Assembly: GCF_029846175.1 (NCBI RefSeq) | Contig: NZ_JARWAC010000019.1 | Coordinates: 1 to 64,000, forward strand | Reading direction: 5' to 3' | Length of the DNA: 64,000 nt | Origin: Sphaerisporangium sp. TRM90804 | GTDB taxonomy: Bacteria > Actinomycetota > Actinomycetes > Streptosporangiales > Streptosporangiaceae | Shown here: positions 1 to 64,000 of the stretch, one piece after another | Position numbering within the stretch: the first letter of the stretch is position 1 | Layout: the number at the start of each line of letters is the position of its first letter | Made by a program: the position numbers and the translations under genes | Notes under the pieces: model-generated | The model's input: the letters and a program-made list of their open reading frames with translations, nothing else | What the model was told of the DNA's origin: nothing | Databases searched by the model: none

Positions 1-1203
1 CACCGGCTCCTGCACGAGCCCGCCCTCGGAAGGGTCGGCCTGACCAGCCTGATGCGCCGGATCCACGCCCTCACCCGAACCCAACACCGGCTCCCGCACG
101 GACGCCCCCTCGGAGGCGTCGGCCTGGTCGGCCTGGTGGGCGGGGTCGGCCGGGGAGGCGTCGGCCACGGCGACCGCCGGAACCGCCGCCACGGCGGGCG
201 CGGCGGTGGAGGGCGTGTCGTCGCCGGGGGAACCGTCACCGGGGGCATCGACGGAGAGCTTCTGGGCGGGTGACGCGGCCGTCTCGTCGTCGCCGGGCGC
301 GGCCTGCCATGCGGCGGCGGCCGCGGACTCCTCGGCGTCGGCCTGCTCGGCCTGGTGGGCGGGGTCGGCGGTGCCCGCGCCCAGCTGCGGGGCGACGAAC
401 TCCTCGGTGTCCTTGTCGCGGGTCAGCCACAGGTAGACCAGCGCGCCCACGAGGATGGCGAGCGACGTCCACTGGTTGAGCCGCATGCCGAGGATCTCGT
501 GGGCGGGGTCGACCCGCATGCCCTCGATCCAGAACCGGCCGATGCTGTAGCCCGCGACGTACACCGCGAACAGCCGGCCGTGACGCAGCGCGTACCTGCT
601 GCCCACCCAGATGAGCACGCCCGCGAGCACGAGGTTCCACAGCGACTCGTACAGGAAGGTGGGGTGGTAGGTGGCCACGCCGGGCACCGTGCCGGGACGC
701 CCCGGGTCGATCTCCAGGCCCCACGGGAGAGTGGTGGGGCCGCCGAACAACTCTTGGTTGAAGTAGTTGCCCCAGCGGCCGATCGCCTGGGCGACCGCGA
801 TGCCGGGCGCGACGGTGTCGGCGACCGCCGACAGCGAGATGCCGCGGCGCCGGCAGGCGATCCACACCCCGACGGCGCCGAGGGCGATCGCGCCCCAGAT
901 GCCCAGACCGCCGTGCCACACGTAGAGCACGTCGATGGGGCGGTTGGGGGCGTCGGGCCCGAAGTAGAGCTGCCAGTCGGTGATGACGTGGTAGAGACGC
1001 CCGCCTACCAGGCCGAACGGAACGGCCCAGACGGCGAGGTCGGTGATCGTGCCCGGCTCGCCGCCTCGGGCGCGCCAGCGGCGCTCCCCGATCCAGACGG
1101 CCGCGATGATGCCGAGCACGATGCAGAAGGCGTAGGCCCGCAAGGGGATGGGTCCGAGGTGCCAGACCCCTTCGGACGGGCTGGGTATCAAGGCCAGGGG
1201 CAT
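1..1203 (-). CDS. lgt: Prolipoprotein diacylglyceryl transferase (partial, continues past left edge)
   Basis: Lgt transfers diacylglycerol from phosphatidylglycerol to the lipobox cysteine of prolipoproteins in the cytoplasmic membrane. The ATG at 1203 opens a frame that stays open to base 1, so the C-terminus is missing. The Lgt signature GRWGNYFNQE is present, preceded by HGGLGIWG, among several hydrophobic segments. The catalytic core ends near residue 261 (LTRDKDTEEF). At least 140 further residues of acidic, Ala/Pro/Gly-rich low-complexity sequence follow, with repeated DPAHQA-QAD and EPV units; the basic Lgt enzyme does not need such a tail. It lies 11 bp after the DsbA-like gene and is probably cotranscribed with it. 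Family assignment is firm; the role of the tail is unknown. Confidence 0.95.
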   Translation of the reverse strand, partial: MPLALIPSPSEGVWHLGPIPLRAYAFCIVLGIIAAVWIGERRWRARGGEPGTITDLAVWAVPFGLVGGRLYHVITDWQLYFGPDAPNRPIDVLYVWHGGLGIWGAIALGAVGVWIACRRRGISLSAVADTVAPGIAVAQAIGRWGNYFNQELFGGPTTLPWGLEIDPGRPGTVPGVATYHPTFLYESLWNLVLAGVLIWVGSRYALRHGRLFAVYVAGYSIGRFWIEGMRVDPAHEILGMRLNQWTSLAILVGALVYLWLTRDKDTEEFVAPQLGAGTADPAHQAEQADAEESAAAAAWQAAPGDDETAASPAQKLSVDAPGDGSPGDDTPSTAAPAVAAVPAVAVADASPADPAHQADQADASEGASVREPVLGSGEGVDPAHQAGQADPSEGGLVQEPV

Positions 1204-1214
1204 GTCAGGTGACG

Positions 1215-1982
1215 TTACCGGTTCCCGGCCGGCTTCGCGGCATCAAGCACGGCCTGACGCAGGGCGGGAGGGCTGAAGGCGACGTTGTTGTCGACCTCCT
1301 TGCCGTCGAGCCGCAGCGTCGGGGTGCCCTGGGTGATGACGCCGGAGTCGAGCACCTTCTTGCTGTAGTCGGCCTGGGCCTTGGCGTTCTTCTGCGTGGT
1401 GACGCAGGACGCGAAGCCGGGGGCCGTGACGCCGGCCTCCTCGCCCCACTTCACGAGGTCGTCGACCTTGAAGCCCGGCGTGGTCTCGGAGGGCTGCCCC
1501 GCGAACAGCCTGTCGTGGTAGGCCATCCACTGCTTGCCGTCGGGCACGCACCGGGCCGCGGAGGCGGCGCGCAGGGAGTTCCCGCGCGTCGGCTCGTCGC
1601 TGAAGATGGTGATGGGGTGGTAGACCACCTTGGCCTGCCCCTCGGCCGCGAGGTTCTTCAGCGTCGGCGAGCTCACCTGCTCGAAGGCCTTGCAGGCGGG
1701 GCACTGGAAGTCCTCGTAGACCTCGATGAGCGGCTTCTGCACGCCGGGCCGGGCCATGACCACCGAGCCGTCGCTCTGGATGGTGATGGGCGCGAGCTGA
1801 CCGGTGGCCAGCTCGGACCTGCCGCTCTGGACGTACCACCAGCCACCGGCGACCACCGCGACCGCGACCACGCCCGCGACCAGGAGGGTGAGCAGGCGCC
1901 TGTGGCGCTGCTGCTTGCGCTCCTTCTCGCGTTCGGCCTTGATCCGCTCGCGCGCGGAGACGTCTCGCGCGGCCTTTCCCAT
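1215..1982 (-). CDS. Membrane-anchored DsbA/thioredoxin-like oxidoreductase
   Basis: A 255-residue protein with a very basic N-terminus, one membrane anchor at about residues 31-51 and an extracytoplasmic thioredoxin-fold domain. The redox motif CPAC is at 94-97 in the context EDFQCPACKAFE, and a cis-proline loop (GTPTLRL) lies near the C-terminus. This suits disulfide formation or isomerisation in exported proteins. The ATG at 1982 was chosen because AAGGAG lies 7-8 bp upstream and the basic MGKAARD start is typical of the family. An upstream ATG at 2057 overlaps the MauE stop as ATGA and is the alternative. The upstream MauE-like gene probably supplies electrons or assists maturation (inference). 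Confidence 0.9.
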   Translation of the reverse strand: MGKAARDVSARERIKAEREKERKQQRHRRLLTLLVAGVVAVAVVAGGWWYVQSGRSELATGQLAPITIQSDGSVVMARPGVQKPLIEVYEDFQCPACKAFEQVSSPTLKNLAAEGQAKVVYHPITIFSDEPTRGNSLRAASAARCVPDGKQWMAYHDRLFAGQPSETTPGFKVDDLVKWGEEAGVTAPGFASCVTTQKNAKAQADYSKKVLDSGVITQGTPTLRLDGKEVDNNVAFSPPALRQAVLDAAKPAGNR

Positions 1983-2053
1983 CACGCACACTCCTTCATT
2001 TCGGGCTTGGCGCCTCGCGGCTGCGGCGGTCGCCGTCACCGCCGAAAGCATGA

Positions 2054-2680
2054 TCATCTCCGAGGTTCGAACACGCCGCCACCGTCGCGGCTCGCGCCAC
2101 CGGGCGGTTCCTCGCCGTCGATTTCGCCGCCGGACGGTTCTTCGCCGTCGTCATCGTCGCCGGGCCACTCGCCGTCGACGGCACCCGCACGGCGGGGTTC
2201 GGCCACCAGGCCGAGCGCCCTGTCGAGCGACAGGCGCCCCGGGGAGAACCAGGCGATCCAGGCCCCCAGCAGGAACAACCCGCCGTCGCGGAGAATTTCC
2301 CACAGGTACTCGGGCTCGCGCCCGGCCGCGAGAGGGCCGCCGCCGCCGAAGCATCCGCAGTCGATGCGCAGACCACGCGCCCACGCCGAGGCGATGCCGA
2401 CCACGAAGGCCAGCATGAGAAGCGCGGAGACCACGCCCGCCGCGCGCGTGAGCAGCCCGACAACCAGCAACACCCCAACGACGATCTCGACGATCGGCAG
2501 GCCGTGACCCACCACGGAGGCGACCGGCGCCGGCAGCAGCTCGTAGGCCTCGACGGCCTGTACGGAGAGCGCCGGCGTGCCGATCTTGAGCCACCCGGCG
2601 GCGATCAGCACCCCGGCCACCACCAGCCGGGCGACGGTCGTCACCCAGGGTACCGCCGCGTGCGCGTAAAGCGACCTCAT
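2054..2680 (-). CDS. MauE/DoxX-like membrane protein
   Basis: A 208-residue integral membrane protein with four predicted helices (about 13-32, 53-77, 80-100 and 131-148), a CGCFG motif at 108-112, and a strongly acidic Gly/Glu/Asp tail from about residue 165. MauE-domain proteins of this kind are linked to disulfide chemistry, being needed for methylamine dehydrogenase maturation in methylotrophs. In actinobacteria the gene commonly precedes a DsbA-like gene, as here. The ATG at 2680 begins MRSLYAHAAV. A redox-relay role with the downstream thiol oxidoreductase is inferred from adjacency and the cysteine pair. Confidence 0.85.
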   Translation of the reverse strand: MRSLYAHAAVPWVTTVARLVVAGVLIAAGWLKIGTPALSVQAVEAYELLPAPVASVVGHGLPIVEIVVGVLLVVGLLTRAAGVVSALLMLAFVVGIASAWARGLRIDCGCFGGGGPLAAGREPEYLWEILRDGGLFLLGAWIAWFSPGRLSLDRALGLVAEPRRAGAVDGEWPGDDDDGEEPSGGEIDGEEPPGGASRDGGGVFEPRR

Positions 2681-3127
2681 CGGCGCGGCCTCCTCGAAGC
2701 CCTCGGCATCATGTCTCCTTCTCGGCGGCCCGGCCCGCCGGCCGACCGGCCTCGGCGCTTCCGCCGGGGCCCGTCACGTTTCCCATCCGCTCCCGCGGCA
2801 CGGCCGTCAAGCACGCGTGCCACGTGGGAAGGCTACCGATTGACCATCCCATCATGGCCGTGATAAGCGCCTGCTAAACGGTCATGGACATGGCACACCG
2901 TACCGCTTGACCTGCGAAAACATGAAATGTCCGCGAACGGAGCGGCACTGGAGCGCGGCCTGGACGCGCCGGCGCCCGGCGCGGCACCCAGGGTGCCCGG
3001 CCCGGGCCGCGGCAGGGTCCGGCGCGGACGCCGAAGGTGCCCGGCCTGTGTTCGGCGCGGACGCTCAGGGTGCCCGCCTGAATGTGACGGTGTCCGGCGC
3101 GGACGCGGCGGGCAGGGCCGCGCCGGG
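2681..3127. other. Intergenic stretch with repeats downstream of trpA
   Basis: This 447-bp gap between trpA and the MauE-like gene holds no convincing gene on either strand. The part next to trpA (about 2990-3127) is built of degenerate repeats, listed separately. The part next to the MauE-like gene (2681-2880) is less GC-rich and probably holds that operon's promoter, but I could not pick a clear -35/-10 pair on the minus strand. Confidence 0.5.
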
Positions 3128-3141
3128 TCAGGCGCGGACGC
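2991..3141. repeat. Degenerate direct repeats at the trpA 3' end
   Basis: The 11-mer GGCGCGGACGC occurs exactly at 3021, 3054, 3096 and 3131, a spacing of 33, 42 and 35 bp. A second word, GGTGCCCG, recurs at 2991, 3036 and about 3069. The copy at 3131 is part of the last codons and stop of trpA, so the array looks like a decayed duplication of the trpA 3' end or a minisatellite abutting it. No function is evident. Confidence 0.6.
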
Positions 3142-3922
3142 CGGTGGCCAGTTCGGCGGCGAGGGTGCGCACCGCGGCGAGGCCGGAGGCCTCGTCGGGG
3201 GCGTCGAGGATGCGGCGGATGAACGCCGAGCCCACGATGACGCCGTCGGCGTAGCCGGCCACCTCGGCGGCCTGGACGCCGGTGCCGACTCCGAGGCCCA
3301 CGCACACGGGCAGCCCGGTGTGCGGGCGGATGCGGCCGACCAGGCCCTCGGCGGCCGAGCTCACGCTCTTGCGGGCGCCGGTGACGCCCATCAGGGAGGC
3401 GGCGTAGACGAAGCCGGTGCAGCGGTCGACCACGGCCTTGATGCGGTCTTCGGTGGAGCTCGGCGCCGCCAGGAACACGGTGTCGATGCCGGCGGCGGCG
3501 CTGTGCTCGCACCACGGGCCGGCCTCTTCTGGCGTGAGGTCGGGCGTGATGGTGCCCGCGCCGCCGGCGTCGGCGAGCTCGCGGGCGAACCGCTCGGCGC
3601 CGTAGCGGTCGATCGGGTTCCAGTAGGTCATGACCAGCACCGCCGCGCCGGACCTGGCCACGCCCTCGACGGTGCGCATGACGTCGGCGATGCGGGTGCC
3701 GTTGGTCAGCGCGCGGTGGACGGCGTCCTGGATGGTGGGGCCGTCCATCAGCGGATCGGAGTAGGGCAGGCCGATCTCGATGACGTCGCACCCGGCCTCC
3801 ACCATCGCGGTGGCGGCGGCGACCGCGCCCTCCTTGGTGGGGAAGCCGGCCGGAAGGTAGCCGATGAGGGCGGCGCGCCGGTCGGCCCGCGCCTTCTCGA
3901 ACACCGTCTGAAGAGTCGTCAT
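3128..3922 (-). CDS. trpA: Tryptophan synthase alpha chain
   Basis: TrpA cleaves indole-3-glycerol phosphate to indole, which is channelled to TrpB. The 264-residue TIM barrel shows the catalytic pair in EIGLPYSDPLMDGP: with the ATG at 3922, Glu49 and Asp60 fall at the classical positions. That agreement and the typical MTTLQTVF start favour 3922; a GTG at 3943 would add seven residues. It is the last gene of trpC-trpB-trpA, 39 bp after trpB. Its final codons overlap the first unit of a repeat array. Confidence 0.96.
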   Translation of the reverse strand: MTTLQTVFEKARADRRAALIGYLPAGFPTKEGAVAAATAMVEAGCDVIEIGLPYSDPLMDGPTIQDAVHRALTNGTRIADVMRTVEGVARSGAAVLVMTYWNPIDRYGAERFARELADAGGAGTITPDLTPEEAGPWCEHSAAAGIDTVFLAAPSSTEDRIKAVVDRCTGFVYAASLMGVTGARKSVSSAAEGLVGRIRPHTGLPVCVGLGVGTGVQAAEVAGYADGVIVGSAFIRRILDAPDEASGLAAVRTLAAELATGVRA

Positions 3923-3961
3923 GTCAGGAAGTCCCGCTCCCACGTGCGCAGATGTAGAGCC

Positions 3962-5206
3962 CTACAGGTTGAAGTACTTCATGGCGGTGCCCATGTCCTT
4001 GTCGCCGCGGCCGGAGAGGTTGACCAGGATGGTCGCCTCGGGGCCGAGCTCGCGGCCGAGCTTGAGCGCGCCCGCCAGCGCGTGCGCCGACTCGATGGCC
4101 GGGATGATGCCCTCCGTGCGCGCGAGCAGGGAGAAGGACTCCATGGCCTCGGCGTCGGTGACGCCGTGGTAGGTGGCGCGGCCGGAGTCCTTCAGCCAGG
4201 CGTGCTCGGGGCCGACGCCTGGGTAGTCGAGGCCGGCCGAGATCGAGTGCGACTCGATGGTCTGGCCCTCGTCGTCCTGCAGGACGTAGGTGCGCGAGCC
4301 GTGCAGGACGCCGACCGAGCCCTCGGTGAGGGTGAGGGCGTGCTCGCCGGACTCGACGCCGTGGCCCCCGGCCTCGTAGCCGTGCAGCGCGACGCCGGGG
4401 TCGCCGATGAAGGCGTGGAAGACGCCGATGGCGTTGGACCCGCCGCCGACGGCCGCGGCCACGGCGTCGGGCAGGCGGCCGGTGAGCTCCACGACCTGGC
4501 GGCGCGCCTCGACGCCGATGATGCGGGCGAAGTCGCGCACCATCTCGGGGAACGGGTGCGGGCCGGCGACCGTGCCGAACAGGTAGTGCGTGGTGTCGAC
4601 GTTGGTCACCCAGTCGCGGAACGCCTCGTTGATGGCGTCCTTCAGGGTGCGGCTGCCGTTGGCGACCGGCACCACGGTGGCGCCGAGCAGCTTCATGCGG
4701 GCGACGTTGAGCGCCTGGCGCTCGCAGTCGACCTCGCCCATGTAGATGACGCACTCGAGGCCCATGAGCGCGCATGCGGTGGCGGTGGCGACGCCGTGCT
4801 GGCCGGCGCCGGTCTCGGCGATCACGCGCTTCTTGCCGAGGCGCTTGGTGAGCAGCGCCTGGCCCAGCACGTTGTTGATCTTGTGGGCGCCGGTGTGGGT
4901 GAGGTCTTCGCGCTTGAGCAGGATGCGCGCGCCGCCCGCGGACTCGGCGAACCGGGGCACGTCGGTGAGCGTGGTCGGCCGCCCGGCGTAGGTGCGCAGC
5001 AGGTGGTCGAACTCGCGCAGGAACGCGGGGTCGATCTTGGCCTCGGCGTAGGTCTTGGCGACCTCGTCGAGGGCGGGGATCAGCGCTTCGGGGACGAACC
5101 TGCCGCCGAAGGCGCCGAAGCGGCCGCGGATGTCGGGGTCGTCGCCCCCCACGCCGCCGCCGGCGAGGTCGGCCGCGGTGAGCAAGGTGCCTTCTGCGGT
5201 GGTCAC
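3962..5206 (-). CDS. trpB: Tryptophan synthase beta chain
   Basis: TrpB is the PLP enzyme that condenses indole with serine to give tryptophan, in an alpha2beta2 complex with TrpA. The 414-residue product has the PLP lysine at about residue 109 in HTGAHKINN, the downstream ETGAGQHG loop and the glycine-rich phosphate-binding GGGSNA segment. The ATG at 5206 overlaps the trpC stop by 4 bp (ATGA), which indicates translational coupling. Length and motifs are normal for the TrpB1 type. Confidence 0.97.
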
Positions 5207-6027
5207 TGCTGCCTCTCGGGTCCGTTGTCGAGTCGGGATGCCGGGTGCGCGCCCGCGGTGACCAGGTCGACCACGGCGGCGCGGGGGTCCTTGCCGGTGA
5301 CCAGGCTCTCGCCCACCAGGACGGCGTCGGCGCCCGCGCGGGCGTAGGCGAGCAGGTCGTGCGGGCCGCGGACCCCGGATTCGGCGATCTTGATGACGCC
5401 GTCGGAGATCTTGGGTGCGAGCTTGGCGAAGATCTCGCGGTCGACCTCTAGGGTCTTGAGGCTCCGCGCGTTCACGCCGATGATCTTCGCACCGGCTTCC
5501 TGAGCCCGGTCGAGCTCCTCCTCAGTATGCACCTCGACCAGCGGCGCCAGGCCGATCGACTCGGCCCTCTCGATCAGCGAGACCAGGGCGTTCTGGTCGA
5601 GCGCGGCCACGATGAGCAGCGCGAGGTCGGCGCCGTGGGCCCGGGCCTCCCAGAGCTGGTAGGAGCTGACGACGAAGTCCTTGCGGAGGATGGGGATGTC
5701 GACGGCCGCGCGGACGGCGGCGAGATCGTCGAGGCTGCCGCCGAAACGGCGGCGCTCGGTCAGCACGCTGATGACGTGCGCGCCGCCCTCCTCGTAGTCG
5801 CTCGCGAGCGCGGCGGGGTCGGCGATGGCGGCGAGCGCCCCCTTGGACGGGCTGGAGCGCTTGACCTCGGCGATGACCGAGACCTTGTCGCCTCCGAGCG
5901 CGGCGTAGGCGTCCCTGACGGCGGGCGCGCGGCGGGCGCGGGTCTTGAGCTCCTCCAGCGGCACGGCGCTCTGCCGATCGGCGAGGTCGGCCCGCACGCC
6001 TTCCAGGATCTCGTCGAGCACGCTCAC
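5203..6027 (-). CDS. trpC: Indole-3-glycerol phosphate synthase
   Basis: TrpC catalyses ring closure of the CdRP intermediate to indole-3-glycerol phosphate. The 274-residue barrel contains [10 protein letters not shown] (Lys56 region), the LRKDFV lysine loop and ESGVRGPHD. The start is GTG at 6027, preceded by GAGGAG 5-6 bp upstream. It leads the trpCBA operon. The 175 bp between it and the DUF2752 gene hold no gene and no obvious attenuator with consecutive Trp codons. Confidence 0.96.
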
Positions 6028-6202
6028 TTGATCTCCTCGCTTGGCTGGCTCACCCGATCAGCGCCCCTCCGGTCGACCGTGCCCGCGCGCGGCGGGCCCC
6101 GCCGTCCCGGCTTGTCGTTCGGGGCCGCGTCCTCTCCGGACCTTGCCCTGCCGATGGTATCGGGCTAATCCGCGTCACCTCGCCACAGGGTGCCGCTCGG
6201 GA

Positions 6203-6637
6203 TCACGGTGCGAGGAAGGCGCCGGACGGCAGGTTCCTCGCGACCCAGAAGACGACGATCAGCGCGAGCAGCCCGTAGAGCCAGCCCGGATGGGCCAGCG
6301 TCCTGCGCGCCGGCCGCCCCTGCCAGGCGCGCAGCGTCCACCGCCCCCACCAGAACAGCAGGAACGGGACCGTTCCCACGGTCAGGACGTTGAGCCCCAG
6401 CGCGGACGGGACGTCGCCGTGGGCCAGCGCGTGGATGGCCCGCAGCGTGCCGCATCCCGGGCAGTACAGCCCGGTGACGAACAGGAAAGGGCAGGGCGGA
6501 TAGTGCCCCGGCTCGCCGGGGTCGACCGCGCCGACGTAGGCGACCACCGCGGCCGCGAGCACGGCGGTGCCGAGCGGCGCGGCCAGGGCCCTGCCCCGTC
6601 GCGCGCCGCGTCCCCCGACCGGCTCCGCGCTCGCCAT
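6203..6637 (-). CDS. DUF2752 membrane protein
   Basis: A 144-residue membrane protein with hydrophobic segments at about 19-37, 79-97 and 119-133. It carries the DUF2752 hallmark CPGCGTLRA at 59-67, with another cysteine at 49. The family has no established function; the paired cysteines suggest a metal or redox site (inference). Its ATG at 6637 overlaps the stop of the upstream CD225-type gene, so the two are cotranslated. The frame continues far upstream of this ATG, but that part is only the shadow of the upstream gene. Confidence 0.85.
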   Translation of the reverse strand: MASAEPVGGRGARRGRALAAPLGTAVLAAAVVAYVGAVDPGEPGHYPPCPFLFVTGLYCPGCGTLRAIHALAHGDVPSALGLNVLTVGTVPFLLFWWGRWTLRAWQGRPARRTLAHPGWLYGLLALIVVFWVARNLPSGAFLAP

Positions 6638-7257
6638 CAATACTGGTCGTACTGGCTGTATCCGCTGGTGAAGGCGAGGGCGATGAGGGCGAAGTACGCC
6701 ACGATCAGCACCACCTCGACCACCAGGCCCCAGATCAGCGCCCGCTTCCACCAGAGCTTGGCCTCCTGCGACGCGACGGCGGCCCCCTGGTAGTCGCCGA
6801 CCGCCCATCGGGAGTTGACCTGCGAGGACTTGACGATGGACACGATGCCGAACGGCAGGCAGCAGAAGATCGTGGTCAGGATGGCGGGGACCAGGTGGTT
6901 GTCGGGCGCCGCCGGCGGGGCGCCGTACTGGCCCGGCCCGTACCCGTAGCCGCCCTGGGGCGGGTAGCCGCCCTGCCCGTAACCGCCGTCCTGCGGCCCG
7001 TAGCCCTGGCCGTAACCGCCGCCCTGGCCGTAACCGCCGCCCTGCCCGTAACCGGCGTCCCCGGGCTGCTGGCCGTAGCCGCCGCCCTGGCCGTACCCGG
7101 GCTCCTGGCCGCCCTGCCCGTAACCGCCCGGCCGGCCATGGCCGCCCTGGTCGCCGTACCCCCCCGAGGGCTGGCCGCCGCCCTGGTTCCCGTATCCCTC
7201 GCCCGACCGGCGAGGGTCGTCGCCCCCCGGCTCGCCGGGCTGATTCCCATAACTCAT
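6637..7257 (-). CDS. CD225/dispanin-like protein with Gly/Tyr/Gln-rich N-terminus
   Basis: A 206-residue protein. Residues 1-118 are a low-complexity stretch built from repeats such as GYGQGG. Two membrane segments follow at about 123-142 and 173-196, flanking KSSQVNSRWAVGDYQGA, which matches the CD225/dispanin pattern of two hydrophobic segments with a conserved intracellular loop. The ATG at 7257 has GGGAG 8 bp upstream; a longer frame from 7443 lacks such support. Dispanins alter membrane properties in eukaryotes, but the bacterial role is unknown. The aromatic-glycine region could favour self-association (inference). Confidence 0.85.
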   Translation of the reverse strand: MSYGNQPGEPGGDDPRRSGEGYGNQGGGQPSGGYGDQGGHGRPGGYGQGGQEPGYGQGGGYGQQPGDAGYGQGGGYGQGGGYGQGYGPQDGGYGQGGYPPQGGYGYGPGQYGAPPAAPDNHLVPAILTTIFCCLPFGIVSIVKSSQVNSRWAVGDYQGAAVASQEAKLWWKRALIWGLVVEVVLIVAYFALIALAFTSGYSQYDQY

Positions 7258-7497
7258 CGAGTTCTCCCGTGAGATCAATGTGCGCGGTGCGCTGCGGCAG
7301 CATAGCGACGCTGACCTACCGGACGGGCGGATGTTGTGGTTTGTGAGCAAACTCGTCACCGCCCGGTGTCCGCGCCCACGAGCCTGCCACCTCCGGGCCC
7401 GCGCCGGGGGCTCACACGCGTGGGCGCGGTGATCGGGCCGCACCGAAGGCGATCCGGGCGGGAGGGGGCCGTGGCCGCCGATCGGCCCCCGTAAGGC

Positions 7498-8175
7498 TCA
7501 GGCGCCGCGGGCCCCGCGCCCTTCGGCGCCGTCGGTGGGGTCGAGGCCCTGGTCGAGAGCGTCCCACAGGGCCCGCTCTGCCCGCCCGGGCCGCTCGGCG
7601 GCGGGCTCCTCGGGCTCCTCCCCCGCCTTCTTCGCGGCCCCGCCGGGACGGTCGTAACGGTCGGACATGCCCGGCCAGGCCGGGCCCCGCGCCACGGCCA
7701 GCGCGCCGGCGCACAGCAGGACCAGGCCGCCGGCCACGGCCAGCCCGGGCCAGACCCAGTCGACCGCCACGGCGACGTGGTCACCGCCGGACAGCGTGAC
7801 GCGCTCGCGGGCGGCGCCGGCCACCCGGCCGGCGGCGGCGCCCTGCCATACGGCCACGACGGCCGCCGCCCCGAAGAGCGCCAGCACCGCGCCGACGACC
7901 CTGCGCCACACGCCCCGGGAGGCCAGCACGGCGACCACGGAGGCGAGCGCGGCGAGCGCGAGCGGGCTCAGCACCGGCGCGAGGTCGCCCCCCGCCAGCG
8001 TCACCGGGGGCGTGCGCACGCCGCTCGGGCCGCCGGCGAACGAGGCCGTCGCCCAGGCGCGCCCGGCGGCGACCAGCAACAGCACCGCCCCGGCCGCGCT
8101 CGCGGCCACCCAGATCATCAGAGCCCGCCGCGAACCGGTGGCCGCCGGGCGCGCCGGGGCGCCCGCCGTCGTCAC
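7498..8175 (-). CDS. Trp-biosynthesis-associated membrane protein (TIGR02234 type)
   Basis: A 225-residue protein with four predicted membrane helices, a loop after the first helix (ASFAGGP...) and a charged cytoplasmic tail rich in Glu and Arg. Size, topology and position between hisI and the trp genes fit TIGR02234, a family found only beside actinobacterial trp genes. The GTG at 8175 was chosen because GGGAGG lies 5 bp before it; the longer frame from 8214 would run into hisI. Function is unknown. The trpE gene that often precedes this family in related genomes is absent here. Confidence 0.8.
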   Translation of the reverse strand: MTTAGAPARPAATGSRRALMIWVAASAAGAVLLLVAAGRAWATASFAGGPSGVRTPPVTLAGGDLAPVLSPLALAALASVVAVLASRGVWRRVVGAVLALFGAAAVVAVWQGAAAGRVAGAARERVTLSGGDHVAVAVDWVWPGLAVAGGLVLLCAGALAVARGPAWPGMSDRYDRPGGAAKKAGEEPEEPAAERPGRAERALWDALDQGLDPTDGAEGRGARGA

Positions 8176-8197
8176 CGGGCCCTCCCTGGCGGGCGCG

Positions 8198-8542
8198 TCA
8201 CGGCGCGACCTCAAGGACGTCGGCGTCGAAGCAGGTGCGGTCGCCGGTGTGGCAGGCGGCCCCCACCTGGTCGACCCGCAGCAGGATCGTGTCGGCGTCG
8301 CAGTCGAGGGCGACGTGCTTGACCCACTGGACGTGGCCGGAGGTCTCGCCCTTGACCCAGTAGGAGCGGCGGCTGCGCGACCAGTAGGTGGCGCGGCCGG
8401 TGGTCAGGGTGCGGTGCAGGGCCTCGTCGTCCATCCAGGCCAGCATCAGCACCTCGCCGGTGTCGTGCTGCTGGACGACCGCGGGCACCAGCCCGTCACG
8501 GTCGCGCTTGAGGCGGCCGGCGATCTTGGGATCGAGAGGCAT
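8198..8542 (-). CDS. hisI: Phosphoribosyl-AMP cyclohydrolase
   Basis: HisI opens the adenine ring of phosphoribosyl-AMP, the third step of histidine synthesis. The 114-residue product is a standalone cyclohydrolase without a HisE domain. It contains the metal-binding CDAD motif and the pair of cysteines in [11 protein letters not shown]. The ATG at 8542 (MPLDPKIAG) gives the usual length; upstream codons in frame are not family-like. It lies about 6 kb from the main his operon and immediately upstream of the Trp-associated membrane protein. Confidence 0.95.
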
Positions 8543-8706
8543 GGGGCAATTCTGCCGCACGGGGGCGCCGGGGCCGGTCACCGCGGGGGTGCGCCGGGTG
8601 GTCGCCGCCGGTCGAGCAACATCGCGCAACATCCGGGGATGATGAGATTTCCTCACGCTACGGTCCTGGTGTCGGAGGACACCCCCAACCGGAAGGGTCA
8701 CCCCCC

Positions 8707-9552
8707 ATGCCCTCGACGCGCATCACCGAAGCGAAGGGAATCCTGGCCGCCCGCCTCCGCGAGATCCGCCACGAGGCCGGCCTGACCGGGCGCACGCTGG
8801 CCCGGCAGGCCGGGTGGCACTACTCCAAGGTCTCCAAGATCGAGCACGCGGCGCAGACGCCCAACGAGCACGACATCAGGACGTGGTGCCGCGCCTGCGA
8901 CGCCGAGGAGTACGTCGTCGACCTGATCGCCGCGGCCCGCAACATCGACTCCATGTACACCGAGTGGCGGCGGCTCACCTCCACCGGCCTGCGCAGCGTG
9001 CAGGAGTCGTTCCAGCAGCTCTACGAGCACACGCGGCAGTTCAGGGTCTTCCAGCACTCCGCCGTCCCCGGGCTGCTGCAGACGGCCGACTACGCCCGCG
9101 CGCACCTGCGGGCGGTGATCGACTTCCGCGGCATCCCCGACGACCTGGACTGCGCCGTGGCCGCCCGGCTGGCCCAGCAGGAGGTGCTGCGCAGCGGCGG
9201 CAGGCGGTTCATGTTCATCGTCGGCGAGCAGGCGCTGCGCACCCGCCTGTGCGACGTCGGCGTGATGGCCGCCCAGCTCGACCGGCTGCTCGACCTCACG
9301 GCCAACGTGCCGCACCTGAGCTTCGGCGTGATCCCCTCGTGCGGGCGATCGTCCATCATGCCCACCGAGAACTTCTGGATCTACGACGACGACCAGGTGC
9401 GGGTGGACACCGTTCCCGGGCAGTTCCGCATCAAGACCCCGACCGACGTCGCGCTGTACGAGAAGGCGTTCACGCGGCTGGCCGAGGACGCGGTCTACGG
9501 GCAGGCCGCCCGCGACCTCGTCTCCGCGGCGGCCCGCGCGCTCCGGGCCTGA
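8707..9552 (+). CDS. Helix-turn-helix regulator with DUF5753 domain
   Basis: A 281-residue protein with an XRE-type helix-turn-helix at about residues 12-65 ([20 protein letters not shown], then the recognition helix in [10 protein letters not shown]). The rest is a DUF5753 ligand/partner domain, recognisable by [27 protein letters not shown]. Such proteins form large actinomycete-specific families, often paired with DUF397 proteins. No DUF397 partner is visible next to this one. It is divergent from hisI and convergent with the ABC exporter. The ATG at 8707 follows a purine-rich GGAAGGG. Confidence 0.9.
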
Positions 9553-9585
9553 CCCGCCCCGCGAGGGGGCGCCGCCGGGGTCAGG
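9548..9585. terminator. Bidirectional hairpin shared by two convergent genes
   Basis: CCTGACCC (9548-9555) pairs perfectly with GGGTCAGG (9578-9585), with further pairing of CCCGC and GGGGG in between. The stop codons of the DUF5753 gene (9550-9552) and of the ABC gene (9581-9583) are both inside the stem. There is no U tract, as usual in GC-rich actinobacteria. It probably ends transcription from both sides. Confidence 0.55.
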
Positions 9586-11353
9586 ACGTGTGGGCGGCCG
9601 AGGTCCAGGAGGCGTACAGGTCGGCGTAGACGCCCTCCTGGCGGACGAGGCGGTCGTGCGGGCCGCGCTGCACGACGCGGCCGTGCTCGAACACCAGCAC
9701 CTCGTCGGCGGCCTCGGCGGTGGACAGGCGGTGCGCGATCGTCACCGACGTGCGCCCCCGGGTGACGCTCTCCAGCGCCCGCGCCAGCCGCACCTCGGTG
9801 GCGGGGTCGACGGCGGAGGTCGCCTCGTCCAGCAGCAGCAGGTCGGGGTCGGCCAGGTAGGCGCGGGCCAGGGCGACGAGCTGCCGCTCCCCCGCCGACA
9901 GCGACTCGCCGCGCTGCCCGACCGGGGTGGCCAGGCCCGCGGGCAGCCCCTGCAGCCAGTCGGCCAGGCCGAGCTCGGTCATGGCCAGGGTGATGTCGTC
10001 GTCGGTGGCCGTGGGACGGCCGAACCTGATGTTCTCCGCGAGCGTGGCGTCGAACAGGAAGCCGTCCTGCGGCACCATGACGATGCGCGAGCGCAGGGAG
10101 GAGAACCGCAGGCGGCGCAGGTCGGCGCCGTCGACCAGGACCCGCCCGGACGTGGGGTCCATCAGGCGGGTGAGCAGCTTGGCGAAGGTCGTCTTGCCCG
10201 AGCCGGTCTCGCCGACGACCGCGACCCGGGTGCGGGGCGCGATCTCCAGGGAGACGTCGTGCAGCACGGGCGGCCCGCCGGGGTAGGAGAAGCCGACCCG
10301 GTCGAAGGCGACCGTGATCGGGCCGCGCGGCAGGGTGACGCCGGACTCGCCCGGGTCGGCCACGTCGGTCGGGGTGTCCAGCACGCCGAGCACGCGGCGC
10401 CACCCGGCGACGGCGTTCTGGGCGTCGTTGAGCACCTCGGTGGCGAGCTGCAGCGGGCTGATGAACAGCGTGATCAGGAACAGGAACGCGACCAGGCGCC
10501 CGGGGGTGAGCTGGCCGTCCACGCCGAGCCACACCCCGACCAGGACGACGCCGGCGATGGCCACCGCGCCCACCAGCTCGGTGATCGGGAAGGTGAACGC
10601 GATGATCTTCTGCGCGCGGGTCTGCGCCGAGCGGTGCGCGTCGACGGCCTCGTCGACCCGCCGCGCCGTGCGCTCCTCCGAGCCGTAGGCGCGGATCACC
10701 GTGCTGCCGACCACCGACTCGCTGACGGCGGCCAGCATGTCGCCGGTGCGCTCGCGCACGATGGTGTAGGCCTTGGCGACCCACCGCTGGAACCTCGGCA
10801 CGGCGAACGCCATCGGCACGAAGCACACCCACACGACCAGGGCGAGCTGCCAGGAGTAGACGGCCATCAGCACGCTGGCGATGAGCAGCTGGCCGACCGA
10901 GATGATGATCATCAGCCCGCCCCACTGCATGAACGTGCTGATCTGGTCGACGTCGCCGGTGATGCGGGAGACCAGCGCGCCGCGCCGCTCGGTGTTCTGC
11001 GTCAGCACCGACAGGTCGTGCACGTGCCGGAAGCCCTTGCCGCGCAGCGTGGCCAGCCCAGACTCGGTCGAGCGGTAGAGGCGGACGTTCATCAGGTAAC
11101 CGCACACCGCCGACAGCACCACCGCGACCGCGCACAGCAGGACGGCGTTCCTGATGAAAGGCAGGTCGGGTGCCGCGCCGCGCAGTCCGCGGTCGATGAC
11201 CTGCTGGATCGCGATGGGCACGATCAATCGGCCGAGCGTTGCCAGGACGGCGAGCGTCAGCGTGACCGGCAGGCCGACCACGAACTCCGGCGACAGGGCG
11301 AGGCCGCGCCGCAACGTCGCGACGGCCGAGCGTTCTTCCGCCTGCATGGTCAT
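9581..11353 (-). CDS. ABC exporter half-transporter, catalytic-site subunit
   Basis: A 590-residue half-transporter with a six-helix membrane domain (about 25-310) and a C-terminal nucleotide-binding domain. The nucleotide-binding domain shows Walker A GETGSGKTT (near 383), signature LSAGERQL (near 483, deviating from LSGGQ), Walker B LLLLDEATS with the catalytic Glu (near 503) and an H-loop IAHRLS (near 536). Its ATG at 11353 overlaps the upstream subunit stop as ATGA. With that subunit, which lacks the Glu and His, it should form an asymmetric heterodimer with one active and one degenerate ATP site. The substrate cannot be inferred. Confidence 0.92.
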   Translation of the reverse strand: MTMQAEERSAVATLRRGLALSPEFVVGLPVTLTLAVLATLGRLIVPIAIQQVIDRGLRGAAPDLPFIRNAVLLCAVAVVLSAVCGYLMNVRLYRSTESGLATLRGKGFRHVHDLSVLTQNTERRGALVSRITGDVDQISTFMQWGGLMIIISVGQLLIASVLMAVYSWQLALVVWVCFVPMAFAVPRFQRWVAKAYTIVRERTGDMLAAVSESVVGSTVIRAYGSEERTARRVDEAVDAHRSAQTRAQKIIAFTFPITELVGAVAIAGVVLVGVWLGVDGQLTPGRLVAFLFLITLFISPLQLATEVLNDAQNAVAGWRRVLGVLDTPTDVADPGESGVTLPRGPITVAFDRVGFSYPGGPPVLHDVSLEIAPRTRVAVVGETGSGKTTFAKLLTRLMDPTSGRVLVDGADLRRLRFSSLRSRIVMVPQDGFLFDATLAENIRFGRPTATDDDITLAMTELGLADWLQGLPAGLATPVGQRGESLSAGERQLVALARAYLADPDLLLLDEATSAVDPATEVRLARALESVTRGRTSVTIAHRLSTAEAADEVLVFEHGRVVQRGPHDRLVRQEGVYADLYASWTSAAHTS

Positions 11354-13170
11354 GCCGAGATCTCCTCGTCGGCGAGCGCCGCGCGCCCGGCCTCTTCGCG
11401 CTCGTAGGCGGTGACCAGGTCGCGGTACCCCTGGCAGCGGTCCAGCAGCAGCTCGTGGGGGCCGTGGTCGACCACCCTGCCGTGTTCGAGGTAGACGACG
11501 TCGTCGGCCAGCGCGATCGTGGCCATGCGGTAGGCGACGACGATGACGGTGGAGTCGGACGAGCCGTCACGCAGGCCGCGCAGGATCCTGCCCTCCACCT
11601 GGGCGTCCACGCTGGAGGTGGCGTCGTCCAGGATGAGCAGCCGCGGCCGGCCGACCAGCGCCCTGGCCAGGGCCAGCCGCTGGCGCTGGCCGCCCGACAG
11701 GGTGGCGCCGCGCTCGCCGATGCGGGTGTCCAGGCCGTCGGGCAGCGCGCTGACGAACCCGTCGGCCTGGGCCAGGCGCAGGGCCGCCCAGACGCGCTCG
11801 TCGGAGACGGCCTCGTGCCGGTCGTTGCCGACGGTGATGTTGGCCCGCACGGTGTCGTCGAACAGGAAGGTCTGCTGCGGGACCAGGGACGCCGCCGCGC
11901 TGACGCCGCCCTTGGCGACCTCGCGCAGGTCGGTGCCGTCCAGCAGCACCCGGCCGTCGTCGGGGTCGACCAGGCGGACCAGGATCTGGGTGAGCGTCGA
12001 CTTGCCCGAGCCGGTCGGCCCGACGACGGCCACGGTGCGGCCGGGCGGGGCGTCGAAGCTGACGTCCGACAGCACCGGCGCCTCGGGCGTGTACCCGTAG
12101 CGCACGCCGCGCACCTCGACGCCCACGGGGCCGTCGCCGGACAGCCGGGCCTGGCCGAACTCCATCGACCCGGTGGCGTCGAGGATCTCGCGCACCCGGG
12201 TCCAGCCGACGACGCTGCGGGGGAGCTCGGCGAGCACCCAGCCGAGCGCCCGCACGGGGAAGGCGAGCAGCGTGAACAGGTACGCCACCTGGATCAGCGC
12301 GCCGGAGGTGACGTCGCCGCCGGCCAGCCGGAGCGAGCCGACGAGCAGCACGGCGAGCACGCCGATCGTCGGCAACCCCTCCAGCAGCGGGTCGAACAGG
12401 CCTCGGATGCGGCCCACGCCGATGTTGGCGTCGCGGAGCCGCTCGGCCTTGGCCTGGAAGCGGAGCGCCTCGGCGTCCTCGCGGCCCAGGGTCTTGACGA
12501 CGAGCGCGCCGTCGAAGCTCTCGTGGGCGATCTCGCTGACCTCGGCGCGCAGCTGCTGCGCCTTCATGACCAGGGGGGACAGCCGGCGCTGGTAGATCAG
12601 GTTGAGCGCGGCGATGGCCGGGAAGATCAGGAAGCCGACCAGCGCCAGCACCGGGTCGACGAGCAGGATCGCGACGGCCGCGGTGACCAGCATCACGACG
12701 ACGCCGACGGCCATGGGCAGCGGGGCGAGCGGGGCCCAGGCCGCCTCGACGTCGGAGGAGGCGTTGGACAACAGCTGGCCGGTGGGGTGGCGGTGGTGCC
12801 AGGCCAGCGGCAGGCGGAGGTACTGGCGGGTGACGGCGCGGCGGGAGCGCGCCTGCATGCGGTACTGCATGATGCCGGCGAGCGTCCTGCGGGCCATCAC
12901 GCCACCGGCCTTCAGCACCGCGACGCCCACGATGAACAGGGCTGCGGTCAGCAGGGTGGCGGTGGTCGCCCGGCCCTCGCGGAAGGCGGGGAGCACGGCG
13001 TTCTCGGTGGCCCAGCCGAGCGCCCAGGAGGAGGCGACGGTCATGGTGCCGTAGAGGGCGCTGGCCAGCACCGCGCCCGTGAACACGTGTGGCTCGGTCT
13101 TGACCGCGTGGCCGATCACACCGATCCCCTGCAGCATGACGGACGGCTGACGATCACGCTCGCTCGACAC
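11350..13170 (-). CDS. ABC exporter half-transporter, degenerate-site subunit
   Basis: A 606-residue half-transporter of the same architecture. Walker A is GPTGSGKST (near 384) and the signature is a perfect LSGGQRQR (near 489). Walker B reads LLILDDATS (near 510) with Asp in place of the catalytic Glu, and the H-loop is VVAYRMAT with Tyr for His. This is the complement of the partner subunit, so the two composite sites are one canonical and one degenerate. The GTG at 13170 has AAGGA upstream; an ATG at 13137 is an alternative. It is divergent from the TIGR03085 gene. Confidence 0.92.
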   Translation of the reverse strand: MSSERDRQPSVMLQGIGVIGHAVKTEPHVFTGAVLASALYGTMTVASSWALGWATENAVLPAFREGRATTATLLTAALFIVGVAVLKAGGVMARRTLAGIMQYRMQARSRRAVTRQYLRLPLAWHHRHPTGQLLSNASSDVEAAWAPLAPLPMAVGVVVMLVTAAVAILLVDPVLALVGFLIFPAIAALNLIYQRRLSPLVMKAQQLRAEVSEIAHESFDGALVVKTLGREDAEALRFQAKAERLRDANIGVGRIRGLFDPLLEGLPTIGVLAVLLVGSLRLAGGDVTSGALIQVAYLFTLLAFPVRALGWVLAELPRSVVGWTRVREILDATGSMEFGQARLSGDGPVGVEVRGVRYGYTPEAPVLSDVSFDAPPGRTVAVVGPTGSGKSTLTQILVRLVDPDDGRVLLDGTDLREVAKGGVSAAASLVPQQTFLFDDTVRANITVGNDRHEAVSDERVWAALRLAQADGFVSALPDGLDTRIGERGATLSGGQRQRLALARALVGRPRLLILDDATSSVDAQVEGRILRGLRDGSSDSTVIVVAYRMATIALADDVVYLEHGRVVDHGPHELLLDRCQGYRDLVTAYEREEAGRAALADEEISA

Positions 13171-13311
13171 GCGGGGGGTCCTTTCGGCCGGGGGAAGTAT
13201 CTGCCTGTATCCCTATCATTGACGGCAATCGTTTTATTCCCCGCCCGCTGGCGTGCGGACTTGCCGCGGCGCCCCGCGCCCGGCGGCCCTACCGGGCCGT
13301 ACGCCGCCTTG

Positions 13312-13317
13312 TAGGGT
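13312..13317 (+). promoter_or_regulatory. Leaderless -10 element of the TIGR03085 gene
   Basis: TAGGGT ends 6 bp before the ATG at 13324. A TANNNT hexamer 6-7 bp before a start codon is the hallmark of leaderless actinobacterial transcripts, in which transcription starts at the start codon. There is no Shine-Dalgarno sequence between the hexamer and the ATG. Confidence 0.65.
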
Positions 13318-13323
13318 GATCGG

Positions 13324-13959
13324 ATGACGCACGCACGCGCCGAGCGCGCCGCAATCAGCGATCTGCTCGACCAGGTCGGCCCCGACGCCCCCACGCTCTG
13401 CGAGGGGTGGACGACCGCCGACCTCACCGCCCACATCGTGCTGCGCGAGAACCGCCCCCACGCGGCGCTGGGCGTCGTCGTCAAGCCCCTGGCGGGCTAC
13501 ACCAAGTCCACGCAGGACAAGCTCAGGGACGGCCGGCCCTACTCCGAGCTGGTCGACACCATCCGGCAGGGGCCGCCGAAGTGGTCGCCGTACAGCTTCG
13601 TGCCCGGCCTCGACGCGCTGGTCAACACGCTCGAACTACTCATCCACCACGAGGACGTCCTGCGCGCCCAGCCCGGCTGGAAGCCGCGCACGCTGCCGGC
13701 CGGCGAGCAGGAGCACGTCTGGAAGTCGCTGTCGCAGGCGGGCAGGCTGCTGTTCCGCGAGTCGCCGGTGGGCCTGGTGCTGCGCCACACCGACGGGCGC
13801 AAGGTGGGCGTCAAGAAGGCCGAGCCGCGCGTCGTCGTCACCGGCGATCCGGTGGAGCTGCTGCTGGTGGCCTTCGGCCGGCAGAAGCACGCCGTGGTCG
13901 ACTACGAGGGCGACCCGGCGGCGGTGGAGCGCCTGCGCACCGCCGGCTTCCGCCGCTGA
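13324..13959 (+). CDS. TIGR03085 family putative metal-binding protein
   Basis: A 211-residue protein of the DinB-like/mycothiol-dependent maleylpyruvate isomerase fold. The opening ERAAISDLLDQVGPDAPTL, the LCEGWTTADLTAHI helix and the LELLIHHEDVLRAQ segment supply the histidines expected of the metal site. TIGR03085 is a conserved actinobacterial family without a defined reaction. A leaderless -10 element lies directly upstream and an inverted repeat follows downstream. It is divergent from the ABC exporter operon. Confidence 0.88.
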   Translation: MTHARAERAAISDLLDQVGPDAPTLCEGWTTADLTAHIVLRENRPHAALGVVVKPLAGYTKSTQDKLRDGRPYSELVDTIRQGPPKWSPYSFVPGLDALVNTLELLIHHEDVLRAQPGWKPRTLPAGEQEHVWKSLSQAGRLLFRESPVGLVLRHTDGRKVGVKKAEPRVVVTGDPVELLLVAFGRQKHAVVDYEGDPAAVERLRTAGFRR

Positions 13960-13992
13960 CATGTCCGACATCTGATCATCAGCGGGTGGGTA

Positions 13993-14020
13993 CCTGACCG
14001 AATCCGGAGATTCGGTCAGG
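13993..14020. terminator. Perfect 12-bp inverted repeat after the TIGR03085 gene
   Basis: CCTGACCGAATC (13993-14004) and GATTCGGTCAGG (14009-14020) are exact reverse complements around a CGGA loop. It lies 33 bp after the stop at 13959 and 47 bp before the next small gene. The lack of a U tract and the modest GC of the stem leave open whether it is a terminator or a protein-binding operator for the small gene. Confidence 0.5.
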
Positions 14021-14067
14021 CGTGGTTCCGGGTATGACCAGCTCACGGGACCGCGGGAGGCGCACCG

Positions 14068-14229
14068 ATGAAGCACAAGAAGCTGATGGTGTACCTGTTC
14101 GTGGCGGCCGCGCTGTTCTACATGTTCACCCGGCCCGCCGACGCCGCGACCGCCGTCAGGGGCATCTACGACGGCGTGAGCGCCGGCTGTGGCCAGCTCA
14201 TCCAGTTCGTGTCGCGGCTGTTCTCCTGA
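14068..14229 (+). CDS. 53-residue putative membrane protein
   Basis: A short frame with good signals: GGGAGG lies 7 bp before the ATG at 14068, and the product begins MKHKKLMVYLFVAAALFYMF, a positively charged N-terminus followed by a hydrophobic segment (about 6-20). An Ala-rich stretch (RPADAATA) and an amphipathic end with one cysteine (SAGCGQLIQFVSRLF) follow. It could be a small membrane or secreted protein; a cleavage site after ADA is possible. I do not recognise a family. It converges on hisF with a 24-bp gap. Confidence 0.7.
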   Translation: MKHKKLMVYLFVAAALFYMFTRPADAATAVRGIYDGVSAGCGQLIQFVSRLFS

Positions 14230-14253
14230 GCGACGCCACGACGCCTCGGACGG

Positions 14254-15024
14254 TCACCTGACGGGGTGCCCCGCCTCGCGCAGAGTGCGCTTGACGTCCC
14301 CGATCGCGAGCTGCCGGAAGTGGAAGACGCTCGCCGCCAGCACGGCGTCGGCGCCCGCCTCGACCGCCGGCGGGAAGTCGCCGAGGCCGCCTGCGCCACC
14401 GCTGGCGATCACCGGCACGGTGACCGCCTCGCGCACCGCCCGGATCATCTCCAGGTCGTAGCCGTCGCGGGTGCCGTCCCCGTCCATCGAGTTCAGCAGG
14501 ATCTCCCCGACGCCCATCTCCTGGCCGCGCCTGGCCCACTCCACGGCGTCGATGCCGGTGCCCCGGCGCCCGCCGTGCGTGGTGACCTCGAACCCCGACG
14601 GCGTGGGCGGCCCGTCGACCACCCGCCGGGCGTCGACCGACAGCACCACGCACTGGGCGCCGAACCGGCGCGACGCCTCGGTCAGCAGCTCGGGCCGGGC
14701 GATCGCCGCGGTGTTCAGCGACACCTTGTCGGCCCCGGCGCGCAGCAGCCGGTCGACGTCGTCGGGCGAGCGCACCCCCCCGCCCACGGTCAGCGGGATG
14801 AACACCTGCTCGGCGGTGCGGCGCACGACGTCGAGCATGGTGCCGCGGTCGCCGGAGGAGGCGGTGATGTCGAGGAAGGTGAGCTCGTCGGCGCCTTCGG
14901 CGTCATAGCGCCTGGCCAGCTCGACGGGGTCTCCGGCGTCCCTGAGGTTCTCGAAGTTGACGCCCTTGACCACCCGCCCGGCGTCGACGTCCAGGCAGGG
15001 GATCACGCGCACGGCGACGGTCAT
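14254..15024 (-). CDS. hisF: Imidazole glycerol phosphate synthase, cyclase subunit
   Basis: HisF uses ammonia from HisH to convert PRFAR to imidazole glycerol phosphate and AICAR. The 256-residue barrel opens with [18 protein letters not shown] (catalytic Asp12), and carries TVGGGVRS and the phosphate loop SGGAGG. The second catalytic Asp lies in LSVDARR. The ATG at 15024 is 22 bp after hisA. It is the last gene of the his operon. Confidence 0.97.
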
Positions 15025-15046
15025 GACCGCGCGCCCTTCCGGCCGC

Positions 15047-15769
15047 TCACGACCGCACCGCCGCCAGCGCCTCGGGCAGCGTGAACGCCCCCGCGTACAG
15101 CGCCTTGCCGACGATGGCGCCCTCGACGCCGTCGGGCACCAGGGTCGACAGCGCGCGCAGGTCGTCCAGCGAGGAGACGCCGCCGCTGGCGATCACCGGG
15201 CGGTCGGTGCGCGCGCAGACCTGGCGCAGCAGGTCCAGGTTGGGGCCGCGCAGCGTGCCGTCCTTGGTGACGTCGGTGACGACGTAGCGGGGGCAGCCGT
15301 CGGACTCCAGCCGGTCGAGCACCTCCCACAGGTCGCCGCCCTCGCGGGTCCAGCCGCGCGCGGCCAGCGTGGTGCCGCGCACGTCCAGGCCCACGGCGAT
15401 GCGGTCGCCGTGCTCGGCGATGATCTTCGAGCACCAGGCGGGATCCTCCAGCGCGGCCGTGCCGATGTTGACGCGGCGGCACCCGGTGCCGAGCGCGGCG
15501 GCCAGCGAGGCGTCGTCGCGGATGCCTCCGGACAGCTCGACCTGGACGTCCAGGGCGGCCACGACCGAGGCGAGCAGCTCGCGGTTGGAGCCCCGCCCGA
15601 AGGCGGCGTCCAGGTCGACCAGGTGGATCCACTCGGCGCCGGCCTCCTGCCAGGCGAGCGCGGCGGCGAGCGGGTCGCCGTACGAGGTCTCCGTACCCGC
15701 CTCGCCCTGTACGAGGCGGACGGCCTGGCCGTTCGCGACGTCCACGGCGGGCAACAGCACCAGCGTCAT
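15047..15769 (-). CDS. hisA: ProFAR isomerase, probably bifunctional with PRA isomerase (PriA)
   Basis: The 240-residue barrel has the HisA pattern [13 protein letters not shown] (Asp10) and [16 protein letters not shown], with phosphate loops SGGIRD and ASGGV. In actinobacteria this enzyme, PriA, usually also performs the TrpF reaction of tryptophan synthesis. No trpF is present beside the trpCBA genes in this window, which fits a shared role, though the rest of the genome is not visible. ATG start at 15769. Confidence 0.95.
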
Positions 15770-15773
15770 TGTT

Positions 15774-16112
15774 CTAGGACCTCCGGTCGAAAGCGACGGT
15801 GACGAACACCGGGACCAGCAGCAGGGACAGCACCAGCACGCCCGCCCGCGCCGCCCACCCGCTCAGCAGCATCCAGGCGAGCACCTGGACCAGGACGAAC
15901 AACCCGGCCACGACGGCGTTCTGCGCGCGGCGGCGCCGCGCCATCACCCCGCCCTGGCGGGCGACCCGAACCGGCTTGGGGACCATCGCGGCGAACCGGC
16001 CGAGCAGCTCGCGCCGCCTGGCCCGCCGCGCCTCGCGCGCGGCGCGCGCCTCGGCCTGGCGCGCCTGCTCGGCTTCGCGCGCGGCCCGGCGGCGCGCCCG
16101 CTCCTTGCTCAC
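15774..16112 (-). CDS. Small basic membrane protein in the his operon
   Basis: A 112-residue protein. Residues 1-60 are almost pure Arg/Ala/Glu helix ([20 protein letters not shown]...), likely a cytoplasmic coiled or charged helix. Two adjacent hydrophobic segments follow at about 67-83 and 89-106. It sits 16 bp after hisH and 4 bp before hisA, so it is surely cotranscribed. Comparable small membrane proteins are common between his genes of actinomycetes; no function is known. Confidence 0.8.
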
Positions 16113-16128
16113 GCGCCCGCGCCGGCGT

Positions 16129-16773
16129 TCACAGCGTGCCCAGCCAGTTCTTCAGCAGCGCCGCCCCGGCGTCCCCGGACTTCTCGGGGTGGAACTGGGT
16201 GGCCATGAGCGGCCCGTTCTCCACCGCGGCGACGAACGGCACGCCGTGCTCGGCCCAGGTGACGAGCGGCTGCCGGAAGCCGTCGCCGGGCGTCAGCTCC
16301 CACTTGCGCACGCCGTAGGAGTGCACGAAGTAGAACCGCGTGTCGGAGTCGAGCCCGGCGAACAGCGCCGAGCCCTCGGGCGGCTGCACGGTGTTCCAGC
16401 CCATGTGCGGCAGGACGGGGGCGTCGAGCCGCTCGACGACGCCCGGCCACTCGCCACAGCCCTCGTCGTGCGCGCCGCCGTCCTCGGCGTGCTCGGCGCC
16501 CTCGGCGAACAGGATCTGCATGCCGACGCAGATGCCCAGGACCGGACGCCCGCCCGCCAGGCGGCGGCCGATGATCTGGTCGCCGCGCACGGCGCGGAGC
16601 CCGGCCATGCACGCCGCGAACGCCCCGACGCCGGGCACGACGAGCCCGTCGGCCTCGGCGGCGAGGTCGAAGTCGGCGCTCACCGTGACGTCGGCTCCGG
16701 CGCGGGCCAGCGCGCGCTCGGCGGACCTGAGGTTGCCCGAGCCGTAGTCGAGCACGACGACGTTCACCACCAC
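16129..16773 (-). CDS. hisH: Imidazole glycerol phosphate synthase, glutaminase subunit
   Basis: HisH releases ammonia from glutamine for HisF. The 214-residue class I amidotransferase has the nucleophile Cys82 in GICVGMQ and the His-Glu pair in [10 protein letters not shown] near residue 195. The start is a run of GTG codons (first at 16773) overlapping the stop of the upstream 51-residue gene by 10 bp, which indicates coupled translation. An insert rich in Glu/His/Asp ([15 protein letters not shown]) follows the nucleophile strand. Confidence 0.96.
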
Positions 16774-16919
16774 AACACCCCCGCCGTGATCGCGAGCGCC
16801 GCTCCCACGCCGAGGACGGCGGCACCGATCTTGATGCCCTGCTTCAGGAAGGACACCACGCCGCCGATCATGAACAGACCGACGAAGACCAGCACGGGCG
16901 CGGTCCAGTTGGAGCTCAC
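16764..16919 (-). CDS. 51-residue membrane protein between hisB and hisH
   Basis: A frame too short for most gene finders but well embedded. Its GTG at 16919 overlaps the hisB stop as GTGA, and its TGA lies inside the first codons of hisH. The product ([20 protein letters not shown]...[12 protein letters not shown]) has two hydrophobic segments separated by a short KQGIK turn, so it should be a small two-helix membrane protein. Tight overlaps on both sides argue that it is translated. Function unknown. Confidence 0.75.
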
Positions 16920-17533
16920 AGCACCCCCTTGGTGCTGGGCACCCCGGTGGCGCGCGGGTCGCGCTCGGTGGCCTCGCGCAGCGCCCGGGCCAGCGCCTTG
17001 AACTGCGCCTCGACGATGTGGTGCGCGTTGCGGCCGTACGGCACCCGCACGTGCAGGCAGATCGAGGCCTGCGCGACGAACGACTCCAGGATGTGCCTGG
17101 TGAGGGTGGTGTCGTAGTCGGGGCCGATCATCGGCGCCATGCCGTCGGGCTCGGAGTGCACGAGGTAGGAGCGGCCGGACAGGTCGACGGTGACCTCGGC
17201 CAGCGACTCGTCCAGCGGGCAGGACGCACTACCGAACCGCCTGATGCCCGATTTGTCGCCCAGTGCCTCGCGGAAGGCCGCGCCCAGCGCGAGGGCGGTG
17301 TCCTCGATCGTGTGGTGGGAGTCGATGTGCAGGTCGCCGTCGGTCTTCACGACGAGGTCGAACAGCCCGTGCTTGCCGAGCTGGGCCAGCATGTGGTCGA
17401 AGAAGCCCACGCCGGTGGCGACCTCCACCCGGCCGGTGCCGTCGAGGTTCACCTCCACCAGCACCGAGGTCTCCTTGGTCGTGCGCTCGACGCGGCCGGT
17501 CCTCGCCGGCACGCCCGCGACAGGGCTGGTCAC
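16916..17533 (-). CDS. hisB: Imidazoleglycerol-phosphate dehydratase
   Basis: HisB dehydrates imidazole glycerol phosphate. The 205-residue monofunctional enzyme carries the two duplicated metal-binding motifs, [10 protein letters not shown] and [11 protein letters not shown], and FFDHML. There is no fused phosphatase domain, so histidinol phosphatase must be elsewhere. The GTG at 17533 overlaps the hisC stop as GTGA. Confidence 0.97.
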
Positions 17534-18690
17534 AGCATTTCCTCCAGGTCGTCACGACCGGCTCTACCGGATGCGGGGGGTGCCGCGTGCTCGTCCAGGA
17601 CGCCGGCCATGGCGCGCCGGAAGGCGTCCATCTCCTGGGCGGTCCCGATCGACACACGCAGCCACTCGGGCGGCCCGACCTCGCGGATCAGCACGCCTCG
17701 GCGCAGCAGGCCCTCCCAGACCGCGCGGCGGTCGGGGAAGCGGCCGAACAGCACGAAGTTGGCGTCGGAGTCGGCGACGGCCAGCCCGCGGGCCCGCAGC
17801 CAGGCGACGCAGGCGTCCCGCTCGGCGCGCAGCCGGTCGACCGTGCCGAGCAGCTCGCCGCGGTGCGCCAGCGCGACCCGCGCCGCCGTCTGGGTGAGCG
17901 TGGACAGATGGTACGGCAGGCGCACCAGCAGCAGCGCCTCGATCACCGCGGGGTCGGCCGCGAGGTACCCGAGCCGCGTGCCGGCCATGGCGAACGCCTT
18001 GGACATGGTGCGGGTGACGATCAGCCGCGGGTTGCCGGGCAGCAGGGTGAGCGCGCTCGGCGTGCCGGTGCGGGCGAACTCGAAGTAGGCCTCGTCGACC
18101 ACCACCATGCCGGGCGCGGCCGTCACCACCTGCTCGATGACCTCCAGCGGCAGCGCCGTGCCGGTGGGGTTGTTCGGGCTGGTCAGGAAGACGATGTCGG
18201 GCCGGTGCTCCTTGACGGCGGCGACCGCGCGGGCGGGGTCGATGCCGAAGTCGCGCTCGCGGGCGCCGGCGATCCAGCGGGTGGAGGTGCCCGTGGTGAT
18301 GATCGGGTGCATGGAGTAGGACGGCTCGAACCCCATCGCCGACCTGCCGTGGCCGCCGAACGCCTGCAGGATCTGCTGGAGCACCTCGTTGGAGCCGTTG
18401 GCGGCCCACACCTGGCCGGGCTCCAGCCCGTGGCCGAGGTAGGCCGCGAGGTCGTCGCGCAGGGCGACGGCGTCGCGGTCGGGGTAGCGGTTCAGCTCGC
18501 CCGCGCCGGCGCGCACGGCCTCGGCGAGGTCGGCCACCAGCCCCGCGGACGGCGGGTAGGGGTTCTCGTTGGTGTTCAGCCGGACCGGCACGTCGATCTG
18601 CGGCGCCCCGTAGGGCGTGCGGCCCCGCAGGTCGTCGCGGATCGGCAGCTCTTCCAGCCGCGCGCGCTCCGCGCGCCCGGCGCCGGTCAT
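17530..18690 (-). CDS. hisC: Histidinol-phosphate aminotransferase
   Basis: A 386-residue PLP-dependent class I/II aminotransferase. Lys231 in [17 protein letters not shown] is the Schiff-base residue. NENPYPPS near the N-terminus, SPNNPTG (171-177) and [10 protein letters not shown] (196-205) are the other family landmarks. The ATG at 18690 overlaps the hisD stop as ATGA; the open frame extends into hisD, but that part is a shadow. It transfers an amino group from glutamate to imidazole acetol phosphate. Confidence 0.96.
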
Positions 18691-19991
18691 CGGGGATCCT
18701 CGGGGAACCTGGCCCTGACGGCGGCGCCGTGTGCGGGGAGGTCCTCGGCCTCGGCGAGGGCGTAGACGTGCGGCGCGGCCTCGGCCAGCGCCTCGCGGGT
18801 GTAGTCGACCACGTGGATGCCGCGCAGGAAGGTCTGCACCGACAGGCCGGAGGAGTGGCAGGCGCAGCCGCCCGTGGGCAGCACGTGGTTGGAGCCGGCC
18901 ATGTAGTCGCCGAGGGAGACCGGGGCGTACGGGCCGATGAAGATCGCGCCGGCGTTGCGGACCCGGGCGGCCACCGCGTGCGCGTCGGCCGTGTGGATCT
19001 CCAGGTGCTCGGCGGCGTAGGCGTCGACCACCTGGAGCCCGTCGTCCAGGCTCGACACCAGCACGATGCCCGACTGCTGACCGGCCAGCGCCTCGGCGAT
19101 GCGCTCGGAGTGGCGGGTGACGGCCACCTGCCCGGGCAGCTCCTTCTCGACCGCCTCGGCCAGCCGCTCGCTGGTGGTCACCAGGACGGCCGCGGCGATG
19201 ACGTCGTGCTCGGCCTGACTGATCAGGTCGGCGGCGACGTGCGCCGGGTCGGCGGTGTCGTCGGCCAGGACGGCGATCTCGGTCGGGCCGGCCTCGGAGT
19301 CGATGCCGATGCGCCCCTTGAGCAGGCGCTTGGCGGCGGCGACCCAGATGTTGCCGGGGCCGGTGACCATGCGCACCGGCGGGCACTCCTCGGTGCCGTA
19401 GGCGAACATCGCCACGGCCTGCGCGCCGCCGACGGCGTACACCTCGTCGACCTCCAGCAGGGCGCACGCCGCGAGGATCGTGGGATGCGGCAGCCCGCCG
19501 AAGCCGGCCTGCGGGGGCGAGCTGACGGCCAGCGAGGGCACGCCGGCCTCCTGCGCGGGCACGACGTTCATCACGACGCTCGACGGATAGACCGCGCGCC
19601 CGCCTGGGACGTACAGACCCACCCGCTCGACCGGCACCCAGCGCTCGGTGACGGTGCCGCCCACCACCACGTGCGTGGTGGTGTCGGTGCGCCGCTGGTC
19701 GCGGTGGACCAGGCGGGCCCGGCGGATCGACTCCTCCAGCGCGGCGCGCACGGCGGGGTCGAGCGCGGCGAGCGCCTCGCCGAGCGCCTCCACCGGCACG
19801 CGCGTCGAGGTGAGCTCGACGCCGTCGAGGCGGGCGGTGATCTCTCGCACGGCCGCCACGCCCCTATGGCGCACGTCGTCACACAGGAGGCGCGTCTTGG
19901 CGAGAGCGGCCTCCACGTCGAGCTCGGCGCGGGGCAGCACCGCGCGCAGATCGTCCGGCAGCGTGCCGCGCAGGTCGATACGGGATATCAC
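18687..19991 (-). CDS. hisD: Histidinol dehydrogenase
   Basis: HisD performs the last two oxidations of histidine synthesis with NAD and zinc. The 434-residue product contains [23 protein letters not shown] and the signature [14 protein letters not shown], and ends with the [15 protein letters not shown] segment. It leads the his operon. The GTG at 19991 has a leaderless -10 hexamer 6 bp upstream and no ribosome binding site, so the operon message probably begins at the start codon. Confidence 0.97.
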
Positions 19992-19997
19992 CGGACC

Positions 19998-20003
19998 AGT
20001 CTA
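19998..20003 (-). promoter_or_regulatory. Leaderless -10 element of the his operon
   Basis: On the minus strand TAGACT ends 6 bp before the hisD GTG (19991), with GGTCCG between. This places the transcription start at or next to the start codon. No attenuator with histidine codons can lie upstream, so regulation must act at initiation or elsewhere. Confidence 0.65.
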
Positions 20004-20080
20004 CGGAGGGTGGCGCCGGGGTCCGGTTCGTGTCCGCGATCCGGGACGCTTCCTTTACATTGTAGATTCTTATGTGGCGT

Positions 20081-20086
20081 TAAGCT
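20081..20086 (+). promoter_or_regulatory. Leaderless -10 element of ybaK
   Basis: TAAGCT ends 7 bp before the GTG at 20094, with a pyrimidine-rich TGCCCCC spacer and no ribosome binding site. An AT-rich stretch including TTTACA (20054-20059) lies upstream. Confidence 0.65.
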
Positions 20087-20093
20087 TGCCCCC

Positions 20094-20594
20094 GTGAGCA
20101 AGACGAAGAGCAAGGGCGGCCAGGGCACCCCGGCCACCGTGGCCCTCGCGGCCGCGAAGGTCGCGTTCACCCTGCACCCCTACGACCACGACGCCGCCGC
20201 CCAGGCTTACGGCGAGGAGGCCGCCGACGCCCTCGGCGTGCCGCACGAGCGCATCTTCAAGACCCTGGTGGCCGAGGTCGACACCGGCCTGGCCGTGGCC
20301 GTCGTCCCCGTGGCCGGGAAACTCGACCTGAAGGCCCTCGCCGCGGCCCTCGGCGGCAAGCGCGCCGCCATGGCCGACACCGCCAAGGTCGAGCGCACCA
20401 CCGGCTACGTCGTCGGCGGCATCAGCCCCCTGGGCCAGCGCAAGGCCCTGCCCACCGTCGTCGACGCCTCGGCCCTCGGCTTCGACACGATCTACTTCTC
20501 CGCCGGCCGCCGCGGCCTCCAGATCGAGACCGCCCCGGCCGACCTCGTCCGCCTCACCCGCGCGATCACCGCGCCGATCGGCAAGGCGTCTTAG
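20094..20594 (+). CDS. ybaK: YbaK-type Cys-tRNA(Pro) deacylase
   Basis: A 166-residue trans-editing enzyme that hydrolyses Cys-tRNA(Pro). Recognisable segments are HPYDHD, the FKTLVAEVD strand, VPVAGKLDLKALAAALGGKRA (with the conserved lysine), and VGGISPLGQRKALPTVVD. The GTG at 20094 follows a leaderless -10 hexamer. An in-frame upstream extension covers the antisense of hisD and is rejected. Divergent from hisD. Confidence 0.93.
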   Translation: MSKTKSKGGQGTPATVALAAAKVAFTLHPYDHDAAAQAYGEEAADALGVPHERIFKTLVAEVDTGLAVAVVPVAGKLDLKALAAALGGKRAAMADTAKVERTTGYVVGGISPLGQRKALPTVVDASALGFDTIYFSAGRRGLQIETAPADLVRLTRAITAPIGKAS

Positions 20595-20735
20595 CCCATC
20601 TTCTTGGTAGCCGACTAATACCGACATATCTCATTTATCGGTTTTCACCAGATCCTTGCGTGACGGAAGTATCGGGTTCGGGAAACAGATTCCGGATCTC
20701 GGCCATTAACGACGTCGCGATAAGTGCCGCTCAAT

Positions 20736-20741
20736 TAGCAT
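20736..20741 (+). promoter_or_regulatory. Leaderless -10 element of the NACHT-WD40 gene
   Basis: TAGCAT ends 6 bp before the GTG at 20748, with TCCAGG between. The 153-bp region from 20595 is noticeably more AT-rich than its surroundings, which fits a dedicated promoter. Confidence 0.6.
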
Positions 20742-20747
20742 TCCAGG

Positions 20748-23700
20748 GTGTCGCGCCCCTCCCGCCGCGCCCTGCGCCTCGGCGCCGCCCTCGTCCTGGC
20801 GCTCTCCTTCGTGGCGCTGGCGATCTGGATGGCGAGCTCCGACCTCACCGAGAACGACTCCCTGGCCAGCATTCTGAGCCTGTTCGTCGGCCTTATCGCG
20901 CTCGGTTTGACGGCGGCCGACTTCCTGCGCGGCGACGCCGGGCGGCTGGCCCCCGCGGCACTGGCCGACGATCTGGCGAGCACCGTCGAGGGGCAGTGGC
21001 TCGACGAGGCCCGGGCGCGCGGCCTGCGCGACCTCGGGGTGCTGCCGCTGAGCTGGTCGGCCACCGAGCGCGACGTGAGCGACCGCATGGGGGGGCCGGG
21101 CGGCCGGTCCGAGGCCGGGCGGGTCCTGCGCATGCGCCTCGACGGCCGGTTGGAGGGCTCGTTCGAGGAGGCCACGCGGCGGCTCGCCGCGCGGTACCGG
21201 CAGGTGCGCAGCGGGCGGCTGGTGATCCTGGGCGAGCCGGGCTCGGGCAAGTCCGTGCTGGCCGTCCTGCTCACCCTGGGCCTGCTCGACGGCAGGGCCC
21301 GCGAGACGGGCGCGCCGGTGCCGGTGCTGCTGGCGGCCTCGTCCTGGGACCCCCTGGGGGAGTCCATGGACGAATGGGTCGTCCGCACCCTGGCCACCTC
21401 GTACTACAGCGGCCGGACGCAGATCGCCCGGCTGCTGCACGACCGGGGCCTGCTGCTGCCGATCGTCGACGGCCTGGACGAGATCCCCGAGTCGGCGCGC
21501 AGGAGCGCGGTCCGCGCGATCGGCAGGGCCATCGGACGCGACCGCCCCGTCGTGGTGACCTGCCGGTCGGCCGAGTACGAGGACGTGATCGCCGGCGGGG
21601 TCCCGGCGCTGCGCCGCGCCCCCGTGGTCGAGGTGGCCCCCGTGCCGGCGCAGGACGTCATCGGCTACCTCAAGGAGATCGACTGGCCGGACGGCACCGA
21701 CTGGGGCCCCGTCCACCGGCGTCTGCTGACCGACGCGTCCAGCCCGGTCGCCACCGCCCTGTCCACCCCGCTCATGGTGTCCATGGCCCGGCGCGTCTAC
21801 CAGCGGTGCGGCGGCGACCCGGCCGAGCTGCTCGACGAGGCCAGGTTCGACTGCCGCCACGCCGTGGAGGACCACGTCATCGACCGCATGGTCGACGCCG
21901 CCTACACCCCCGAGCCGCCGGCGGGGGCGGCCGGAGTCCCCGGTCCCCCACCCGGCGCGGCGGCGGCGCGCAGGCACCTGATCTTCCTGGCCCGTTACCT
22001 GCATCACCACCGCGAGCGTGATCTGGCCTGGTGGCTGCTCAGCCGGCGCCTGCTGTCCCCCTGGGTGGCCCCCGGCATCGGGCTGCTGGCCGGAGGGCTC
22101 TCCATGGCCCTGCTGATGGTGGTCCTGCGCTGGCAGGTCTCCCAGGCGGTCGAAGGCGCCGATCTGATCGGGATCCTGGGCCTCGGCGCGTGGGTGGGCG
22201 GCGTCTTCTCCGCGCTCGCCATGGTCGCCTGGTACATCGGCGGCGGCGGGACCCCGGGCGGGCTGTCGTTCTCGACGGCGGGCTCGCTCGCCCGACTCCG
22301 GCGGGGATTCGGCACCGGGGTGGCGCTCACCGCCATCCCGGCCATACCGGCGCTGGCCGGCGGCGCGATCGCCGTCTCCATCCAGAGCGGGCCGTGGAGC
22401 GCCGCCGAGACCATGGCCTACTGGGCGTACATGGTGATGACCGCCGGGCTCGCCGTGGTGGTCGGCCTGGCGCTGGCCGTCCACAACTGGCTGCACGGGC
22501 CGCCGTCGCGCTCGACGCGGGCGAGCCCGCTCGGCTTCCTCCGGCAGGACCGCAGATCGTCCCTGGTCGGCGCGGTCGCCGCGGGCGCGGTGCTGGCGGT
22601 GGCCCTGGGCCCCGGCCTGGTCATCAGCCGCGTGATCGCGCGGATCGCCGTGACGGCACGAGCGGGGTGGTCGGCGGAACCCTCCCTGGGCGAGTTCCTG
22701 TTCCTCGCCGACCGGGAGGTCGCCGAGACGCTCGGCATCCTCCAGCAGCTCGAGATCTCGGCCCTGCTCGGCGTCGGCCTGGCCCTGCTGATCCTGCTGA
22801 CGAGGGCGTGGCCGCGGTTCGCGCTGGCCCGGCTGCTTCTCGCGGCCCAGGGGCGCCTGCCCTGGCGGCTGCTGGGCTTCCTCGCCCACGCGCGGGAGCA
22901 GGAGCTGCTGCGCCAGTCAGGCGGGGTGTACCAGTTCCGGCACATCCGCGTGCAGGAATGGCTCGCCACGCAACCGCTCACCAGCCCCGGCGCGCCGGAG
23001 AGGACCAGGCGAAGGCGCCGCGTCCTGTGGACGACGGCCGCCGCCGGGGTCGCGGCGCTGATCTCCGTGTCCGTGGTGGGGAACCTGCCCCGCGACGACT
23101 CGCGAAGCACCGTCTTCGCCGTCGACTGGGGGTCCTTCGTCCTCAGCGAGGACGGGTCGACCATCGTCCGCGCCGTACGAAGCGGCGGGAGAGGCGAATC
23201 CGTCCACGTCCACTCGATCGACACCCGCACCGGCGGGCAGCGCCTCAGGCTCACCACGACCGGCTCGTCCGACTGGATGGTTCTCAGCGCGGACGGGGCG
23301 TTCCTGGCCGTGGGCACCACCTCGACCACGGAGCACGGGGTGAGCGTCATGAGCCTCTGGGAGGTCGCCTCCGGCCGTCTTCGTCATCGTCTCGCGGAAA
23401 GGGGCTCATCCATCGACGCGGTGCTGTTCAGCCCGCGACGGTCCACCGTGGCCGTCGCCAGCAGCACCAACGGGGACGAGATCGTCGGCACGGTGCGCCT
23501 CGTGGACCTCACCACGGGCCAGACCCGCACCGAGGTGAAGGTCCCCGGCGGAGGCGTCGGCCACCTGGAGTTCAGCCCGGACGGCGGGCGCCTCGCCATC
23601 CGCGGTTTCGGCGGCCCCGCCCTGCTGTGGGACACGGCCGGCGGCCGAGAGAGCCACAGGCTCACCGGGCCCACCGGAACGGTCGACGCGGTGGTGTTCA

Positions 23701-24191
23701 GCCCTGATGGCGCGCAAGCCGCCACCACCAGCCAGGACGCGGACGAGAACGGCTCCAGCAGCGTCATCCTGTGGGACACCGCCTCCGGCCGCGAACTCCA
23801 CCGCGTCACCCGTCACGGCGCCATCGTCCACATGGCCGCCTACAGCCCCGACGGCACCCGCATCGCGATCGCCGCGACCGGTAACGCCGACGACGGGCGC
23901 ACCGACGTCGACCTCTGTGACGCCGCGACCGGCCGGCGGTGCCGGCGGCTCACCGGTCATCCCAGCCCGGTGCACGCGCTGGCCTTCAACCCCGACGGCT
24001 CCACCCTGGCGACCGGCGACTTGGAAGGCGTCATCCGGCTGTGGGACACCGCGACCGGCCGGCAGCTCCACCGGCTCACCGGTCACACCGACCAGGTGTC
24101 CATGATCAGGTTTCACCCCGGCGGCTCCGCCCTGATCAGCCAGGGCGAGGACCGGACCGTACGCCTATGGGACCTCGACCGGCTGGGCTGA
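20748..24191 (+). CDS. Transmembrane NACHT NTPase with C-terminal WD40 propeller
   Basis: A 1147-residue STAND-type protein. Two N-terminal hydrophobic segments lie at about 7-28 and 40-58. The NACHT domain has Walker A GEPGSGKS near 162 and Walker B LLPIVDGLDEIPE near 236-248. Six hydrophobic segments lie between about 437 and 690, followed by a soluble segment (RLPWRLLGFLAHAREQELLRQ... with GVYQFRHIRVQEWLA) typical of actinobacterial NACHT proteins. Another hydrophobic segment near 760 precedes about seven WD-like units ending LWDTATGR or similar (780-1147). STAND NTPases are signalling or immune switches. If the NACHT is cytoplasmic, counting helices puts the propeller outside (inference). 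The gene is monocistronic between ybaK and an amidase. Its partner or trigger is unknown. Confidence 0.88.
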   Translation: MSRPSRRALRLGAALVLALSFVALAIWMASSDLTENDSLASILSLFVGLIALGLTAADFLRGDAGRLAPAALADDLASTVEGQWLDEARARGLRDLGVLPLSWSATERDVSDRMGGPGGRSEAGRVLRMRLDGRLEGSFEEATRRLAARYRQVRSGRLVILGEPGSGKSVLAVLLTLGLLDGRARETGAPVPVLLAASSWDPLGESMDEWVVRTLATSYYSGRTQIARLLHDRGLLLPIVDGLDEIPESARRSAVRAIGRAIGRDRPVVVTCRSAEYEDVIAGGVPALRRAPVVEVAPVPAQDVIGYLKEIDWPDGTDWGPVHRRLLTDASSPVATALSTPLMVSMARRVYQRCGGDPAELLDEARFDCRHAVEDHVIDRMVDAAYTPEPPAGAAGVPGPPPGAAAARRHLIFLARYLHHHRERDLAWWLLSRRLLSPWVAPGIGLLAGGLSMALLMVVLRWQVSQAVEGADLIGILGLGAWVGGVFSALAMVAWYIGGGGTPGGLSFSTAGSLARLRRGFGTGVALTAIPAIPALAGGAIAVSIQSGPWSAAETMAYWAYMVMTAGLAVVVGLALAVHNWLHGPPSRSTRASPLGFLRQDRRSSLVGAVAAGAVLAVALGPGLVISRVIARIAVTARAGWSAEPSLGEFLFLADREVAETLGILQQLEISALLGVGLALLILLTRAWPRFALARLLLAAQGRLPWRLLGFLAHAREQELLRQSGGVYQFRHIRVQEWLATQPLTSPGAPERTRRRRRVLWTTAAAGVAALISVSVVGNLPRDDSRSTVFAVDWGSFVLSEDGSTIVRAVRSGGRGESVHVHSIDTRTGGQRLRLTTTGSSDWMVLSADGAFLAVGTTSTTEHGVSVMSLWEVASGRLRHRLAERGSSIDAVLFSPRRSTVAVASSTNGDEIVGTVRLVDLTTGQTRTEVKVPGGGVGHLEFSPDGGRLAIRGFGGPALLWDTAGGRESHRLTGPTGTVDAVVFSPDGAQAATTSQDADENGSSSVILWDTASGRELHRVTRHGAIVHMAAYSPDGTRIAIAATGNADDGRTDVDLCDAATGRRCRRLTGHPSPVHALAFNPDGSTLATGDLEGVIRLWDTATGRQLHRLTGHTDQVSMIRFHPGGSALISQGEDRTVRLWDLDRLG

Positions 24192-24270
24192 CGGCATCAC
24201 GCGGCTCCCGGAGAAGATCGCCGGGCGGCTTGGCAGGCCTTGCCGTCGTGTCGCGGCGATCGGGCGAGCA

Positions 24271-24291
24271 GACTGGCGGTAGCCGCCAGTC
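24271..24291 (+). promoter_or_regulatory. Palindromic operator candidate upstream of the amidase
   Basis: GACTGGCGG-TAG-CCGCCAGTC (24271-24291) is a perfect inverted repeat with 9-bp arms, centred 31 bp before the amidase GTG and 10 bp before its ribosome binding site. Position and symmetry fit a repressor operator or a regulatory hairpin in the leader. It could instead be the terminator of the NACHT gene, though it lies 80 bp past that stop. Confidence 0.5.
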
Positions 24292-24311
24292 GCCTGCCCG
24301 AGGAGCGAGAA

Positions 24312-25718
24312 GTGACCGAGCTGCACTACATGTCCGCCACCGAGCTGGCCGGGTTGCTGCGGGGTGGGCGGGTCAGCGCGGTCGAGGTGGCCGAGGCGCA
24401 TCTGCGGCGGATCGAGCGGGTCAACGGGGAGGTCAACGCGATCGTCACGCTCACGGCCGAGCGGGCGCTGGACGAGGCGCGGGCCCTGGACGAGGCGTTC
24501 GCCCGGGGCCGGGAGCCCGGCGCGTTGCACGGGGTGCCGATCGCGTTCAAGGACCTGACCGACACGGCCGGCATCCGCACCACGTACGGGTCGCCGCTGT
24601 TCGCCGACCACGTGCCGGACGCCGACGCGCTGGTGGTGCGGCGGGCCCGTGAGGCCGGGGCGGTGACGGTGGGCAAGACGAACACGCCGGAGTTCGGCAC
24701 CGGGTCGCACACCGTCAACGCGATCTTCGGGGCCACGCGGAACCCCTACGACCTGGGCAGGAGCTCGGGCGGCAGCAGCGGCGGCGCGGCGGCGGCGCTG
24801 GCCTCGGGCATGGTGGCCCTGGCCGACGGGTCCGACATGGGCGGGTCGCTGCGCAACCCGGCCTCGTTCTGCAACGTCGTCGGCCTGCGTCCGACGCCCG
24901 GGCGGGTGCCGGACGCCTCCCCCACCCTGGCCTGGTTCACCCTGGGCGTCTCCGGCCCCATGGCCAGGACGGTCGCCGACGCGGCGCTGATGATGAGCGT
25001 CATCTCCGGCTTCGCGCCCACCTCGCCGTTCGCCGTCCGCGAGGACGGCTCCGCCTTCGCCGGGCCGCTGGAGCCCGGCGTCGAGGGCATGCGGATCGCC
25101 TGGAGCCCCGACCTCGGCGGCCTGCCCGTGGACCCGGACACCGCCGCCGTCACCGCGCGCGCCACCGGCGTGCTGGCCGACCTCGGCGCCAAGGTGGAGC
25201 AGGTGGAGCTGGACCTGTCGGAAGCCGAGGACGCGTTCCGCACCTACCGCGCCTGGTACTACGCCACGACGTTCGGCGGGCTGCCGCGCGACGGGCTCGG
25301 CGCCAACGTCGCCTGGAACGTCGAGCGGGGGCGCGAGGTCACCGCCGCCGACCTGGCGAGGGCCGAGCGGCTGCGCAGCGGGCTCTTCCAGCGCATGAAC
25401 GCCTTCTTCGACTCCTTCGACCTGCTGGTGGCCCCGGTGAGCCAGGTGCCGCCCTTCCCGGTCGAGCAGCCCTACGTCACCGACGTCGCCGGGACGCCGA
25501 TGCCCGACTACCTCGCCTGGATGCGCTCGGCCTACTGGGTCAGCGTCCTGCACGCGCCGGCGGCCTCGGTGCCTGCCGGCTTCACCCCGGGCGGCCTGCC
25601 CGTGGGCGTGCAGATGGTGGGCCGCCCGTGGGCCGACCACACCGTGCTGCGCGCCGCCCACGCCTTCGAGCGCGCCACCGGCCACGGCGCCGTCCGCCCC
25701 GCCCTGGGCGGCTCCTGA
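24312..25718 (+). CDS. Amidase signature family hydrolase
   Basis: A 468-residue amidase. The Ser-cisSer-Lys triad is visible: Lys80 in PIAFKDLTD, cis-Ser155 in SSGGSSGGAAA and nucleophile Ser179 in GSDMGGSLRNPASF, with the family's standard 24-residue spacing between the serines. The GTG at 24312 has AGGAG 7 bp upstream. Members hydrolyse many amides, including GatA-type glutamine; no gatB/gatC neighbour is present, so it is more likely a catabolic or detoxifying amidase. A palindrome upstream suggests local regulation. Confidence 0.92.
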   Translation: MTELHYMSATELAGLLRGGRVSAVEVAEAHLRRIERVNGEVNAIVTLTAERALDEARALDEAFARGREPGALHGVPIAFKDLTDTAGIRTTYGSPLFADHVPDADALVVRRAREAGAVTVGKTNTPEFGTGSHTVNAIFGATRNPYDLGRSSGGSSGGAAAALASGMVALADGSDMGGSLRNPASFCNVVGLRPTPGRVPDASPTLAWFTLGVSGPMARTVADAALMMSVISGFAPTSPFAVREDGSAFAGPLEPGVEGMRIAWSPDLGGLPVDPDTAAVTARATGVLADLGAKVEQVELDLSEAEDAFRTYRAWYYATTFGGLPRDGLGANVAWNVERGREVTAADLARAERLRSGLFQRMNAFFDSFDLLVAPVSQVPPFPVEQPYVTDVAGTPMPDYLAWMRSAYWVSVLHAPAASVPAGFTPGGLPVGVQMVGRPWADHTVLRAAHAFERATGHGAVRPALGGS

Positions 25719-25784
25719 CCCGGACGCACGCCGACCGGCCCGGACGGCGGCGGTCTCGGGCGCCCGCGACCCCGCCCGTGCCCG

Positions 25785-26411
25785 CTACCGGCGCTCGGGC
25801 GGTGGCGGAAGGGGCGACGGCGGGCCGGACGGCGGCGGCGGCCCAGACGACGGCCCGAACGACGACGGCCCGAACGACGGCGACCCGGGCGGCGGCAGCG
25901 GCGGCGCTCCCCCGTACGGGGTGCGCAGCGGGGACTCGCGGTAGCCCTCGACGGACTCCATGATGCCGAAGACCGCCACCGCCACCAGCGGCCAGCTCAG
26001 CAGCACCCCGTACGCCGTGACGGCGAGCACGTTCACCGTCGTGCCGACGCCGGCCGTGCCGGGGGCCGCGGCCTGCACGGTGGAGGCGTTGAGCGAGGTG
26101 CCGACGGCGAGCGTTAGCCCGCCGGCGGCCAACCCGCCCACGGCGAGCCCGGCCAGCAGGGCCACCGGGCGGCGGTTGCGCGCGACGAGGTAGCCGACGA
26201 CGCCGCAGGCCAGGCCGGCCACGGCGGTGACGCAGGCGAACCAGCCGTCGGCCGCGATGAGGGACTGCGTGGTGGGATCGGCCAGCTGCGGGCCGCCCTC
26301 GGTGACGAGGTACGCCGTGCGGGGTGCGAGCGCCGACCACAGGAGCCCGGCCGCGGCGCCCAGGACGGCCAGCACGACCACGGTAAGCGCGAAGTCGCGC
26401 AGATGTCGCAC
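25785..26411 (-). CDS. DUF2567-like membrane protein with proline-rich tail
   Basis: A 208-residue protein with four hydrophobic segments: FALTVVVLAVLGAAAGLLW, a central ACVTAVAGLACGVVGYLVA, LLAGLAVGGLAAGG and VAVFGIM. A Pro/Ser/Gly-rich C-terminus of about 50 residues follows. Topology and the APRTAYLVTEGGPQLADPTTQSLIAADG loop resemble the DUF2567 family, but I am not certain. The GTG at 26411 has GAGGTGA 5 bp upstream; an ATG at 26459 would add 16 residues without a good site. Divergent from murA. Confidence 0.65.
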   Translation of the reverse strand: MRHLRDFALTVVVLAVLGAAAGLLWSALAPRTAYLVTEGGPQLADPTTQSLIAADGWFACVTAVAGLACGVVGYLVARNRRPVALLAGLAVGGLAAGGLTLAVGTSLNASTVQAAAPGTAGVGTTVNVLAVTAYGVLLSWPLVAVAVFGIMESVEGYRESPLRTPYGGAPPLPPPGSPSFGPSSFGPSSGPPPPSGPPSPLPPPPERR

Positions 26412-26513
26412 CCGATCACCTCGCCTCACCGCCCCCGCGCCGGCCCGCGGATCTGGCATATGTTACCGACGCGGGACCGCCCGCCGCGCCCGAGAGCATT
26501 CCCGGCACATGGT

Positions 26514-26519
26514 TAGGCT
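26514..26519 (+). promoter_or_regulatory. Leaderless -10 element of murA
   Basis: TAGGCT ends 7 bp before the GTG at 26527, with the pyrimidine-rich spacer GTCCCCC. There is no ribosome binding site. This fixes the murA start despite the in-frame extension upstream. Confidence 0.65.
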
Positions 26520-26526
26520 GTCCCCC

Positions 26527-27831
26527 GTGAGCGAAGAGGTATGGCTTATCGAGCCGTCCGGGCCTCTCCGGGGGGACGTCGAGGTACGCGGATCCAAGAA
26601 CGCGGTGTCCAAGCACATGGTCGCCGCCATGCTGGGCAGCGGGCCGAGCACGCTGCACAACGCCCCGGAGGTGGGCGAGGTCGGCATCACGGCCGCGATG
26701 CTGGAGGCACTCGGCATCGAGGTCGAGATCACGCCGAGGGAGATCACGCTGGAGCGTGGCCCCGAGATCAGGCCACGGGTGCCCGAGGCCTTCACCGGCC
26801 TCAACCGCATCCCGATCCTGATGCTCGGCCCGCTGCTGCACCTGGCCGGCGAGGCGTACGTGCCGCTGGTCGGCGGCGATCCGATCGGCCGGCGGCCGGT
26901 GAACTTCCACGTCGAGGCGCTGCGCGCGATGGGCGCCGAGGTCGAGGTGCGCGACACCGGCATCTTCGCCAAGGCCACCCGGCTGCGCGGCACCCGCGTC
27001 GAGCTGCCCTATCCCAGCGTCGGCGCGACCGAGACCATCCTGCTGTCGGCCGTGCTGGCCGAGGGCAAGACGGTGATCAAGGGCGCCGCCACCGAGCCCG
27101 AGGTCGTCGAGCTGGCGCTGTTCCTGCAGCGCATGGGGGCGCGCATCGAGCTCAGCCCCGACCGCCGCATCGTGATCGAGGGCGTCGAGCGGCTGCGCGG
27201 CGCGTCGACCTGGCTCGCGGGCGACCGCATCGAGGCGTTCTCGTACCTGGTCGCCGGGCTGATCACCGGCGGAGAGGTCCGGGTGCACGGCTGCCCGCAA
27301 GATCGTCTGGTCACCGCCATCACCACGCTCGCCCGCATGGGCGCGCAGTTCGACATCACCGACGACTGGCTGACCGCCTCGGCGCCCGACGGCCTGCGCG
27401 CCGCGGCCGTGCAGACCGACACCCACCCCGGTTTCATGACCGACTGGCAGACCCCGCTCATGGTCCTGTTCACCCAGGCCGAGGGCATGTCGGTGCTGCA
27501 CGAGACCGTGTTCGAGAACCGGCTGGTCTACGTGCCCGCGCTGCAGAAGATGGGCTGCGAGATCGAGATCTTCAACGTGTGCCTGGGCGGTCCGGCGTGC
27601 CGGTACCACGACACCAACGCCAAGCACTCGGCCGTGGTGCGGGGTGTCTCCAAGCTGCGCGGCGCCGACGTCACGCTGCCCGACATCCGCGCCGGGTTCT
27701 CCGGGGTGCTCGCCGCCGCGGTCGCCGAGGGCACCTCGACGCTGCGCGGCGTCCACCACATAGAGCGGGGATACCACCGCGTATTCGATCAGTTCACCTC
27801 ACTTGGGATGAAGATCAACCGCCAAGCGTAA
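26527..27831 (+). CDS. murA: UDP-N-acetylglucosamine 1-carboxyvinyltransferase
   Basis: MurA transfers enolpyruvate from PEP to UDP-GlcNAc, the first committed step of peptidoglycan synthesis. The 434-residue product has Lys24 in RGSKNAVSKH (E. coli Lys22) and the conserved Asp in HPGFMTDWQTP. The catalytic-loop position that is Cys115 in E. coli is Asp118 here (GGDPIGRRPV). That substitution gives fosfomycin insensitivity in other MurA enzymes, including that of mycobacteria. Some loop sequences (GVSKLRGADVTLPDIRAGFSG, HHIERGYHRVFDQF) differ from the standard form, so this may be a second MurA paralogue. The downstream neighbour is a penicillin-binding protein. Confidence 0.93.
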   Translation: MSEEVWLIEPSGPLRGDVEVRGSKNAVSKHMVAAMLGSGPSTLHNAPEVGEVGITAAMLEALGIEVEITPREITLERGPEIRPRVPEAFTGLNRIPILMLGPLLHLAGEAYVPLVGGDPIGRRPVNFHVEALRAMGAEVEVRDTGIFAKATRLRGTRVELPYPSVGATETILLSAVLAEGKTVIKGAATEPEVVELALFLQRMGARIELSPDRRIVIEGVERLRGASTWLAGDRIEAFSYLVAGLITGGEVRVHGCPQDRLVTAITTLARMGAQFDITDDWLTASAPDGLRAAAVQTDTHPGFMTDWQTPLMVLFTQAEGMSVLHETVFENRLVYVPALQKMGCEIEIFNVCLGGPACRYHDTNAKHSAVVRGVSKLRGADVTLPDIRAGFSGVLAAAVAEGTSTLRGVHHIERGYHRVFDQFTSLGMKINRQA

Positions 27832-27884
27832 AGAATCAGCGGCCGGACGTTTGCGGACGTTCCGGCGGTCGCACTCTTATTTCC

Positions 27885-30296
27885 GTGACCTCGGGTTCCG
27901 ACGGCCGCCGCGCGCCCGGCGGCGAGCCCACGCAGCACCGCCCCAGGGAGCGCCCGGTGCCGGTGAGCATCGCGGCGCTCGGGGTGGCGGGCGTGGCCGG
28001 AGGGCTGCTCGCGGCCGCCGTCGCGCTGCCCGTGGTCGGCGGGGCGGGCCTGTTCACGCGCAACGCCTCGCGCGACTTCTTCGACGTGCCCACCACGCTG
28101 CGCGAGGCCCCGCTGCCCGAGCGCACGAAGCTGCTGGACAAGGACGGCAAGCAGTTCGCCCAGTTCTACGTGCAGAACCGGCAGTCCGTCCCGCTCGGCC
28201 AGATCGCACCGGTGATGCTGAAGGCGATCGTCGCGATCGAGGACTCACGGTTCTACAAGCACGCCGGGCTGGACCTGCGCGGCACCCTGCGCGCGATCAT
28301 CGCCAACACCAGGGCCGGCAAGATCGAGCAGGGCGGCTCCTCGCTGACACAGCAGCTCGTCAAGAACATCCTGCTGCAGAACGCGCACTCGGAGTCCGAG
28401 CGCGACCTGGCCCGCGCGCCGAGCGTCCGCCGCAAGCTGCAGGAGCTGCGGTACGCCATGGGGCTGGAGAAGAAGTACACCAAGGAGCAGATCCTGGTGC
28501 GCTACCTCAACATCGCCTACTTCGGCGGCGGCGCGTTCGGCGTGCAGGCCGCCGCGCAGCGCTTCTTCGGCACGACCGCCGCCGACCTGACCCTGGCGCA
28601 GGCCGCCACCCTGGCCGCCGCGGTGCGCACGCCGTACCTCACCGACCCCGCGCTCGGCGCCAAGCATCGCGCACGGCTGCTGGAGCGCCGCGACCTGGTG
28701 CTCGACCGCATGACGCAGCTCGGCATGACCGCCAAGACGCTGACGGACGCCGCCAAGGCGACGCCGCTCGCCCTCAACCTGCGCCCGGAACCGGGCGGCT
28801 GCTCCGAGAGCGCGTACCCGTTCTTCTGCCTGTACGTGCAGAAGGACATCGTCGCCAACCCCGTCTTCGGCCGCAGCCGCGCCGAGCGCGAGCGCCGCCT
28901 GTACCGCGACGGGCTGGTGATCAGGACGACCCTCGACCCGCGGATCCAGAAGGCGGCGGAGAAGGCCATCTCCTCGTACGTGAACCCCGAGGACGACCAG
29001 GTGGCGGCCGAGGCGATGATCGAGCCGGGGACCGGGCGCATCCGCGCGCTCGCCGCGAGCAAGCTGTACGGCGTCAACCCCGGCGACCGCAACGACGGCC
29101 CGCGCACCACCTTCAACCTGCCGGCCGACACCGCGCACGGCGGCGGGCTGGGGTTCCAGGCCGGGTCGACGTTCAAGGTGTTCACGCTGGCCACGGCGCT
29201 GGCGCAGGGGTGGCGGTTCGACCAGGGCTTCGACACGCCGGGCAGCTTCTCGCCCTCCTCGGGCTACAAGGACTGCTCGGGCAGGAAGGTGAACGACCCG
29301 GGCGCCGTCGTGCACAACGCCGGCGGCGAGGGCAGGGGCGGCCCGTACAGCCTGTCCACCGGCACCTGGCAGTCGGTCAACATCTTCTACATGATGCTGG
29401 AGCGCGACGTCGGGCTGTGCGAGGTCGTGCGCACCGCGAGGGCCGTGGGCATCGCCCGCGCGGACGGCCGGCCGCTCAGGGAGGTGCCGACCTTCACGCT
29501 CGGGTCCAACGAGATGGACCCGGTGACGGTGGCCGCCGCGTTCGCGGCGTTCGGCGCGCGGGGGCGGTACTGCCGGCCGATGCCGGTCCTGGAGATCGTC
29601 GAGCGGCACGGCAGGCGCACGCCGATCGCGCCGTCCTGCTCGCAGTCGATCGAGCAGGAGGTGGCCGACGCCGTCAACCACATCCTGACCGGGGTGTTCA
29701 CCCGGGGGACGATGAAGGGCCAGGGCATCGGCCGCGACGCGGCCGGCAAGACCGGGACCAACAACGGCTACACCTCCGCCTGGTTCGCCGGCTACACCCC
29801 CGAGCTGGCCGCGGCCGTCAGCCTCGGCGACATCAGGGGCGCCTACAAGTACCCGCTGACCGGTGTGGAGATCGGCGGCCGGCAGTACGGCGGCGTCCAG
29901 GGGGCCACCCTGCCGGGGCCGATCTGGGTGAGCTCGATGACCCGCGCGCTCCGCGACGTCCCGGCCACGTCGTTCTCCCCGCCCGACACCGGGCGCTTCG
30001 GCGGCGGCACCACCCCGGGCCTGGCCCCGGAGGACATGCTCGCCGACCCGCGCGCGGAGGCGGACGGGGACGACCGCGACCGCGGCGAGGGCCGCCGCCG
30101 GCTGCGCCGCCAGTGGCACCGTCCCGCCGACGACTGGAACCCGTTCTGGCCGGTCCCCGACTACGGTCGGCCCGCCGCCCGTCCCCGCTACTACCGCGAC
30201 GAGCACGGAGAGCCGTACCTGGACACCCCGCCCCCAGGCCGCTGGACCCCCCGCCACCACGACGAGTGGCGCCCCCGCCGGCCCGACCACTGGTGA
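27885..30296 (+). CDS. Bifunctional class A penicillin-binding protein
   Basis: An 803-residue peptidoglycan glycosyltransferase/transpeptidase. After a Pro/Arg-rich cytoplasmic start, a membrane anchor lies at about 27-52. The GT51 domain shows EDSRFYKHAGLD (Glu119) and GGSSLTQQLVKN. The transpeptidase domain shows AGSTFK (Ser428-Lys431), SVN (Ser497) and KTGTNN (Lys622). The C-terminal 90 residues are a highly charged Arg/Asp/Pro/Trp tail with no PASTA domain. The GTG at 27885 follows an AT-rich TCTTATTT; the frame is open much further upstream, but that part is a shadow of murA. Confidence 0.94.
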   Translation: MTSGSDGRRAPGGEPTQHRPRERPVPVSIAALGVAGVAGGLLAAAVALPVVGGAGLFTRNASRDFFDVPTTLREAPLPERTKLLDKDGKQFAQFYVQNRQSVPLGQIAPVMLKAIVAIEDSRFYKHAGLDLRGTLRAIIANTRAGKIEQGGSSLTQQLVKNILLQNAHSESERDLARAPSVRRKLQELRYAMGLEKKYTKEQILVRYLNIAYFGGGAFGVQAAAQRFFGTTAADLTLAQAATLAAAVRTPYLTDPALGAKHRARLLERRDLVLDRMTQLGMTAKTLTDAAKATPLALNLRPEPGGCSESAYPFFCLYVQKDIVANPVFGRSRAERERRLYRDGLVIRTTLDPRIQKAAEKAISSYVNPEDDQVAAEAMIEPGTGRIRALAASKLYGVNPGDRNDGPRTTFNLPADTAHGGGLGFQAGSTFKVFTLATALAQGWRFDQGFDTPGSFSPSSGYKDCSGRKVNDPGAVVHNAGGEGRGGPYSLSTGTWQSVNIFYMMLERDVGLCEVVRTARAVGIARADGRPLREVPTFTLGSNEMDPVTVAAAFAAFGARGRYCRPMPVLEIVERHGRRTPIAPSCSQSIEQEVADAVNHILTGVFTRGTMKGQGIGRDAAGKTGTNNGYTSAWFAGYTPELAAAVSLGDIRGAYKYPLTGVEIGGRQYGGVQGATLPGPIWVSSMTRALRDVPATSFSPPDTGRFGGGTTPGLAPEDMLADPRAEADGDDRDRGEGRRRLRRQWHRPADDWNPFWPVPDYGRPAARPRYYRDEHGEPYLDTPPPGRWTPRHHDEWRPRRPDHW

Positions 30297-30313
30297 CCCG
30301 CCCGGCCCAGCCT

Positions 30314-31378
30314 TCATTCCCCGGGCGGCTGGGTGACCGGAACCACGACCCGTGAGATCGCCAGTTCGATCGTCCGGCGTGACGGCAGCGTCTTCGCCGA
30401 GGTGGCCGGGTCGTCGCCTGTTCCCAGGTTCCGCTCCCAGCGCGGATGCGACCCGCCCGCGACGACCAGCCGGATCCGGCTGCCGCGCGCGAACCGGTGC
30501 GCGACGGCGTCGAGCTCCATGCGGATCAGGCCCTGAGCCGTCGAAGGGTCGAGCCGGACGAACCCGTCGCCGACGTTGCGTGAGCGGCCCCGGGCGTCCA
30601 CTTCCGACACGCGGACGAACAGGTCGGCGAAGGGATTGTCGGAGGTGTGGCCCAGCTCCACGACCGGGCCGCCGACGACCTCCAGCTCCGTGACCAGGGG
30701 GTCTGAGGTGAATGCCAGCACATCGGAACGCGCGGCGAGCGCGCTGTCGTCCGTGTAGCCGGCGGTCACTCCCGGGGAGACCTGCGTGACGAACGCGCCG
30801 CCGTACGTGGGCGTCGGCTGGGCCGGGTCGTAGGTGAACGCGCTCACCTCTCCCGCGCCGGCCGGTCGGGCGGCCAGGAGCCCGCCGGAGCGGGGGTACA
30901 GGATGTGCTCGACCGTCGCCGGCGGCCAGGCCGGAAGGTCGCGCCATCCCGCGCCGGGGCCGTCGACGAACACCCTGACCGGCGTGGCGCGGTGCCGGGC
31001 ACCGGATCCTGCCAGATGCTCGTCGAACCAGGCGAGGGCGTCGGGGAGCAGGACGCGGGCCCTCTCGACGCCCCCCTGAGCATGCGTCCACGGGCCCATG
31101 GTGAGCCCGGCGTCGACGCCCCGCCCGGCCAGCCGCGCGTACCCCGCGAGCGTCTGATGAAGGAAACCGTCCTGCCAGCCACCCTGCAGCAACACGGGGA
31201 CGTTCGCCCGATCCAGCGCTCGGGTCAGGTCGGCGCGCTTCCACCATGGGTCGCCCAGATCCCGCCGGCCGACCCACTCGCGGTACCAGGGCGCCCTGCC
31301 GTCCATCAGCCCTTCGGCGGCGCCGGCCAGCGGAAGCGTGTCCCCGGCCATGCGCGTCTCCCGCCAAGCCAGGCGTCA
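30314..31378 (-). pseudogene. 5'-truncated CocE/NonD-type hydrolase (X-Pro dipeptidyl-peptidase family)
   Basis: The frame encodes the C-terminal half of a CocE/NonD alpha/beta hydrolase. The acid and histidine of the triad are recognisable (Asp61 in QGGWQDGFL and His90 in TMGPWTHAQGG, numbered from the ATG at 31351), followed by the jelly-roll C-terminal domain. The N-terminal half with the nucleophilic serine motif is missing. Plausible coding sequence (LAWRETR) continues upstream of that ATG to an in-frame TGA at 31376-31378, so the break is at the DNA level. Full-length relatives run to about 550-680 residues. A short separate product from 31351 (345 aa) cannot be excluded but would lack catalysis. 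Confidence 0.75.
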
Positions 31379-31436
31379 CCTGACAAGGAGCTCGGCACGC
31401 CCTACGCCGCCCGCGAGTGACGTGACGACCACGCCG

Positions 31437-31631
31437 TCAGATGACTCCGGCCTTCGCACTTCCGAGGAACGCGTGCCATTCCTCGGGAGTGAAGACGAGA
31501 GCGGGCCCCTGAGGATTCTTGCTGTCGCGAACGGCGACGACGCCCGGCAGGTTGGACGCCACCTCGACACACGTTCCACCGTCTCCGCTAGACCGGGATG
31601 ACTTACGCCACTTCGCGCTACTCAGGTCCAT
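31437..31631 (-). CDS. DUF397 protein
   Basis: A 64-residue protein with the DUF397 pattern: WRKSSRSSGDGGTCVEVA at the start, VAVRDSKNPQGPAL in the middle and FTPEEWHAFL near the end. DUF397 genes are usually paired with DUF5753 helix-turn-helix regulators in filamentous actinomycetes, and proposed toxin-antitoxin or regulatory pairs (Scr1-like) have this layout. Its ATG at 31631 overlaps the end of the upstream regulator by 10 bp. Confidence 0.9.
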   Translation of the reverse strand: MDLSSAKWRKSSRSSGDGGTCVEVASNLPGVVAVRDSKNPQGPALVFTPEEWHAFLGSAKAGVI

Positions 31632-32443
31632 CGCGCCATCACTTCCTTGATGAGGTCTAGCGACAGGTTCTTGGGGAAGGCCGCAGCTCGCAAGGCGTCG
31701 TAACGCCCCACCAGCGCGGTCATGGTCTCGCGTTCTCCAATGGTGAGACCACGTGGTGCGCTCTCCACGTACACGCTAGACGGTACTCCGCTTAGCTCGG
31801 CGATCGTGAAGGAAGCCTGCAGCCCGACGGCGGACCACGCGGCGTAGGGAACGATCTGAATGGTCACTCGTGGGTGCTCGGAAACCTCAAGGAGTCGGGC
31901 CAGTTGCTCACGCATCAGGTCGGCCTCCCCCATGGGTCGATGAAGGACGCCTTCATCGATGAGGCTCAAGACCATGGGGCCGCCTTCACGGATCAGAATG
32001 GACTGGCGCTCCCTGCGGTTCCCGACCCGTTGTTCTACGAGTTCAGGCGTGATCCCCGGCTCGTCCTCGAAAATCCGGCGGGCGTAGGACTCAGTCTGGA
32101 AGAGCCCTGGAATCAGGAGCGGATCCCAAATCTGGAGCGCGGACGCTTGAGCCTCCAGCGCCATGAAATTCCTGAAATGCTCCGGAGCCATCTCCCATCT
32201 CGTCTTCTTCCATAGGTCGTAGAAGACGCCGTCCAGCTTGAATGCCTTGTCGCAGGCTTCGGCGAACCTTCGGTCGGGTCTGCGCTTGAGGGTCTCCAGC
32301 ATGCCTACCGTGCTGACGGCCACGGTGAGCTTCCCGGCCAGGTGTAGTTGGGTCCATCCCACGTTCAGCCGCTGTCGGCGTAGCTCGTATGCGAAACGAG
32401 CTAGCGGGGATTCATCAGGATTGATCTGTATTGGGTTGGGCAT
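31622..32443 (-). CDS. Helix-turn-helix regulator with DUF5753 domain, partner of DUF397
   Basis: A 273-residue protein. An XRE helix-turn-helix occupies about residues 14-70 (ARFAYELRRQRLNVGWTQLHLAGKL), followed by DUF5753 (IWDPLLIPGLFQTESYARRIFE and PRVTIQIVPYAAW). The ATG at 32443 has AGGAG about 9 bp upstream. Base composition is clearly less GC-rich than in the housekeeping genes, which fits an accessory island. GGTCTC repeats lie just upstream and are candidate autoregulatory sites. Confidence 0.9.
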   Translation of the reverse strand: MPNPIQINPDESPLARFAYELRRQRLNVGWTQLHLAGKLTVAVSTVGMLETLKRRPDRRFAEACDKAFKLDGVFYDLWKKTRWEMAPEHFRNFMALEAQASALQIWDPLLIPGLFQTESYARRIFEDEPGITPELVEQRVGNRRERQSILIREGGPMVLSLIDEGVLHRPMGEADLMREQLARLLEVSEHPRVTIQIVPYAAWSAVGLQASFTIAELSGVPSSVYVESAPRGLTIGERETMTALVGRYDALRAAAFPKNLSLDLIKEVMARWT

Positions 32444-32459
32444 GCCCCATTTCTCCTAC

Positions 32460-32523
32460 GGTCTCACGTGGCCTCACGAAAGCGGTGACGGTCTCGCTAA
32501 AACCGTGGAGGGAACGCGAGACC
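32460..32523. promoter_or_regulatory. Cluster of GGTCTC half-sites between divergent genes
   Basis: GGTCTC occurs at 32460 and 32490 in the same direction. GGTCTCGC (32490-32497) is exactly inverted at 32516-32523 (GCGAGACC). The cluster lies in the 157-bp divergent region between the DUF5753 regulator (start 32443) and the small gene at 32601. It is a good candidate for operator sites of that regulator; binding is inferred only from position and symmetry. Confidence 0.45.
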
Positions 32524-32600
32524 ATTTCTCTGCCCGAAGTTACCGGAAGGCCGCACGCTTGGGAGGTCGAATTCCTTTCTACAAAAACCGGAGGACGCTC

Positions 32601-32867
32601 GTGAAATCGCGCGATCGGCGGGAGGAACAGTACATTCACCTGGTCCGGCTGGCCTGGGACCTGCACCGGCGAGGCCTGAGCGCGGCCGTCGACCTGCCCA
32701 GCCGGAAAGAGCCGGTTCTCCTGGTCCCCCGGACGACCGGTCAGCTGAAGGTGATGGCCTGGGCACAGAACGGCCGATGGTTCTTCACCTGGGGACGAGG
32801 GCGAGCCCAGCGGGTACGGGCGCTGGCGCGCGACGCCGCCGATCGAATCTGGGTGGTCGCACGATGA
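32601..32867 (+). CDS. 88-residue protein preceding an anti-sigma-like ATPase
   Basis: A short basic protein beginning (V/M)KSRDRREEQYIHLVRLAWDL and ending GRGRAQRVRALARDAADRIW. A hydrophobic beta-like core (PVLLVP, LKVMAWAQNGRWFFTWG) suggests a small alpha-beta fold. The GTG at 32601 is preceded by GGAGGA; longer in-frame extensions upstream lack signals. Its stop overlaps the ATG of the next gene (ATGA), so the two are cotranslated. Similar small proteins commonly accompany single-domain HATPase genes in actinomycetes; no function is known. Confidence 0.75.
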   Translation: MKSRDRREEQYIHLVRLAWDLHRRGLSAAVDLPSRKEPVLLVPRTTGQLKVMAWAQNGRWFFTWGRGRAQRVRALARDAADRIWVVAR

Positions 32868-33271
32868 GGCCGGCCACCCTGCTCGGCGTCGTCGAGCTTC
32901 GCGGCGCGACCAGTTCGGTCACGCTCGCGCGGGCCTACACGCGCGGACTGCTTCTGGCCGCCGGATACAGGGAACTCGACGACGTCGAACTTCTGGTCGG
33001 TGAACTCGTGGCGAATGCCATCAAGCACTCGGAATCCGGGCGTAAGCCAGACGGCATGGTCCGGCTGCGGGTGTACGCCGACACCGACACCGTCCATGTC
33101 GACGTGACGGACGAAGGCTCCCCCGGCCCTCTCCCCCAGATCCCCGCCCAGGCCGACCCCCTCAGCGAAAGCGGGCGCGGCCTGTGGCTGGTGCGCGAGA
33201 TGTCCACGTCCTGGGGCTGGACGCAGGACGCGGCGACCCGAACCGTCTGGTTCGAGATCAAGTGCCACTGA
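32864..33271 (+). CDS. Single-domain HATPase, anti-sigma-factor-like regulator
   Basis: A 135-residue GHKL-type ATPase domain of the RsbW/SpoIIAB class. The N-box is VGELVANAIKHS, the G1 motif is VTDEGSPGPLP and the G2 motif is SGRGLWLVREM. There is no transmembrane or histidine-phosphotransfer region. Such standalone domains act as serine kinases of anti-anti-sigma factors or as orphan regulators. The ATG at 32864 overlaps the preceding stop by 4 bp. Confidence 0.88.
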   Translation: MRPATLLGVVELRGATSSVTLARAYTRGLLLAAGYRELDDVELLVGELVANAIKHSESGRKPDGMVRLRVYADTDTVHVDVTDEGSPGPLPQIPAQADPLSESGRGLWLVREMSTSWGWTQDAATRTVWFEIKCH

Positions 33272-33286
33272 ACGCATCCGGATATT

Positions 33287-33895
33287 TCATGGTTCGATCG
33301 CCTCCAGGAGCTCACCCATGGTCGACGACGGGTTGTCGCGGGGAAATGACGTCTGGTTCTGTGCGTGGCGCTTACCCAGAGACGCGGCCCGCTGGGACGC
33401 GAGGTGGCGACGTTGCAGGTATTTGGCGGCATCCACTCGTTTCCCGGAACGACCGTCGAGTGCGCGACTCCTGCGTTCCGCCTCTGCGGTGGTGATGAAG
33501 GCCGTCTGCTCTTCGAAGTGAAGGATCAGCCACAGTTCGAAGCACGGGTTGGATATGGCCAGGCGAATCCCGTGCTCCTTCGCCAGCCGAACGGCTTCGG
33601 CCAGGTTCGGGTGGTGCTGCGGCCATTCGACGTCGAAGACGCACCAGCACTCGTCGACCTCGTCGTCGAGACCGCGCTCGATCGCCCGCTTCACCAGGAT
33701 CAGCGGCACTCCCCGATCAGGGGCGACCTCGATGTTGATCGACGTGTTGGCGCGGACGTCCGGGAGTCGCTTCAACCCGTTGATGTAGTCCGGCTCTGAG
33801 GCCTCACCCTCGCAGAACACCACGAGGGTCTTGCGTTCTGGACGGCTGGCCGTACGCCGCCTGAGGTCCTTCGCCTTCGTCCTTCGCGGTGTCAT
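33287..33895 (-). CDS. rloB: RloB-like (AbiLii-type) protein
   Basis: A 202-residue protein with a very basic start (MTPRRTKAKDLRRRTASRPERK), then TLVVFCEGEASEPDYINGL, CWCVFDVEWPQHHPN and ISNPCFELWLILHFE. These are the landmarks of RloB, a family with a Toprim-like acidic fold (Glu and Asp residues in the first two motifs). With the AAA protein encoded 5 bp upstream it forms an RloA-RloB pair, equivalent to AbiL-type anti-phage abortive systems. The ATG at 33895 is used; the upstream extension is the shadow of rloA. Confidence 0.85.
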   Translation of the reverse strand: MTPRRTKAKDLRRRTASRPERKTLVVFCEGEASEPDYINGLKRLPDVRANTSINIEVAPDRGVPLILVKRAIERGLDDEVDECWCVFDVEWPQHHPNLAEAVRLAKEHGIRLAISNPCFELWLILHFEEQTAFITTAEAERRSRALDGRSGKRVDAAKYLQRRHLASQRAASLGKRHAQNQTSFPRDNPSSTMGELLEAIEP

Positions 33896-33900
33896 CCCAC

Positions 33901-35193
33901 TCAGCCGATCAAACCCAGCGCGCGGAGCAACTCGGTGCGGTCGACATCGGGGAGCGCGCCGAACCGGCCGTGCAGGTATGCCCTCTCCAGGTTCTGCGAC
34001 CTCCTGACCCGCTCCCCGGCGAACTCGGCGAGCGCGCCGAGGCGGGTCGAGCCGTCCTCCGCCTTCTCGGTCAGCCATACCTCGTCGCGGTTGAGGTTGT
34101 TGAGCAGGCTCGTGTCATGAGAGGTGAAGATGAGCTGTGCGCCCTTCGGATTCGTCGCCGGATCGTGGAACAGACGGATCAACTGCGTCGACAGCGTGGG
34201 GTGCAGGCTCGCGTCCAGTTCGTCGAACAGCAGGAGCGATCCGGACCTGAGCGCGGCCAGCACCGGGCCGATGAGCTGGAACCAGGTGCGCGTGCCCTCC
34301 GACTCCGCCGCGAAGTCGAGCGGTGCCCGCTCGTTCGCCGTCCGGTGCACGAGGCGCACCCTTCGCTGCGCGCGCCCGCGCGAGGCGGGCCCTCCTTCGG
34401 AGTACACAGTCTCGTGATCATCGATCAGCACGTCGTCGATGCCGAGGTCGGCGAGTCGGAGCAGGGCCAGCGCCTGCGTTCGATCGGCCCGGGAAGGGCT
34501 GTCCAAGCCCTCGAACCCGGGCAACGTCAACTGGTCGCGATCGGGAAGCTCCTCGAACCAACGCAGGGTGGAACGCACCGTGCCCGCGACCTGGTAAGAA
34601 CGCTTGTTGCGCGACCTCAGCCCAAGGGTCTGGGTCGCCAGCAGATCGCGGGCGAAGCCGGAGACGAGAGGCTCGTCGAACCGCCGGGCGATGGACAGGG
34701 CGAGGGTGCGCGACGTCAGGAGTTCGCGCGTACCGGACAGCGCGCCGAGCCCGCGCTGCAACCTCAGGTCGTCGCCTTCGCGTTCGAAGATCCGCCGCCG
34801 CTTCTTCTCGGGGTAGTGGAACAGGGCCTCGTAATGGATCGCCTGCCCATCGAGCTCCACGACGTACTCGAACCGGACATCCGACACGACCGACTCGATG
34901 GTGAACTGCGACGGCCGGTCCTTGCCGTCGGCGAACGCGAACGGCTCGATGGGGATCTCGTCGTCCCAGAACCGCAGAGACTCGAAGACGGCGGCGCGCA
35001 TCCACGTCAGGGCCGCGATGACATTCGACTTGCCGGAGGCGTTCGGGCCGAAGACCGCGGCCACGGGCAGGAGGCTCTCCCCGAGGTTCGCCGCCAGCCT
35101 CGCCTCGGGCCGATCTTGGTCGACGGCGACCATCGACAGCTCCACGGGATCGAGGATCGAGCGGAAGTTCGCGACCTCGAAGCGAATCAGCAC
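33901..35193 (-). CDS. rloA: RloA-like AAA/ABC-type ATPase (AbiLi-type)
   Basis: A 430-residue SMC/OLD-like ATPase. It begins VLIRFEVANFRSIL, has Walker A FGPNASGKSN (49-57), a long middle region, Walker B SLLLFDELDASLHP (about 318-331) and the H-loop FTSHDTSLLNN (about 352). RloA ATPases pair with RloB effectors in restriction-linked and abortive-infection loci. The GTG at 35193 is chosen because GGGAGG lies 4-5 bp upstream; ATG 35211 is the alternative. The frame continues much further upstream only as a dnaE shadow. Confidence 0.85.
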   Translation of the reverse strand: MLIRFEVANFRSILDPVELSMVAVDQDRPEARLAANLGESLLPVAAVFGPNASGKSNVIAALTWMRAAVFESLRFWDDEIPIEPFAFADGKDRPSQFTIESVVSDVRFEYVVELDGQAIHYEALFHYPEKKRRRIFEREGDDLRLQRGLGALSGTRELLTSRTLALSIARRFDEPLVSGFARDLLATQTLGLRSRNKRSYQVAGTVRSTLRWFEELPDRDQLTLPGFEGLDSPSRADRTQALALLRLADLGIDDVLIDDHETVYSEGGPASRGRAQRRVRLVHRTANERAPLDFAAESEGTRTWFQLIGPVLAALRSGSLLLFDELDASLHPTLSTQLIRLFHDPATNPKGAQLIFTSHDTSLLNNLNRDEVWLTEKAEDGSTRLGALAEFAGERVRRSQNLERAYLHGRFGALPDVDRTELLRALGLIG

Positions 35194-35462
35194 GGCACCT
35201 CCCCCCTGCATCAACGCGGTCATCATAGCCCGCGATCCGTCGATTTTCGGCGAGGATGGGGCTCTGCCTGCGCGAAATCCGTCGACACACTCCTGACGGC
35301 GGAACTGTGCCTCGGGTGAACCGCCCCTGCGCGTGACGGGCCCCGGGGCCGCGGGTCGGCGAGCGCCTGAGCGATGCGGGTCGCCTCTGACAGGGCGTGC
35401 CGGAGGCACCTTTCCCAGCCGGGCGGCCGCTTTCACACGTCGGCGCGGGCCGGCCGGGGTGG

Positions 35463-38400
35463 TCAGGCGCCGATGCAGGCGGGGCCGAGGAGTTGTTTGA
35501 GGTCGCCCATCAGGGCTGGGGAGGGGGCGACTCGGAGGCGGTCGTCCAGGCGCATGACGGTGGTCTTGGCGCCGTTGTGCAGCTGGAGGTGGACCTCGGT
35601 GTTGCCGCGGTGGGTGACCAGGACCTCCTTGAGGCGGCCGATCACCGGGGGGGTGCAGCGGGTCACCGGGAGGCTGACGACCAGGGGGCCGCCGGCCGCC
35701 ATCGACAGGTCGGGCGCGGTCACCTCCATGGCGACGACCTTGGCGACGTCCTCGCGCTTGTCGAGCCTGCCCTTGACGAAGACGATGGCGTCCTCGGCGA
35801 GCAGCGTGGAGCACAGCTGGTAGGCCGACGGGAAGATCATCACCTCGATGGAGCCCTCCAGGTCCTCCAGGTTGGTGAGGACCCAGGTGTCGCCCTTCTT
35901 GGTGACCTTGCGCTGCAGGCCGCTGAGCAGACCGCCCACCGTGACCACCTGCCCGTCGGCGCGGTCGTCGGACTGCAGGGAGGCCACCGAGCAGTCGGCG
36001 CCGGCCGACAGGATGTGCTCCACCCCGAACAGCGGGTGGTCGGACACGTACAGGCCGAGCATCTCGCGCTCGAAGACCAGCAGGGTGGACTTGTCCCACT
36101 CCCCCGGCGGGATCTGCACGTCGAAGGTCTGGTCCTCGGCGCCGTCGATGGAGCCGAACAGGGAGTCCTGGCCGATGGCCTCGTTCTTCTTGATGTCGAT
36201 GATCGCGTCGACGGCCTGCTCGTGCACCATGAGCAGGCCCTTGCGCTCGTGGCCGAGAGAGTCGAAGGCCCCGGCCTTGATCAGCGACTCGATGACGCGC
36301 TTGTTGCAGACCAGCGCGGGCACCTTGCGCAGGAAGTCCTTGAAGTCGGCGAAGCGGCTCTTCTCCTTGCGCGCGGCGATGACGCCGTCGACGACGTTGG
36401 CGCCGACGTTGCGGATCGCCGACAGGCCGAAGCGGATGTCGGTGCCGCGCGGGGTGAAGTCGAAGTCGGAGTCGTTGACGTCCGGCGGGAGCACCTTGAT
36501 GCCCATGCGGCGGCACTCGTTCAGGTAGAGCGCCGACTTGTCCTTGTCGTCCTTGACCGAGGTCAGCAGCGCGGCCATGTACTCGGCCGGGTAGTTGGCC
36601 TTGAGGTAGGCGGTCCAGTAGGAGACCAGGCCGTAGGCGGCGCTGTGCGCCTTGTTGAAGGCGTAGTCGGAGAACGGGAGCAGGATGTCCCACAGCGTCT
36701 TGATCGCCGCGGCGGAGTAACCGTTGTCCTTCATGCCCTGCTCGAAGGACTCGAACTGCTTGTCCAGCTCGGACTTCTTCTTCTTGCCCATCGCGCGGCG
36801 CAGGAGGTCGGCCTTGCCGAGCGAGAACCCGGCGACCTTCTGCGCGATGGCCATGACCTGCTCCTGGTACACGATCAGGCCGTGCGTGGTGCCGAGGATC
36901 TCCTTGAGCGACTCCTCGAACTCCGGGTGGATCGGGGTGATCTCCTGCTGGCCGTTCTTGCGCAGCGCGTAGTTGGTGTGGGAGTTGGCGCCCATCGGGC
37001 CCGGGCGGTAGAGCGCGCCGACGGCCGAGATGTCCTCGAAGTTGTCGGGCTTCATCAGCCGCAGCAGCGAGCGCATGCCGCCGCCGTCGAGCTGGAACAC
37101 CCCCAGCGTGTCGCCCCGGCCCAGCAGCTCGTACGTCTTGCGGTCGTCGAGCGGCAGCTGGAGGAGGTCGATCATCGTGCCGGTGTTGCCGTGGATCGCC
37201 TTCAGGCAGTCGTCGATGATCGTGAGGTTGCGCAGGCCCAGGAAGTCCATCTTCAGCAGGCCGAGCGTCTCGCAGGTCGGGTAGTCGAACTGCGTGATGA
37301 TCGCGCCGTCGGCGTCGCGGCGCATGATCGGGATGTAGTCGGTCAGCACCTCCGCGGACATGATGACGCCCGCGGCGTGCACGCCGGTCTGCCGGATCAG
37401 GCCCTCCAGGCCCCTGCCGAGGTCGATCGCCTGCTTGACGTCGACGTCCTCCTCGTAGAGCTTGCGCAGCTCGCCCGCCTCGTTGTAGCGGGGGTGGTCC
37501 TTGTCGAAGATGCCCGACAGCGGGATGTCCTTGCCCATCACGGCCGGGGGGAAGGCCTTGGACACGCGGTCGCCGAGCGCGTACGGGTAGCCGAGGACGC
37601 GCGCGGCGTCCTTGATGGCCGCTTTCGCCTTGATGGTGCCGAAGGTGGCGATCATCGCGACCTTGTCGGCGCCGTACTTCTCGGTGACGTAGCGGATGAC
37701 GTCGGCCCGCCGACGTTCGTCGAAGTCGATGTCGACGTCGGGCATGGACACGCGGTCGGGGTTGAGGAACCGTTCGAAGATCAGCCCGTGCGGCAGGGGG
37801 TCGAGGTCGGTGATGCCCAGCGCGTACGCCGCGAGCGAGCCCGCCGCCGAGCCGCGGCCCGGGCCCACGCGGATGCCGTTGTTCTTGGCCCACATGATGA
37901 AGTCGGCGACGACGAGGAAGTAGGAAGGGAACCCCATCTGCAGGATGACGTTCATCTCGAACTCGATCTGCCGCTGGTGCTCCTCGTCGACGCCGTCGGG
38001 GAAGCGCCGCGCCATGCCCGCGTGGATCTCCTTGCGGAACCAGCTCTCCTCGGTCTCGCCCTCCGGGAGCGGGTAGGTGGGCATGAGGTTCTTGAAGCCG
38101 AACATGCCGGACGGGTCGACCTTCTCGGCGACCAGCAGGGTGTTGCGGCAGCCTTCGGCCCACAGCTCGGAGGAGTCGACTGCCCGCATCTCGTCGGCGG
38201 TCTTGATGTAGTAGCCGCTGCCGTCGAAGCGGAAGCGGTCGGGGTCGGAGAGCTGCTTGCCGGTCTGGATGCACAGCAGGGCGTCGTGGGAGGTGGAGTC
38301 GGACTCGTAGGTGTAGTGCGAGTCGTTGGTCACCAGCGGCGGGATGCCGAGCTCCTTGGAGATGCGGGTGAGCCCGTCGCGGACCCGGCGCTCGATGTCG

Positions 38401-38984
38401 AGCCCGTGATCCATGATCTCCAGGTAGTAGTTGTCGCGCCCGAACAGCTCCTGGTACTTGGCGGCGGCCGCCACGGCCTCGTCGTACTGGCCGAGGCGCA
38501 GGCGGGTCTGCACCTCGCCCGACGGGCAGCCGGTGGTCGCCATCAGGCCCTCGGCGTGCTCGGCGAGGGTCTCGGCGTCCATGCGGGCCCACTTGCGCAC
38601 GAAGCCCTCGGTGTAGGCGCGCGAGGAGAGCTTCATGAGGTTGCCCAGGCCGACGGCGTTCTTGGCCCAGATCGTCATGTGGGTGTAGTAGCCGCCCGCC
38701 GAGACGTCGTCGCGCTTCTGGTGCGGCTCGCCCCACAGCACGGGCTTCTTCTGGTGGCGCGACCCCGGGGCGACGTAGGCCTCGATGCCGATGACCGGCT
38801 TGATGCCGGCGGCGGTCGCCTGCCGGTAGAAGTCGTAAGCGCCGTGCATGTTGCCGTGGTCGGTGATCGCGATGGCGGGCATCTGGAGCGTGCCGACCTG
38901 TTCGAACATCTGCTTCAACCGCGCCGCACCGTCGAGCATGGAGTACTCGGTGTGAACGTGCAGATGCACAAACGAATCAGCCAT
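35463..38984 (-). CDS. dnaE: DNA polymerase III alpha subunit
   Basis: The 1173-residue replicative polymerase. The N-terminal PHP domain starts HLHVHTEYSMLDGAARL with ITDHGNMHGAYDFY. The catalytic acidic motif MPDVDIDFDERRR lies near residue 415, followed by the fingers (RVLGYPYALGD), the TGVHAAGVIMS region, an HhH segment and a C-terminal OB domain (GQVVTVGGLLSG). Length and motif order fit DnaE1. The ATG at 38984 has AAAGGGA upstream. The 269-bp gap after rloA holds no gene. Confidence 0.97.
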   Translation of the reverse strand: MADSFVHLHVHTEYSMLDGAARLKQMFEQVGTLQMPAIAITDHGNMHGAYDFYRQATAAGIKPVIGIEAYVAPGSRHQKKPVLWGEPHQKRDDVSAGGYYTHMTIWAKNAVGLGNLMKLSSRAYTEGFVRKWARMDAETLAEHAEGLMATTGCPSGEVQTRLRLGQYDEAVAAAAKYQELFGRDNYYLEIMDHGLDIERRVRDGLTRISKELGIPPLVTNDSHYTYESDSTSHDALLCIQTGKQLSDPDRFRFDGSGYYIKTADEMRAVDSSELWAEGCRNTLLVAEKVDPSGMFGFKNLMPTYPLPEGETEESWFRKEIHAGMARRFPDGVDEEHQRQIEFEMNVILQMGFPSYFLVVADFIMWAKNNGIRVGPGRGSAAGSLAAYALGITDLDPLPHGLIFERFLNPDRVSMPDVDIDFDERRRADVIRYVTEKYGADKVAMIATFGTIKAKAAIKDAARVLGYPYALGDRVSKAFPPAVMGKDIPLSGIFDKDHPRYNEAGELRKLYEEDVDVKQAIDLGRGLEGLIRQTGVHAAGVIMSAEVLTDYIPIMRRDADGAIITQFDYPTCETLGLLKMDFLGLRNLTIIDDCLKAIHGNTGTMIDLLQLPLDDRKTYELLGRGDTLGVFQLDGGGMRSLLRLMKPDNFEDISAVGALYRPGPMGANSHTNYALRKNGQQEITPIHPEFEESLKEILGTTHGLIVYQEQVMAIAQKVAGFSLGKADLLRRAMGKKKKSELDKQFESFEQGMKDNGYSAAAIKTLWDILLPFSDYAFNKAHSAAYGLVSYWTAYLKANYPAEYMAALLTSVKDDKDKSALYLNECRRMGIKVLPPDVNDSDFDFTPRGTDIRFGLSAIRNVGANVVDGVIAARKEKSRFADFKDFLRKVPALVCNKRVIESLIKAGAFDSLGHERKGLLMVHEQAVDAIIDIKKNEAIGQDSLFGSIDGAEDQTFDVQIPPGEWDKSTLLVFEREMLGLYVSDHPLFGVEHILSAGADCSVASLQSDDRADGQVVTVGGLLSGLQRKVTKKGDTWVLTNLEDLEGSIEVMIFPSAYQLCSTLLAEDAIVFVKGRLDKREDVAKVVAMEVTAPDLSMAAGGPLVVSLPVTRCTPPVIGRLKEVLVTHRGNTEVHLQLHNGAKTTVMRLDDRLRVAPSPALMGDLKQLLGPACIGA

Positions 38985-39304
38985 GCGGGCCGTCCCTTTC
39001 CCCTCGACCGGTGCGGCGGATCAGAGCCTACGCCGAGTCGGCCACCTCGCGTGGCACACGGGGCCCGCCAGACCCAATCGTGATCCGGCATCCCAGCGGC
39101 CGCCGCGGCCGGGCCGCCGGGACGATGCCCGGCGGGCCCGAGGCCGACCTCCCCCCATTCTCCCCCGCACGCCCCCCGCCCAGGTGCGGGCCCGGTTCCG
39201 CGCCCGCACCGCAGATCTTCGTGAGCGCCCCGCCGAGGGGATCCCGCTCGCAGGAGAGGCGTGCGTGCGATGGAGGGGGCGTCGCGGCGGGCCGCGCGGG
39301 GGGC
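38985..39304. other. Intergenic region upstream of dnaE
   Basis: A 320-bp non-coding stretch between the chorismate mutase-like gene and dnaE, both on the minus strand. It is very GC-rich and includes a 7-bp inverted repeat, CCCGCAC/GTGCGGG, around 39164-39190, possibly the terminator of the upstream gene. The dnaE promoter should be here, but I could not identify it. Confidence 0.4.
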
Positions 39305-40330
39305 TCAGTCGTGGTCGGGGCGGTGGGCGGCCAGTAACTCCGAGGCGGGGGGACGGGGACGGCCGGCGGGCGGGGCGGCCAGGCGACGGCTTTCCCGGGC
39401 GCGGGACCTGCGCTCCTCGGCCAGGTGGAGGCCTGCCTCGATGACCGCGTTCATGACGGTCGCGAGCCGCCCCTCGCCCAGCGCCGGGGCGCGGCGGGCC
39501 ATCGCGGCTACCAGGCGGCGCTCGCGGTCCATGTCACGCCCGGCGAACCCGCCGACGGGCTTGAGCCGCTGCACGGTGCCCGCCAGGGCCGCGCGCCGCT
39601 CCAGCAGCACGGCGAGCGCCGCGTCCACGCGGTCGATCGCCTCGCGGGCGTCCGTCACGGTGTCCGGAGCCTCCGGGCGCACCAGGGCGCCCACCACCGT
39701 CACGGCCTCGCGGGCCGCCAGGACGGCGTCCGGCGCGGCCCCGCACGCCAGCCACAGGCCGTCGGCGCCCGCGGCCACCGCCGCGGCGGCCAGCCCGGCG
39801 CCCTCCCCGGGCGCGGCCAGGACGGGCATTCCCGAGCGCCGTCCGGCCGCGTGCACGAGGGCGAGGTCGGCCGAGGCGAAGGACGCGCCGCCGGGCTCGC
39901 ACAGGACGACGTCCTGGTTGCCCTCGTCGTGGCAGTGGCCGGCGAGGCGCAGCCAGTCGTCCAGGGAGTCCGAGGGGCCGCGGCGCACGACGACCGGCAT
40001 GCCGAGCCGCGCGGCGGCCCGCAGGAGCGGCAGGTCGCCGGGCCCGGCCACGACGCCGTCCGCGTGCAGGGCGACCAGGGGGAGGTCGTCGGCCGAGCCC
40101 GGCTCGGCGAGCAGGGGGCCGCCCCAGCCCGCCCTGGCCGACGTCAGCGCCTCCCCCGCCGCGCCGCCGGACAGGCTCACCCACCGCAGGTCCGCGCCCG
40201 GTTCTCCGGCCGGGCCGCCGGCGCCGGAGTCCCCCGCGGGCAGGCCGGCCACGACCACGGCGGCGCCCTTCCCCACGGTCACGCTCGCGATGCGTACGGC
40301 GCTCACGCCCGGTCGCCCGTTCGATGACAT
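39305..40330 (-). CDS. AroQ chorismate mutase fused to a degenerate DAHP-synthase-like domain
   Basis: A 341-residue protein. Residues 224-305 match the AroQ chorismate mutase fold (DAREAIDRVDAALAVLLERRAALAGTV...KPVGG...DRERRL). Residues 72-200 follow the pattern of class I DAHP synthase (DDLPLVALHADGVVAGPGDLPLLRAAA, PVVVRRGPS, DVVLCEPGG, GADGLW), but key residues are missing. LLKRG reads VVRRG, CERG reads CEPG, DPSHG reads AAPGEG, and the metal-binding EVHP region reads ACGAAP. The barrel is therefore probably non-catalytic and perhaps regulatory (inference). The ATG at 40330 has GAGGGAG upstream. Confidence 0.75.
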   Translation of the reverse strand: MSSNGRPGVSAVRIASVTVGKGAAVVVAGLPAGDSGAGGPAGEPGADLRWVSLSGGAAGEALTSARAGWGGPLLAEPGSADDLPLVALHADGVVAGPGDLPLLRAAARLGMPVVVRRGPSDSLDDWLRLAGHCHDEGNQDVVLCEPGGASFASADLALVHAAGRRSGMPVLAAPGEGAGLAAAAVAAGADGLWLACGAAPDAVLAAREAVTVVGALVRPEAPDTVTDAREAIDRVDAALAVLLERRAALAGTVQRLKPVGGFAGRDMDRERRLVAAMARRAPALGEGRLATVMNAVIEAGLHLAEERRSRARESRRLAAPPAGRPRPPASELLAAHRPDHD

Positions 40331-40644
40331 GTCGGCTCCCTCTCTGGGCGCCGGCCTCGCCATCCGCGAGCCGGCGGGTGTGTAGAGAACACGAAAGGCA
40401 GAGACGCTCTTCGTCTCCGCCTCGGCCGGCTTTGGATCGTCCGCTAGTTCATGTGAACGCGAGCGGGCCCTTCCGCAACCGGCCGGATAAACACGAAATA
40501 GCAAGTCATGGCATCGAGAGTAGCAGGGAGGGCGCCAGCAATCGGACACCAGATCTCAGAATCCGGACAGTCTGGGGTACCAGCGCGTTTGCGTGCCCGC
40601 ACCTCTATGGGACGATTCATTTTCCTGAAAGGGGGTAGCTCGGG
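40331..40644. other. Divergent promoter region between chorismate mutase-like gene and first kinase
   Basis: A 314-bp gap with no convincing gene. It contains GTTCA-TG-TGAAC (40447-40458), a small inverted repeat that could be an operator. Near the right end is CTATGGGACGAT (40605-40616), which is shared with the second kinase gene and listed separately. The middle is relatively AT-rich (AAACACGAAATAGC), as expected of promoter DNA. Confidence 0.5.
40605..40616 (+). promoter_or_regulatory. Shared promoter-proximal element of kinase 1
   Basis: CTATGGGACGAT. The T of TATGGG lies 39 bp before the GTG at 40645. The identical 12-mer lies at the identical distance before kinase 2. TATGGG could be a -10 hexamer, giving a leader of about 25-30 nt with the GGGGG ribosome binding site. 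Confidence 0.5.
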
Positions 40645-43600
40645 GTGATGTCGGATGCACGGCCGGGCGGACGGCAACAGGGACGGCGCGTCGCCGGCCG
40701 CTACCAGCTACTGGAGTCCATCGGCCGTGGCGGCATGGGCATCGTCTGGCGCGCCCATGACGAGCTGCTCGACCGCGTCGTCGCGGTCAAGGAGGTGCGG
40801 TACCCCGGCGACCCCCAGGACGACGAGATCGCCGAGCTCAACCGCCGCACGCTGCGCGAGGCGCGCGCGGCCGGCAGGCTGAACCACCCGAACGTCGTGG
40901 TCGTGCACGACGTCATCGAGGAGAACGGCCGCCCCTGGATCGTCATGCAGCTCGTCGACGCCCGCTCGCTCGGCCAGGTGCTGCGCGACGACGGCCCGAT
41001 GCCGGTGCGCATGGTGGCCGACATCGGCCTGCAGGTGCTGGAGGCCCTGCGGTCGGCGCACGCCGCGGGCGTGCTGCACCGCGACGTCAAGCCCGAGAAC
41101 GTGCTGCTCACCCAGGACGGCCGCGTGGTGCTGACCGACTTCGGCATCGCCCGCATGGAGACCGACACCACGATGACGCGCACCGGCCTGGTGGGCACGC
41201 CCGCGTTCATCGCCCCTGAACGGCTGAGGGGTTACCCCGCCCAGCGCGAGTCCGACCTGTGGTCGCTCGGCGCCACGCTCTACGCCGCCGTCGAGGGACG
41301 GCCGCCGCACGACAAGGGCATGGCGATGGCGACCATGCACGCCGTGCTCAACGACGAGCCCGAGCCCGCGCTGCGCGCCGGGCGCCTCGCCGCGGTGCTG
41401 AGCGGCCTGCTGGAGAAGGATCCGTCCAGGCGGCTGACGTTCGACCAGGCGTCGCGCATGATGCGCGCCATCGCGGAGGACCGCTCCTCCGCCCCCGCCT
41501 CCAGCCAGCGGACGATGCCGCCCACGCCCCTGCCCGAGCCCCCGCCCGTCACCGGCCCGGCGCGGCCCGCGGCGGCCGTGCCCCCGGCCGCCGCGCCCCC
41601 GGCGCGCGAGGGCATGCGCGACCGCGCCGAGCACGCGCTCCAGCGCATGCGCTCGTTCCGGCAGGCCCCGCCCCGGCGCCCGGCCGACCCCGCCCCCGCG
41701 GGCGGGCGGCCGTCCCCCGCCGTACCGCCCCCGAGCGTGCCGTCCACCGGGGTGTCCGCCCCCGGCATGCCCTCCACCGGGGTGTCGCGGCCGGGCGTGC
41801 CCGCCACCCCCGCGCCGCGCGACGGCCGCGATCCCGGCAAACCCGGCACACCCGGCACGCACGACGACGGCCATGGCCCCGGCGGCGCTCAGGCATTGAA
41901 CGCCCCTGCGCCGGCCATGCCGGCCACGCCGCCCGAGACGCCCGCTCAGGAGGAGTCCCGTCCGCCCGCGCGGGCGGACGAGCCCGCCGAGGCCCTCGTC
42001 CCCGAGCAGGCCCCTCCCGCGCGGGCGCAAGAGGGCGACGCCCGATCGGCGCCCGAGGACGCGCCCGCCGCCGAGTCCGGCGACTCCGGCCCCGCCGGGG
42101 CCGCGCCGGCCGCCGAGGCCCCCTCCCGGGACTCCGATGCGCCGTCGCCCGACGCCGAGGAAGCGGTCGCGCAGGGCTCGCCCGCCGAGGCCCCCTCCGA
42201 CGCCTCCCCCGCCGCGGACGCCCCCGCCGACCCGGCACCGCCCGTCGCCGACGCGCCGAACGCCGGCTCCTCCGGCCCGGTCGAGCCGGACGCCGTCTCC
42301 GCCGACGCGGCACCGTCCGGCACGGCCGCGTCCAGCGCGGGCACGTCCAGCGCGGGCACGTCCAGCGCGGGCACGTCCAGCGCGGGCACGTCCGGAAAGC
42401 GGGCACCCACCGACGACACGCCGTCCGACGCCCTTCCCGAGCACGACGCGGTTCCGCGCAGAGCGGCCGCATCCGGTGCGGCGGCGGCCTCCGGCGCGGC
42501 CGCGCCGGGCGCGGTCCCCTTCAGCAACGTGGTGTCGGCCGGCACGGAACCGGGCGAAGGCTCGCCCGAAGAGGCGGACGCCGCCGAACCGGACGTCCCC
42601 GCCCCGGACGCCGACGCCGCGACGCCGGGGGCCGGGCAGCGGCCCGGCGCCGCCGAGGAGGCGGGGGACGCGCGGGTCGCGTCGGCCCTGCGCGCCGAGC
42701 CGGTGGAGACCGGGCGCCCGACCCAGGTCCCGAGGCAGGGCAGGTTCCCCGCGGCCGACACCCGTCCCGAGACGCGCAGGCGTCCCTACGGCGCCGGCCC
42801 CGACAGGCAGGCGGCGGCCCGCCCGGCCGCCGGAGCCTTCGCCGCGACGGCCCGCGGGACGGCCGCGCTCTCCGGCGACCCCGGCGCGACGTCGGTCGAG
42901 CCCGCGCCGGTCTCCCCGGCCGACGGGCACACCATGCGTCCCGCCGGCGGCCACCCCGCCGATCCCGGCGGTTTCGGCGGGCGGCCGGAGGACGGCGAGG
43001 ACGGCCGGCGCCCGCCGGTAATGAAGATCCTCGTGGTGGCCCTTCCCGTGCTCCTGGTCGTGGCGGGGGTCGCCATGTGGCTGGGGGCCCAGGACGCCGG
43101 CACCCCCGCCGGGGCCGCCGGCCCCACCGGCGCCACCTCCGCCCCCGCGCCGTCGTCCGGCGGCCCCACCGACCCCTCGACCTCCAACCCCTCGTCGGAG
43201 TCGTCGCCGCCGGTCTCCCCCAGCGCGTCGGCGAGCCCCTCGCCCAGCGCGTCTCCCAAGCCCGAGTCCTCCAGCCCCGCGGCCGCGCCCGACGGGTGGC
43301 GCGTCCACAAGGACAGCACCGGTTTCTCCCTGGCCCTGCCCAAGGGCTGGAAGCGCGCCGAGCAGAACGGGACGCAGATCTACTTCCGCGGCCCCGACCG
43401 CAACAGCTTCCTGCTGATCGACCACACGAGCAGCCCCAAGTCCAACGCCAAGAAGGACTGGGAGGACCAGGAGCCCTCCGCACGGGGGCGCTTCCCGGGC
43501 TACAAGCTGATCCGCATCAAGTCGGTGGACTACTGGAAGACCGCCGCCGACTGGGAGTTCACCTACAGCGCCGGGGGCGGCCGCGCGCACGTGATCAACC

Positions 43601-43722
43601 GCGGGTTCGTCACCAGCAAGAAGCACGGGTACGCGATCTACTGGAAGACCCTGGACAAGGACTGGAAGAAGAACCTCGACCTGTTCGAGGGGTTCACCTC
43701 CACCTTCAAGCCCGCCAAGTAG
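40645..43722 (+). CDS. Membrane Ser/Thr protein kinase with long linker and extracytoplasmic domain (kinase 1)
   Basis: A 1025-residue PknB-type kinase. The kinase domain (about 18-280) has GRGGMGIVW, VAVKEV, HRDVKPENVLL, TDFGIAR and FIAPERL. Residues 290-790 are a disordered Pro/Ala/Glu/Asp-rich linker, including four exact copies of a 15-bp repeat. A membrane helix lies at about 792-815 (ILVVALPVLLVVAGVAMWL). A Ser/Pro stretch and a globular domain from about 882 to the end (GWRVHKDSTGFSLALPKGW...) follow outside. There are no PASTA repeats. The start may be GTG 40645 or the adjacent ATG. Kinases 1 and 2 share the ectodomain. Confidence 0.92.
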   Translation: MMSDARPGGRQQGRRVAGRYQLLESIGRGGMGIVWRAHDELLDRVVAVKEVRYPGDPQDDEIAELNRRTLREARAAGRLNHPNVVVVHDVIEENGRPWIVMQLVDARSLGQVLRDDGPMPVRMVADIGLQVLEALRSAHAAGVLHRDVKPENVLLTQDGRVVLTDFGIARMETDTTMTRTGLVGTPAFIAPERLRGYPAQRESDLWSLGATLYAAVEGRPPHDKGMAMATMHAVLNDEPEPALRAGRLAAVLSGLLEKDPSRRLTFDQASRMMRAIAEDRSSAPASSQRTMPPTPLPEPPPVTGPARPAAAVPPAAAPPAREGMRDRAEHALQRMRSFRQAPPRRPADPAPAGGRPSPAVPPPSVPSTGVSAPGMPSTGVSRPGVPATPAPRDGRDPGKPGTPGTHDDGHGPGGAQALNAPAPAMPATPPETPAQEESRPPARADEPAEALVPEQAPPARAQEGDARSAPEDAPAAESGDSGPAGAAPAAEAPSRDSDAPSPDAEEAVAQGSPAEAPSDASPAADAPADPAPPVADAPNAGSSGPVEPDAVSADAAPSGTAASSAGTSSAGTSSAGTSSAGTSGKRAPTDDTPSDALPEHDAVPRRAAASGAAAASGAAAPGAVPFSNVVSAGTEPGEGSPEEADAAEPDVPAPDADAATPGAGQRPGAAEEAGDARVASALRAEPVETGRPTQVPRQGRFPAADTRPETRRRPYGAGPDRQAAARPAAGAFAATARGTAALSGDPGATSVEPAPVSPADGHTMRPAGGHPADPGGFGGRPEDGEDGRRPPVMKILVVALPVLLVVAGVAMWLGAQDAGTPAGAAGPTGATSAPAPSSGGPTDPSTSNPSSESSPPVSPSASASPSPSASPKPESSSPAAAPDGWRVHKDSTGFSLALPKGWKRAEQNGTQIYFRGPDRNSFLLIDHTSSPKSNAKKDWEDQEPSARGRFPGYKLIRIKSVDYWKTAADWEFTYSAGGGRAHVINRGFVTSKKHGYAIYWKTLDKDWKKNLDLFEGFTSTFKPAK
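42331..42390 (+). repeat. Four perfect 15-bp tandem repeats within kinase 1
   Basis: TCCAGCGCGGGCACG is repeated four times without a mismatch (42331-42390), encoding SSAGT units in the disordered linker. Perfect identity in otherwise diverged low-complexity sequence suggests recent slippage and probable copy-number variation between strains. Confidence 0.9.
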
Positions 43723-43742
43723 CCTCCCGGCGCGCCCGCGCC

Positions 43743-43765
43743 GCCCGCCCGGCCCCCGGGCGGGC
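43743..43765. terminator. GC-rich hairpin after kinase 1
   Basis: GCCCGCCCGG (43743-43752) and CCGGGCGGGC (43756-43765) are perfect complements around three C residues, 20 bp after the kinase 1 stop. There is no U tract. Probable terminator separating kinase 1 from the promoter of kinase 2. Confidence 0.55.
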
Positions 43766-43904
43766 GCTCCGCGCCGCGAGGCCGGATCACGCCGCGCCCG
43801 GCCGTGTCCCGCGCCCGTGTGCTGGACGGCCCGCGCGACTCCCCCGGCGAGACGACCGCCGCCGGGGCGTGCCTGTCGGTGATCCCGTCTCGGGCCGAGG
43901 TGCG

Positions 43905-43916
43905 CTATGGGACGAT
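43905..43916 (+). promoter_or_regulatory. Shared promoter-proximal element of kinase 2
   Basis: CTATGGGACGAT, identical to the element before kinase 1, with TATGGG again exactly 39 bp before a GTG (43945). The constant spacing supports both its role and the choice of the kinase 2 start. Confidence 0.5.
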
Positions 43917-43944
43917 GCTGGACGAAACAGAGGGGCGGGATGAG

Positions 43945-45702
43945 GTGACCGCGGAGGCGCAGCGCCGGGTGGCCGGCAGGTATCTGCTGCTGGAGCCCAT
44001 CGGCCGTGGCGGCATGGGCATCGTCTGGCGGGCTCACGACGAGGTGCTCGACCGTCCCGTGGCGGTGAAGGAGGTGCTCTACCGCCCGCTGAGCGAGGCC
44101 GACCGCGAGACGTTCAACCGGCGCACGATGCGCGAGGCACGCGCGGCCGGGCGGCTCGACCACCCCTCGGTGGTCGTCGTGCACGACGTCATCGAGGAGG
44201 ACGGCCGGCCCTGGATCGTCATGCAGCTCGTCCGGTCCCGGTCCCTCGGCGAGACGCTCCGCGACTCGGGGCCGATCGCCCCGCGCCGGGTGGCCCTGAT
44301 CGGCGCCCGCGTCCTGGACGCACTGCGGGCCGCGCACGCGGCCGGCGTGCTGCACCGTGACGTGAAGCCGGAGAACGTGCTGCTCACCGAGGGCGGACGC
44401 GTCGTGCTGACCGACTTCGGCATCGCCACCATGCCCGAGGAGGCGGCGCTCACGGCCACCGGCGATCTTTCGGGCACCCCGGCGTTCATCCCGCCAGAGC
44501 GCCTGCGCGGCCTGCCCGCCACGCCGGAGTCCGACCTGTGGTCGCTCGGCGCGACGCTGTACGCCGCCGTCGAGGGCAGGCCGCCGTTCGACCGCGGCGC
44601 GCCGGTGCCGACCATGGCCGCCGTGCTGAACGACGACCCGGCGCCGGCCGTGGCCGCCGGGCCGCTGGCCCCCCTGCTGGAGGCACTGCTCCGCAAGGAC
44701 CCGGGCCGGCGGATCACCGCCGCCGAGGCCGCCGAGGCCCTCGACCTGATCGCCGCCGGGGTGACGCCCGGCTCGCCGCGCCCGCCGGAGGGCCCCTCCG
44801 GCCCGTGGACGCCCGTCGCGAGCGCGCCGTCCCGGGCGGGCGCGGAGGCGTACGCGCCGCCCTCCACCGGCGCGCAGGCGCCGTACGCGGAGCCGTACGC
44901 GCCGACGCGCGTCCAGGAGCCCTGGGCCCCGGCGCAGACGCGCACGGCGGGGCCCTGGCCGGCCGTGCAGGCGCCTCCCGGCTCGGCGACCGGTGCGCCG
45001 GAGCGGCCCGCCCGCCGGCGGCTGGCCGCCGTCGGCGCGACGGCCGTGATCGCCGCGGGGGCCACGGGGTGGTACGGCTACCGCCAGATGTCGTCGCCGG
45101 AGGCCGTGCCGACCGTCGCGACGTCCTCCCCGGCCGCGCCGGTCACCACCCCCGTCGTGGTGCCGCCGTCCGTGTCGACGTCCACACCGCCCACGTCCAC
45201 ACCGCCCACGCCCGCACCGCCGACGCCGGCACCGCCGACGCCCACCCCTGAGTCGGCCGTCCCGCCCGGTTGGCGGGTGCACGAGGACTCGCTGGGCTTC
45301 TCGGTCGCCCTGCCGGCGGGAAGCAGGGAGTTCCAGCGGGAGCGCACCCGCGTCCGGTTTCGTCTTCCCGGCTCCCCCGGGTACCTGCTGGTCGACACCA
45401 CGCCGTGGGACGAACCCCATCCGCTGGCCGCGCTGCGCCACGTCGAGAAGGAGGCGACCGCCGAGGGCCTGCTGCCCGGCTACCGGCGCGTCCGGCTGGC
45501 GGGGCTGACGTACCGGAACCGTCCCGCGGCCGAGTGGGAGTTCACCTGGCGCATGGCCTCCGGCAGAGCGCATGTCGTCGACCGGGCGTTCCGGACCCGC
45601 AGCGGGCGGCACTTCGCCGTTTACTGGCAGACCACGGATAAGCGGTGGAAACAAGAGTCAGACTACTTTGACAGGTTTACAGCGACTTTCCGAGCTTCCT
45701 AA
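43945..45702 (+). CDS. Membrane Ser/Thr protein kinase with extracytoplasmic domain (kinase 2)
   Basis: A 585-residue kinase. The kinase domain begins VAGRYLLLEPIGRGGMGIVW and shows VAVKEV, HRDVKPENVLL and TDFGIATM; the APE motif reads PPE (FIPPERLRG). A Pro-rich juxtamembrane part, a helix near 361-379, a Thr/Pro-rich stalk and a globular domain from about 441 (PPGWRVHEDSLGFSVALPAG...) follow. That domain is clearly homologous to the one in kinase 1. The GTG at 43945 was preferred over ATG 43915 because the latter would begin inside the shared upstream element. It probably arose by duplication from kinase 1 or the reverse. Confidence 0.9.
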   Translation: MTAEAQRRVAGRYLLLEPIGRGGMGIVWRAHDEVLDRPVAVKEVLYRPLSEADRETFNRRTMREARAAGRLDHPSVVVVHDVIEEDGRPWIVMQLVRSRSLGETLRDSGPIAPRRVALIGARVLDALRAAHAAGVLHRDVKPENVLLTEGGRVVLTDFGIATMPEEAALTATGDLSGTPAFIPPERLRGLPATPESDLWSLGATLYAAVEGRPPFDRGAPVPTMAAVLNDDPAPAVAAGPLAPLLEALLRKDPGRRITAAEAAEALDLIAAGVTPGSPRPPEGPSGPWTPVASAPSRAGAEAYAPPSTGAQAPYAEPYAPTRVQEPWAPAQTRTAGPWPAVQAPPGSATGAPERPARRRLAAVGATAVIAAGATGWYGYRQMSSPEAVPTVATSSPAAPVTTPVVVPPSVSTSTPPTSTPPTPAPPTPAPPTPTPESAVPPGWRVHEDSLGFSVALPAGSREFQRERTRVRFRLPGSPGYLLVDTTPWDEPHPLAALRHVEKEATAEGLLPGYRRVRLAGLTYRNRPAAEWEFTWRMASGRAHVVDRAFRTRSGRHFAVYWQTTDKRWKQESDYFDRFTATFRAS

Positions 45703-45745
45703 GCAAGAAGGAATGTAGGCCGCATTTGAGGGTAGCGGGAAGACT

Positions 45746-47218
45746 ATGCCGGAATCGTCCCAGGTCACAGACCACGTCGTGGCAGGCAGGTACCACCTGC
45801 ACGAACCGATCGGCCGAGGTGGCATGGGCACCGTCTGGCGGGCGTCCGACAAGATCCTGGGCCGCGAGGTCGCGGTCAAGGAGCTGATCGCGCCCCCGGA
45901 GCTGACGGGGCCCGAGCGAGAGATCTTCGCGTTACGGACGTTCCGGGAGGCCCGCGCCGCGGGGCGCGTGTGCCACGCCGGCGTCGCCACCGTCTACGAC
46001 GTGTTCGAGGAGAACGGCCACCCCTGGATCGTGATGCAGCTGGTCGACTCCGACACCCTGGGTGCCGTGGTCCGCGACCAGGGCGCGCTGCCGCCGGCGC
46101 GCGTCGCCGAGATCGGGCTGCAGGTGCTGGCCGCGCTGAGGGCCGCCCACCAGGCGGGGGTCCTGCACCGGGACGTCAAGCCCGACAACGTGCTGCTCGC
46201 CAAGGACGGCGGGCGCGCCGTGCTCACCGACTTCGGCATCGCGATGCTGGACGACGACTCCCCCGTGACCCGCACGGGCATGCTGATCGGCACCCCGGCC
46301 TTCATCGCGCCCGAGCGCGCCGCCGGCGGCCAGGCGACGCGGGCGTCCGACCTGTGGTCGCTCGGGGTGACCCTGTACGTCGCGGTCGAGGGCCGCTCGC
46401 CGTTCCAGCGCGGTAACCCGCTGGCGACGCTCGGCGCCGTCATGCACGACCCGCCCGCGCCGCTGCGGCTGGCCGGGCCGCTGGCGCCCGTCCTCATGGG
46501 CCTGCTCCACAAGGACCCCGAGCAGCGGCTGACCGCCGCCCAGGCCGAGACATACCTGCGCATGGTGGCGGCGGGCATCCAGCCCGAGCCCACCTCGCCG
46601 TTCGTGCCGCTCCAGGGCACCGCGCCGGCCCCCGCGCCGGCCACGGCCGCCCCTCCGCCGCCGCACTCCCCCGCGTCGCCGCGCTCCGCCGGCGGCTCGG
46701 GAGGGCGCGCGATGGCGCTGGCGGGGCTGACCGCCCTGGTGCTGTCGGTGGGCCTGGTGGCCGGCGGCATGGCGTGGGTGACCGCCCGCTCCGACGGGGC
46801 GCGCGTGACGCCGGCGACGTCCCCGACCGTGCGGGTGACGGTCTCGGTGACGCCGACCGCGGAGTCGTCCGCCCAGGTCGTGACGCGCAACACCCCGCAG
46901 GGCGGCTACGCGCCGGACCCGTCGTCGCCCCTGCAGCGGTCCGAGCGCGCCAAGCCCACCGCCGGCGAGAAGGACCGCGACAAGCCGTCGGGCCCGGCGG
47001 ACAAGCCCACCAAGCCCAAACCAGAGCCCAAGGAGCCGAAGAAGCCCCGGGAGACCGAGGACGGCTCCGGCAACGTGGTGCCCCCCGGACACGCCGGGGA
47101 GGACGCCCCGTCGGGCGACGAGAAGAGCGACGACCAGGGCGGCGGCACCGAGGGGCACGCCGGCCAGGAGGACGGCAAGGCCGTCGTCGAGGAGCGCACC
47201 GTCACCCCCGGCGCCTAG
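45746..47218 (+). CDS. Membrane Ser/Thr protein kinase with charged extracytoplasmic tail (kinase 3)
   Basis: A 490-residue kinase with the same catalytic motifs (GRGGMGTVW, VAVKEL, HRDVKPDNVLL, TDFGIAML, FIAPERA), a short Pro/Ala linker and a membrane helix at about 322-345. About 145 residues of Lys/Pro/Glu/Asp-rich low-complexity sequence (KPTKPKPEPKEPKKP...) follow in place of a sensor domain. The ATG at 45746 has GGGAAG upstream. It lies 43 bp after kinase 2 and may be cotranscribed with it. The missing ectodomain suggests another input or interaction with the neighbouring kinases. Confidence 0.9.
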   Translation: MPESSQVTDHVVAGRYHLHEPIGRGGMGTVWRASDKILGREVAVKELIAPPELTGPEREIFALRTFREARAAGRVCHAGVATVYDVFEENGHPWIVMQLVDSDTLGAVVRDQGALPPARVAEIGLQVLAALRAAHQAGVLHRDVKPDNVLLAKDGGRAVLTDFGIAMLDDDSPVTRTGMLIGTPAFIAPERAAGGQATRASDLWSLGVTLYVAVEGRSPFQRGNPLATLGAVMHDPPAPLRLAGPLAPVLMGLLHKDPEQRLTAAQAETYLRMVAAGIQPEPTSPFVPLQGTAPAPAPATAAPPPPHSPASPRSAGGSGGRAMALAGLTALVLSVGLVAGGMAWVTARSDGARVTPATSPTVRVTVSVTPTAESSAQVVTRNTPQGGYAPDPSSPLQRSERAKPTAGEKDRDKPSGPADKPTKPKPEPKEPKKPRETEDGSGNVVPPGHAGEDAPSGDEKSDDQGGGTEGHAGQEDGKAVVEERTVTPGA

Positions 47219-47221
47219 GCT

Positions 47222-47245
47222 CCCGCCGTCCGGGCGGACGGCGGG
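47222..47245. terminator. Bidirectional hairpin between kinase 3 and the pseudouridine synthase
   Basis: CCCGCCGTCCG (47222-47232) and CGGACGGCGGG (47235-47245) are exact complements, followed at once by a second GC-rich inverted repeat (GGCGGGCC/GGCCCGCC). It lies 3 bp after the kinase 3 stop and 15 bp before the stop of the convergent gene, and so is well placed to end both. Confidence 0.6.
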
Positions 47246-47260
47246 CCCGGCCCGCCGGGG

Positions 47261-48190
47261 TCAGGACTCGTCGCGGACCTTGTCCAGGGCCCGGGCGAGC
47301 TGCTCGGGGTACTCGCTGGAGAAGGACACCCGCATGCCTGAGGAGGGGTGCTCGAAGCCGAGCGACACCGCGTGCAGCCACTGGCGCGTCACGCCGAGCC
47401 GGGCCGCGAGCGTGGGGTCGGCGCCGTACAGGAGGTCACCCACGCAGGGGTGGCGCAGGGCCGACATGTGGACGCGGATCTGGTGGGTGCGCCCGGTCTC
47501 CAGCCTGATGTCCAGCAGCGACGCGGCCCGGAACGCCTCGATGGTGTCGTAGTGGGTGATCGACGGCCTGCCGCCCGCCACGACCGCCCACCTGCCGTCC
47601 CCGGACGGATGCCGGTCGATCGGGGCGTCGACGGTGCCGCGCAGCGGGTCGGGATGGCCCTGCACCAGCGCGTGGTAGCGCTTGTCGACCGTGCGCTCCT
47701 TGAAGGCGCGCTTCAGGTGGGAGTAGGCCGGCTCGCTCTTGGCGACCACCATGACGCCGGTGGTGTTGGCGTCGAGCCGGTGGACGATGCCCTGCCGCTC
47801 GGCCGCGCCGCTGGTGGACAGCCGGTGCCCGGCGCCCAGCAGCCCGCCGAGGACGGTCGGGCCCGTCCAGCCGACGGTGGGGTGCGCCGCCACGCCGATC
47901 GGCTTGTCGACCACGACGATGTCGTCGTCCTCGTACACCACTCGCATGCCCGGGACGGGCTCGGGGACCGCGACGGGCGCCGACGGCGGGGGCGGGATCA
48001 CGACCTCCAGCCACGCGCCGGCGTGCACGCGGTCGGACTTGGCGGCGGCGGCGCCGTCGACCTGGACGTCCCCGGCGGAGATCAGCTCGGCCGCGCGCGT
48101 GCGGGAGAACCCGAACAGCCGCGCCAGCGCGGCGTCCAGCCGCTCGCCCTCGAGACCGTCGGGGACCGGCAGGCTGCGGAGCTCACCCAC
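47261..48190 (-). CDS. RluA/RluD-family pseudouridine synthase
   Basis: A 309-residue enzyme that isomerises uridines in large-subunit rRNA. The N-terminal S4 domain is [31 protein letters not shown]. The catalytic core contains [12 protein letters not shown] and HRLDANTTG with the catalytic Asp, and later [20 protein letters not shown] codons at 48199 and 48190 are both possible; 48190 gives the more typical start. It overlaps the end of lspA, as is usual for this actinobacterial gene pair. Confidence 0.93.
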
Positions 48191-48857
48191 GCCGCCCACC
48201 CCCGTCGCCCTCGGCGTCGGGGATGTCGGTGGCGGGCGTGTCGGTGGCGGGCGCCTGGTCGCCGGCGCCGGTGTCGCGGGTGCCGTCGAGCTGGTGGCCG
48301 CGCCAGGCCAGGATGACCGCGAGCACGCCGCCGCACACGATGGCGGAGTCGGCGACGTTGAAGATGGGGAACCGCGTGACGGGGAACACCTCGATGAAGT
48401 CGACGACGTGCCCCTGCAGCGGCGCGGGATAGCGGAAGAGGCGGTCGGTGAGGTTGCCCAGGGCGCCGCCGAGCAGCAGCCCCAGGGTGATCGCCCACGG
48501 GACGCTGCGCAGCCGGCGCGCGGTGCGGATGATCGCGAACACCACGACCAGCGCGATGAGCGTGAACACGATCGTCATGCCGGTGCCGATGCTGAACGCG
48601 GCGCCGGAGTTGCGGATCACCCGGATGCGGAGCACCTCGCCGATCACGCTGACCGGATCCCGGCCCTCCAGGTACTCCACCACGAGCGTCTTGGTGACGA
48701 GGTCGAGCACGTACACGACCACCGCCAGCACGGCGAGCGTGCCGATGCGCTTGGAGCGGACGCCGGCGCTCCCGGCGGCCGGGGAGTCCTCCCCCGGCGC
48801 GCCGTCGTCGGACGGGACGTTCAGCGGCGCTCCTCCCGCTGCTTGCACGACACGCAC
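48183..48857 (-). CDS. lspA: Lipoprotein signal peptidase (signal peptidase II)
   Basis: LspA removes the signal peptide of diacylglyceryl-modified prolipoproteins made by Lgt. Four membrane helices are evident. The aspartate protease residues lie in [12 protein letters not shown] and [11 protein letters not shown]. The N-terminal 30-40 residues are low-complexity, and a Thr/Asp/Gly-rich tail follows the last helix. The start is uncertain: GTG 48857 has GAGGG 7 bp upstream and gives 224 residues with a short overlap into the TraR/DksA gene; other GTG codons are nearby. Confidence 0.92.
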
Positions 48858-49231
48858 AGCGTCGCCCTCGGGAACGCCTGAAGGCGCTCCTTGCCGATCG
48901 GCTTGTGGCACGATTCGCACACTCCGTATGTTCCCGCGTCGATGCGGGCGATCGCCCGCTCGTTCTGCGCGACCAGGTCACGCGCATTCAGGGTAAGGGC
49001 GATCTCGCGTTCCCGCTCATACGTCTTGGCGCCGGCGTCGGCCTGGTCGTCCCCGGCGCTGTCGCTGATGTCGCCCGAGGCGATCTGCGACTCCGCACGC
49101 GCCACCTCGGCGTTCAGCTCTTCGATCTCCCCGGCGAGCCGCCCGCGAACCTCCGACAGCTCCCCCTCCGACCATGTCGTCTCGACGTCCGTCTGGGGGG
49201 CGGTCTTCGCCGCCCGCGTCATACCGGCCAT
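48821..49231 (-). CDS. TraR/DksA-family zinc-finger protein
   Basis: A 136-residue protein with a coiled-coil-forming region (ELSEVRGRLAGEIEELNAEVARAESQIASG), the AGDDQADAGAKTYEREREIAL helix and a C4 zinc finger (CESC and CVSC, 17 residues apart) at the C-terminus. DksA/TraR proteins bind the secondary channel of RNA polymerase; the acidic coiled-coil tip (SDSAGDDQADAG) is present. The ATG at 49231 follows GAGGAGG. It often precedes lspA in actinobacteria, as here. Confidence 0.9.
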   Translation of the reverse strand: MAGMTRAAKTAPQTDVETTWSEGELSEVRGRLAGEIEELNAEVARAESQIASGDISDSAGDDQADAGAKTYEREREIALTLNARDLVAQNERAIARIDAGTYGVCESCHKPIGKERLQAFPRATLCVSCKQREERR

Positions 49232-49316
49232 GAAGGCCTCCTCGCCGATCAAGCATATGAGCAGTGCGGGAAGCATAGGTCGGCCATATCGGAAGAACAA
49301 ACGACGCGCCGACCGT

Positions 49317-49586
49317 TTACGCCATCCGTAACGCCGTAGCCCTTTCGATCAATTCCTGCTCATTACCTGTGATCTCCAGGACCTTGTCCCGGCTTGTCGC
49401 CCCGCTGACCAGGCGCACGTCCGCGCGACGCACACCGAAGGCCGACGCGACCGCGCGCAGGGCCGCCTCGGTGGCCTTGCCGTCCACCGCGCGGGCGTTC
49501 ACCCGGACCACGATCGCGCGATCGCCATACCCTCCGCCGACCGATTCCCGGGCGGCGCCCGGCCGTACCCTGATGGCCACCCTCAT
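49317..49586 (-). CDS. DUF167 (YggU-like) protein
   Basis: An 89-residue protein with the family pattern VRPGAARESVGG, IVVRVNARAVDGKATEAALRAVASAFGV and VRLVSGATSRDKVLEI. DUF167 proteins are small alpha-beta proteins of unknown function. The ATG at 49586 begins MRVAIRVRPGA; a longer frame from 49634 would extend into the ileS leader promoter region. It diverges from ileS. Confidence 0.85.
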   Translation of the reverse strand: MRVAIRVRPGAARESVGGGYGDRAIVVRVNARAVDGKATEAALRAVASAFGVRRADVRLVSGATSRDKVLEITGNEQELIERATALRMA

Positions 49587-49636
49587 AAATGTGTCGGTCC
49601 TCTCCCCGCCGTGGGATATCGTTTTAGTCTGCAAGG

Positions 49637-49919
49637 CGTTGACGGGGACGAGTACCTCCGCGCCCCCTCGCAGGAGCGACCCGGGGATGGTGCGAGCCCG
49701 GGGCGAGAGCCGGAGAGAAGATCACCCCTGAGCCGCCGGAAGAACGGCTGCGGCGGGCGTAACCGCCGCGCGCAGCCCAGTAGAGCCGGCAGCGGTGACA
49801 AGAGTGGGCCTCATTTGGGGAAAGTTTCCCAAACGGGGTCAAGGAGGGTGGTACCGCGGGGCCTTCGGCCTCGTCCCTCCACGCCATGGAGAAGCTATGC
49901 GTGGAGGTCCGTCCCTACG
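49637..49919 (+). promoter_or_regulatory. T-box riboswitch controlling ileS
   Basis: The canonical T-box motif AGGGTGGTACCGCG is at 49845-49858. Its TGGT bulge complements the ACCA end of uncharged tRNA(Ile). An ATC triplet at 49721-49723 is the likely Ile specifier codon. Downstream, CCTCCACGC (49876-49884) pairs exactly with GCGTGGAGG (49899-49907), hiding the GGAGG ribosome binding site. This points to translational rather than transcriptional control. A -10 hexamer, TAGTCT, lies at 49625-49630, so the leader begins near 49637. The specifier and left boundary are inferred. Confidence 0.9.
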
Positions 49920-52900
49920 ATGTCATCGCCCTACTTCCGCCCCCTCCCCGCCCGCGTCGACCTGCCCGCCTTCGAGGCCGAGGTGCTCGACCGCTGGCGT
50001 GACGGCAAGGTCTTCGAGCGCTCGCTGGAACAGAACGCCGGCGGCCCGTCCTGGGTGTTCTACGAGGGGCCGCCCACCGCCAACGGCATGCCCGGCGTGC
50101 ACCACGTCGAGGCCCGCGTGTTCAAGGACGTCTTCCCCCGCTACAAGTCGATGCGCGGCTTCCACGTCCCCCGCAAGGCCGGGTGGGACTGCCACGGCCT
50201 GCCGGTCGAGGTGGCCGTCGAGAAGGAGCTCGGCCTCTCGGGCAAGCCCGAGATCGAGGCGTACGGCATCGCCGCGTTCAACGAGCGGTGCCGCGAGTCG
50301 GTGGCGCGCCACGTGGACGCCTTCGAGGAGATGACCGAGCGCATGGGCTACTGGGTCGACATGTCCCAGGCCTACCGCACGATGGACCCCTCCTACGTCG
50401 AGGCGGTCTGGTGGTCCCTGAAGGTCATCTGGGACAAGGACCTCCTGTTCCGCGACTTCCGGATCACGCCGTACTGCCCGCGCTGCGGCACCGGCCTGTC
50501 CGACCACGAGCTCGGCCAGCCCGGCGGGTACGAGACCGTCTCCAGCCCCTCGGTGTACGTGCGCATGCCGGTCACCGCCGGCCGGTTCGAGGGCGCCGAC
50601 CTGCTCATCTGGACCACCACCCCCTGGACCCTGGTGTCCAACACCGCGGTCGCCGTCCACCCCGAGGTGACCTACGTGGTCGCCGCCAAGGAGGGTGAGC
50701 GGCCGGTCGTCGTGGCCGAGCCGCTGCTGGAGAGCGCGCTGGGCGAGGGCTGGACGGTCACCGAGCGCGTCCCCGGCGCCGAGCTGGAGCGCACCCCCTA
50801 CTCGCGGCCGTTCGAGCTGGTCGACATCCCCGGCGCGCACTACGTCGTGCTCGCCGACTACGTCACCGTGGAGGACGGCACCGGCCTGGTGCACCAGGCG
50901 CCGGCGTTCGGCGCCGACGACCTGACGACCTGCAAGCGGTACGGCCTGCCGGTGGTCAACCCCATCGGCCCCGACGGGCGCTTCCTGGCCGAGGTGCCGC
51001 TGGTCGGCGGCAGGTTCTTCAAGGACGCCGACGACAGCCTGACCGACGACCTGCGGGCACGCGGGCTGCTGTTCCGCGGCGGCCACTTCGACCACAGCTA
51101 CCCGCACTGCTGGCGCTGCCACACCGCGCTGCTGTACTACGCGCTGCCGTCCTGGTACATCCGCACCACCGCCGTCAAGGACCGCCTGCTCGCCGAGAAC
51201 GACCGCACCACCTGGTACCCGGCGACGATCAAGGAGGGCCGGTACGGCGAGTGGCTGCGCAACAACGTCGACTGGGCGCTGTCGCGGTCGCGCTACTGGG
51301 GCACGCCGCTGCCGCTGTGGGTGTGCTCGGCCGACGACTCCCACGTCACCTGCGTGGGCTCGCTCAAGGAGCTGGGCGAGCTCGCCGGGGACGACCTGTC
51401 GGCCCTCGACCCGCACCGCCCGTTCGTGGACGACGTCGCCTTCCCGTGCCCCACGTGCGGCGCCGAGGCGCGGCGCGTGCCCGACGTCATCGACGCCTGG
51501 TACGACTCCGGGGCCATGCCGTTCGCCCAGTGGGGCGCCCCGCACGTCAACCGCGACGTCTTCGAGAGCTCCTACCCCGGCCAGTTCATCTGCGAGGCCC
51601 TCGACCAGACCCGCGGCTGGTTCTACTCGATGATGGCCGTCGGCACGCTGGTGTTCGACCGGTCGTCGTACGAGAACGTGCTGTGCCTGGGGCTGATCCT
51701 CGCCGAGGACGGCCGCAAGATGAGCAAGCACCTGGGCAACGTGCTCCAGCCGATCCCGCTCATGGAGCAGCACGGCGCCGACGCCCTGCGCTGGTTCATG
51801 GCGACCTCCGGCTCGCCGTGGTCGCCGCGCCGAGTGGGGCACGCGTCGCTGGAGGAGATCGTCCGGAAGGTCCTGCTGACCTACTGGAACACCACCTCCT
51901 TCTTCACGCTGTACGCGGGCGCCGAGTCGTGGTCGCCGTCCCGGCTCGCGGACGCGCCGGCGTACGCCGAGCGCCCGCTGATCGACCGCTGGGCGCTGGG
52001 AGAGCTCAACCGCACCGTGGCCGAGGTCACCGAGGCGATGGAGACCTTCGACACCACCCGCGTGGGCCGACGGCTCACCGAGTTCCTCGACGACCTGTCC
52101 AACTGGTACGTCCGCAGGTCGCGCCGCCGGTTCTGGTCGGGTGACGCCTCGGCGTTCGCCACCCTGTACGAGTGCCTGGAGACCGTCACCCGGCTGATGG
52201 CCCCCCTGGTGCCGTTCCTCACCGACTACCTGTGGGACGTGCTGCGCGCCCCCGACGCGCCGCCCTCGGTGCACCTGGCAACCTGGCCGGAGGTGAACCG
52301 CGACCTGCTCGACCCGGGCCTGTCGGAGCAGATGGCCCTGGTCAGGCGCCTGGTGGAGCTCGGCAGGTCGGCGCGCGCGGGAAGCGGCGTGAAGACCCGC
52401 CAGCCGCTCGGCCGGGCGCTCGTCGGCGCCCCGGGCTGGGGCGCGCTGGACTCCTCCCTGCGCGACCTGATCGCCGATGAGCTGAACGTGCAGACGCTGG
52501 AGGACCTCTCGTCGTTCTCCGCCGACCTGGTGTCGTTCACCGTCAAGCCCAACTTCCGCGTGCTGGGCAAGCGGTTCGGCGGCGGCACCAAGGACGTCGC
52601 CGCGGCCGTCACCGCGGCCGACCCCGCCGCCCTGGCCGCCCGCATCCGGGCGGGCGAGGCCGCGACGGTGACCGTCGGCGGCGAGGAGGTGGCGATCGGC
52701 GGCGACGACGTCATCGTCACCGAGCAGCCGCGCGCCGGGTGGGCCGTCGAGACCGGCGCCGTCGGCACGGGCACCGGCGAGACCATCGCCCTCGACCTCG
52801 CGGTCACCCCCGAGCTGTGGCGCGCTGGCCTGGTGCGCGAGGTGATCCGCCTGGTGCAGGACGCCCGCAAGTCGAGCGGCCTGGAGATCACCGACCGCAT

Positions 52901-53078
52901 CGACCTGTGGTGGACCGCCTCGGGCGACCTCGCCGAGGCCCTCCGCGCCGACGGCGCGAAGCTCTCCGAGGAGGTCCTCGCCACCACCCTCACCGAGGGC
53001 ACCCCCCCGGCCCCCCTCCCCGCCCACCAGGACCCCGCCCTGGGCCTGACCTTCCACCTGAACCGCGTCACAGCCTGA
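49920..53078 (+). CDS. ileS: Isoleucyl-tRNA synthetase, type 2 (IleRS2)
   Basis: A 1052-residue class I synthetase that charges tRNA(Ile). The HIGH-type signature reads GVHH at residues 59-62 (GPPTANGMPGVHHVEARVFKD), a GXHH order instead of HXGH. The KMSKS loop is KMSKH (600-604). The editing domain and a long C-terminal region typical of the eukaryote-like type 2 enzyme are present. GXHH variants of IleRS2 are known for very high mupirocin resistance. The ATG at 49920 follows the T-box sequestrator. The upstream in-frame part is leader RNA, not protein. Confidence 0.95.
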   Translation: MSSPYFRPLPARVDLPAFEAEVLDRWRDGKVFERSLEQNAGGPSWVFYEGPPTANGMPGVHHVEARVFKDVFPRYKSMRGFHVPRKAGWDCHGLPVEVAVEKELGLSGKPEIEAYGIAAFNERCRESVARHVDAFEEMTERMGYWVDMSQAYRTMDPSYVEAVWWSLKVIWDKDLLFRDFRITPYCPRCGTGLSDHELGQPGGYETVSSPSVYVRMPVTAGRFEGADLLIWTTTPWTLVSNTAVAVHPEVTYVVAAKEGERPVVVAEPLLESALGEGWTVTERVPGAELERTPYSRPFELVDIPGAHYVVLADYVTVEDGTGLVHQAPAFGADDLTTCKRYGLPVVNPIGPDGRFLAEVPLVGGRFFKDADDSLTDDLRARGLLFRGGHFDHSYPHCWRCHTALLYYALPSWYIRTTAVKDRLLAENDRTTWYPATIKEGRYGEWLRNNVDWALSRSRYWGTPLPLWVCSADDSHVTCVGSLKELGELAGDDLSALDPHRPFVDDVAFPCPTCGAEARRVPDVIDAWYDSGAMPFAQWGAPHVNRDVFESSYPGQFICEALDQTRGWFYSMMAVGTLVFDRSSYENVLCLGLILAEDGRKMSKHLGNVLQPIPLMEQHGADALRWFMATSGSPWSPRRVGHASLEEIVRKVLLTYWNTTSFFTLYAGAESWSPSRLADAPAYAERPLIDRWALGELNRTVAEVTEAMETFDTTRVGRRLTEFLDDLSNWYVRRSRRRFWSGDASAFATLYECLETVTRLMAPLVPFLTDYLWDVLRAPDAPPSVHLATWPEVNRDLLDPGLSEQMALVRRLVELGRSARAGSGVKTRQPLGRALVGAPGWGALDSSLRDLIADELNVQTLEDLSSFSADLVSFTVKPNFRVLGKRFGGGTKDVAAAVTAADPAALAARIRAGEAATVTVGGEEVAIGGDDVIVTEQPRAGWAVETGAVGTGTGETIALDLAVTPELWRAGLVREVIRLVQDARKSSGLEITDRIDLWWTASGDLAEALRADGAKLSEEVLATTLTEGTPPAPLPAHQDPALGLTFHLNRVTA

Positions 53079-53090
53079 CCGCCCACTGGG

Positions 53091-53119
53091 GGAAGGCCCC
53101 GGAACTCTCGGGGCCTTCC
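53091..53119 (+). terminator. Terminator hairpin after ileS
   Basis: GGAAGGCCCCG (53091-53101) and CGGGGCCTTCC (53109-53119) are perfect complements around a 7-nt loop, 12 bp after the ileS stop. The stem can extend by a few pairs on the outside. No U tract follows. Confidence 0.75.
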
Positions 53120-53276
53120 CTCCGTGAAGATCCCTGCTCATCATGCGGTGACCGGGGTGGGGATCATCCTCGCGCCGGTCGAGGACATGGTCAGGGATGA
53201 CGGGATTGGCAGGCACCCTCGTCTGGCAGGACAAAGACTGCGAGGAGGTTCTCTGATACCGGCCGGTGTGCCCGGT

Positions 53277-53732
53277 TTACGGAGAGCGCTTGCGGATTGG
53301 CGCGATGCCGCCCTTGAGAAATCGGTTCAACTGGTTCAGTGAACGCTCCAGCAGGCTCTCCTCGAACCGCTGCGGGTCGTCCTCGCCGGGCCTGTACTCG
53401 CTCATAAGCGTGTGAACCACTTCGAACCAGCGTTCAAGCTCTGCCCTCTGCTCGGCAGGCAGTCGCTTGTGGCGAACCGCGTAGTTGGTCAGCAGCGCGA
53501 ACTCCTGGAAGATGAGGTCCGGCTTTGGACGCTGCGGGTTCACCCAGTCGTCGGCTAGAACGGGACGCAATCGGATACGCGCATCGCTCCAGTGGAGAAG
53601 AATAGACAGGTCAGCGGTGAAATCCTCGGGAATATCGTCCGGCCAGAAGTCGCGCAGCGCAGCGCGTTGTCCCGACCAGGGGGTGCTCCCTGTTTTGGCG
53701 AGAAGTTGCCGGTGTCGCCAGGAACGCGTCAA
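53277..53732 (-). CDS. Hypothetical 151-residue protein
   Basis: I do not recognise this protein. It is soluble with mixed charge: a basic start (MTRSWRHRQLLAKTG), a middle part IPEDFTADLSILLHWSDARIRLRPV and a helical C-terminal half (PAEQRAELERWFEVVHTLMSEYRPGEDDPQRFEESLLE). Codon use is less GC-rich than in its neighbours, suggesting recent acquisition. The first 20 residues look poor as a domain start, so it could be the remnant of a longer gene. It lies between the ileS terminator and a repeat-rich membrane protein on the same strand. Confidence 0.55.
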   Translation of the reverse strand: MTRSWRHRQLLAKTGSTPWSGQRAALRDFWPDDIPEDFTADLSILLHWSDARIRLRPVLADDWVNPQRPKPDLIFQEFALLTNYAVRHKRLPAEQRAELERWFEVVHTLMSEYRPGEDDPQRFEESLLERSLNQLNRFLKGGIAPIRKRSP

Positions 53733-53766
53733 CCACGGGCCACGCCGAGTTTCTCAGGCGGGTAAG

Positions 53767-55839
53767 TCAGTCGTCTCTGGAGCAGACCGAGCAGTGGGTC
53801 AGGTCGGCTGCTTCGGCGTCGGCTCGGGACATCGTCTCCAGGGTGGCGGGGTCGGCGCCTCTGACGAGTGGGCAGGCGGAGCTGTGGTAGCGCCGGGTGC
53901 CGGGGATGACCTTGACGATGCCGGGGCGGCGGGCGCCTGAGGCCTTGGCGGCGCGTTCGCGCGACGCCTCGGCGGTGGTGTCAGCCTCGTCTCGGGAGGC
54001 GGCTTCGCCGGGCTTGGCGGGCTCGGTGCGGGGCGGCGGAGTGGGCGAGGATGTGGCCTTCGGCGACGCGATGGGCGTGAAAGTTTCCGTGGCCGTCCCC
54101 GGCTCGTCGTCCTCGGCGGCGTCCGAACCCCTCTTCGCGGGCGTGCCTCTCTCGGGCACCCCGTTCGCGGGGGCGCCCTTCTCGGGCACCCCGTTCGCGG
54201 GCGTGCCCCTCCCGGAAGCCTCGTCCGCGGACGAGGCCTGTCCGGAACCCGGAGTCGCGGGCTTGCCCTGTCCGAAACCCTGGTTCGCCGGCTTGCCTCG
54301 TCGAGGGCCCTCGTTCGCGGGCTTGCCCTGTTGGGGGCCCTCGTTAGCGGGCTCATCCTGTCGGGGGGCCTCGGTCGCGGGCTTGCCCTGTCGGGGAGCC
54401 TCGGTCGCGGACCTGCTCTTCCCCGGGTCGCCGTTCGCGGACGCGCTCTTGCCCGGGTCGCCGTTCGCGGACGTGCTCTTCCCCGGGGTGCCGTGCGCGG
54501 ACGTGCCCTTTCCCGGGGTGCCGTTCGCCGGGGTGCGCTTCTCGGGGGTGCCGTTGGCGGGCACGTCCTTCTCCGGCGGCTTCGCGCCGGGCTGCCCGCC
54601 CTTGGCGGGCGGCGGGGTCGCGGGGCCGTTCTTGGTCGCCTCGGGGCGCTTGAACGCCTGGAAGGGGCTGACGGCCTCGGGCAGGACCACCGGCTTCGGC
54701 GGCACGGCGTAGGGGGTCGCGCCCGGTGTCGAGGACGTGCGCGAGGGGGATCCGGGAGCCCCCTTCGCGCCCCGCTCGGTCCCGGCGAACCAGCCTTCGG
54801 ACGAGGAGGCGGCGGAGCCCGGGCGTGCGGTCTCCTCGCCCGGCGAGTCGCCGGAGTGTGACGTCTGCTCGTCCCGCGAGGAGCCGGGGCGGGAGGTCTC
54901 CTGACCCGGCGAGCGGCCGAGACGTGCGGCCTCCTCGCCCGGCGAGCGGCCGGGGCGTGACGTCTCCTCGTCCCGCGAGGAGCCGGGGCGGGAGGTCTCC
55001 TGACCCGGCGAGCGGCCAGGGCGGGAGGGCTCTTCGCCTCGCGAGGAGGCGGAGGGTGAGGGCTTCTCGGCCGGCTCGCCCTTGCCTGGGACGGGTCTGG
55101 TGAGGTTGCCGGCCTCGCTCGGCGGGGGGCCGGGGCGGGTACCGGCGGCACCCGGAACGGAGCCGAGGCGGGCTACGGCCGTCGTGTCGCGGGCATCGCC
55201 GGGCTCACCCGGGACACCCGTCGTGTCGGGGACGGCATCACGTGCGACGGCGGTCGTGGCGCCGGGGCCTGCCGCGTCGTCCTCGGCGTCACCGGGGGCG
55301 GGGCCGGTGAGCAGGCAGGTGGTGCACGCGGTGAAGCCCTCGTCGCGGGCCTCTTCGTAGGTGAGCTCCTCGAATCCACGACCCATGAGCTGGCGACACC
55401 CGGGCAGGTGGAACCGCTTGCGGCCCGGGATGACCAGCACGATGGAGTCGGGGGACGGACGCCCCCCCGCGCCGACCGGGGGGTGCGACGTCGCGGGGAA
55501 CGCCCGCGGCGTGGCCGAGTGGCGCGTCGTGACCGGCGCGCCAAGGGGGTGGGGGGTGAGCGGCGACAGCCCGCGGGGCGGGGCGGTGGCGGACGCCGGC
55601 GCACCCGGCCGGCCCGCGGGGCCGGCCGCACCGGCCGGAGACATCGGCGGCCCGGGGGCCGCCGCGCCCCCGGAGGGGAACAGCTCGTGGCGTCGCAGCA
55701 ACGCCCCGATCATCAGGAAGACCGCGGAGAGCACGCTGACCACGATCGACCACATGACCGGGACCGCTGTTCCGGTGACCACGCCCGCGACCAGCAGGCC
55801 GAAGGCGAGGACGACCAGAATCGCGCTGAGGTAGATCAC
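53767..55839 (-). CDS. Membrane protein with two His-Cys3 modules separated by decapeptide repeats
   Basis: A 690-residue protein. Two hydrophobic segments at about 3-24 and 29-47 form an N-terminal hairpin. A small module follows, with VIPGRKRFHLPGC...CTTC (His144, Cys148, Cys172, Cys175). About 430 residues of low-complexity sequence come next, including near-regular ten-residue repeats of the KPANEGPRRG type at about 425-570. A second copy of the module ends the protein (VIPGTRRYHSSAC...CSVC; His652, Cys656, Cys683, Cys686). The modules resemble short zinc-binding units (H-X3-C-X23/26-C-X2-C). Function unknown; next to divIVA. Confidence 0.8.
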   Translation of the reverse strand: MIYLSAILVVLAFGLLVAGVVTGTAVPVMWSIVVSVLSAVFLMIGALLRRHELFPSGGAAAPGPPMSPAGAAGPAGRPGAPASATAPPRGLSPLTPHPLGAPVTTRHSATPRAFPATSHPPVGAGGRPSPDSIVLVIPGRKRFHLPGCRQLMGRGFEELTYEEARDEGFTACTTCLLTGPAPGDAEDDAAGPGATTAVARDAVPDTTGVPGEPGDARDTTAVARLGSVPGAAGTRPGPPPSEAGNLTRPVPGKGEPAEKPSPSASSRGEEPSRPGRSPGQETSRPGSSRDEETSRPGRSPGEEAARLGRSPGQETSRPGSSRDEQTSHSGDSPGEETARPGSAASSSEGWFAGTERGAKGAPGSPSRTSSTPGATPYAVPPKPVVLPEAVSPFQAFKRPEATKNGPATPPPAKGGQPGAKPPEKDVPANGTPEKRTPANGTPGKGTSAHGTPGKSTSANGDPGKSASANGDPGKSRSATEAPRQGKPATEAPRQDEPANEGPQQGKPANEGPRRGKPANQGFGQGKPATPGSGQASSADEASGRGTPANGVPEKGAPANGVPERGTPAKRGSDAAEDDEPGTATETFTPIASPKATSSPTPPPRTEPAKPGEAASRDEADTTAEASRERAAKASGARRPGIVKVIPGTRRYHSSACPLVRGADPATLETMSRADAEAADLTHCSVCSRDD
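54130..54560 (-). repeat. 30-bp imperfect tandem repeats encoding decapeptides
   Basis: About 13-14 imperfect 30-bp units encode successive decapeptides such as TPANGTPGKG, SASANGDPGK and KPANEGPRRG. The phase is kept exactly at ten residues, which points to amplification of a coding unit with selection for a long charged, flexible linker. Confidence 0.85.
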
Positions 55840-55882
55840 TGAAGCTCCCAGTCACGGGCCGGCGGAGACCTGACCCGCTACT

Positions 55883-56755
55883 CTAACGGCGGTCGTTGTG
55901 CGGGCCGTCGACTCCCTGGAATGCTCCGGAGTGCTGGGTGGGCTCGGGGCCGAACGGGTTGTTCGGGCCGGCGGTCATCTGCTGCTGCGGGCCGGGGGCC
56001 GCCGCGTGCGACATCGCCGGTGCGCCGCCCATCTGGGCGCCGACCACGGGGAACCCGCCACTGCCCTCCGCCGCGACGTTGAGCTCGGCGAGCTGGTTCT
56101 CCAGGTACAGCTTGAGCCTGCTGCGGTACTCGCGCTCGAAGCTGCGCAGCTCCTCGACCTTGCGCTCCAGCTCGTCGCGGGTCTGCACCAGCGAGCCCAT
56201 CGCCTGCCTGTGACGCTCCTGGGCGTCGCGCTCCAGCGTCTCCGCGCGGGCGCGCGCGTCGCCGATGATCTGCTCGGCCTGGCGGCGCGCCTTGCCGAGG
56301 ATCTCGTCGGCCTCGCGGCGGGCGCGGGTGACGGTCTCGTCGGCCTCGCGGCGGGCGTCGGCGATCGCCTGGTCGGCGGTCTGCTGCGCCAGGGCGAGCA
56401 CGCGCGCCGCGGTGTCCATGTTGTCCTCGGCGGGCGGCATGCCCATGCCGACGGGCACCGGCTCGGGCCGGATCGGCTCCGGCGGCTTCATGGGCTCAGG
56501 CTGCGGCATCATCATCTCGGGCTTGGGCTCGGCCACCGGAGCGGGGGCCATGGCCATGCCCATGCCGCCGGGGACCTTGCCCCCGCGCAGGCACTCGGTC
56601 AGCTTCGCCCGGAGCTCTTCGTTCTCCTGGATGAGGCGGTCGAGCTCGGCCTCCACCTCATCGAGGAAGGCGTCGACCTCTTCCTCGTCGTACCCCGGCC
56701 GCAGCCGGGTGGTACTGAACTGCTTGTTCCGCACATCAGCGGGCGTCAGCGGCAT
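55883..56755 (-). CDS. divIVA: Polar growth and division protein DivIVA (Wag31)
   Basis: A 290-residue coiled-coil protein that marks cell poles and hyphal tips. The N-terminal membrane-binding domain is PLTPADVRNKQFSTTRLRPGYDEEEVDAFLDEVEAELDRL. A Pro/Met/Glu-rich linker (about 75-125) follows, then a long coiled coil (AARVLALAQQTADQAIADARREADETV...) and a Gly/Pro/Gln-rich tail. The ATG at 56755 (MPLTPADV) is the family start. It lies downstream of the yggT homologue, in the order usual for actinobacteria. Confidence 0.96.
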   Translation of the reverse strand: MPLTPADVRNKQFSTTRLRPGYDEEEVDAFLDEVEAELDRLIQENEELRAKLTECLRGGKVPGGMGMAMAPAPVAEPKPEMMMPQPEPMKPPEPIRPEPVPVGMGMPPAEDNMDTAARVLALAQQTADQAIADARREADETVTRARREADEILGKARRQAEQIIGDARARAETLERDAQERHRQAMGSLVQTRDELERKVEELRSFEREYRSRLKLYLENQLAELNVAAEGSGGFPVVGAQMGGAPAMSHAAAPGPQQQMTAGPNNPFGPEPTQHSGAFQGVDGPHNDRR

Positions 56756-56811
56756 TTCGGTCTCCTTGGCGCGCTCGGAGTCTGTCCGGGGATCCGGGGG
56801 ACGGTACCCGA

Positions 56812-57102
56812 TCAAAAAGGAAGCGCGGACACGATCTGGATCATGACCAAGACCACAATGAACAGCACTGTGAAGCTTAGGTCAAAGGCCACCGTACCCA
56901 ACCGGAGGGGCGGAATGAAACGGCGGAGGAACTTGAGAGGTGGATCGGTGGCCGTGTACGTCGCCTCCGCGAGCACCAGGACGATCCCCCGGGGACGCCA
57001 TGAGCGGGCGAACGCCTGCACCGTCTCGAAGATCATCCGGCCGATCAGCAACACCAGGTAGATCGACAGTATGGTGGTCAGGATGGTGCTAACGATCCCC
57101 AC
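56812..57102 (-). CDS. YggT family membrane protein
   Basis: A 96-residue protein with two helices (about 4-25 and 72-93) and the conserved loop FARSWRPRG...TDPPLKFLRRFIPPLRLG. YggT proteins are encoded beside sepF in Gram-positive bacteria and have been linked to septum or thylakoid organisation. It sits between sepF and divIVA. Confidence 0.9.
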   Translation of the reverse strand: MGIVSTILTTILSIYLVLLIGRMIFETVQAFARSWRPRGIVLVLAEATYTATDPPLKFLRRFIPPLRLGTVAFDLSFTVLFIVVLVMIQIVSALPF

Positions 57103-57184
57103 GGCCGCGTCCCGCCTCCCTACCGCAGTGCCGACCTTGGTGTGGGTGGGCCACGAGTGTCCGTTGACTGTTCATGGTGGAACT

Positions 57185-57694
57185 CTAGCTCTGGTTGAAG
57201 AACCCGCGTTCCGCGATACGAGCCTTGTCCTCGGCGGTCACCTCGACATTGGCTGGGGACAACAGGAACACCTTGTTGGTAACACGTTCGATGCTGCCAT
57301 GTAGGCCGAAGACCAGACCTGCCGCGAAATCAACCAATCGCTTCGCGTCGCTGTCGACCATTTCGGTCAAGTTCATGATGACGGGGGTGCCCTCGCGGAA
57401 GTGCTCCCCGATCGTCCGCGCCTCGTTGTACGTGCGCGGGTGGAGGGTCGTGATACGCGCCAGATCGGTCGTACGGCGCTCCACGACGGCGGCGCCCGCC
57501 CTCGGGGCGGGAACGGCGCCCTCCAGCTCCTCTGAGCCCTCTTGTGGCGTTCCAACGCCACGCTCGTCGAGGCGCCGGCGGTCGGTGTAGTCGTCGGCGT
57601 AGTCGTCGTCGTCGGCGTAGCCGACGTAATCCGGGTAGCGGTCGTCCTCCACGAGACCGAGGTAGACCGCCATCTTGCGCATCGCGCCGGCCAT
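57185..57694 (-). CDS. sepF: Cell division protein SepF
   Basis: A 169-residue FtsZ-binding membrane anchor. The N-terminal amphipathic membrane-binding helix ([15 protein letters not shown]) is followed by an acidic Asp/Tyr-rich linker and the SepF core ([32 protein letters not shown], then [28 protein letters not shown]). It should tether the FtsZ C-terminal peptide DVPDFLK. There is no ftsA in the cluster, in keeping with SepF serving as the anchor. Confidence 0.96.
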
Positions 57695-57800
57695 CGCTCC
57701 GTCGTCCTCCTGCTCATGGTCGCCGTACCCGGAGCAACCTAAGGCATTGCTGTCGACCTCTGCTCGGATACATGGACATCAAGGTCCACTCGCTGGGACA

Positions 57801-58511
57801 TTACCTGACGAAGGCCTTCCGACGGCCGAGCAACGCCGTACCGACACGCACGTGTGTCGCGCCGTGGGCGATCGCCTCGGCCAGATCGCCGCTCATTCCG
57901 GCGGAGACGGCGGTCGCATGAGGGTATCGCTCGCGCAACGAGCGCGACAGCTCTTCCAGCCGGGCGAACGCCCGGGAGGGGTCGGCGCCGAGCGGCGCCA
58001 CCGCCATCAGGCCTCCGAGCACAAGGCCTTCGGCCTCCTCGATCGCCGCCGCCAGGGCGGGCAGCCCGGCCGCCGGGACGCCGCCGCGCGCGGGGTCGTC
58101 GTCCAGCGCCACCTGCACCAGGCAGGTGAGACGGCGTCCGGCCGCGAGCGCCTCGCGGTCGAGCGCCGTGGCGAGCCGCGCGCGGTCGACCGAGTGCACC
58201 ATGTCGGCGTACCCGACCACCGACCTGGCCTTGTTGGTCTGGAGCTGCCCGACGAAGTGCCATCTGAGCGGCAGGCCGGAGCAGTCGGCGACCTTGGCCG
58301 CCGCCTCCTGGTCGCGGTTCTCCCCCACGTCGCGCACGCCGAGCGCGGCGAGGACGCCGACGTCGGAGGCCGGGTAGGTCTTGGTGACCGCGATCAGGGT
58401 GATCTCGTCGCGGGCGCGCCCGGCGGCCTCGCAGGCGGCGGCGATGCGCCGCTCCACCTCGGCGAGGCCCGCCGCGATCTGGTCGCGTCGCGTGATCTCG
58501 GGGTCGTTCAC
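57801..58511 (-). CDS. YggS family PLP-binding protein
   Basis: A 236-residue alanine-racemase-fold protein. Lys44 in LIAVTKTYPASDV is the PLP lysine; DVGENRDQEAAAK, WHFVGQLQTNKA and LMAVAPLGAD are family motifs. YggS/PLPBP proteins maintain PLP homeostasis and have no known catalytic reaction. In many Gram-positive clusters the order is ftsZ, a YlmD-type (PgeF) gene, this gene, sepF; here the YlmD gene is missing and only 164 bp separate it from ftsZ. Confidence 0.93.
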   Translation of the reverse strand: MNDPEITRRDQIAAGLAEVERRIAAACEAAGRARDEITLIAVTKTYPASDVGVLAALGVRDVGENRDQEAAAKVADCSGLPLRWHFVGQLQTNKARSVVGYADMVHSVDRARLATALDREALAAGRRLTCLVQVALDDDPARGGVPAAGLPALAAAIEEAEGLVLGGLMAVAPLGADPSRAFARLEELSRSLRERYPHATAVSAGMSGDLAEAIAHGATHVRVGTALLGRRKAFVR

Positions 58512-58675
58512 GTGGGGCTTCGGTCACTTCGCCGTGTCGGGACGTACGGGGGGAGGCTCAAGCGTAGGCGCCGGGCCTGAGCCTACCGGCGGGAGGGGGG
58601 CGTCACCTCGGGGGGAACCGGCCTCACCTCGGGGGGAGGCGGCGCGGCGTTGGCGGAACCGGGCGTGCCCCGGGC

Positions 58676-60097
58676 TCACTTGAGGAAGTCGGGGACGTCC
58701 AGCTCCTCCTCCTGCTCCTCGAAGACCACCGGACGGCGCCGGGCGGGCTCGGAGACGCGGGAGGTGATGGGGGTGGGCGGTTCGGGAGCCGGGCGCGGCA
58801 CCGACACCGGGCCCTGCTGCCCGTCGGCCTGGCTCTGGGAGTCGGCCTCCCGCGCGAACGGCGCGGGGCCGGACGCGGCGGACGCCGTGCTCGCGGCGGG
58901 GGACGGCTCGGCGGCGGGCTCGGGAGCGGGGGCGGGCGAAGGTGGAGCGGGGGCCTGCTGGACCGGCAGGGAACGTACCGGGGCGGGCGGCTGCTCGGCG
59001 CGGGGCTGCTCGCTCCTTGAGGAGGCGAACGCGCTGGGCCGTGACGGCTGGTTCTGGGCGGGCGACGACCCGCCGGACGCCGGCGCCATCGGAGAGGCGG
59101 GCCGTGCGGGCTGCGAGCGCGCGGCCGGCTGCTGCATGGCGGCCGGCGCCTCGGGCTCGTCGAAGCCCGCGGCGATCACCGTGACCCGCACCTCGTCTCC
59201 GAGGGCGTCGTCGATGACCGTGCCGAAGATGATGTTGGCGTCGGACGCCGCCGCGCTCGACACGAGCTGGGCCGCCTCGTTGATCTCGAAGAGACCGAGG
59301 TCGGACCCGCCGGCGATGGACAGCAGCACGCCGTGCGCGCCGTCGATGCTGGCCTCCAGCAGCGGGCTGGAGACGGCCATCTCGGCCGCCGCGACGGAGC
59401 GGTCGTCGCCGCGGGCGTGGCCGATTCCCATCAGCGCCGAGCCGGCGCCGGACATCACGGACTTCACGTCGGCGAAGTCCAGGTTGATCAGACCGGGTGT
59501 GGTGATGAGGTCGGTGATGCCCTGGACACCCGACAGCAGCACCTGGTCGGCCGCCTTGAAGGCGTCCAGCACGCTGACCTGCCGGTCGGAGATGGACAGC
59601 AGGCGGTCGTTCGGGATGACGATCAGGGTGTCGACCTCGTCGCGCAGCGTCTCGATGCCGGCCTCGGCCTGCATCGCGCGGCGGCGCCCCTCGAAGCTGA
59701 AGGGCCGGGTGACGACTCCTATGGTCAACGCACCGAGCGACCGTGCGATGCTGGCGACCACGGGGGCGCCGCCGGTGCCGGTGCCGCCGCCCTCGCCCGC
59801 CGTGACGAAGACCATGTCGGCGCCCTTGATGACCTCTTCGATCTCCTCGCGGTGATCTTCGGCCGCCCTGCGCCCGACCTCGGGATTGGCTCCCGCGCCG
59901 AGGCCGCGCGTGAGCTCGCGGCCCACGTCCAGCTTGACGTCGGCGTCACTCATCAGCAGCGCCTGGGCGTCGGTGTTGATAGCGATGAACTCGACGCCCT
60001 TGAGTCCCTCCTCGATCATCCGGTTCACGGCGTTCACTCCGCCGCCGCCGATGCCGACGACCTTGATGACCGCGAGGTAGTTCTGCGGTGCTGCCAC
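58676..60097 (-). CDS. ftsZ: Cell division protein FtsZ
   Basis: The 473-residue tubulin homologue that forms the Z ring. It begins [27 protein letters not shown], has the signature [10 protein letters not shown] at 101-110, the T7 loop [11 protein letters not shown], a long Pro/Ala/Ser/Gln-rich linker (about 320-450) and the C-terminal peptide DVPDFLK. The GTG at 60097 gives the standard start; ATG 60130 would add eleven residues. The linker is longer than in many actinobacterial FtsZ proteins. Confidence 0.97.
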
Positions 60098-60177
60098 GAC
60101 GAGGGACCTTTCCGCTCGTTGTACTTGCATTACGTGAAGCCCGAAACGGTGCCGGACCTTATTGGCTAACCCTCACC

Positions 60178-60205
60178 CTCAAGTTGAGATTTAGAGTTAT
60201 GTCAA
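60178..60205 (-). promoter_or_regulatory. AT-rich ftsZ upstream region
   Basis: On the minus strand TTGACA (60205-60200) is a good -35 candidate, followed by TAACTCTAAATCT. The palindrome CTCAACTTGAG (60188-60178) follows about 80 bp before the ftsZ start. The ftsQ-ftsZ gap of 236 bp, the longest in the dcw cluster here, should hold the separate ftsZ promoters known from related organisms. The matching -10 is not clear. Confidence 0.45.
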
Positions 60206-60333
60206 CCTGAGGAATGATACGGACAGTAGGGTTGCCCCTCCCCCAGGGTCAACTCACCGCGCCGGAAGCCCGCCCGGCGTGTTGCGGCGTGTCCCTTTCG
60301 CTCCGGCCGGTGGCCACCACGTTATGGGGTACG

Positions 60334-61005
60334 TCACTGCACCGTCACGACATCGGTCGAGCTGACGTCGTACGTGTCGGCACGCTGTTCGAGCAGTCTC
60401 AGCGCGATGCGCGCCTTGGCGCGGGTCTTCTCGGCCCCGCCCCACATGATCGTACGCCCGTCGCCCAGCCGGAGCGAGACATCGTCGGCCGTCGTGGCGC
60501 GGACCGTCTCGACCCTGCCGGCCAGCTGCCAGGGAAGGCCGCCGACGACGGCCAGCGCGGCCCGGGTCGCGGGATCGCCCCGTCCGAAACGGGACACGTG
60601 CAGCTCGGGCAGCCCCGGCGGCGCGGAGCTCCTGGTCTCGATCACCACCGCGTGCCGGTCGACCACCGCCGCCCTGCCGCCCGAGACCACCACGGCCAGC
60701 GGCCTGCGCTCGGTGACGCGGACCCGCAGCGTCCCGGGCCAGCTGCGCTCCACGGTGGCCGACTCCACCTCGCGCAGCGCGGCGACGCGGCCGCGCACCA
60801 GGTCGAGGTCGACGGTGGCCAGCGGCTGACGGTCGGGGACCCCGGCCGCGCCGCGGACGCGCTCGGCCGGCAGGCGGGCGTTGCCGGACACCGTGATCTC
60901 CCGCACGCCGAGGACCGGGGAGAAGAAGACCAGCCACGCGGCGGCCCCCACCACCCCGCACGACAGCAGGACGGCGAATCCGGCGCGCAACGCCCGAGGG
61001 CTCAC
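60334..61005 (-). CDS. ftsQ: Cell division protein FtsQ
   Basis: A 223-residue bitopic membrane protein. A helix at about 9-28 (GFAVLLSCGVVGAAAWLVFF) is followed by the POTRA domain (VLGVREITVSGNARLPAERVRGAAGV) and the beta domain (VERSWPGTLRVRVTERRPLAVV). The GTG at 61005 overlaps the murC stop as GTGA. The cytoplasmic part is very short. FtsQ links FtsZ-stage proteins to septal wall synthesis. Confidence 0.94.
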   Translation of the reverse strand: MSPRALRAGFAVLLSCGVVGAAAWLVFFSPVLGVREITVSGNARLPAERVRGAAGVPDRQPLATVDLDLVRGRVAALREVESATVERSWPGTLRVRVTERRPLAVVVSGGRAAVVDRHAVVIETRSSAPPGLPELHVSRFGRGDPATRAALAVVGGLPWQLAGRVETVRATTADDVSLRLGDGRTIMWGGAEKTRAKARIALRLLEQRADTYDVSSTDVVTVQ

Positions 61006-62411
61006 CGCGACGCGAGCTCGGCCAGGATGTGCGGCCCCAGCTCGGTGACGTCGCCGGCTCCCATCGTGAGCACGACGTCGCCCGCGCGGGCGCGCTCGGC
61101 GACCAGGCCCGGCACCAGGCCGCGGTCGGGGGCGTACACCACGTGCTCGGCCGGCAGGCGCACCTTGCCGGCCACCAGCGCCCCGGAGACCCCGGGCTCG
61201 GGGTCCTCCCTGGCGCCGTAGACGTCGAGCACGACGGCCTCGTCGGCCAGCCCGAGGGCCTCGCCGAACTCGGCGGCGAAGAAGCGGGTGCGGGAGTACA
61301 GGTGGGGCTGGAAGACCGCGATGACCCGCCCCGACGGCCCGGAGAAGGACGCCACCACGTCGCGCGCGGCGCGCAGGTCGGCGGCCAGCTCGGTCGGGTG
61401 GTGGGCGTAGCTGTCGAAGACGGCCACCCCGGCCGCCTCGCCCTTGGCCTCGAACCGGCGCTTGGCGCCGGTGAACTCCGCCAGCCCCTCGCGGAACTCG
61501 TCGAACGGCACGCCCAGCTCGGCGGCGACCGCGATCGCGGCGGCGGCGTTCAGGGCGTTGTGCCGCCCGGGCACCGAGAGGCGGACGTCGCCGTCGCCCT
61601 CCACCGAGAACGCCACGCCGAACCCGTCGGGCGCGATGCCGGTGACACGAAGGTCGGCGCCCTCGGCCTCGCCGTAGGTGGTCACCCGCAGGCCGCGCGC
61701 CCGCGCCAGCGGGGCCAGCACCATGGCGCCGGGGTCGTCGGCGCACAGCACCAGGGAGGAGCCGACGCGCTCGACGAAGCGGGCGAAGCTGTCGTACACC
61801 GCCTGGGGGTCGCCGTAGTTGTCGAGGTGGTCGGCCTCGACGTTGGTGACCACGGCGATCTCGGGGGCGAGCATGAGGAAGGAGCCGTCGCTCTCGTCGG
61901 CCTCGGCCACGAAGACGTCGCCGGCCCCCTCGTCGGCGCCGAGGCCGGTGGTGACGAGCTGGCCGCCCACGCAGTAGGACGGGTCGCGCCCGCACTTCTG
62001 CAGGGCGACGGTCAGCATGGAGGTCGTGGTGGTCTTGCCGTGCGTGCCGGCCACCGCGATGCCGGTGCGCCCCACCATCAGCGAGGCCAGCGCCGCGGCG
62101 CGCGGGATGACCCGCAACCCCTGGCGCAGCGCCTCGCCCAGCTCGGGGTTGGAGTCGCGGATGGCGGTGGACACCACGACGGTGTCGACGTTCCTGATGT
62201 GGGAGGCGGCGTGGCCGACGTGCACGGTGGCGCCCAGCTCGCGCAGCTCGGCGACGAGCTGGGAGCTGCGGGCGTCGCTGCCGGACACCGCCACGCCCCG
62301 CTTGAGCAGGATGCGGGCGATGCCGGACATGCCCGCGCCGCCGATGCCGATGAAGTGCACCCGGCCGAGCGACTTCGCCGCCACGGTGTCGACCAGCTTG
62401 ACCAGGCTCAT
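61002..62411 (-). CDS. murC: UDP-N-acetylmuramate--L-alanine ligase
   Basis: A 469-residue Mur ligase that adds L-alanine to UDP-MurNAc. It shows the N-terminal Rossmann motif IGIGGAGMSG (21-30), the ATP loop GTHGKTTTT (122-130), EADESDGSF and the late motif FQPHLYSRTRFF. The ATG at 62411 overlaps the murG stop as ATGA, and its end overlaps ftsQ, so the three genes are translationally coupled. Confidence 0.97.
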   Translation of the reverse strand: MSLVKLVDTVAAKSLGRVHFIGIGGAGMSGIARILLKRGVAVSGSDARSSQLVAELRELGATVHVGHAASHIRNVDTVVVSTAIRDSNPELGEALRQGLRVIPRAAALASLMVGRTGIAVAGTHGKTTTTSMLTVALQKCGRDPSYCVGGQLVTTGLGADEGAGDVFVAEADESDGSFLMLAPEIAVVTNVEADHLDNYGDPQAVYDSFARFVERVGSSLVLCADDPGAMVLAPLARARGLRVTTYGEAEGADLRVTGIAPDGFGVAFSVEGDGDVRLSVPGRHNALNAAAAIAVAAELGVPFDEFREGLAEFTGAKRRFEAKGEAAGVAVFDSYAHHPTELAADLRAARDVVASFSGPSGRVIAVFQPHLYSRTRFFAAEFGEALGLADEAVVLDVYGAREDPEPGVSGALVAGKVRLPAEHVVYAPDRGLVPGLVAERARAGDVVLTMGAGDVTELGPHILAELASR

Positions 62412-63499
62412 CGGCGGCCCTCCGCGGACGCGATCTCCAGGATCCGGCGGGCGAGCACGGTGTCGGCGTCCTTGCGGCCCATGCGGGACGCGGCGTCCGA
62501 CATCGCCGCCACGCGTTCGGGGTCGCGCAGCACCGGGAGCACGGACTGGATGATCCAGTCGGCGGTCAGGTCGGCGTTGTCGACCATCATGCCTCCCCCG
62601 GCCTGCACGATCGGCAGGGCGTTGAGCTTCTGCTCGCCGTTGCCGTGCGGCAGCGGGACGTACGCCGCGGGCAGCCCCACGGCGGTCAGCTCGGCGCAGG
62701 TCATGGCGCCGCCGCGGCAGAGCACGAAGTCGGCGGCGGCGTAGGCGAGGTCCATGCGGTCGACGTAGGGCAGCACGACGTACTGCGGGTCGCCCGGAGG
62801 CGGCTCCTCGACGACGGTGTTCTTGGGGCCGATCACGTGCAGCACCTGCACGCCGGCCCGCCGCAGCGCGGGCGAGGCCGCCAGGGCGGCCTCGTTCAGG
62901 GAGCGTGCCCCCTGGGAGCCGCCGAACACCAGCAGGGTGGGGCGGTCGTTCTCGAGCCCGAAGTAGGACCGCGCCTTGTCGCCCATGGACAGCCGGTCGA
63001 GCGTGACGATCTCGTGGCGCAGCGGGATGCCGACGTACTCGCAGTGCGGCAGCGCGGCCTCCGGATGCCCGGTGAAGACGTGCTCGGTGAGCCGCGCGCC
63101 GAGCCGGTTGGCCAGCCCGGGCCGGGGGTTGGCCTCATGCACCGCGATCGGCACCCCGCGCCGCCGGGCGCCGAGGTAGGCCGGGGTCGCGACGTAGCCG
63201 CCGAAGCCGACCAGCATGTCGGCCTGGACGCGCTCCATGATGCCCGCGGCGGCGTTGATCGCCCCCGCCAGCCGGCCGGGGACCGTGAGCAGCTGTGGCG
63301 TGATCGCCCGTGGCAGCGGCACCGCGGGCACGAGCGCCAGCTCGTACCCCCGCGCCGGCACCAGCCGGGTCTCCAGCCCGCGCTCGGTGCCGAGGCAGGT
63401 GATGCCGATGCCCGGATCAAGCCTGCGCAGCGCGTCGGCCAGAGCCAGGGCTGGTTCGATGTGGCCGGCCGTACCGCCGCCTGCGAGGACCACCCTCAT
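62408..63499 (-). CDS. murG: UDP-GlcNAc:lipid I GlcNAc transferase
   Basis: A 363-residue GT28 glycosyltransferase that makes lipid II on the inner membrane face. Motifs are VVLAGGGTAGHIEP at the N-terminus, FGGYVATPAYLGARRRGVPIAVHEANPRPG, LLVFGGSQGARSLN and DFVLCRGGAMTCAELTAVGLPAAYVPLPHGNGEQ. It follows ftsW by 10 bp and is coupled to murC. Confidence 0.97.
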   Translation of the reverse strand: MRVVLAGGGTAGHIEPALALADALRRLDPGIGITCLGTERGLETRLVPARGYELALVPAVPLPRAITPQLLTVPGRLAGAINAAAGIMERVQADMLVGFGGYVATPAYLGARRRGVPIAVHEANPRPGLANRLGARLTEHVFTGHPEAALPHCEYVGIPLRHEIVTLDRLSMGDKARSYFGLENDRPTLLVFGGSQGARSLNEAALAASPALRRAGVQVLHVIGPKNTVVEEPPPGDPQYVVLPYVDRMDLAYAAADFVLCRGGAMTCAELTAVGLPAAYVPLPHGNGEQKLNALPIVQAGGGMMVDNADLTADWIIQSVLPVLRDPERVAAMSDAASRMGRKDADTVLARRILEIASAEGRR

Positions 63500-63509
63500 G
63501 TCGGTCCTT

Positions 63510-64000
63510 TCACTCCGCGTGCCTCGATGTCGGCCGGAGTCGTCCGGGCCGGCGATCTCTCGCCGGCGGGCGACTCAGGCCAAGCCAGCTTAGGGCCCGC
63601 GCCGCGGGCCCCGGTCCACGAGCGGCGAGCGCGTCGGCCGCGCCCGGCTCGCGTTTGGCGAACGACAACAACATGCCAAGCGCCGCCAGCGTGGGCAACA
63701 GCGCCGAACCACCGTACGACACCAGGGGCAGCGGGATGCCGGTGATGGGCAGGACGCCGATGACCGCGCCGATGTTGACGATGGCCTGCCCGGTGATCCA
63801 CGCCACCGAGGCGCAGGACACGAGCCGGACGAACGGGTCCTTGACCCGCGTGGCCACGCGCAGGCCGGCGTATCCGAGGATGCCGAAGAGCGCGACCACG
63901 ACCAGGGTGCCCATCAGGCCGAGCTCCTCGCCGATGATCGAGAAGATGAAGTCGCTCTCGGCGTGCGGCACCCAGCTCCACTTCTGCCTGCTGCTGCCGA
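63510..64000 (-). CDS. ftsW: Septal peptidoglycan polymerase FtsW (C-terminal part)
   Basis: The SEDS glycosyltransferase is cut by the right edge; about 163 C-terminal residues are present. The SEDS signature region is clear: QKWSWVPHAESDFIFSIIGEELGLMG, then GQAIVNIGAVIGVLPITGIPLPLVSYGGSAL, and the last helix TLAALGMLLSFAKRE. A Pro/Arg/Ala-rich cytoplasmic tail of about 45 residues follows. The frame is open to base 64000, so the start lies outside the window. Confidence 0.96.
   Translation of the reverse strand, partial: GSSRQKWSWVPHAESDFIFSIIGEELGLMGTLVVVALFGILGYAGLRVATRVKDPFVRLVSCASVAWITGQAIVNIGAVIGVLPITGIPLPLVSYGGSALLPTLAALGMLLSFAKREPGAADALAARGPGPAARALSWLGLSRPPARDRRPGRLRPTSRHAE

Follow-up and report, generated by a model that had tools for sequence, protein, structure and literature searches.

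Gene and domain organization

The window (the whole stretch of DNA analysed, 64,000 nucleotides from Sphaerisporangium sp. TRM90804) carries a gene for a large NACHT-WD40 protein, located in an insertion between a YbaK-like gene and an amidase leader. The gene, the insertion and the parts of the encoded protein are listed below.

20595..24228, no strand assigned: accessory insertion, from the stop of the YbaK-like gene to the amidase leader; absent in 10/10 congeners; downstream edge approximate
20748..24191, + strand: NACHT-6TM-FRH-TM-WD40 gene; 1147 aa, GTG start
20778..20918, + strand: N-terminal two-helix hairpin, residues 11-29 and 39-57, from hydropathy; N-terminus predicted inside
21219..21671, + strand: NACHT NTPase domain, residues 158-308, from Pfam; Walker A GEPGSGKS at 162-169
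22071..22802, + strand: six-helix membrane block, residues 442-685, leading from the NACHT region to the FRH segment; from hydropathy and the family alignment
22803..22973, + strand: FRH segment (residues 686-742), sequence YQFRHIRVQEWLA; placed inside by prediction; resembles a winged helix by pattern only
23022..23078, + strand: ninth helix, residues 759-777, with TRRRRR just before it; predicted to take the chain outside
23079..23123, + strand: post-helix linker, residues 778-792; most members share an LPxDxSxAT-like motif here (by eye); predicted outside
23133..24188, + strand: WD40 beta-propeller (about residues 796-1147), with probably eight blades; lies outside by prediction

The coding frame at 20748-24191 is indicated by the GC content at the codon positions (GC3 0.95). 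No clear Shine-Dalgarno sequence was seen by eye before the start codon, and the open reading frame could begin only about 3 codons further upstream (1150 aa). The domain order proposed in the earlier note (two helices, NACHT, six helices, FRH segment, one helix, WD40) was confirmed using Kyte-Doolittle hydropathy, Pfam and a structural model of the propeller. With hydropathy windows of 19 residues and a threshold of 1.2, nine helices were identified, at residues 11-29, 39-57, 442-460, 473-491, 525-543, 560-578, 608-626, 667-685 and 759-777. The Walker A segment (158-176) is the sole further non-overlapping window to exceed 1.2. No such window is present after residue 777, and the maximum from about residue 808 onward is 0.87. 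The ninth helix is moderately hydrophobic (1.99 over 19 residues; 1.88 over 17 chosen residues).

The Pfam search with residues 1-781 gave a NACHT match that is weak yet above the cut-off (27.1 bits vs 26.7, residues 158-308); the genome scan gave 31 bits. A P-loop and a Walker B of the type found in the NACHT clade of STAND NTPases are present, namely GEPGSGKS at 162-169 and the Walker B-like motif LLPIVDGLDEIP, both read from the sequence. NACHT was also matched in 7 of the 8 aligned family members at E 0.001; in the remaining one, L039, the N-terminus is truncated. The match to nSTAND1 in residues 1-781 reached 14 bits against a cut-off of 27.1, and no kinase, BTAD or HET domain was among the seven Pfam families listed for this part of the protein. 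A phmmer search of the PDB with residues 1-457 returned designed armadillo-repeat matches only. By eye the FRH segment is similar to a motif of the YGFVHRAFLEFF type carried by two soluble NACHT proteins that this genome encodes; the hhalign match between them is weak (E 0.024, probability 2%) and a PDB profile search with the segment gave chance-level matches only, for which reasons its description as a proven winged helix was dropped.

The WD40 match lies far over the cut-off (91.5 bits vs 27), and WD40 was found in 8/8 aligned members. Structure prediction of the C-terminal part, as suggested in the earlier note, produced a well-folded WD40 propeller (isolated single-sequence prediction, mean pLDDT 81.7, pTM 0.79), which Foldseek matched to WD40 propellers, the best being 5yzv (E 2.7e-19, 35% identity). 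Several WD repeats closing a propeller are thus seen by Pfam, in the model and by Foldseek; the propeller is probably eight-bladed, a count taken from a single-sequence model. Apart from the propeller, the full-length AlphaFold model is of low quality (mean pLDDT 43.5) and is therefore no test of the NACHT or membrane parts; its confidence being too low, it was dropped as a guide to topology or domain contacts.

Topology and evolutionary rates

From the distribution of charges and helices we strongly infer that the N-terminus, the NACHT domain and the FRH segment are cytoplasmic and the propeller is extracytoplasmic. In the alignment of eight members (window protein included; L039 without its N-terminal part), the short loops predicted inside contain 193 K+R and 41 D+E in 1001 residues (19% and 4%), and the outside loops 36 K+R and 100 D+E in 716 residues (5% and 14%). 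The last helix is present in all of the 12 WD40-type members examined, two of which are from plasmids and four of which (L179, L199, L203 and L204) were assigned by similarity rather than placed in the tree. K+R is higher on the N side of this helix in 11 of the 12, and net charge is higher there in 12/12; the window protein has RRRRR at this position. The last helix is kept despite a mean identity of 22% in this region over the eight aligned members. The bias becomes weaker when all 17 rows with one helix are considered, as only 10 of them have more K+R within 15 residues on the N side. Short four-cysteine relatives have no clear charge bias around the helix, and their topology is less sure.

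The earlier note had regarded homologues without the helix near residue 760 as evidence against an external propeller. All 12 WD40-type members examined keep the helix, while two relatives, L114 and L158, have WD40 directly after the FRH segment without a helix. WD40 alone does not settle the side of the membrane, because of these two relatives; both fall elsewhere in the tree and not within the clade of the window protein, which points to a separate cytoplasmic use of WD40 and leaves the assignment for the window protein standing. The predicted arrangement with NACHT inside and the propeller outside is well supported by charge, by evolutionary rates, by the helix in 12/12 members and by domain exchange.

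Mean pair identity is 0.64 in the inside columns (136 columns: 425-441, 492-524, 579-607 and FRH 686-742) and 0.25 in the outside loops (63 columns); the difference has a Mann-Whitney p of 3e-15 with the columns treated as independent. In the closest pair, dN is 0.013 for NACHT and 0.029 and 0.016 for inside loops vs 0.338, 0.242 and 0.206 for outside loops, and it is 0.252 in the compared part of the C-terminal domain. As dS also differs by region in this pair (NACHT 0.099, membrane block 0.291), mosaic recombination may account for part of the rate contrast. The ratio of membrane-block to NACHT dN is about 11 in the closest pair, compared with about 0.4, 1.1, 1.4 and 1.7 in four control pairs, for which the membrane block was taken whole, with inside and outside loops together. 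The FRH end is fast-evolving in two of the four control pairs, and in L043/L046 the rate of the cysteine domain exceeds that of NACHT only modestly (dN 0.036 vs 0.021). The window protein and L159 share 73% identity in NACHT, 86% in the FRH segment and 36% in the propeller. The chassis is conserved and the propeller diverges much faster.

Exchange of terminal domains in the family

The family tree was built from 135 rows. Eight rows were left out, among them the partial duplicates L003 and L008 and the TIR copy L004; the remaining omissions are rows shorter than 500 aa or with a short core, including L039. In the sister branch, L163 (support 96 for the eight-row group), one helix is followed by a different domain with eight cysteines and no Pfam match. 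By eye this tail was taken for a periplasmic binding protein, an assignment dropped after unconvincing Pfam, NCBIfam and PDB sequence searches. Four-cysteine domains stand behind the helix in other branches, and all nine non-WD40 one-helix tails have four or eight cysteines. Four TPR-like tails, one of them tested with Pfam, lack the helix. These tail counts leave out 12 of 143 rows missed by the regular expression for the FRH segment. Between NACHT and the FRH segment the wider family has 2 to 9 helices, with six in 58 of 126 rows.

The N-terminal hairpin is likewise replaced in some relatives by a TIR, BTAD, Ser/Thr kinase or ParA-like domain, and a TIR version of the chassis, with TIR exactly at the Pfam cut-off, is encoded in the same genome as the window gene. 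Since such domains occupy the N-terminal slot, it is likely to be the output slot. That the propeller is an exchangeable recognition module has moderate support, in that the domain following the last helix changes among relatives on a constant chassis, and divergence is much faster in the propeller than in the chassis.

Genome context

Comparison of genomes identifies the gene as an accessory, single-gene insertion, with the site empty in each of the 10 congeners. Orthologues are found on two Streptomyces plasmids, and an integrase lies near one orthologue (L160). A phylum-level search at E 1e-50 gave no match in 395 other genomes, and phage records contained no match to the window protein.

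The neighbours in the window are housekeeping-like genes. The earlier note had proposed looking for this architecture near defence genes. An all-against-all comparison of open reading frames below 1000 aa, covering window positions 10001-35000 and seven orthologue loci, returned, besides open reading frames within the NACHT genes themselves, only two shared neighbours. One is the gene upstream of the NACHT gene in two closely related Nonomuraea species, the other a distant pair (L162:84-1994 vs window 11350-13170 and 10001-11353, 28-32% identity, several kb off the gene). A conserved defence operon was rejected, as the window and the seven orthologue loci share no other neighbours.

Proposed working and role

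On balance, the sequence features favour a STAND receptor that is embedded in the membrane and whose external sensor is exchangeable. A ligand bound outside would shift the ninth helix and the adjoining FRH segment, and this shift would free the NACHT switch for ATP binding and oligomerisation, after which the two-helix hairpins at the N-terminus would cluster and disturb the membrane, or give another signal. The likeliest stimulus would come from the surface or wall (another strain, an adsorbing phage, an antibiotic or envelope damage). Coupling of the propeller to the switch is possible, as is a role as a defence or envelope-stress receptor.

As to role, a sensor of envelope stress, development or contact (kin or strain recognition) in multicellular actinomycetes, with signalling rather than death as output, can be put forward tentatively. 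The BTAD regulator or Ser/Thr kinase that replaces the hairpin in relatives is a signalling output, a kinase-helix-WD40 protein exists in the same genus, and one WD40 stretch repeated exactly in the Nonomuraea aridisoli member recalls the fungal HET-D/HET-E proteins, as PMC12222747 presents them. However, the absence of the gene from 10/10 congeners makes a conserved housekeeping role unlikely, and in the window protein the hairpin is in place, with neither a BTAD nor a kinase match.

A little less probable, and on present evidence unlikely, is an anti-phage abortive-infection receptor, in which attachment of a phage or entry of its DNA would be sensed by the external propeller or the membrane block, and the NACHT oligomer would kill the cell by way of the N-terminal hairpins. 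A defence role is established for STAND NTPases with sensors at the C-terminus, according to PMC10907252; the gene is accessory, occurs on plasmids and is diversifying, and the TIR version of the chassis resides in the same genome. Against this, the best PADLOC match, HEAT-ARM_XIII (E 1e-6), is confined to the WD40 region, the PADLOC matches to the NACHT region reach only E 0.05 and 0.07, the NCBIfam EruA match covers only 18 residues around Walker A (16.8 bits vs a cut-off of 1000), and the neighbours are housekeeping-like in the window and not shared among orthologues. Membership of a named anti-phage NACHT family (bNACHT, Avs, EruA, PADLOC) was rejected, as no curated model fits.

A cytoplasmic propeller, placed like that of soluble NACHT-WD40 proteins, with the helix near residue 760 lying on the surface or re-entrant or one of the six helices not crossing, is very improbable: WD40 is usually a cytosolic fold, L114 and L158 carry it without a helix, the window helix is only moderately hydrophobic and helix counts differ across the wider family, but the helix persists in 12/12 members at such low identity, RRRRR precedes it, charge and rate alternate along the whole protein, and a cysteine-rich domain occupies the same slot in the sister branch.

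Comparison with known systems

The Ser/Thr kinase PkwA of Thermomonospora curvata contains a membrane helix, and we know of no six-helix block in it. Like the window protein, PkwA is an actinobacterial signalling protein with a C-terminal WD40 propeller (WD40 structure 5yzv), and L032, from the same genus as the window protein, has the order kinase, helix, WD40. The window protein combines a signalling domain, one helix and a C-terminal WD40 in the manner of PkwA-type receptors; its signalling domain, however, is neither a kinase nor nSTAND1. The output domain of PkwA and L032 is a kinase, whereas the window protein has NACHT, and the part of L032 compared has no six-helix block. The actinobacterial proteins L014, L015, L023 and L024 follow the same overall logic (STAND NTPase, one helix, WD40), with an Arg-rich N side of the helix in L014, L015 and L023 as in the window protein; their NTPase is nSTAND1, and the parts compared contain no six-helix block. 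In sequence layout, the kinase-helix-WD40 and nSTAND1-helix-WD40 proteins are close precedents for the window protein.

The fungal HET-D/HET-E proteins have an NTPase of the NACHT type and carry a HET effector domain; to our knowledge they have no membrane block. The window protein has the two-helix hairpin where they have the HET domain and, with its nine helices and no HET match, falls outside the fungal HNWD definition (HET domain, no membrane helices). They are likewise WD40-sensor NLRs, and one WD40 stretch recurs exactly in the N. aridisoli member. In PMC12222747, HET-D/HET-E are described as NLRs whose WD40 sensor diversifies while its repeats stay alike, and as intracellular, whereas the propeller of the window protein is predicted outside.

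Avs, bNACHT and the DGR-diversified NACHT sensors, as described in PMC10907252, have an N-terminal output, a central STAND and a variable C-terminal sensor, a layout common with the window protein, and one NACHT-CLec target is predicted there to be periplasmic. Their sensor fold is different, and the chassis in the window is membrane-embedded and fits no defence model. The conflict systems of Kaur et al. (2020/2021), as described in PMC7159879 and PMC8195603, similarly join a constant part to exchangeable extracytoplasmic domains (PBP, CHASE2) beyond a TM helix; their constant part has a caspase-type component, whereas that of the window protein is NACHT with six helices.

The family offers natural exchanges on one chassis of the sensor (WD40, cysteine-rich, TPR-like inside) and of the N-terminal part (two-helix hairpin, TIR, BTAD, kinase), so that transmembrane coupling to a STAND switch becomes testable with chimeras and Walker mutants. 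We would suggest, as a speculation, an actinobacterial class of cell-surface NLR-like receptors, with a membrane domain inside the STAND core and interchangeable, diversifying external sensors, which would be outward-facing counterparts of HET-E. NLR-type switches are described as intracellular sensors, for example in PMC12222747. The membrane domain of the proposed receptors would be inserted after the NACHT region and before the winged-helix-like FRH segment, and WD40, cysteine-bonded and other external sensors would recognise non-self outside the cell. A NACHT protein with an external sensor would tie an immune-type NTPase switch straight to the cell surface in one polypeptide.

Domain organization of the NACHT-WD40 protein

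The protein under study is encoded as follows.

20748-24191, forward strand: NACHT-WD40 gene, an ORF in coding frame (1147 aa)

Domain scans and hydropathy recovered the order described in the earlier note, namely helices, NACHT, the FRH segment (residues 686-742) and WD40, and the observation of a NACHT-helices-WD40 protein was confirmed. NACHT barely exceeds the Pfam cut-off (27.1 versus 26.7 bits, with the first 781 residues scanned alone); among eight aligned members, NACHT was matched in seven and WD40 in all. Structure prediction of the C-terminal domain also yielded the expected WD40 propeller, with 31 strands (mean pLDDT 81.7, single sequence), and the full-length model is usable for this domain only. 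Its best structural match is the PkwA WD40 domain (5yzv; E 2.7e-19, 35% identity), and the TM-scores by query were 0.70 for ODA16, 0.62 for the eight-bladed design Tako8 and 0.55 for 5yzv. Because the longer templates cover more of the domain and six WD-type motifs are spaced 42-48 residues apart, the propeller is likely to be eight-bladed.

The same genome also encodes two soluble NACHT proteins. Their YGFVHRAFLEFF-type motif follows Walker A at a distance of about 320 residues, with no membrane helix found, whereas in the window protein the YQFRHIRVQEWLA motif lies 568 residues past Walker A. Since this excess is approximately the length of the six-helix block, it suggests, although formal tests were weak, that the membrane domain may be inserted into the STAND switch itself, ahead of the winged-helix segment.

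Position of the propeller relative to the membrane

As already proposed in the earlier note, the propeller very probably lies outside, across the membrane from NACHT, a position supported by loop charge, evolutionary rates, the ninth helix and the other domains found in the same slot. With the N-terminus taken as inside, and across the eight aligned members (the window protein among them, L039 without its N-terminal part), the short predicted inside loops contain 193 K+R and 41 D+E in 1001 residues, and the short outside loops 36 K+R and 100 D+E in 716 residues. Mean pair identity is 0.64 in the inside loops and FRH segment, gap-free in the segments listed, versus 0.25 in the gapped outside loops (p 3e-15, columns treated as independent). 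The exception is the linker directly N-side of the ninth helix, which is inside yet variable (24%).

In the closest pair, Nonomuraea aridisoli (L062) and N. terrae (L063), two inside loops have dN values of 0.016-0.029 and three outside loops values of 0.21-0.34; the compared part of the propeller stands at 0.25. Their dS is 0.10 in NACHT and 0.25-0.37 in most flanking regions, the short linker plus last helix giving 0.06, and this pattern suggests mosaic recombination inside the gene. Because dS also varies by region, recombination may contribute to the dN contrast. The dN ratio of membrane block to NACHT is about 11 in this pair, versus about 0.4-1.7 in four control pairs that lack WD40 tails and whose loops were not divided into inside and outside; the FRH end evolves fast in two of these four.

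The ninth helix was found 25-42 residues past FRH in all 12 WD40-type members examined. Four of these owe their assignment to similarity, with WD40 recognized by BLAST or by eye: L179, L199 and the Streptomyces plasmid orthologues L203 and L204. Its sequence is barely conserved (22% mean identity in the eight aligned members), yet 11 of the 12 helices have more K+R on the N side, and the net charge there is greater in all 12. No further hydrophobic stretch above 1.3 was found past it in the sequence available, L062 ending at its contig end, the L039 ORF being truncated and L179 having a masked stretch. Evidence against an outside topology comes from the full set of 17 one-helix rows, of which only 10 are richer in K+R on the N side, and from the short four-cysteine relatives, in which the charge bias across the helix is not clear.

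Domains behind the FRH segment

The survey comprised 143 rows whose NACHT core is related. They came from the matches listed from 200 family genomes at E 1e-30 (80 with a match), from loci that searches of the genus and of the own genome had returned, from two named Nonomuraea loci, and from additional ORFs on these stretches that also matched. A further result against the outside topology is that the helix count from NACHT to FRH varies, being six in 58 of 126 rows and ranging from 2 to 9 overall. FRH was recognized by pattern in 131 rows, to which the tail counts refer: 98 end within 60 residues, one within 100, and 32 are longer (30 distinct). The distinct long tails comprise 17 in which exactly one helix leads to a soluble domain (eight WD40, nine other), seven helix-free (four TPR-like, two WD40, one unknown), three with two helices and a small domain, and three with many helices. 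Cysteines number four or eight in all nine non-WD40 one-helix tails, zero or two in the eight WD40 one-helix tails and zero to three in the seven helix-free tails; the even counts would fit disulfide-bonded outside domains.

In a quick IQ-TREE tree of 135 rows, the seven WD40-with-helix members present form one clade (support 99), whose sister is L163 (support 96 for the eight rows); L163 shares the chassis and helix but carries a different, eight-cysteine domain. The earlier note had counted homologues without the helix near residue 760 against an external propeller: two helix-free WD40 members do exist, but outside the window clade. Because they sit elsewhere in the tree, WD40 has seemingly been employed on either side of the membrane within this family, the side being told by the helix and not by the fold.

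For the L163 tail domain (L163:11133-12455; about 440 aa, eight cysteines), Pfam, NCBIfam and PDB sequence searches gave no convincing match. Six loci (L043, L044, L046, L047, L051 and L052) have one helix and then a short four-cysteine domain in the C-terminal 150 aa, without a Pfam match in the two scanned (L043 and L047). The two-helix tails of L042, L061 and L091, which would return to the cytoplasm, carry a small domain that is PH-like by eye (no Pfam match for L042); the L182 tail is similar, with one helix counted. In L066, L071 and L096, the chassis is followed by an extra stretch of 8 to 11 hydrophobic helices. The same chassis without the last helix occurs in L070 (own genome, C3), L090, L121 and L140, whose tails are TPR-like (L090 alone tested by Pfam); these would represent a cytoplasmic-sensor version, of which L070 is the copy in the window's own genome.

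The N-terminal slot

A short N-terminus with two helices is present in 102 of 141 rows. Long N-termini occur in 19, ten of which were scanned with Pfam; two gave sub-threshold matches, four none, and four reached the cut-off.

Domains in the N-terminal slot (Pfam)
L006: BTAD domain
L004 (own genome): TIR domain, exactly at the cut-off
L077: Ser/Thr kinase
L060: ParA-like AAA domain

The two-helix hairpin was not seen in these four (zero or one helix counted). Together with the known STAND layout, these replacements allow the N-terminal slot to be read as the output slot and the hairpin as the default output; we propose that the hairpins would cluster and damage the membrane. L006 (541-3456) joins a BTAD transcriptional-activator domain to the NACHT six-helix chassis, apparently a membrane-bound regulator architecture; L041 is a close relative, and both are in congeners.

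Distribution and gene neighbourhood

The YbaK-like gene and the amidase gene adjoin, with no gene between, in ten of ten congeners, one of which (L165) has the amidase in inverted orientation. The window differs in having the NACHT gene between the two, and the amidase leader sequence directly past it also occurs in four or more congeners (L167, L169, L172 and L174). Elsewhere in the window, two ORFs (40645-43722 and 45746-47218) start like Ser/Thr protein kinases (GRYQLLESIGRGGMGIVWRA and GRYHLHEPIGRGGMGTVWRA), by eye only.

WD40-type orthologues were found in 7 of 200 sampled family genomes, own genome included; the family sampled is probably Streptosporangiaceae, as G196 has the N. terrae copy. 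The order-level sample (345 genomes) added two in the same family, one (G239) equal to the N. aridisoli copy in length and in the part of the tail compared and the other (G253) frameshifted, and the class-level sample (394 genomes) two in other families (L179 and L199); none was found in 395 other genomes of the phylum at E 1e-50. Two linear Streptomyces plasmids also carry orthologues, annotated only as "NACHT domain-containing protein". A phage-type integrase lies about 2.2 kb upstream at the L160 locus, and the phage records searched gave no match. Because neighbours are shared only between the two Nonomuraea species and, some kb off, one distant pair, the gene would act alone, as far as the compared stretches show.

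Sensor divergence and comparison with known systems

Between the window protein and L159, identity is 73% in NACHT, 86% in FRH and 36% in the propeller. The window protein likely has a receptor role.

The word NACHT is absent from PMC5587647 and PMC6805158, as are words starting membrane, transmembrane or extracellular from PMC6113231. Among the papers listed by the literature searches, which covered few subscription journals, none was seen to describe a NACHT chassis of this six-helix type whose external domains are exchangeable. A NACHT protein with a predicted periplasmic sensor is proposed in Thiohalocapsa (PMC10907252), extracytoplasmic PBP or CHASE2 domains past helices are reported in other conflict systems (PMC7159879, PMC8195603), and metacaspase-NACHT-WD40 proteins are described (PMC3501461). 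The plan of a signalling domain, one helix and WD40 already exists in this genus (four nSTAND1 examples and one kinase, known from partial sequence). The interest of the present family lies in the natural exchange of sensor and output on a single membrane-embedded STAND chassis.

The N. aridisoli copy contains an exact tandem repeat of one WD40 stretch (L062:8400-8730), and its contig ends within the repeats, probably because the assembly broke where the propeller is repetitive. This exact repeat recalls the fungal HET-D/HET-E WD40 sensors, for which high internal identity and diversifying sites are reported in PMC12222747.
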